From the NCBI GenBank assembly GCA_913062735.1, contig CAJXWI010000156.1, forward strand, positions 1 to 6,407: a stretch of DNA of 6,407 nt, in the 5' to 3' direction. The DNA is from an uncultured Arcobacter sp. GTDB lineage: Bacteria; Campylobacterota; Campylobacteria; Campylobacterales; Arcobacteraceae. Positions 1-6,407 of this stretch are shown piece by piece. Numbering within the stretch: the first letter of the stretch is position 1; every line of letters starts with the position of its first letter. Below the pieces are notes generated by a model. That model searched no databases, was not told the DNA's origin, and saw only the letters and a program-made list of their open reading frames with translations. A program made the translations under genes and the position numbers.

Positions 1-1
1 A

Positions 2-259
2 ATTTTAATTAATGATTACTCAAGTAATAATATTCTAAAAATTGCAAACAGAATAAGAACAATTGTTTGTAATCATGACTTTATTTATGAAGGAACGAAT
101 ATTGATATTAGTGTATCTATTGGCTGTACTTTTTGCCAAAAAGGTGAAGACTATACAACTGTGTACAAAAGATGTGATAGCGCTTTATACGAAGCAAAAA
201 ACACAGGAAGAAATAAAGTAATCTACAATGAGAATATTATTGATAATGATTCTAAGTAG
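2..259 (+). CDS. GGDEF-domain protein, C-terminal fragment (5' end outside window)
   Basis: An open frame enters from the left edge and stops at TAG 257-259, giving the last 85 residues. The visible part matches the end of a GGDEF domain: a strand ending in VSIGCT, then the helix DSALYEAKNTGRNKV, which corresponds to the conserved 'AD.ALY.AK..GRN.V' signature of diguanylate cyclases. GGDEF enzymes make cyclic di-GMP from two GTP. The GGDEF active-site loop itself lies upstream of the window, so activity cannot be judged, nor can any N-terminal sensor or membrane part. The gene ends 58 bases before the first gene of the iron operon, and its last codons overlap a Fur-box-like sequence (241-255). 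It is probably unrelated in function to the downstream operon. Family assignment is firm; the exact role is unknown. Confidence 0.88.
   Translation: MLINDYSSNNILKIANRIRTIVCNHDFIYEGTNIDISVSIGCTFCQKGEDYTTVYKRCDSALYEAKNTGRNKVIYNENIIDNDSK
241..255. promoter_or_regulatory. Candidate Fur box upstream of the fez-like operon (imperfect)
   Basis: TGATAATGATTCTAA matches the 7-1-7 Fur consensus TGATAAT-N-ATTATCA in all seven left-arm bases and five of seven right-arm bases. It lies 62 bases before the TTG start of the first operon gene, inside the last codons of the GGDEF gene. A TTGATA hexamer (240-245), one base from the -35 consensus, overlaps it. A good -10 at the right distance is not evident; TATTAA at 261-266 is the nearest. 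Fur control of this operon is inferred from the site, the fur gene downstream and the known iron regulation of ferrosome genes. AT-rich sequence can produce such matches by chance. Confidence 0.45.
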
Positions 260-303
260 ATATTAAGCTCCACTTAAGATAAATACGGGAAATATTGAAG
301 AAT

Positions 304-310
304 AAGAAGG
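304..310 (+). promoter_or_regulatory. Ribosome binding site deciding a TTG start
   Basis: AAGAAGG, continuing as AAGGA 307-311, lies 6-7 bases before TTG 318. No ATG or GTG follows within a sensible distance in this frame before the conserved HTPGR motif. The site therefore supports the TTG as start codon. Confidence 0.6.
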
Positions 311-317
311 ATATAGA

Positions 318-632
318 TTGATTAAAACAGAAGATATTATTAAGATTGCTGGTTATTTTAGCGTAATTGCTCACACTCCTGGACGATTAAGAGTAAGAGT
401 CTCTTCAAAAATTAAAAATGAAAGTTCTTCTATAACCATTAAAGACATAGAAAACATACCCGATAAAATCAAAGGTATCACCAGTATAAAAGTTAAAAAA
501 ATAATTGGTTCCGTAACTATTATATATGATCCTGTTGTTTTTCCTTCTTCTTTATGGGAAGATTTAATAAAAGGTGAGAATCTTGAAGAGATTACTTCTA
601 TGATTAATTCATTAGCTAAGGAGGTTATTTAG
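318..632 (+). CDS. HMA2-like (heavy-metal-associated-like) small protein, first gene of fez-like operon
   Basis: A 104-residue protein with one ferredoxin-like domain of the HMA type. Residues 18-28 (AHTPGRLRVRV) form the 'H-x-TPGR-x-R-x-R' first strand seen in the HMA2-like family. A helix (about 40-52, 'IKDIENIPDKIKGI') and two strands (54-71) follow. It has no cysteine, so the classical CxxC metal site of HMA copper chaperones is absent and metal binding through it is unlikely. The same kind of domain, with HQTPTRARYRF, begins the P-ATPase at the end of this operon. The two may interact or be related by duplication. Fez operons are known to include HMA-type proteins; which named Fez protein this matches is not decided here. 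There is no signal peptide or membrane helix, so it is probably cytoplasmic or peripheral. The start is TTG with a good ribosome site. The stop TAG directly abuts the next gene's start. Confidence 0.8.
   Translation: MIKTEDIIKIAGYFSVIAHTPGRLRVRVSSKIKNESSSITIKDIENIPDKIKGITSIKVKKIIGSVTIIYDPVVFPSSLWEDLIKGENLEEITSMINSLAKEVI
618..625 (+). promoter_or_regulatory. Full-consensus Shine-Dalgarno deciding a TTG start
   Basis: AAGGAGGT, the complete anti-16S complement, lies 7 bases before TTG 633 and inside the 3' end of the preceding gene. It fixes the second operon gene's start at TTG and suggests that strong ribosome recruitment offsets the weak start codon. The next in-frame ATG would cut into helix 1 of the ferritin-like fold. 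Confidence 0.8.
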
Positions 633-1397
633 TTGAAAACAAATACTTTTGAAAAAGAGAGTCCACTTATACAAAATTTGGAAACAAATGAGAATCTAGA
701 AGATATACAAGAAAGTAATGAAACTTCATTACAAGCTGATTTTTCATACCTAGATAAAAAACGTGTAGATTTGAACTTGAGTGAAACAGCACTTTCACAA
801 GTTCTACGAATTGCTGTTTATGATGAAATGCAGGCCTATGAAACGTATAGTGCAATACTTGTCAATTTAGGAGATATTGAACCTTTTTCTAGTATTAAAC
901 AAGCAGAAGCTGTTCATTATTCTGTTTTGATTTCATTGCTTGAAAAGTATGAAATTGATGTACCTCTTAATGACTGGAGCAACAAACTTACTGTGCCTAA
1001 AACATATATAGAATGTTGTGAAGTTGGAGTAGCTACAGAAATAGTAAATATTAAAATGTACGATGATTTACTAAAATATATTCAAGAAGAAGATGTAAAG
1101 GATGTTTTATATCGTCTACAAGCTGCTTCTTATAATAATCACCTTCCTTTATTTAGGAATTGTGTGAAAGAATATTACAATCAAGATACAAGTTCTGCTT
1201 TATTTAATCCTGAAGAAATGATGAGTAAAGCAAGTGAGTATCAAAACCTATTAGAAGATATAGCAACAGGAAACATAGACCAAGATAAAATAACACAATT
1301 ATTAGGGAAAATGAATGTTTCAATGATTTCAGGCGCTGCTCTAGGCGCGGCATCAAGTGCTTTTTTAAGTACGTATTTATATAAAAATGAGGAGTAA
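633..1397 (+). CDS. Ferritin-like four-helix protein with C-terminal membrane anchor
   Basis: A 254-residue protein in three parts. Residues 1-45 are acidic and polar, probably disordered. Residues 50-180 resemble a ferritin-like four-helix domain of the DUF2202 type. Candidate di-iron ligands are E65 in helix 1 (YDEMQAYETY), E92 and H95 in helix 2 (EAVH), E136 in helix 3 (ATEIVN) and H170 in helix 4 (SYNNHLPLF). The glutamate that would complete a canonical helix-4 ExxH is Tyr167, so one site may be altered. Residues 231-250 (MISGAALGAASSAFLSTYLY) form a Gly/Ala-rich hydrophobic segment that looks like a single membrane anchor. Such a protein could oxidise or bind iron at a membrane. Placement in a fez-like operon suggests the ferrosome membrane. 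It starts with TTG directly after the upstream stop, behind a perfect ribosome site. Fold is inferred from the motif spacing; function is an inference. Confidence 0.78.
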   Translation: MKTNTFEKESPLIQNLETNENLEDIQESNETSLQADFSYLDKKRVDLNLSETALSQVLRIAVYDEMQAYETYSAILVNLGDIEPFSSIKQAEAVHYSVLISLLEKYEIDVPLNDWSNKLTVPKTYIECCEVGVATEIVNIKMYDDLLKYIQEEDVKDVLYRLQAASYNNHLPLFRNCVKEYYNQDTSSALFNPEEMMSKASEYQNLLEDIATGNIDQDKITQLLGKMNVSMISGAALGAASSAFLSTYLYKNEE

Positions 1398-1400
1398 GTT

Positions 1401-1559
1401 ATGGCATTACCATTTATATTAGGATTGGCGTTAGGCGCAGGAGCAGTGGTTGCTTTTAATAAAAGCGATAAACTACAAGAAAAAGCATGTAAGGTTGTTG
1501 ATAAATCAAAAGAATTTGCATGTTCATCATTGGAAAAAAGTAAAGAACTTGTAAGCTAA
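1401..1559 (+). CDS. 52-aa Gly-rich membrane microprotein (YtxH-like)
   Basis: ATG 1401 follows GAGGAG (1389-1394) at a 6-base spacing, only 3 bases after the ferritin-like gene's stop. The 52-residue product has a hydrophobic Gly/Ala-rich helix at residues 3-19 (LPFILGLALGAGAVVAF), then a charged amphipathic helix rich in Lys, Glu and Ser with C30 and C41. This layout, one short membrane helix followed by a soluble amphipathic tail, is that of YtxH-like proteins and is shared with the 106-aa protein further on. It could coat or help shape the iron-vesicle membrane. After its TAA the same frame stays open to 1676 with sequence of similar character ('SLEKSKEL' before the stop, 'SSKELE' after), so this may be the front part of a single longer gene cut by a stop codon. 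The coding call is good because of ribosome site, spacing and composition. Confidence 0.75.
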   Translation: MALPFILGLALGAGAVVAFNKSDKLQEKACKVVDKSKEFACSSLEKSKELVS

Positions 1560-1574
1560 GTGAAGAGTAAAATT

Positions 1575-1676
1575 ATGACAAGTTCAAAAGAACTCGAAAA
1601 TGAAACAAGCGAAAATACTTTTTTAGAAGAACCAAAAAAACGCGTGAGAAAAGTTAAAGCTAAGGAAGAAAGTTAA
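1575..1676 (+). CDS. 33-aa charged small ORF; possibly the detached C-terminal part of the preceding gene
   Basis: An ATG at 1575 with AAGAG 7 bases upstream gives 33 residues, beginning MTSSKELENETSE and ending in a basic tail (KKRVRKVKAKEES). A GTG at 1560, directly after the previous stop, would give 38 residues but has no clear ribosome site. The product is wholly hydrophilic, with no membrane helix or recognisable domain. It is in the same frame as the 52-aa gene and separated from it only by TAA 1557-1559. The join reads naturally as one YtxH-like protein: membrane helix, long amphipathic helix, acidic linker, basic tail. Options are a recent nonsense mutation, stop readthrough, or a true separate microprotein. 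Its TAA overlaps the next gene's ATG (TAATG), keeping translational coupling intact, which suggests that translation of this stretch still matters. Confidence 0.5.
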   Translation: MTSSKELENETSENTFLEEPKKRVRKVKAKEES

Positions 1677-2005
1677 TGAAAGAACTGCTAATTAATACGG
1701 GTGATGAAAGAAATGTTTTAGGTCATATAGTTAGCGGTGCAGTTGCATCCGCACTTATTTCTGGAACTATAAATTATAAAAAAGTTATGGAAAAAAAAGT
1801 TAAACCAAACCTTGCTTTAAAAGATACTATTAAAAAAACATCTCAAGGCGCAATTGCTACAGGTGCTGCAATTGCTACTTCTAACTATCTTGGTCAAAAA
1901 GGTGGTTTAATGAAGGCTTTAAGTGCTGTTTCAATAGGAATGGCAGGTATTTATGCTCTTGAGATTTTAGATGAAAAATTTAATGCACAAGACGAGGCAA
2001 AATAA
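1676..2005 (+). CDS. Small Gly/Ala-rich integral membrane protein of fez-like operon (possible MamC-like pattern)
   Basis: A 109-residue protein with about three hydrophobic segments: 15-32 (LGHIVSGAVASALISGTI), 58-72 (GAIATGAAIATSNYLG region) and 78-98 (MKALSAVSIGMAGIYALEIL). They are separated by a lysine-rich stretch (35-55) and followed by an acidic tail. Small Gly/Ala-rich membrane proteins are required along with FezB for ferrosome formation, and this one or the 106-aa protein is the best candidate for that role. By eye, the order 'Lys-rich link, KDTIKKT helix, GAIATGAAIA segment, second Gly/Ala helix, acidic end' also recalls the magnetosome protein MamC/Mms13. That resemblance is remembered, not computed. 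ATG 1676 overlaps the upstream stop and is preceded by AAGGAAG (1662-1668). It could also be a generic glycine-zipper membrane protein. Confidence 0.72.
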   Translation: MKELLINTGDERNVLGHIVSGAVASALISGTINYKKVMEKKVKPNLALKDTIKKTSQGAIATGAAIATSNYLGQKGGLMKALSAVSIGMAGIYALEILDEKFNAQDEAK

Positions 2006-2325
2006 TGCAAAAATATGATAATAATATAGAAAACTCAAGAAATACGAAGAATACACAGATTAATCCATATATTAATCAAAACAATGAAGTACAAAATAAT
2101 AATACTTCAAATGTACAAAATCCTCTTGGTGGTTTTTCTCAAGGTGATTTTGTAAAGGGAGCACTTATTGGTGCCGCAGTTACTTTTCTTTTAACCAATA
2201 AAGGTGCACAAGAAAAAATTATGAATGCAGCAGCAAAAGGTAGTGAACTTTTTCAAGCTGGAATGGAAGAGCTAAAAGAGAGATATGAAGATGCTAGAGC
2301 TCAGATGGACGAATCAGGCGAGTAA
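2005..2325 (+). CDS. YtxH-like protein with Asn-rich N terminus, fez-like operon
   Basis: A 106-residue protein. Residues 1-40 are strongly asparagine-rich (14 Asn) and polar, probably disordered. Residues 48-64 (DFVKGALIGAAVTFLLT) form one Gly/Ala-rich membrane helix. Residues 65-102 form a long charged amphipathic helix ending in an acidic tail. The 'KGALIGAAVTFLLTNKGAQEKI' pattern (split here as KGALIGAAVTFLL and TNKGAQEKI) is typical of YtxH-like proteins, and the 52-aa protein upstream has the same helix-plus-amphipathic-tail architecture. Its likely place is the membrane around the iron compartment, with the amphipathic helix lying on the surface. ATG 2005 overlaps the previous stop (TAATG), with GAGG at 1994-1997 as ribosome site, so the two genes are translationally coupled. 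The specific role is not known. Confidence 0.72.
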   Translation: MQKYDNNIENSRNTKNTQINPYINQNNEVQNNNTSNVQNPLGGFSQGDFVKGALIGAAVTFLLTNKGAQEKIMNAAAKGSELFQAGMEELKERYEDARAQMDESGE

Positions 2326-2331
2326 AATAAA

Positions 2332-4449
2332 ATGAGCAATACATTTAAAAAAGTCCACCAAACACCGACAAGAGCTAGATACCGCTTTAATTTGTTAAAA
2401 GAAGAATTTATTGATGATAATATTTTGTCTGCATATCTTGAAAAGATTAAAGGTGTTAATAGCGTAAGAGTAAATAAAAAAGCATCTTCTATTATTTTTA
2501 ATATAAAAAATACTGAAGTATGTTACGAAATTGAAAGTATTCTAGACAAATTAACCTTAGATGATTTATTAAATGATGGTTCTTCAAATTCATTAAGTAT
2601 TGCGCATATCAGTGAAGAAGCTCCAAGCGTAAAGGGTGTTATTCGTGCTTCTTCTGCATTAATTTCAGAGCGCTTTATTTCAAATGATTTCTTAAAAGCT
2701 TCTATAACGTTGGGAGCAGCTGCTCCTATGTTAATTGATGGAAGTAAAGAGTTATTTACTGAAGGATTAACTTCTAAAGTTTTAGAAAGTGCTGCTGTTG
2801 CAGTATCCGTATTTAGAAAAGATTATTTAGCTGCCAATTCAACCAATGCAATGTTAGAGCTTGGTGAATATATAGAAGAAACCACTGTACATAAAAGTGA
2901 TGATTTATTAAAAGAGTTGTCTAAACCAAATGTAAAAGAAGCTTGGTTACAAACAGAAGAAAATGGAAAAATTGTAGAAAACCTCATTCCAACAGAAAGT
3001 ATACAAATTGGCGATATTATTGTTGTGGGGGCTGGAAGTACTATTCCAATTGATGGCCATATTGTATCGGGAGAAGCATCTGTTAATCAAGTCTCTATGA
3101 CAGGAGAAGCGGAACCTGTTTCTAAAAGCAGAGGAGACAGAGTAATTTCTGGAACGGTTATTGAAGATGGACGTTTAAAAATATGGGCTGAATGTGTTGG
3201 TAATGATACCGCAACACAGCGTATTAAACACTATATTGAGAATTCTTTAAATGAACAAAGCTCTGTACAGTTAAAAGCAACAAAACTTGCAAATAAATTG
3301 GTACCTGTTACCCTTGGATTAGCGGGAGTTTCTTATGTAATTTCAAGTGATTTTGAAAGAGTAGCTTCTGTTTTACAAGCAGATTATTCTTGCGCTTTAA
3401 AACTAGCAACGCCTGTGGCTTTTAAATCAACCATCTCAAAAGCTGGAAATGACGGAATTATGATTAAAGGGGCTAAAGCAGTGGAAGCACTTGGCCTTGC
3501 AGATACATTTATTTTTGATAAAACAGGTACCTTAACATCTGGAGAATTAGAAGTTATGTCTATTGATTCTTATGATAAATCCTGGAGCGAAGACGATATT
3601 CTAAATTTAACTGCAAGTACGGAAGAGCATTATTTTCATCCTGTTGCTGAAGCTGTTGTAAAAGCTGCAAAACAAAAAGGTTTTGTGCATATGCATCATG
3701 AAGAAGTAGAATTTATAGTAGCACATGGTGTAAAAACGGAAGTTAATGGAAAAACAGTTATTATTGGTTCAAGACACTTTTTGGAAGATGATGAAAAAAT
3801 TCCTTTTGCTAAACATAAAAAATCCATTGAAAAATCCTTAGAAGATGGACGTACTTTACTGTATATTTCTTATGATGGGAAATTATTAGGAACGATTGGT
3901 TTATCCGATCATTTAAGACACAATACAAAAGAAGCACTAGAACGTTTAAGAACCTTGGGTGTTAAAAATATTATTATGCTTACAGGGGATACCAAAGAAA
4001 AAGCCGAATTAATTTCTAGTGAATTAGGAATTGATAAGGTATATGCGAGTCTCTTGCCTACAGATAAAGCAAGAATTGTAAAAGAATTAATGCAAGAAGG
4101 TCATACTGTCGCTTTTATTGGTGATGGAATTAATGATGCACCTGCTTTAATTTCTGCTCATGTAGGTATTTCTATGAGTAAGGGTGCTGATATCGCAAAA
4201 GCAACGGCTGATGTTTCTTTATTAAAAGATGATATAGAAGCAGTAGTTGAAGCAAAAGAGTTTGCCAATAAAACAATGAAATTAATTAACAATAATTTTA
4301 ATACAACTGTAGCTGTTAATTCCGTTATTTTAGCAGGGGCAACTTTAGGATTTTTCACTCCTATTGTTACAGCTGTTTTACATAATGGAACAACAATTGC
4401 CTTATTGTTAAATTCAATAAAAGGTATTAAATTAAATAAGGATATTTAG
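2332..4449 (+). CDS. fezB: P1B-6-type metal ATPase, FezB-like (ferrosome iron transporter)
   Basis: A 705-residue P-type ATPase with all core elements: actuator TGE (257-259, SMTGEAEPV), phosphorylation site D396 in DKTGT, HP motif of P1B pumps (H436-P437), TGDT (551-554) and the hinge GDGIND (598-603). The N terminus (1-80) is an HMA2-like domain with HQTPTRARYRF at 9-19 and no CxxC. The membrane helix before the phosphorylation site carries YSCALKLATP (352-361) where Cu and Zn pumps have CPCALGLATP, so only C354 of the Cys pair remains. This divergent motif with the HMA2 domain is what marks the P1B-6 group, whose member FezB builds ferrosomes. Probable function is ATP-driven iron loading of a membrane compartment. 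Other helices lie near 120-136, 322-340, 655-673 and 675-695; the last has HNGTTIALLLNS. It starts 6 bases after the YtxH-like gene and ends the operon. The ATPase class is certain; the Fez assignment is strong but not tested. Confidence 0.85.
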   Translation: MSNTFKKVHQTPTRARYRFNLLKEEFIDDNILSAYLEKIKGVNSVRVNKKASSIIFNIKNTEVCYEIESILDKLTLDDLLNDGSSNSLSIAHISEEAPSVKGVIRASSALISERFISNDFLKASITLGAAAPMLIDGSKELFTEGLTSKVLESAAVAVSVFRKDYLAANSTNAMLELGEYIEETTVHKSDDLLKELSKPNVKEAWLQTEENGKIVENLIPTESIQIGDIIVVGAGSTIPIDGHIVSGEASVNQVSMTGEAEPVSKSRGDRVISGTVIEDGRLKIWAECVGNDTATQRIKHYIENSLNEQSSVQLKATKLANKLVPVTLGLAGVSYVISSDFERVASVLQADYSCALKLATPVAFKSTISKAGNDGIMIKGAKAVEALGLADTFIFDKTGTLTSGELEVMSIDSYDKSWSEDDILNLTASTEEHYFHPVAEAVVKAAKQKGFVHMHHEEVEFIVAHGVKTEVNGKTVIIGSRHFLEDDEKIPFAKHKKSIEKSLEDGRTLLYISYDGKLLGTIGLSDHLRHNTKEALERLRTLGVKNIIMLTGDTKEKAELISSELGIDKVYASLLPTDKARIVKELMQEGHTVAFIGDGINDAPALISAHVGISMSKGADIAKATADVSLLKDDIEAVVEAKEFANKTMKLINNNFNTTVAVNSVILAGATLGFFTPIVTAVLHNGTTIALLLNSIKGIKLNKDI

Positions 4450-4465
4450 TTTACTTAGAAAGGTA

Positions 4466-4496
4466 TTGCTTCAATTTAAGTTTTCTTAGATAGAAT
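4466..4496 (+). promoter_or_regulatory. Candidate promoter for the second small-gene unit
   Basis: TTGCTT (4466-4471) and TAGAAT (4491-4496, one mismatch to TATAAT) are 19 bases apart, which is long. The GATAAT at 4500-4505, inside the adjacent palindrome, is an alternative -10. Either choice places the Fur-type palindrome on the -10 or start region, the expected place for repression. Confidence 0.4.
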
Positions 4497-4516
4497 TCTG
4501 ATAATTATTATCAGAA
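4496..4516. promoter_or_regulatory. Perfect 21-bp palindromic Fur box
   Basis: The core TGATAATTATTATCA (4499-4513) is an exact 7-1-7 Fur consensus. Three further bases on each side (TTC and GAA) continue the symmetry, giving ten paired positions around a single central T at 4506. With a one-base centre it cannot be a hairpin terminator, so it is an operator. It lies 8 bases before the ATG at 4525 and overlaps the ribosome site region (GAAGGA, 4514-4519). It should control the 39-aa and 73-aa genes, and perhaps fur by readthrough. Confidence 0.85.
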
Positions 4517-4524
4517 GGAAAGTT

Positions 4525-4644
4525 ATGCCGATTATTTTACACCTAGCTACTATTTTAACCTTTGCTTTAAGTATTAAAACACTTGAAGGAAGTACAAAAG
4601 TTATGATTAAAAGAAGAAAAAGGAGACAAAAAGATGGGATTTGA
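4525..4644 (+). CDS. 39-aa small hydrophobic-basic protein under a Fur box
   Basis: ATG 4525 follows GAAGGA (4514-4519) at a 5-base spacing, directly behind the perfect Fur palindrome. The 39-residue product has a hydrophobic N-terminal segment (residues 2-17, PIILHLATILTFALSI) and a strongly basic tail with RRKRRQK near the end. It may be a single-span membrane microprotein or a cytoplasmic-face anchor. Its last 11 bases overlap the start of the 73-aa gene in another frame, which suggests translational coupling. I do not recognise a family. It could instead be a translated leader for the next gene. Support comes from position, ribosome site and composition; there is no homology evidence. Confidence 0.55.
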   Translation: MPIILHLATILTFALSIKTLEGSTKVMIKRRKRRQKDGI

Positions 4645-4855
4645 TTTAGAGATTCAAAAAGAAGCTGCCAAAATAGCAATGAGTGCAAGTTTAGGTGCTA
4701 CTGTTGTAACATCAATGTTTATGAAAAATAAATTGGCTAAAAAAACACATATTATTGCAGGTGCTGCTTTCTGTGGTTTTGCTTTATGGCATCATATGTT
4801 ATACCAAAAGAAAAATAAAACAAGTAGTAAAAACAAAGAAAAAATTAAAGCATAA
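4634..4855 (+). CDS. 73-aa two-helix membrane protein, probably Fur-regulated
   Basis: ATG 4634 is preceded by AGGAGA (4621-4626) at a 7-base spacing. The 73 residues contain two probable membrane helices, 12-30 (AKIAMSASLGATVVTSMFM) and 38-57 (around IIAGAAFCGFALWHHMLY), joined by a short basic loop, and a lysine-rich tail (59-73). C47, H53 and H54 near the second helix are potential metal-contacting residues, but this is only a possibility. The small Gly/Ala-containing helices recall the other membrane proteins of the neighbouring operon. It follows a Fur operator and precedes fur, so an iron-related role is likely. No family is recognised. Confidence 0.68.
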   Translation: MGFDLEIQKEAAKIAMSASLGATVVTSMFMKNKLAKKTHIIAGAAFCGFALWHHMLYQKKNKTSSKNKEKIKA

Positions 4856-4862
4856 AAATAAC

Positions 4863-4891
4863 TTTCTTTTTTGCCCATCTTTGGTTATACT
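4863..4891 (+). promoter_or_regulatory. Candidate fur promoter
   Basis: TATACT (4886-4891) is a good -10. The T-rich TTTCTT at 4863-4868, 17 bases before it, would be a weak -35, as is usual in Campylobacterota. It lies 31 bases before the fur ATG. No Fur box is visible here, so autoregulation, if any, would come through the palindrome at 4496-4516. Confidence 0.45.
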
Positions 4892-4922
4892 AGTGCAGAC
4901 ATATCAATAATAAAGGCTTTAA

Positions 4923-5369
4923 ATGTCAAAACATGACGAAGTAATAGAACAACTAAAATTAATTGTTAAACAAAAAGGTTTAAAATATACAGAACAACGT
5001 GAGATTGTTCTTAGAGTACTGATGAGTGTTGAAGAACATTTAACAGCTGAAGATGTTTATAACCATATTAAATCTTCGTATAAAGAATCTAATATTGGAA
5101 TTGCAACTGTTTATAGAGCACTTTCTTTTCTAGAAGAAGTTAAATTAATTACTTCTATAGCCTTTGGTACTGAGGGTAAAAAATATGAAGCAAATATAAA
5201 AGCACATCATGATCATTTAATTTGTACAGCCTGTGGTAAAATTATTGAATTTTTAGACGATGAAATAGAAAAAAGACAAGACAATATTGCAAAAGTGAAT
5301 AATTTTAAAATTACTTCTCACTCTATGCAACTATATGGTACTTGCGAAGAATGTCAAGCTAAAAACTAA
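4923..5369 (+). CDS. fur: Ferric uptake regulator Fur
   Basis: A 148-residue Fur-family repressor of usual length. The N-terminal winged helix (about 1-85) contains the recognition helix NIGIATVYRALSFLEE (57-72). The dimerisation domain carries HHDHLICTACGK (95-106) and a second Cys pair C141-C144; together C101, C104, C141 and C144 make the structural zinc site. E89, H96 and H98 align with the regulatory iron ligands E81, H88 and H90 of Escherichia coli Fur. Glutamate at 89, where PerR has aspartate, favours Fur over the peroxide sensor. With Fe(II) bound it represses iron acquisition and related genes at sites like that at 4496-4516. The start has AAGG (4913-4916) 6 bases upstream. Its position next to the fez-like operon suggests that it, or a dedicated paralogue, controls it. 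A second Fur elsewhere in the genome cannot be excluded. Confidence 0.9.
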   Translation: MSKHDEVIEQLKLIVKQKGLKYTEQREIVLRVLMSVEEHLTAEDVYNHIKSSYKESNIGIATVYRALSFLEEVKLITSIAFGTEGKKYEANIKAHHDHLICTACGKIIEFLDDEIEKRQDNIAKVNNFKITSHSMQLYGTCEECQAKN

Positions 5370-5404
5370 AAGCGTTAAGAGGCAAAAAGCTTCTTAACGC
5401 TTTT
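5370..5404. terminator. Bidirectional intrinsic terminator between fur and fldA
   Basis: An 11-bp perfect stem (5370-5380 with 5392-5402, AAGCGTTAAGA / TCTTAACGCTT) continues through G-T, G-C and C-G pairs to an AAAAA loop (5384-5388). T-rich sequence follows it on the plus strand, and the AAAA before it gives a U tract on the minus strand. It starts one base after the fur stop and ends one base before the fldA stop, so it can serve both convergent genes. Confidence 0.9.
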
Positions 5405-5900
5405 ATAAAATTCGCTCTTTTATAGTATTTATCCACGCATCAATTCTTTCTTCACTTAAATCATCTTGATTATCTTCATCTAAAACCAAGCCTACAAATT
5501 CATTTTCTATCTGTGCTGTTGATTCTTCATGCTCAAAACCCTCAATAGATGTAAAACCAATAATGTTAGCACCTGTGTCTTTTAATGCGTCATACATAGT
5601 CCCCAGACCATCTACAAAGGTATCTGCATAAGAGTCTTGGTCTCCTAAACCAAATAAAGCAATGGTTTTCTCAGAAAAGTTGATATCACAAAAATCTCCC
5701 CATGAATCTTCCCAATCATCTTGTAAATCACCATCACCCCAAGTCGATACTCCAAAAATGATTTTTTCATAATTATTGATTTTTTGTATACCTTCATCAC
5801 ATATATTATAGGTATCAATATCCCCTAATTTAGTTGCTAGTCTTTTTGCTATGTCTTCTGTATTTCCTACGCTAGAAGCGTAAAATATTGCTGTTGCCAT
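5403..5900 (-). CDS. fldA: Flavodoxin (long-chain)
   Basis: A 165-residue acidic flavodoxin that carries electrons on FMN in the cytoplasm, replacing ferredoxin when iron is short. In Campylobacterota it serves pyruvate and 2-oxoglutarate oxidoreductases and is often essential. The phosphate-binding loop is ASSVGNTE (8-15). The FMN-flanking residues are W54 (STWGDGDLQDDW) and Y91 in GLGDQDSYADTFVDGLG. The length and the insertion near 120-145 (FEHEESTAQ onward) mark the long-chain type. The phosphate loop has SSVGNT rather than the usual TDTGNT, a common variant. AGGA (minus strand, 5907-5910) lies 6 bases before the ATG. It follows the 156-aa gene by 3 bases, probably as one transcript, and ends at the shared terminator with fur. 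Confidence 0.93.
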   Translation of the reverse strand: MATAIFYASSVGNTEDIAKRLATKLGDIDTYNICDEGIQKINNYEKIIFGVSTWGDGDLQDDWEDSWGDFCDINFSEKTIALFGLGDQDSYADTFVDGLGTMYDALKDTGANIIGFTSIEGFEHEESTAQIENEFVGLVLDEDNQDDLSEERIDAWINTIKERIL

Positions 5901-5903
5901 TGT

Positions 5904-6374
5904 TTATCCTTGTATGTTTCGTATAATTGATCGTAGAGAATAGGGTATGACTTTAATTTCATAATTTTTGTCTTCTAATTCATCTACTTTTATTTGTATA
6001 TGTCTGTTAAAATTTTCAAGTTTTGGATATACCAAATATACTTGCTTAAACTCACTTTGTTTAATTGAGTCAATTGCTGTATTAATATCATCTTCAATTT
6101 TTAAATTTTTAGGATCAATTTGTTTCCATGAGGTATAAATTTTTAAAGGAACAGCATTTTTCTTAAAGATACAAATGGAATCTCCATTATCTACTACCTT
6201 ATTATCTTTATTCATATTTCTTATCTTATTTAATACAAATTCATGAAAAAGTAGATTCTTATCAAAAAACAATTGTAATTTATTGTTTACAAAACAAGTT
6301 GCAATAACTTTTGCCATTGGTAAGAGTTTAGAACTTGCATATATGTGTTTTTTCATTTCTTTGTTTAGTTTCAA
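5904..6374 (-). CDS. Conserved-looking protein of unknown function upstream of fldA
   Basis: I do not recognise this protein. As drawn from TTG 6374 it has 156 residues; ATG at 6354-6356 (minus strand) gives 150 beginning MKKHIYASSK and is at least as likely. Neither start has a strong ribosome site, though AAAGAA precedes both. It is basic, with no signal peptide or membrane helix. The C-terminal half alternates strands and helices ('QVYLVYPKLENFNRHIQIKV', then 'YEIKVIPYSLRSIIR'), suggesting a small alpha/beta fold. Its cysteines, C27 and C68, form no motif. The start overlaps the end of another minus-strand frame (6328-6407). It ends 3 bases before fldA, which implies co-transcription and possibly a role linked to flavodoxin, but this is inference only. 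Confidence 0.6.
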   Translation of the reverse strand: MKLNKEMKKHIYASSKLLPMAKVIATCFVNNKLQLFFDKNLLFHEFVLNKIRNMNKDNKVVDNGDSICIFKKNAVPLKIYTSWKQIDPKNLKIEDDINTAIDSIKQSEFKQVYLVYPKLENFNRHIQIKVDELEDKNYEIKVIPYSLRSIIRNIQG

Positions 6375-6407
6375 TTAACTGTTTTAATTCTTTTTGGGCA
6401 TGTTCTG
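6328..6407 (-). CDS. C-terminal tail of a gene running off the right edge
   Basis: A minus-strand frame enters from the right edge and stops at TAA (6328-6330), giving 25 residues (EHAQKELKQLIETKQ, then RNEKTHICKF). The charged, helical composition looks like real protein rather than a shadow frame. It overlaps the start of the 156-aa gene by 29 or 47 bases depending on which start is used. If real, the three minus-strand genes form one operon ending in fldA. Too little is visible to name it. Confidence 0.4.
   Translation of the reverse strand, partial: EHAQKELKQLIETKQRNEKTHICKF

What the first reader, a model, noticed from the sequence alone, without database searches (positions are those of the whole stretch)
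318..4449. Probable ferrosome (fez) operon in a Campylobacterota genome
Seven tightly packed frames end in a P1B-6-like ATPase and include an HMA2-like protein and several small Gly/Ala-rich membrane proteins. This fits the published picture of fez operons (six genes in Rhodopseudomonas and Shewanella) that form membrane-bounded iron stores. The neighbouring fur, Fur-type operators and flavodoxin add iron context. Ferrosomes have not, to my knowledge, been studied in this phylum.
Basis: partly seen in the sequence, partly recalled or inferred. Interest (0 to 1): 0.9.

Follow-up and report, generated by a model that had tools for sequence, protein, structure and literature searches.

The report
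Ferrosome operon with built-in ferritin-like protein
This stretch of DNA from an Arcobacter-like bacterium carries what looks like a full gene set for ferrosomes, membrane-wrapped iron stores, plus an extra protein of the ferritin kind; related sets occur in about a third of the sampled genomes of its phylum, so these organelles could now be looked for there.

Summary
In detail: seven packed + strand frames (318-4449) end in a 705-aa P1B ATPase. The ATPase has the TM4 Ser-Cys-Ala motif, falls in the P1B-6/FezB-type clade with a Rhodopseudomonas palustris homologue and outside CopA, ZntA and CtpC, and shares gene order with R. palustris and Azospirillum clusters. (2) Gene 2 (633-1397) has a predicted ferritin fold plus a Gly-rich tail. 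(3) FezB occurs in 135 of 397 sampled Campylobacterota genomes; gene 2 lies beside it in 127 of the 135, and FezC-like proteins occur in 127 of the 135 and none of the other 262. In 55 of 130 operon copies, C. concisus among them, dimetal ligands are lost. (4) Gene 5 is distantly like the magnetosome protein MamC. Ferrosomes themselves cannot be shown by sequence, and the founding fez papers were not held, so parts may be known. Verdict: a fez operon, in a ferritin-containing variant spread through Campylobacterota.

The parts
241..255 (+). weak Fur-box-like site (TGATAATGATTCTAA, 2 mismatches to the 7-1-7 palindrome), 62 bases before gene 1
   Evidence: alone not above chance in the window: 3 matches of up to 3 mismatches against 1.74 expected; position supported by the survey: 39 of 137 upstream regions with at most 2 mismatches against a mean of 2.65 in shuffles
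318..632 (+). gene 1: HMA_2 domain protein, 104 aa, TTG start, HTPGRLRVRV motif, no Cys
   Evidence: PF19991 30.5 bits, cut-off 30; relative L231 has the same start region
633..1397 (+). gene 2: ferritin-like four-helix bundle (residues about 51-187) with a C-terminal Gly-rich tail, 254 aa; dimetal-type ligand positions E65, E92, H95, E136, H170
1401..1559 (+). gene 3: small Gly-rich membrane protein, 52 aa; relatives have one longer gene
1575..1676 (+). 33-aa Lys-rich frame, in the same reading frame as gene 3 after its TAA
1676..2005 (+). gene 5: distantly MamC-like protein with two hydrophobic segments, 109 aa
   Evidence: NCBIfam MamC NF038051 E 7.4e-5, 23 bits, below its cut-off of 100; family 16 of 25, controls 0 of 25 and 0 of 17
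2005..2325 (+). gene 6: YtxH-like Gly-rich protein, 106 aa
   Evidence: weak PF12732 (E 0.69); homologues before FezB in R. palustris, Azospirillum and Vibrio loci
2332..4449 (+). FezB-like P1B-6 ATPase, 705 aa; N-terminal HMA_2-like domain (28.4 bits, just under cut-off 30), DYSCALK in TM4
4499..4513 (+). perfect Fur box TGATAATTATTATCA
   Evidence: 1 match, 0 in 200 shuffles; position conserved
4525..4644 (+). 39-aa frame with one hydrophobic segment; similar 38-48-aa frames in 6 of 8 relatives printed
4634..4855 (+). FezC-like (DUF4405-related) cytochrome candidate, 73 aa, His39 and His53
   Evidence: PF14358 17.6 bits, E 0.0055, below cut-off 26.7; H39 in 93 of 94 and H53 in 94 of 94 homologues; in 127 of 135 FezB genomes and 0 of 262 others, within 2.5 kb of FezB in 124 of the 127
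4923..5369 (+). Fur-family regulator, 148 aa
   Evidence: PF01475 142.1 bits

Best explanation
The locus is a fez (ferrosome) operon of an Arcobacteraceae-like Campylobacterota, with a ferritin-fold protein added. Proposed working: under iron shortage Fur leaves the boxes before gene 1 and after fezB, and the set is made. The small Gly-rich proteins (genes 3, 5, 6) form and coat membrane vesicles. FezB pumps Fe(II) from the cytosol into them. Gene 2, held at the membrane by its Gly-rich tail, collects and probably oxidises or buffers Fe(II) next to the pump. The FezC-like protein, as a dimer holding heme b, moves electrons across the vesicle membrane so that stored iron can be fixed or released. 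Shown here by computation: homology, clade, gene order, predicted ferritin fold, ligand residues, Fur boxes, co-occurrence. Inferred: vesicle formation, iron as the metal, direction of transport, membrane attachment and chemistry of gene 2, heme binding, Fur control itself.
For: ATPase in the clade of SCA-type ATPases, supports 99* and 97*, with R. palustris XCP and Desulfovibrionaceae ATPases; all 11 reference P1B ATPases outside. Bit scores are bimodal in six genomes: FezB 445-1093 against at most 286 for other P1B ATPases. HMA, MamC-like and YtxH-like genes precede FezB in R. palustris and Azospirillum clusters. 135 of 397 phylum genomes carry FezB; gene 2 in 127 of these, each time within 2.5 kb; FezC-like in 127 of 135 and 0 of 262 others, 124 of 127 within 2.5 kb. 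Fur boxes (up to 2 mismatches) upstream 39 of 137 against 2.65 shuffled, downstream 31 of 138 against 0.55. Ferritin fold. FezC as a heme b cytochrome and C. difficile fez under Fur: passages of PMC10979944 and PMC12574912.
Against: No experiment; own genome not held. Gene 2 and the FezC-like protein score below Pfam cut-offs in the window itself. Gene 2 is absent or unrecognised in 8 of 135 FezB genomes and found strongly in only 5 of 80 loci outside the phylum (not all 80 are FezB loci), so it is not essential to fez in general. Its ligand positions are complete in 53 of 130 copies only. Neither gene 2 nor the FezC-like protein has a segment passing the hydropathy threshold. Eight genomes without FezB have weak gene 2 matches (E 2e-7 to 3e-5). 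Three FezC-like genes lie far from FezB or on another contig. 98 of 137 upstream regions have no Fur box at two mismatches. No sequence from a strain known to me as tested was in hand.
Confidence: 0.8

Rival explanations
1. An iron (or other metal) exporter complex in the cytoplasmic membrane: FezB pumps metal out of the cell and no organelle forms. Gene 2 is a cytosolic iron buffer feeding the exporter.
For: P1B ATPases are generally exporters (recalled); nothing in the sequence shows vesicles; Fur boxes alone would also fit iron handling at large.
Against: Gly-rich and MamC-like companions conserved in order from R. palustris to Campylobacterota are not explained by simple export; derepression by Fur in iron shortage would be odd for an exporter; fez operons are reported to suffice for ferrosomes in other hosts (recalled from the abstract of Grant 2022, not held).
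Confidence: 0.13
2. A metal-resistance cassette for Co, Ni, Zn or Cd whose ATPase only resembles FezB.
For: TIGR01512 (Cd family) scores 361 bits, over its cut-off of 313.5; an Arcobacter copy sits on a plasmid with a Tn3 transposase and TonB receptors nearby.
Against: No CPC motif; SCA motif; separated from ZntA, CopA and CtpC in both trees; Fur boxes, and Fur-family genes in 71 of 138 stretches, point to iron.
Confidence: 0.05
3. A rival for gene 2 only, compatible with a fez operon: it is not an iron enzyme, the ferritin fold is a scaffold that organises the vesicle coat, and the ligands in Arcobacteraceae-type copies are remnants.
For: Of 130 copies the five ligand positions are complete in 53; 55, C. 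concisus among them, have R/K, A/G and Y at positions 92, 95 and 170. The C. concisus copy keeps the predicted bundle. E136 stays in 129 and Y143 in 123 of 130.
Against: All five ligand positions are kept in 53 copies and in all five copies outside the phylum (L044 is counted in both), so selection seems to hold them there.
Confidence: 0.35

Closest known systems
Rhodopseudomonas palustris fez cluster (strain XCP, locus L028)
   Same: HMA, small Gly-rich protein (judged by eye), MamC-like, YtxH-like and FezB in the same order; ATPase in the same clade
   Different: no ferritin-like gene found; ATPase 40% identical; XCP is not a strain I recall as tested
Azospirillum brasilense p3 cluster (L003)
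   Same: six genes: HMA2, HMA, hypothetical, MamC-like, YtxH-like, FezB; ATPase 47.5% identical
   Different: no ferritin-like gene found; the first gene seems by eye to join an HMA domain to a FezC-like tail
Clostridioides difficile fezXAB and Desulfovibrio magneticus fezABC (recalled; passages in PMC12574912 and PMC10979944)
   Same: P1B-6 ATPase; Fur control in C. difficile; FezC cytochrome in D. magneticus
   Different: fewer genes (recalled); Bacillota and Desulfovibrionaceae ATPases form the other half of the FezB tree; no ferritin-like gene recalled
MJ0754 / DUF2202 and bacterioferritin folds
   Same: four-helix bundle, ExxH in helix 2, ligand positions aligned
   Different: gene 2 has a Gly-rich tail and sits in a fez operon; cage assembly unknown
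MamC (magnetosome membrane protein)
   Same: similarity of the gene 5 family over most of the profile, best E 7.9e-9
   Different: window protein far below the MamC cut-off (23 against 100 bits)

Membership tests
fez operon / ferrosome | P1B-6 ATPase (FezB) with Ser-Cys-Ala in TM4, outside Cu, Zn and Mn exporter clades | tested here: met
   DYSCALK; trees. That SCA marks P1B-6 is recalled; no ATPase of a strain known to me as tested was in the trees.
fez operon / ferrosome | companion HMA-domain and small Gly-rich proteins in the order of related clusters | tested here: met
fez operon / ferrosome | FezC-type cytochrome with paired histidines | tested here: inconclusive
   H39 93 of 94, H53 94 of 94; DUF4405 in 8 of 19 members at E up to 0.01, window 17.6 bits against cut-off 26.7. 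No direct comparison with a FezC sequence; heme binding not tested.
fez operon / ferrosome | control by iron through Fur | tested here: inconclusive
   Fur-box motif enriched; expression not tested
fez operon / ferrosome | membrane-bounded iron granules that depend on the operon | not testable with these tools
   needs electron microscopy
ferritin-like superfamily (gene 2) | four-helix bundle of ferritin topology | tested here: met
   predicted model
ferritin-like superfamily (gene 2) | dimetal ligands including ExxH in helix 2 | tested here: met
   E65, E92, H95, E136, H170 in the window; complete in 53 of 130 copies; alignment of a relative to MJ0754. Metal binding not tested.
Pfam DUF2202 (gene 2 of the window) | Pfam gathering score | tested here: not met
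   14.5 bits against 22; 33 of 39 family members match at E up to 0.01
ferritin cage | 12- or 24-subunit shell | not testable with these tools
   no assembly prediction made
MamC (gene 5) | NCBIfam NF038051 cut-off | tested here: not met
   23 against 100 bits; distant likeness only
CopA / ZntA exporters | CPC in TM4 and clade | tested here: not met

The most novel reading that the evidence does not exclude
Campylobacterota make ferrosomes in which a membrane-held ferritin-fold protein works inside a lipid-bounded iron organelle, so that the two great modes of bacterial iron storage are joined in one machine. The protein's metal site then decayed to a scaffold in C. concisus and its like, and the MamC-like protein makes ferrosomes and magnetosomes distant cousins.
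Probability: 0.4. Interest if true: 0.85.

Novelty: new variant of a known kind. Interest (0 to 1): 0.66.

Why it matters
[quoted passage not shown] Here about one third of sampled Campylobacterota genomes carry the FezB-type ATPase (135 of 397), with Campylobacter concisus and a Helicobacter among the named carriers, so the question becomes directly testable in culturable organisms. The dedicated ferritin-fold protein gives a concrete handle on how iron is loaded and kept in ferrosomes, and the MamC likeness offers a test of whether ferrosomes and magnetosomes share parts.

Tried and rejected
Considered and rejected: Cu, Zn or Mn exporter (trees, motif); chance packing of frames (same order in 121 of 138 loci); gene 2 as specific to this phylum (strong matches also in L044, Thauera, two Pseudothauera and a Methylocystaceae locus, the last on the other strand: 5 of 80 at E up to 7e-41, three more weak at 3e-5 to 0.008); MamC likeness as a composition effect (genes 6 and 3 of such loci: 0 of 25 and 0 of 17 MamC matches at E up to 0.01).

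Led nowhere or weak: Rfam found nothing. Promoter and terminator scans did not clearly exceed shuffles. The founding fez papers were not held. A broad paper search asked for any two of six terms; none of the 10 listed papers holds 'ferrosome', so it says nothing. The upstream Fur-like site is not above chance in the window alone. Profiles for genes 3 and 6 ran into each other in the iterated search, so those two labels are not separable there. In the first tree one row (L096 Shinella) was a wrong frame; the second tree used the annotated frame. The motif label in the trees also takes in ACA variants, and 4 rows of the first tree's clade lack it. Both trees are quick searches with SH-aLRT support only. 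The order of genes in high-GC loci was first misread because antisense frames were longer; this was redone without that filter. The R. palustris small Gly-rich protein was not matched by the gene 2 tail profile. Foldseek gave no match at E up to 0.001 for the C. concisus model (best 0.0018, MJ0754).

Rows given or dropped: L245 had no intact ATPase frame and was left out, so 132 of 133 fetched regions were used with six other loci. Alignment A5 took the window, 32 of the 120 proteins listed and 6 loci. A8 took 29 of the 54 copies counted. A6 took 20 of the 21 gene 5 copies printed, leaving out L225 (fused with gene 6), plus 5 outside the phylum. A11 left out 3 of the 19 gene 3 copies printed (L201, L220, L256) and added L003. 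The second tree dropped 12 rows of the first and added 15. The Fisher tests and the Fur-box counts ignore relatedness.
Full report
WHAT IS THERE. The window holds seven tightly packed + strand frames from 318 to 4449: an HMA_2 protein (104 aa), a 254-aa protein, 52- and 33-aa frames, a 109-aa protein, a 106-aa YtxH-like protein and a 705-aa P1B ATPase. A perfect 7-1-7 Fur box follows at 4499-4513 (no such match in 200 shuffles), then a 39-aa frame, a 73-aa protein weakly related to DUF4405 (4634-4855), fur (4923-5369) and, on the other strand, a long-chain flavodoxin. The window's whole genome is not held. The nearest proteins are Arcobacteraceae-like: of the 120 best ATPase relatives listed, one is 99% and two are 84% identical (unnamed), the rest mostly 74-76%, most of the named ones being Arcobacter and relatives.

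THE ATPASE. It carries DYSCALK in TM4, shared with Azospirillum and Vibrio homologues. In a tree of 87 ATPases the 55 rows with the motif (SCA, with ACA variants) are one side of a branch (99*) against the 11 references; four more rows without it lie inside (one reference, Shinella, was a wrong frame). In a second tree of 90 rows with that row corrected, the 11 references again lie outside, and the window sits in a 20-row clade (100*) of 19 Campylobacterota and one Gammaproteobacteria MAG (L044), inside a larger clade with the R. palustris XCP ATPase; Desulfovibrionaceae, Bacillota, Spirochaetota and a few other rows form the sister group. Two rows of the phylum sample (L228, L229) have a divergent ATPase and group with Azospirillum, Azoarcus and Pseudothauera instead. 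In six genomes the best match scores 445-1093 bits and every other P1B ATPase listed at most 286. That SCA marks P1B-6 is recalled.

GENE ORDER. R. palustris XCP has HMA, a small Gly-rich protein (by eye), a MamC-like protein, a YtxH-like protein and FezB; Azospirillum brasilense p3 has HMA2, HMA, hypothetical, MamC-like, YtxH-like and FezB. The window has the same frame with gene 2 added. This fits the six-gene fez operon as I recall it from the abstract of Grant et al. 2022; that paper and Pi et al. 2023 were not held.

PHYLUM SURVEY. 135 of 397 sampled Campylobacterota genomes carry FezB at E up to 1e-100. I fetched the surroundings of 133 of them; the other two were already held as L053 and L024. 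138 loci were compared: 132 of the 133 (L245 had no intact frame), plus L053, L024, L020, L044, L001 and the window. Gene 1 was found in 137, gene 5 in 138, gene 2 in 130 (126 of the 134 from the sample); 121 of 138 have the identical order of labels (83 with and 38 without a FezC-like gene inside 1.4 kb). A separate genome-wide search finds gene 2 in 135 of 397 genomes: 127 have FezB, and in all 127 it lies within 2.5 kb of FezB; the 8 without FezB have weak matches (2e-7 to 3e-5); all 123 matches below 1e-9 are in FezB genomes; 8 FezB genomes have no match. FezC-like proteins occur in 127 of 397 genomes, all with FezB; 124 lie within 2.5 kb of FezB, three do not. Relatedness was not corrected for. 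Named carriers include Arcobacter cryaerophilus, a Sulfurospirillum MAG, Helicobacter sp. MIT 00-7814 and Campylobacter concisus, and by protein name C. rectus, C. mucosalis and others.

OTHER PARTS. The FezC-like protein keeps H39 in 93 of 94 and H53 in 94 of 94 homologues; DUF4405 matches 8 of 19 members at E up to 0.01. FezC of ferrosomes is reported as a heme b cytochrome related to DUF4405 that could bind heme as a dimer (PMC10979944, passages). Gene 5 relatives match MamC in 16 of 25 cases (best E 7.9e-9; the window protein is far below the cut-off), against 0 of 25 for gene 6 and 0 of 17 for gene 3. Fur boxes with at most two mismatches occur before gene 1 in 39 of 137 loci (mean 2.65 in shuffles) and after fezB in 31 of 138 (0.55). 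A Fur-family gene lies in the fetched stretch in 71 of 138 loci; by the first hit in each, 64 upstream and 7 downstream, the downstream side mostly being cut at about 1.5 kb.

MECHANISM. Shown: homology, clade, order, predicted fold, ligands, boxes, co-occurrence. Inferred: vesicles, Fe(II) as substrate pumped into the vesicle, gene 2 as iron buffer or oxidase at the membrane, FezC-like electron transfer, regulation by Fur.

WHAT IS IN PRINT. 'Ferrosome' occurs in 30 held papers (listing). With 'Campylobacter' it occurs in 2; I read passages of one, PMC12574912, and in those the two are not linked. 'fezB' occurs in 8, 7 listed, several of them plainly unrelated; 'ferrosome' with 'ferritin-like' in 2 and with 'MamC' in 4, seen as listings only; DUF2202 in none. 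Of PMC10979944 and PMC12748827 I also saw passages only. Most subscription papers, the founding ones among them, are outside this library, so I claim no priority.

CHANGES AFTER CHECKING. Two membership rows (FezC-type cytochrome, Fur control) were lowered to inconclusive, FezC distances were measured and dropped rows are now told.

Noticed in passing
window 1401-1676: Gene 3 (52 aa) is followed in the same frame, after a TAA, by a 33-aa Lys-rich frame; five relatives printed have one gene of 74-95 aa here. Described only.
   Followed up: partly
L001 5046-9522, L002 4777-9251: The same operon lies on 133-kb plasmids of Arcobacter isolates from chicken meat, in L002 near TonB-dependent receptors and a Tn3 transposase.
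   Followed up: no
L129, L259, L260, L044 (FezC-like genes after FezB): Some FezC-like proteins are about 190-210 aa; 3 of the 19 in alignment A7 match a SpoIIAA-like domain (PF11964, best E 2.5e-19).
   Followed up: partly
L053 3501-3947, L145 2138-2584: C. concisus and a similar locus have a Fur-family gene just upstream on the same strand, perhaps a dedicated regulator.
   Followed up: partly
L003 5073-5552: Azospirillum seems, by eye, to fuse an HMA domain to a FezC-like tail; the FezC-like profile did not list it.
   Followed up: no
L010: A fez-like cluster occurs in Kluyvera cryocrescens, an enterobacterium.
   Followed up: no
window 5904-6374 (-): 156-aa frame just upstream of flavodoxin on the same strand, not searched.
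   Followed up: no
window 2-259: Frame that looks to me like the end of a diguanylate cyclase (not searched) just upstream of the operon; the weak Fur-like site lies at its end.
   Followed up: no
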